5,601 bases of DNA from Deltaproteobacteria bacterium RBG_13_61_14. Its GTDB lineage: Bacteria > RBG-13-61-14. Numbering within the stretch: position 1 is the first letter of the stretch; each line of letters starts with the position of its first letter. Made by a program: the position numbers and the translations under genes. The DNA is taken from the NCBI GenBank assembly GCA_001797815.1, contig MGQK01000113.1, forward strand, positions 76,692-82,292. Reading direction: 5' to 3'. This document shows positions 1 to 5,601 of this stretch, piece by piece. The notes under the pieces are model-generated. The model ran no database searches. It saw only the letters and a program-made list of their open reading frames with translations, and was not told where the DNA came from.

Positions 1-604
1 AAAAGATGGACTCGCCCCGGGCGTCGCGCTCGGTGATCAGGTAACGCGCCTCGCCCCGCAGCATCCCGTCGTAAGCGTGTTCGATCCCTTCCAGCCCTTG
101 CGAGTCCACTCCGGCAAAGCCCAGGACATGGGCGGCCAGCGATCCGCCCGGGTAATAGCGCCGGCTCTCGGGAACCGTCCCGACCCCGGGCAGCTTCAGG
201 AGCCGGACCCGCTCCGCGCTTTCCGGATCGGTCTGGCGGATGACCCAGACAAAGGGGTCAGGGGAAGCCAGGGTTTGCCGGATTTCCCGGCTGCTCATGC
301 CCAGGGCTTTGGCCAGGCGCTGGGCGGTATCCGCGAGGTTGAGGACTTGATCCGGCCGGGAAAAAACGGAATAGCTCTCTTTGCTGACGGCCAGCTCGCG
401 CCGGGCCGAGTCATAAATGACGCCCCGGCGGGGCATGATCCGCTCCAGGTGCCGGTGCTGTTGCTCGGCGCGGCGGGAGAGCTTATCCGCCTCAAGGACC
501 TGGAACTGATAGGCCCGGGCCAAGATGGTGACGGCCAGGCCGTAAAACAGCACCAGGATAATCAGGATCCGTATTTTGACCCATTTTCCAATCTGGGAAT
601 TCAT
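1..604 (-). CDS. ftsI: FtsI-like class B penicillin-binding protein (transpeptidase), N-terminal part
   Basis: This is the first 201 codons of a septal peptidoglycan transpeptidase; the gene continues past the left edge, so the catalytic domain is not visible. The start ATG at 604-602 is the only start codon after an in-frame TAG upstream. A short cytoplasmic tail is followed by one membrane segment (about residues 11-29). A class B PBP dimerisation region follows, with RRGVIYD at 59-65 and the stretch from YYPGG (150) through AAHVLGFAGVD to GLEGIE (170-175), which is typical of FtsI/PBP2 proteins. The family crosslinks septal peptidoglycan with FtsW and the FtsQLB complex. The place directly after ftsL favours FtsI (or a SpoVD-like homologue) over the elongation PBP2. 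The ribosome site is poor: AAGGA lies only three bases before ATG, next to a strong hairpin. Unlike its neighbours, the gene does not overlap the gene before it. Confidence 0.9.
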   Translation of the reverse strand, partial: MNSQIGKWVKIRILIILVLFYGLAVTILARAYQFQVLEADKLSRRAEQQHRHLERIMPRRGVIYDSARRELAVSKESYSVFSRPDQVLNLADTAQRLAKALGMSSREIRQTLASPDPFVWVIRQTDPESAERVRLLKLPGVGTVPESRRYYPGGSLAAHVLGFAGVDSQGLEGIEHAYDGMLRGEARYLITERDARGESIF

Positions 605-612
605 CCATCCTT

Positions 613-638
613 GGGGACAGCATCTGAATGCTGTCCCC
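613..638. repeat. Perfect GGGGACAG hairpin, REP-like
   Basis: GGGGACAGCAT at 613-623 is the exact reverse complement of ATGCTGTCCCC at 628-638, with a 4-base loop. It lies 8 bases upstream of the ftsI start codon on the transcribed strand. A related 5-bp palindrome, GGGAC-AG-GTCCC, sits at 650-661. The GGGACAG core recurs in the inverted repeat near 3300. This resembles the short palindromes mobilised by REP-associated (Y1/RAYT) transposases, but no such transposase is in the window. Confidence 0.75.
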
Positions 639-726
639 TCCTACCGAGAGGGACAGGTCCCGATCCAGTCCCAGCGACGCCCGCCGGCTTGCACCTCTTG
701 CGCTTGCGCTGCCGAATCCGCTTTTA

Positions 727-747
727 CCGCCGCCGCCGCCGCCGCCG
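727..747. repeat. (CCG)7 trinucleotide run
   Basis: Seven uninterrupted CCG triplets on the plus strand (CGG on the transcribed strand) lie in the non-coding gap between ftsL and ftsI. A run like this is prone to slippage and may vary in length between strains. Confidence 0.9.
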
Positions 748-908
748 CTGGGCCCCGGGCTCGCCGCTCGGCTGTCCTCGACCCTGAAGGCTCAGACCGA
801 AGGGAGCTCGCCGCAAGCCGCCCGGCCGCCCTTCCGCTCCGCTTTGCTTCTTCCCGCCCAGGGAAGGTCCGGGGACGCCGCTGGGAATGGATCGGAACTA
901 CCCTCCTC

Positions 909-1250
909 CTATTCGCCCCAAGGGTCCAGGATGCGGATCTGCTCGGGCGAAGGATACTTCAGCCCCAGCCGCTCCCGGGCCAAACGCTCGATGCGCTCCG
1001 GCGATTTCAAACGGGCCACCTCACCCCGCAGCTCCTCGTTCACTTTTTCCATCTGCTGGAGGGTCTCCGCGGTCCGGGATTGCTCATAGCCCACGCGCAC
1101 CGCCTGCAAGCGGCACCAGACATAAAACAAGGTGGCGGCCACCAGCACCACCACCGTAAGCAACACCGGCCCCAGCACCCAACCCTGCCGCACCCGCTGG
1201 CGGGAAAGGGTCCCGGAGCGAATCGCCCGGCCGGCCACCGTGGCGGTCAT
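909..1250 (-). CDS. ftsL: FtsL-like cell division protein
   Basis: This 113-residue protein has the standard FtsL/DivIC layout. A basic N-terminal tail of about 24 residues is followed by one membrane segment (about 25-45, rich in V, L and A). A periplasmic or extracellular coiled coil (about 48-82, rich in Q, E and L) comes next. The closing motif SPERIERLARERLGL (83-97) is the characteristic end of the DivIC/FtsL family. FtsL acts with FtsB and FtsQ to activate septal peptidoglycan synthesis by FtsW and FtsI. The ATG overlaps the rsmH stop as ATGA, and AAGGAG at 1258-1263 lies seven bases upstream. FtsL sequences diverge quickly, so the name rests on architecture and position after rsmH as well as on the end motif. 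Confidence 0.85.
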   Translation of the reverse strand: MTATVAGRAIRSGTLSRQRVRQGWVLGPVLLTVVVLVAATLFYVWCRLQAVRVGYEQSRTAETLQQMEKVNEELRGEVARLKSPERIERLARERLGLKYPSPEQIRILDPWGE

Positions 1251-2221
1251 GGCCGCGCTCCTTTTCCAGGCTCAAGCGCCACTCTCTCCGCCGCCCGCAA
1301 CTTAGCGCTGCGCGCCCGGGGGTTGCGCTCGATTTCCTCGGGCCGCGGCCGGAGCGGACGGCGGGTGAGGATGCGCAGCCGGGGCTGATTCCCGCACCGG
1401 CAGACCGGGAGCTCGGGCGGACAGACACATCCCCGCGCCTCCTCCCGGAAAAAGTCCTTGACCACCCGGTCTTCCAGGGAATGGTAGGTGAGCACGCACA
1501 CCCGGCCGAAAGGCTTCAGCCGGTCCGGAATTTGCCGCAGCCCGGCTTCCAGACTCTCGATTTCCTGGTTGACCAGGAGCCGCAGGGCCAGGAAGGTCTT
1601 GGTGGCAGGATGGATCTCACGCGGCCAGGCCCGGCGGGGGATGACTTCCTCCACCAGCCGGGCCAGCTCGGTGGTGGTCTGGAGCGGGCGCCCCGCTTCC
1701 CGCCGGCGGACCATGGCCCGGGCGATCGGACGGGCCCAGCGCCGTTCACCCGCCTGGCGGAAATTCCGCTCCAGTTCGGCGAGACTTAATTCTTGCAACA
1801 ATTCCTTAGCTCCCCGGGCCTCGGCCGGGTCCATCCGCATATCCAGCGGTCCCTCTTGGCCGAACCCGAATCCCCTCTTTGCACTTTTGAGCTGGTGCAG
1901 AGAGGTCCCTAGGTCAAGCAAAACCGAGTCAATCCTGGCAACCGACAGCCCGTCCAGGACTTTTCCCAGCCGGGCGAAATTATCTTGAATCAGAACCAGC
2001 CGGTCGCGGTAAGGGGCAAGCCGCTTCTCGGCTTCGGCATAAGCCTCGGGGTCGCGGTCCATCCCGATGACTCGGCCGCCGGGCCCCACCCGCTCGCAGA
2101 GCGCCCGGGCATGGCCGCCCCCGCCCACGGTGCCGTCCACCACCACCTGGCCGGGCTGCACCGCCAGGAGTTCAAGCACTTCTGGCAATAAGACCGGCTC
2201 ATGAAACGTGGCGGCCTCCAT
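1247..2221 (-). CDS. rsmH: 16S rRNA (cytosine(1402)-N(4))-methyltransferase RsmH (MraW)
   Basis: RsmH uses S-adenosylmethionine to methylate N4 of C1402 in the decoding centre of 16S rRNA. The 324-residue length is normal. HEPVLLPEVLELL (7-19) is the typical N-terminus. VDGTVGGGGHARAL (28-41) is the SAM-binding loop, and IGMDRDPEA follows at 52-60. LLDLGTS (101-107) leads to RGFGF and PLDMRMDP (125-132). TYHSLEDRVVK (245-255) and NPRARSAKLRAAERV (300-314) are family signatures. The two CxC pairs at 265/267 and 274/276 match the cysteine cluster found in many members. The consensus LDLGVSS reads LDLGTSL here, a mild change. The start overlaps the end of the STAS gene by 23 bases and GGAG directly abuts the ATG, so translation is probably coupled to the gene upstream. 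Confidence 0.97.
   Translation of the reverse strand: MEAATFHEPVLLPEVLELLAVQPGQVVVDGTVGGGGHARALCERVGPGGRVIGMDRDPEAYAEAEKRLAPYRDRLVLIQDNFARLGKVLDGLSVARIDSVLLDLGTSLHQLKSAKRGFGFGQEGPLDMRMDPAEARGAKELLQELSLAELERNFRQAGERRWARPIARAMVRRREAGRPLQTTTELARLVEEVIPRRAWPREIHPATKTFLALRLLVNQEIESLEAGLRQIPDRLKPFGRVCVLTYHSLEDRVVKDFFREEARGCVCPPELPVCRCGNQPRLRILTRRPLRPRPEEIERNPRARSAKLRAAERVALEPGKGARP
1258..1263 (-). promoter_or_regulatory. Ribosome binding site of ftsL
   Basis: AAGGAG on the minus strand lies inside the end of rsmH, seven bases before the ftsL ATG. It supports the start chosen for ftsL. Confidence 0.75.
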
Positions 2222-2600
2222 CTCCGGTCGGGCCGGATTTCAAACCCGGCCCCCTCTCCGGCCAAGGGCTGGCAAGAGCCTCTCCCACACTGGCGTAGCG
2301 CTCGACCAAATGATCCACGCCAAAGTCGTGCAGCCGGCCGCCGACCCGGCAAAGCCCGGTGGCCAGTTTGAGGTTGCCGCCCCTCCGGCGCAGCCAGGTC
2401 CAGCTCTCCAGGAGAAAGCCCATGCCCCGCTCGGAAATCCAGACCAGGTGGTCCAGGTCCAGCACCACGCAAAGCCGGCCCTCTTCCGCCATCTCGGCCA
2501 GGCAGTTGCGGAACTCGACCATGGCGGTGGGAGAAAAATCCCCCTCCATCTCGATCACACTCACCGGGCCGGGCTTCACGCGCATGGCGGTGGCGCTCAT
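2199..2600 (-). CDS. STAS-domain protein (anti-sigma factor antagonist-like) in the mra operon
   Basis: This 133-residue protein is largely one STAS domain (about residues 10-110), followed by a Pro/Gly-rich tail. VVLDLDHLVWI (45-55) is the central strand. ISERGMGFLLESW (55-67) is the strand-turn-helix that reads roughly I-D-S-S-G-L-G in SpoIIAA. RRRGGNLKLA (71-80) and the FGVDHLVERYASVGEAL end (93-109) also match. STAS proteins of the SpoIIAA/RsbV type bind anti-sigma kinases and are switched by phosphorylation of the serine before that Gly. Here the position is Arg58 and the preceding Asp-Ser is Ser-Glu, so the usual phosphoswitch appears lost. The start overlaps the mraZ stop as ATGA, with GGAG at 2607-2610 six bases upstream. 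No kinase, phosphatase or sigma factor is in the window. The target is unknown; co-expression suggests a link to wall synthesis or division. Confidence 0.85.
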   Translation of the reverse strand: MSATAMRVKPGPVSVIEMEGDFSPTAMVEFRNCLAEMAEEGRLCVVLDLDHLVWISERGMGFLLESWTWLRRRGGNLKLATGLCRVGGRLHDFGVDHLVERYASVGEALASPWPERGPGLKSGPTGDGGRHVS

Positions 2601-3088
2601 TTTTGGCTCCGGTGCAGCTCCGCGAGATAGCCGCGGTTGGCCGCAAAACTCTCTTCCCATTGCCGGTAAGCCTCTTCCCAGCGCGGCTTGGGCCAGATCT
2701 CGAAATGCGTCTGCGCGCCCATCAGCACCGCCTCCAGGTTGCCGTCCAGACCCAGCGCCGTCCGCCAGCGCGGGGGCACCAGGATCCGGCCCTGGCGGTC
2801 CACGTCGGCCTCGAGCTGGTTGGCGCGCAGATAATGGAGATAGCTGAAAACGCGGTCGTCATCCTGATCGAGCAGGCGGTGTTGCTCTTCCCGCACCTGC
2901 CAGGCATCTTCCGGAAAGACGTCCAGCCGGTTCGGGAAACGCACCATGATCACCCGGTTGCACTGGCGATCATCCAACACTTCCCGAAACCGGGAGGGAA
3001 GAATGATCCGGCCTTGCCGCGTGATGGTGTGCTCGTAGGTGCCGCGGAAGACACGAGTCGGAGAGAGCATGGCGATTTCGCTATCCAT
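2597..3088 (-). CDS. mraZ: Transcriptional regulator MraZ
   Basis: MraZ is a DNA-binding protein of the SpoVT/AbrB fold that forms rings and controls the division and cell-wall operon it heads. From the chosen start the protein is 163 residues, slightly longer than usual, with two swapped-hairpin repeats. The first is FRGTYEHTITRQGRIILPSRFREVL (from about residue 14) and the second is LEADVDRQGRILVPPRWRTAL (from about 92). The second keeps the D-x-x-G-R core; the first has Thr in place of Asp. The longest frame begins at a GTG at 3118-3116, but that codon lies at or upstream of the predicted transcription start and inside the operator repeats, so I reject it. ATG 3088 gives a leader of about 27 bases with GGAG 14 bases upstream. 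ATG 3070, six residues before FRG, is equally possible, though neither has an ideal ribosome site. The gene overlaps the STAS gene by 4 bases. Confidence 0.93.
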   Translation of the reverse strand: MDSEIAMLSPTRVFRGTYEHTITRQGRIILPSRFREVLDDRQCNRVIMVRFPNRLDVFPEDAWQVREEQHRLLDQDDDRVFSYLHYLRANQLEADVDRQGRILVPPRWRTALGLDGNLEAVLMGAQTHFEIWPKPRWEEAYRQWEESFAANRGYLAELHRSQK

Positions 3089-3117
3089 TTTTAGCCATTT
3101 GGCTCCAATTTGCTCCA
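3083..3117 (-). promoter_or_regulatory. Candidate MraZ operator: four pentamers at 10-bp spacing
   Basis: On the minus strand TGGAG (3117-3113), TGGAG (3107-3103), TGGCT (3097-3093) and TGGAT (3087-3083) start exactly 10 bp apart. A fifth TGGAG at 3138-3134, inside the promoter spacer, is 21 bp further upstream. In E. coli, MraZ binds three TGGGN direct repeats separated by five bases in the leader of its own operon. The spacing and position match; the repeat core differs at the fourth base. Binding here would cover the transcription start and repress the operon. The last box overlaps the chosen mraZ start codon. Confidence 0.65.
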
Positions 3118-3121
3118 CTTT

Positions 3122-3150
3122 AATTTAAAGAAACTCCACAACAATGTCAA
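3122..3150 (-). promoter_or_regulatory. Sigma70-type promoter of the mraZ operon
   Basis: TTGACA (3150-3145) is a perfect -35 box. It is separated by 17 bp from TAAATT (3127-3122), which matches 4 of 6 bases of the -10 consensus. The predicted transcription start is near 3115. AT-rich sequence with A-tracts lies upstream at about 3151-3180 and could act as an UP element. A weaker second candidate, TTGCCT-N17-TACAAC, lies upstream on the same strand. Confidence 0.7.
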
Positions 3151-3298
3151 GCATTTTCTCAATCTATAGAAATTTTTTAGAAATCCATAGGTTGTATTTT
3201 CAATATTTGGTATAGGCAAGCAATTGACACACTATATGTTGTGGATAGAGGCGGGTGAATCACAGGATATAAATTGGCAAAATTATTGAACAAATACT

Positions 3299-3360
3299 AG
3301 GGACAGCCCCCGGTATTCTTATTTTTTCCTTTGCAACACTGGCGGCTGTCCCTGGTATTC
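3299..3360. repeat. GGGACAG inverted repeat with internal direct repeats
   Basis: AGGGACAGCC (3299-3308) and GGCTGTCCCT (3344-3353) are perfect 10-base inverted repeats separated by 35 bases. Each is followed by GGTATTC, at 3312-3318 and 3354-3360, giving a nested direct repeat. The GGGACAG core is shared with the hairpin at 613-638, about 2.7 kb away. It looks like a REP-type palindromic element or its remnant. No transposase frame lies inside. Confidence 0.7.
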
Positions 3361-3383
3361 CAAAGTTTCTTTCCCGATCCCAC

Positions 3384-3412
3384 TTGCCTGGTCCCATCCT
3401 CTCTGTTATAGT
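3384..3412 (+). promoter_or_regulatory. Promoter of the lipoprotein gene, predicted leaderless
   Basis: TTGCCT (3384-3389) and TATAGT (3407-3412) are separated by 17 bp. Each hexamer is close to consensus. Seven bases downstream of the -10 box is the A of the start codon at 3419, and no Shine-Dalgarno sequence precedes that codon. Both points suggest a leaderless mRNA. Confidence 0.55.
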
Positions 3413-3418
3413 GGCTTC

Positions 3419-3889
3419 ATGAAAACCAAGCTTTCGGCCCTCCTGGCCGTCTCCTTTCTCCTGGCCCTTCCGGCCTGCGGCATGCGCCAGAACCCGACGC
3501 TGGCCGACTACCCGGACCACCCCGAGCTCTGGCAGGCCGCCATCCGCTTCTACGACTTCCTAGAGCTCAAGCAGCTCGACGGCTACTACGACCAGCCCGG
3601 CCTCCGCGGCTTCTTCCCCAATCGTGAGACATATTACGATTTCCTCGACACCGTGCTCCCGCCCATGCGCGAGCGCCGCTTCGAAAGGAACCGCGTCCTC
3701 GATTACCGCATCCGGGACATCCAACCGGAAGGCGAGCAGGCCCAAATCCGCGTCACCTTCCTCTCCGACGATGTCCTGCCCTTCGGCAAGGTGGTGACCG
3801 TCGAGCACCAGTGGGTCCTGGGCGCCGAGGGCTGGTACCCGGGCAAGGTCCAGGCCCCCAAGGCCCACTTCTGGGATAAAATCCGCTGA
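3419..3889 (+). CDS. Predicted lipoprotein of unknown function
   Basis: This is a 156-residue secreted lipoprotein and the only plus-strand gene. It has a short basic N-terminus (MKTK), a hydrophobic core (residues 6-17) and the lipobox LPAC, so cleavage and lipidation are expected at Cys20. Gly follows the cysteine, with no Asp at +2, which in a diderm would suit outer-membrane sorting. The mature part starts with helix-like, aromatic-rich sequence (PELWQAAIRFYDFLELKQ, from about 35). It continues with alternating strand-like segments (RVLDYRIRDI, AQIRVTFLSD, VTVEHQWVLGAEGWYPGK). This order of helices then a curved sheet resembles NTF2/SnoaL-like folds, but I do not recognise the family and the fold is only inferred. 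The gene is alone, divergent from mraZ and convergent with the next gene. No catalytic motif is evident. Confidence 0.85.
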   Translation: MKTKLSALLAVSFLLALPACGMRQNPTLADYPDHPELWQAAIRFYDFLELKQLDGYYDQPGLRGFFPNRETYYDFLDTVLPPMRERRFERNRVLDYRIRDIQPEGEQAQIRVTFLSDDVLPFGKVVTVEHQWVLGAEGWYPGKVQAPKAHFWDKIR

Positions 3890-3964
3890 CCGAACGTCTT
3901 ACCTATTTTTTACTGCGGCCGATTAACCGAACCGGCTTGAGAAGGAAAAACTGAAGTAGCGGCT

Positions 3965-4016
3965 CCCCTTGCCGGCCTGGACAAAAGTCTGGCCCGCGCC
4001 GAGACCGGCAAAGGGG
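3965..4016. terminator. Hairpin between convergent genes, possible bidirectional terminator
   Basis: CCCCTTGCCGG (3965-3975) pairs with CCGGCAAAGGGG (4005-4016), giving an 11-bp stem with one bulged base. An alternative inner hairpin, GGCCTGGAC-AAAA-GTCTGGCC, lies at 3974-3994. It sits between the stop codons of two facing genes, where a shared terminator is expected. No U-tract follows directly on either strand, so intrinsic termination is uncertain. Confidence 0.4.
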
Positions 4017-4023
4017 AAAGCTT

Positions 4024-4044
4024 AAGATCAGACAAACGGATCTT
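4024..4044 (-). terminator. Weak hairpin at the 3' end of the EF-Tu-like gene
   Basis: AAGATC and GATCTT form a 6-bp stem with a 9-base loop that begins at the stop codon of the gene at 4044-4298. The following sequence, AAGCTTT, is only a poor U-tract. Confidence 0.25.
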
Positions 4045-4298
4045 CAGGGCAAGACTTTATACACCGTGTCGTGCTCGCGGACGCGGTCCTGGACCTTGAT
4101 GCCCACGTCATCGCCGGCCTTGGCCTCGGTCAGGACCTGCTTCTCGATCTGGATCGAGTCCACCGTCTGCTCGAAGTTGGTGTGGGCGCCCTCGATGGAG
4201 ATGCGGTCGCCCACCTTGAGCGTGTCGCTGAGCTTGATCGCGGCCACGCTCACCTTGCCGAAGAAATGAACCACCTTGCCGACTTCTTGCTTTTGCAT
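4044..4298 (-). CDS. Small stand-alone EF-Tu domain-II-like beta-barrel protein
   Basis: The 84-residue product has only the fold of domain II of translational GTPases: no G-domain motifs are present. VGKVVHFFGKVSVAAIKLSDTLKVGDRISIEG (6-37) has the first strands and the L-K-V-G-D turn seen in EF-Tu and IF2. FEQTVDSIQIEKQ (42-54) and AKAGDDVGIKVQDRVREHDTVYKV (59-82) complete the barrel. In elongation factors this domain contacts aminoacyl-tRNA or the ribosome. Similar short proteins are often annotated as translation elongation factor-like; their function is not known to me. The start is firm: AAGGAG (4307-4312) sits eight bases before ATG. The gene lies downstream of trpB on the same strand, but a long inverted repeat fills the space between them, so co-expression is doubtful. 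Confidence 0.85.
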   Translation of the reverse strand: MQKQEVGKVVHFFGKVSVAAIKLSDTLKVGDRISIEGAHTNFEQTVDSIQIEKQVLTEAKAGDDVGIKVQDRVREHDTVYKVLP

Positions 4299-4306
4299 GA
4301 CATTTC

Positions 4307-4312
4307 TCCTTT
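4307..4312 (-). promoter_or_regulatory. Ribosome binding site of the EF-Tu-like gene
   Basis: AAGGAG on the minus strand precedes the ATG by eight bases. It sits only eight bases beyond the foot of the long inverted repeat, so folding of that repeat could affect access to it. Confidence 0.85.
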
Positions 4313-4320
4313 CTGAAGCA

Positions 4321-4464
4321 GGCCTTAGGCGTTGGACATTAGGCTTTAGACCTTAGGCGTTAGGCGTTAGTCAGCCGGAAAAATTATTCAATAATGTAAC
4401 ACAAAATCTACGGTCCAAATTCTAATGCCTAAAGTCTAAAGCCTGACGCCCAATGCCTAAAGCC
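4321..4464. repeat. 43-bp inverted repeat built from 7-base units
   Basis: Positions 4321-4363 and the reverse complement of 4422-4464 agree at 36 of 43 bases without gaps, and all seven differences are transitions. The loop is 58 bases, AT-rich, with its own palindrome ATTATT-C-AATAAT at 4383-4395. Both arms are made of heptamers. The left arm (extended to 4373) holds seven consecutive units of the TTAGGCN type from 4325; the right arm holds six of the complementary CTAANGC type from 4422 to 4463. The structure fills the gap between the trpB stop and the next ribosome site. It may act as a terminator, RNA-processing site or mobile repeat. Confidence 0.85.
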
Positions 4465-4469
4465 TTCTT

Positions 4470-5601
4470 TCACAGGCTGACTCCCAACGCCTTGGCCACG
4501 GTGTGCATGTCCTTGTCGCCCCGGCCGGAGAGGTTGATGATGATGATGGCGTCCTTGGGCATGGCCGGGGCCGCTTCCACCGCCCAGGCCACGGCATGGG
4601 CGCTCTCCAGCGCCGGGATGATCCCTTCCTTCTCGGTCAACACCTTGAACCCGTCCAGCGCCTGCCGGTCGGTGATCGCCACGTATTCGGCGCGGCCGGT
4701 GGCTTTCAGCCAGGCATGCTCCGGCCCCACCCCCGGATAGTCGAGTCCGGCGGAGATGCTGTGCGTGGGCTGGACCTGGCCGTGCTCGTCCTGCAAGAGA
4801 TAGGTCTTGTTGCCGTGGAGCACGCCCACCGCCCCGCCGGTGATGCTGGCCGCGTGCCGGCCGGTGGAGATGCCCTCCCCGGCCGCTTCCACGCCGACCA
4901 TTTTCACCGAGCGGTCTTCCAAAAACGGATGGAAAAGCCCCATGGCATTGGAGCCGCCGCCCACGCAGGCGACCAGCAGGTCCGGCAGCCGGCCTTCCTT
5001 GGCCAGGATCTGCTCGCGGGTCTCCCGGCCGATCACGCTTTGCAGGTCGCGGACCAGGGCAGGATACGGGTGCGGCCCGGCCACGGTGCCGATCAGGTAG
5101 TAGGTGTTCTCCACGTGGGTGATCCAGTCGCGCAGCGCCTCGTTGAGCGCGTCCTTGAGCGTGCAGGTGCCGGAGCGGACCGGGGTGACTTTGGCGCCCA
5201 AGAGCTTCATGCGGAAGACGTTGAGCGACTGCCGCTCGATGTCCTCGGTGCCCATGAACACCTCGCAGGTCATATCGAAGCGGGCGGCCATGGTGGCGGT
5301 GGCCACCCCGTGCTGGCCGGCGCCGGTCTCGGCGATCAGGCGGGGCTTGTGCATGCGCCGGGCCAAGAGCGCCTGGCCGAGCGTGTTGTTGACCTTGTGG
5401 GCGCCGGTGTGGCAAAGATCCTCGCGCTTACAATAGATCTTGGCCCCGCCCAACTCTTCGCTCAGCCGCTCGCAGTAATACAGCGGCGTGGGCCGGCCCA
5501 CGTATTCCTTCAGGTAGTATTTGAGCTCCGCCTGGAATTCCGGGTCCGGCAGGTAGCGGCGAAAGGCGGCCTCCAGCTCCTGGAGCGCGGGCATCAGGGT
5601 C
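4470..5601 (-). CDS. trpB: Tryptophan synthase beta subunit, partial at the N-terminus
   Basis: TrpB is the pyridoxal-phosphate enzyme that condenses indole with serine to make tryptophan, normally in an alpha2-beta2 complex with TrpA. Numbering from the first Met in the window (5594-5592), HTGAHK (62-67) carries the PLP lysine, equivalent to Lys87 of Salmonella. AETGAGQHG (88-96) holds the catalytic Glu. GGGSNAMG (212-219) binds the cofactor phosphate, and NLSGRGDKD (354-362) holds the serine near the pyridine nitrogen. That Met is probably internal: the preceding codons ACC CTG give Thr-Leu, matching the family sequence TLMPALEELE, and about 20 more N-terminal residues are expected beyond the right edge. 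The visible part is intact and full length at its C-terminus. No trpA or other trp gene is visible; any would lie upstream, outside the window. Confidence 0.97.

Follow-up and report, generated by a model that had tools for sequence, protein, structure and literature searches.

A candidate STAS-domain component of the dcw cluster, encoded between mraZ and rsmH and lacking the phosphoacceptor serine

SpoIIAA and RsbV are single-domain STAS proteins, which are encoded in a kinase/sigma operon and have their switch motif where helix 2 begins. The phosphorylated residue of SpoIIAA is S58, the first serine of D57-S58-S59-G60 (PMC11418112), and STAS proteins broadly conserve a Ser or Thr at this phosphosite (PMC7367683). 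MlaB is likewise a stand-alone STAS protein, whose helix 2 acts on a partner other than a sigma regulator; it keeps Thr52 and is encoded with mlaFED. Introduction of Glu at this site of MlaB (T52E) weakens partner binding, MlaF being largely lost (PMC7367683), and the S56D form of SypA does not support biofilm formation (PMC10120452). In B. subtilis, phosphorylation-independent signalling by the stressosome exists (PMC3944199).

The canonical dcw cluster (mraZ-rsmH-ftsL-ftsI-murE-...) has the same gene order as the locus described here on both sides of an insert, but is without the extra STAS gene that here separates mraZ from rsmH. To our knowledge, the regulation of MraZ, and the reason why mraZ so often heads the division cluster, are open questions. 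No STAS gene between mraZ and rsmH was found in a study of dcw evolution that was consulted (PMC8871954). A literature search for mraZ together with STAS, with subscription papers mostly outside its coverage, returned nothing relevant, and no description of an mraZ-linked STAS protein without a phosphosite was found in the literature or family libraries searched. A protein whose gene lies directly after mraZ in many lineages, and which nearly always lacks the phospho-switch, is a candidate partner of MraZ or the divisome. STAS proteins, otherwise associated with stress and sporulation switches, would thereby have a fixed slot in the core division cluster as well.

Layout of the cluster around the STAS gene

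The window (the whole stretch of 5,601 nucleotides analysed, G000:C113:76692-82292) carries the cluster genes on its minus strand.

1-604, minus strand: ftsI, start only, continuing beyond the window (PBP_dimer PF03717, 71 bits)
909-1250, minus strand: ftsL/divIC-like gene (Pfam PF04977, 39.2 bits; PF04999, 23.0 bits)
1247-2221, minus strand: rsmH (mraW) (Pfam PF01795, 340.8 bits)
2199-2221, minus strand: 23-nt overlap in the sequence between the end of the STAS gene and the start of rsmH (2221)
2199-2600, minus strand: STAS-domain gene, 133 codons for 133 aa (Pfam PF01740, 33.7 bits)
2424-2435, minus strand: codons of S56-E57-R58-G59, aligned to SpoIIAA D57-S58-S59-G60 (chains 1th8, 1tid and 1auz)
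2597-2600, minus strand: ATGA in the sequence, where the stop codon of mraZ and the ATG of the STAS gene overlap by 4 nt
2597-3118, minus strand: mraZ, longest ORF with a GTG start (Pfam PF02381, 85.2 bits)

The STAS reading frame extends from an ATG at 2600-2598 to a TGA finishing at 2199. The insertion of a STAS gene with overlaps of 4 and 23 bases, as originally predicted, is borne out at 2597-2600 and 2199-2221. An internal ATG such as that at 3070 may be the true start of mraZ. The GC content of the STAS gene by codon position (0.67/0.51/0.81) matches that of the neighbouring genes, its third-position value being of the coding type. The gene is intact and probably co-translated with its neighbours; the intact frame, the coding-type GC3 and the tight overlaps speak against decay as a pseudogene, which had been named as a sign against a distinct role. 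Beyond the window, the cluster continues with Mur ligase, mraY, ftsW, murG and ftsQ-like ORFs (named from sequence alone), and by these assignments the dcw cluster is complete around mraZ-STAS-rsmH. No kinase gene was seen in the cluster, and no transporter gene was recognised near the STAS gene, either by a Pfam search of the window or among the downstream ORFs judged from their sequences.

Fold and phosphosite of the window protein

The window protein is assigned to the STAS family by Pfam PF01740 (33.7 bits, E 3e-8; cut-off 22.6 bits). Its AlphaFold2 model (mean pLDDT 77.7, from seven sequences) has the STAS topology; RsbV and SpoIIAA structures were matched, and the best PDB match is 1vc1 (TMt 0.83). 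An mraZ-linked protein from Candidatus Hydrogenedentota is also modelled as SpoIIAA-like (pLDDT 94.4, TM 0.90 to SpoIIAA 1th8). The single-domain fold (TM about 0.7-0.9 by prediction), its topology and the location of the motif at the N-terminus of helix 2 are common to SpoIIAA/RsbV and these proteins. The window protein scores below the NCBIfam cut-offs of the anti-sigma antagonist family TIGR00377 (24.9 bits against 53.45) and of TIGR02886 (12.2 bits against 114.75), whereas the members from Candidatus Abyssobacteria and Hydrogenedentota that were tested exceed that of TIGR00377 (61-70 bits). It has no match to NCBIfam MlaB, and the mlaFE neighbours and conserved Thr of MlaB are not found: the gene lies in the dcw cluster next to mraZ and rsmH and encodes Glu at the site. 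The window protein is a STAS family member that departs from anti-sigma antagonists both at the phosphosite and in its NCBIfam scores.

The switch motif reads I55-S-E-R-G-M-G61, as had been described for residues 55-61. SpoIIAA chains in the PDB, among them 1tid, whose reading MDASGLG we take to be the S58A mutant, place D57 on S56, S58 on E57 and S59 on R58, and the identical register is obtained when a member from Hydrogenedentota is aligned to SpoIIAA (E 4.5e-10). Because S58 is set on E57 in this alignment, it is E57 that occupies the place of the phosphoserine. The original prediction was therefore right in that the phosphoacceptor serine and the adjacent Asp are missing, but its assignment of Arg to the place of the phosphorylated serine was one residue off. 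By this alignment the phosphoacceptor is absent from the window protein, with Glu in its stead and Ser instead of the preceding Asp. SpoIIAA and RsbV keep the phosphorylated Ser, whereas most mraZ-linked relatives of the window protein have Tyr there, and the Asp preceding the site is usually Ser or Asn in the linked proteins. YtvA likewise lacks the phosphoacceptor and has Glu at the equivalent place. YtvA and the stressosome proteins RsbR and RsbS also have STAS domains, in a complex able to signal without phosphorylation; these domains reside within RsbR/RsbS stressosomes or are fused to sensors, whereas the window protein is stand-alone and no stressosome gene was seen nearby.

The mraZ-STAS-rsmH order and its phosphosite in other lineages

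Distant loci were found by comparing the positions of MraZ and STAS matches over distant genomes and by further searches. The order mraZ-STAS-rsmH occurs in at least 11 lineages, including loci in genomes G003, G058, the group G156/G008/G295 and G206, the STAS gene of the last lying about 400 nt downstream of mraZ. It is present in all three genomes of Candidatus Abyssobacteria (G026, G173, G311), a class within Hydrogenedentota according to NCBI; G173, G311 and the Hydrogenedentota loci were reached with a narrower alignment as query. Candidatus Hydrogenedentota have the linked STAS gene in 64 of 68 genomes. A strong STAS match was obtained in 65 of the 68, including all 38 of good quality, and 62 of these 65 matches have mraZ before and rsmH after, two lie at a contig end with rsmH retained, and one is unlinked. 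A separate survey of 78 mraZ-rsmH intervals, picked by MraZ score alone, yielded five further STAS inserts (G032/G314, G133, G211, G093), the remaining intervals being mostly short. The neighbourhood check proposed with the original prediction thus showed that both the gene and the non-Ser site recur in many lineages.

The mraZ-rsmH slot was found to hold other genes as well. G068 has a MerR-type HTH gene there (L207:718-966, plus strand; Pfam 38 bits), and G215 a HisKA-like helical protein with a sub-threshold score (19.9 against 26.9 bits), which is resembled by a helical ORF without Pfam match in G074 (both on the minus strand; loci L234/L244). Regulatory genes may thus tend to occupy this position. 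Small ORFs in the slot of G089, G286 and G175 (L189, L191, L197) have a similar-looking E-x-L/F-K/R-K/R-I/M/V-R stretch; the two scanned, those of L189 and L197, have no Pfam match.

The phosphosite was compared at position 58 (SpoIIAA numbering) between 72 distinct mraZ-linked and 62 unlinked STAS proteins. Ser/Thr is absent from this position in 71 of the 72 linked proteins, the sole exception being a Ser in L170, whereas it is present in 61 of the 62 unlinked ones (Fisher p 4e-36, a value that overstates independence because the linked rows are mostly from Hydrogenedentota). Counted by lineage, 11 of 11 linked groups are without Ser/Thr as a rule, and the five STAS inserts of the survey, in which loci were chosen by MraZ alone, all lack it. 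Since groups were defined by linkage and not by motif, and the same models readily found ordinary DSSG proteins, the loss was not favoured by the way the proteins were searched for. Tyr occupies the position in 53 of the 72 linked proteins; the linked motifs include SERG (window), SHRS, DGRD, NYMG/NYTG, SYMG, NYRG and SLNV, and those of the survey HFET, HFKA, SYRD and NFLS. Position 58 is the column with the greatest difference between linked and unlinked proteins (JS divergence 0.95). E65, retained in the window protein, is near-invariant in the linked proteins (90% Glu, 8% Asp), against mostly small residues in the unlinked ones.

The window protein falls in the linked group by its position as the mraZ-rsmH gene and by its missing Ser/Thr. 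Scored without the motif columns, it fits the linked and unlinked models about equally (55.0 and 55.9 bits), and its placement in the group therefore rests on position and motif. Among the mraZ-linked proteins defined in this way, that of the window is divergent and carries Glu. A search of GTDB contigs with the window protein alone gave no match. The searches turned up no close homologue of it, and the dN/dS figures given below come from linked genes of other lineages. A second match in its own genome (G000:C127, L032) was considered as a decayed paralogue and rejected, being low-complexity with stops.

Proposed role and competing explanations

On balance we favour, with somewhat better than even confidence, a single-domain STAS protein of SpoIIAA fold that would be co-translated with MraZ and RsmH and serve as a phosphorylation-independent adaptor or regulator in the dcw operon. 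The gene is probably an overlooked and phosphorylation-independent component of the dcw cluster. The interaction face is expected at the N-end of helix 2. With the phosphoacceptor missing, kinases of the RsbW/SpoIIAB type and phosphatases of the SpoIIE type could not switch this face, and hence the protein would act as a constant, phosphorylation-independent binding partner, whose dose would follow expression of the division operon. The window copy, having Glu at the phosphosite, might be permanently in something like the phosphorylated state, since Glu or Asp at this site imitates phosphate in the relatives MlaB (T52E) and SypA (S56D). MraZ is tentatively put forward as the likeliest partner, for the sole reason that its gene is nearly always the adjoining one upstream; other products of the dcw cluster, or a protein encoded elsewhere, rank behind it. 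It is possible, at a similarly low level of confidence, that a widespread, unrecognised dcw gene encodes a dedicated STAS regulator, which binds MraZ or another division protein without a phospho-switch and thereby governs how the division operon is expressed or how active it is. Almost all Hydrogenedentota would have retained this gene, and many other lineages would have recruited it to the slot between mraZ and rsmH.

The best structural matches are SpoIIAA and RsbV in kinase complexes, which would suit a remnant of a partner-switching or stressosome-like system, in which a degenerate anti-sigma antagonist links stress signalling to the division operon and a HATPase kinase is sequestered constitutively or, with Glu at the site, never; phosphorylation-independent signalling by the B. 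subtilis stressosome (PMC3944199) also fits. We regard this as unlikely. A HATPase search of the genome found a single strong HATPase_c_2 domain, which is part of a GAF-SpoIIE-HATPase fusion. Between this fusion and an Mla operon of mlaE permease, ABC ATPase and mlaD lies a STAS gene with the ordinary DSSG motif (L039:2643-7623, G000:C73), an arrangement that suggests that lipid transport is controlled by partner switching in this genome. As the only strong HATPase_c_2 domain is fused and has its own DSSG STAS neighbour, no free kinase is evident with which the window protein might form a partner switch, and the link to partner switching that had been proposed is unsupported in this genome. 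The lack of any kinase among the genes seen in the dcw cluster and the score of the window protein below the anti-sigma antagonist cut-off (24.9 against 53.45 bits) also argue against it.

The gene could instead be a passenger, recently acquired or decaying in the mraZ-rsmH interval under relaxed constraint, with the motif changed by drift. The phylum comparison covered three genomes; the other two, of the same order and another family, have no mraZ-linked STAS gene, mraZ running directly into rsmH, and the one STAS domain present in one of them belongs to a long ORF at another place. Because these two, the nearest relatives compared, lack the gene, an outcome that had been named beforehand as a refuting one, the view of it as a settled operon member is weakened for the lineage of the window, although the order recurs in many other lineages. 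The window protein also has an odd composition and the longest branch of the STAS tree (about 3.3-3.5), and STAS-bearing lineages are scattered over the RsmH tree (at least 10 changes; shuffles gave 19.8), a pattern that does not establish that the gene was gained once or passed down purely vertically. In the STAS tree, nearly all linked proteins come together when the motif columns are included; the grouping weakens without them, one clade being not rejected (p-AU 0.156), and no single origin is claimed for this reason. A passenger is nevertheless improbable, given the intact ORF with coding-type GC3 and tight overlaps, the retention of E65 and core residues, and purifying selection on the arrangement elsewhere. 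Purifying selection acts strongly on linked STAS genes, as judged from close pairs, for example in Hydrogenedentota (dN/dS about 0.02-0.22); these values are about as low as those of mraZ and rsmH, which indicates that the linked genes are maintained.

The prevalence of Tyr at the exact phosphosite (53 of 72 linked proteins) raises the idea of an alternative switch, in which a bacterial tyrosine kinase phosphorylates the Tyr, or some other modification takes place there, and Glu locks the window protein. However, maintained-looking relatives have Phe, Asn, His, Leu, Gly, Cys and others at the site, a variety that fits loss of the switch better than a new one and makes such a modification distinctly improbable. 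An MlaB-like or SulP-type STAS subunit that serves a transporter and lies in the dcw cluster by chance is very improbable, for although the fold is common to STAS proteins and Mla and SLC26 STAS structures appeared in the fold search, the Mla operon of this genome has its own DSSG STAS neighbour, NCBIfam MlaB is not matched, and no transporter gene was recognised nearby.

Other features of the window lie outside the STAS gene. A divergently oriented 156-aa lipoprotein-like ORF without Pfam match is located upstream of mraZ (3419-3889, plus strand), followed by a gene whose 84-aa product looks like an isolated domain 2 of EF-Tu (4044-4298, minus strand; 25.1 bits, below the Pfam cut-off of 30.3). 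Two palindromes with a common GGGACAG/CTGTCCC (613-638 and 3293-3359) flank the ftsL-mraZ stretch and may represent two copies of a REP-like element that is dispersed. A 48-nt imperfect inverted repeat (83%) made up of TTAGGCxTTAG-like units (4316-4469) lies in the interval from the EF-Tu-like gene to trpB.
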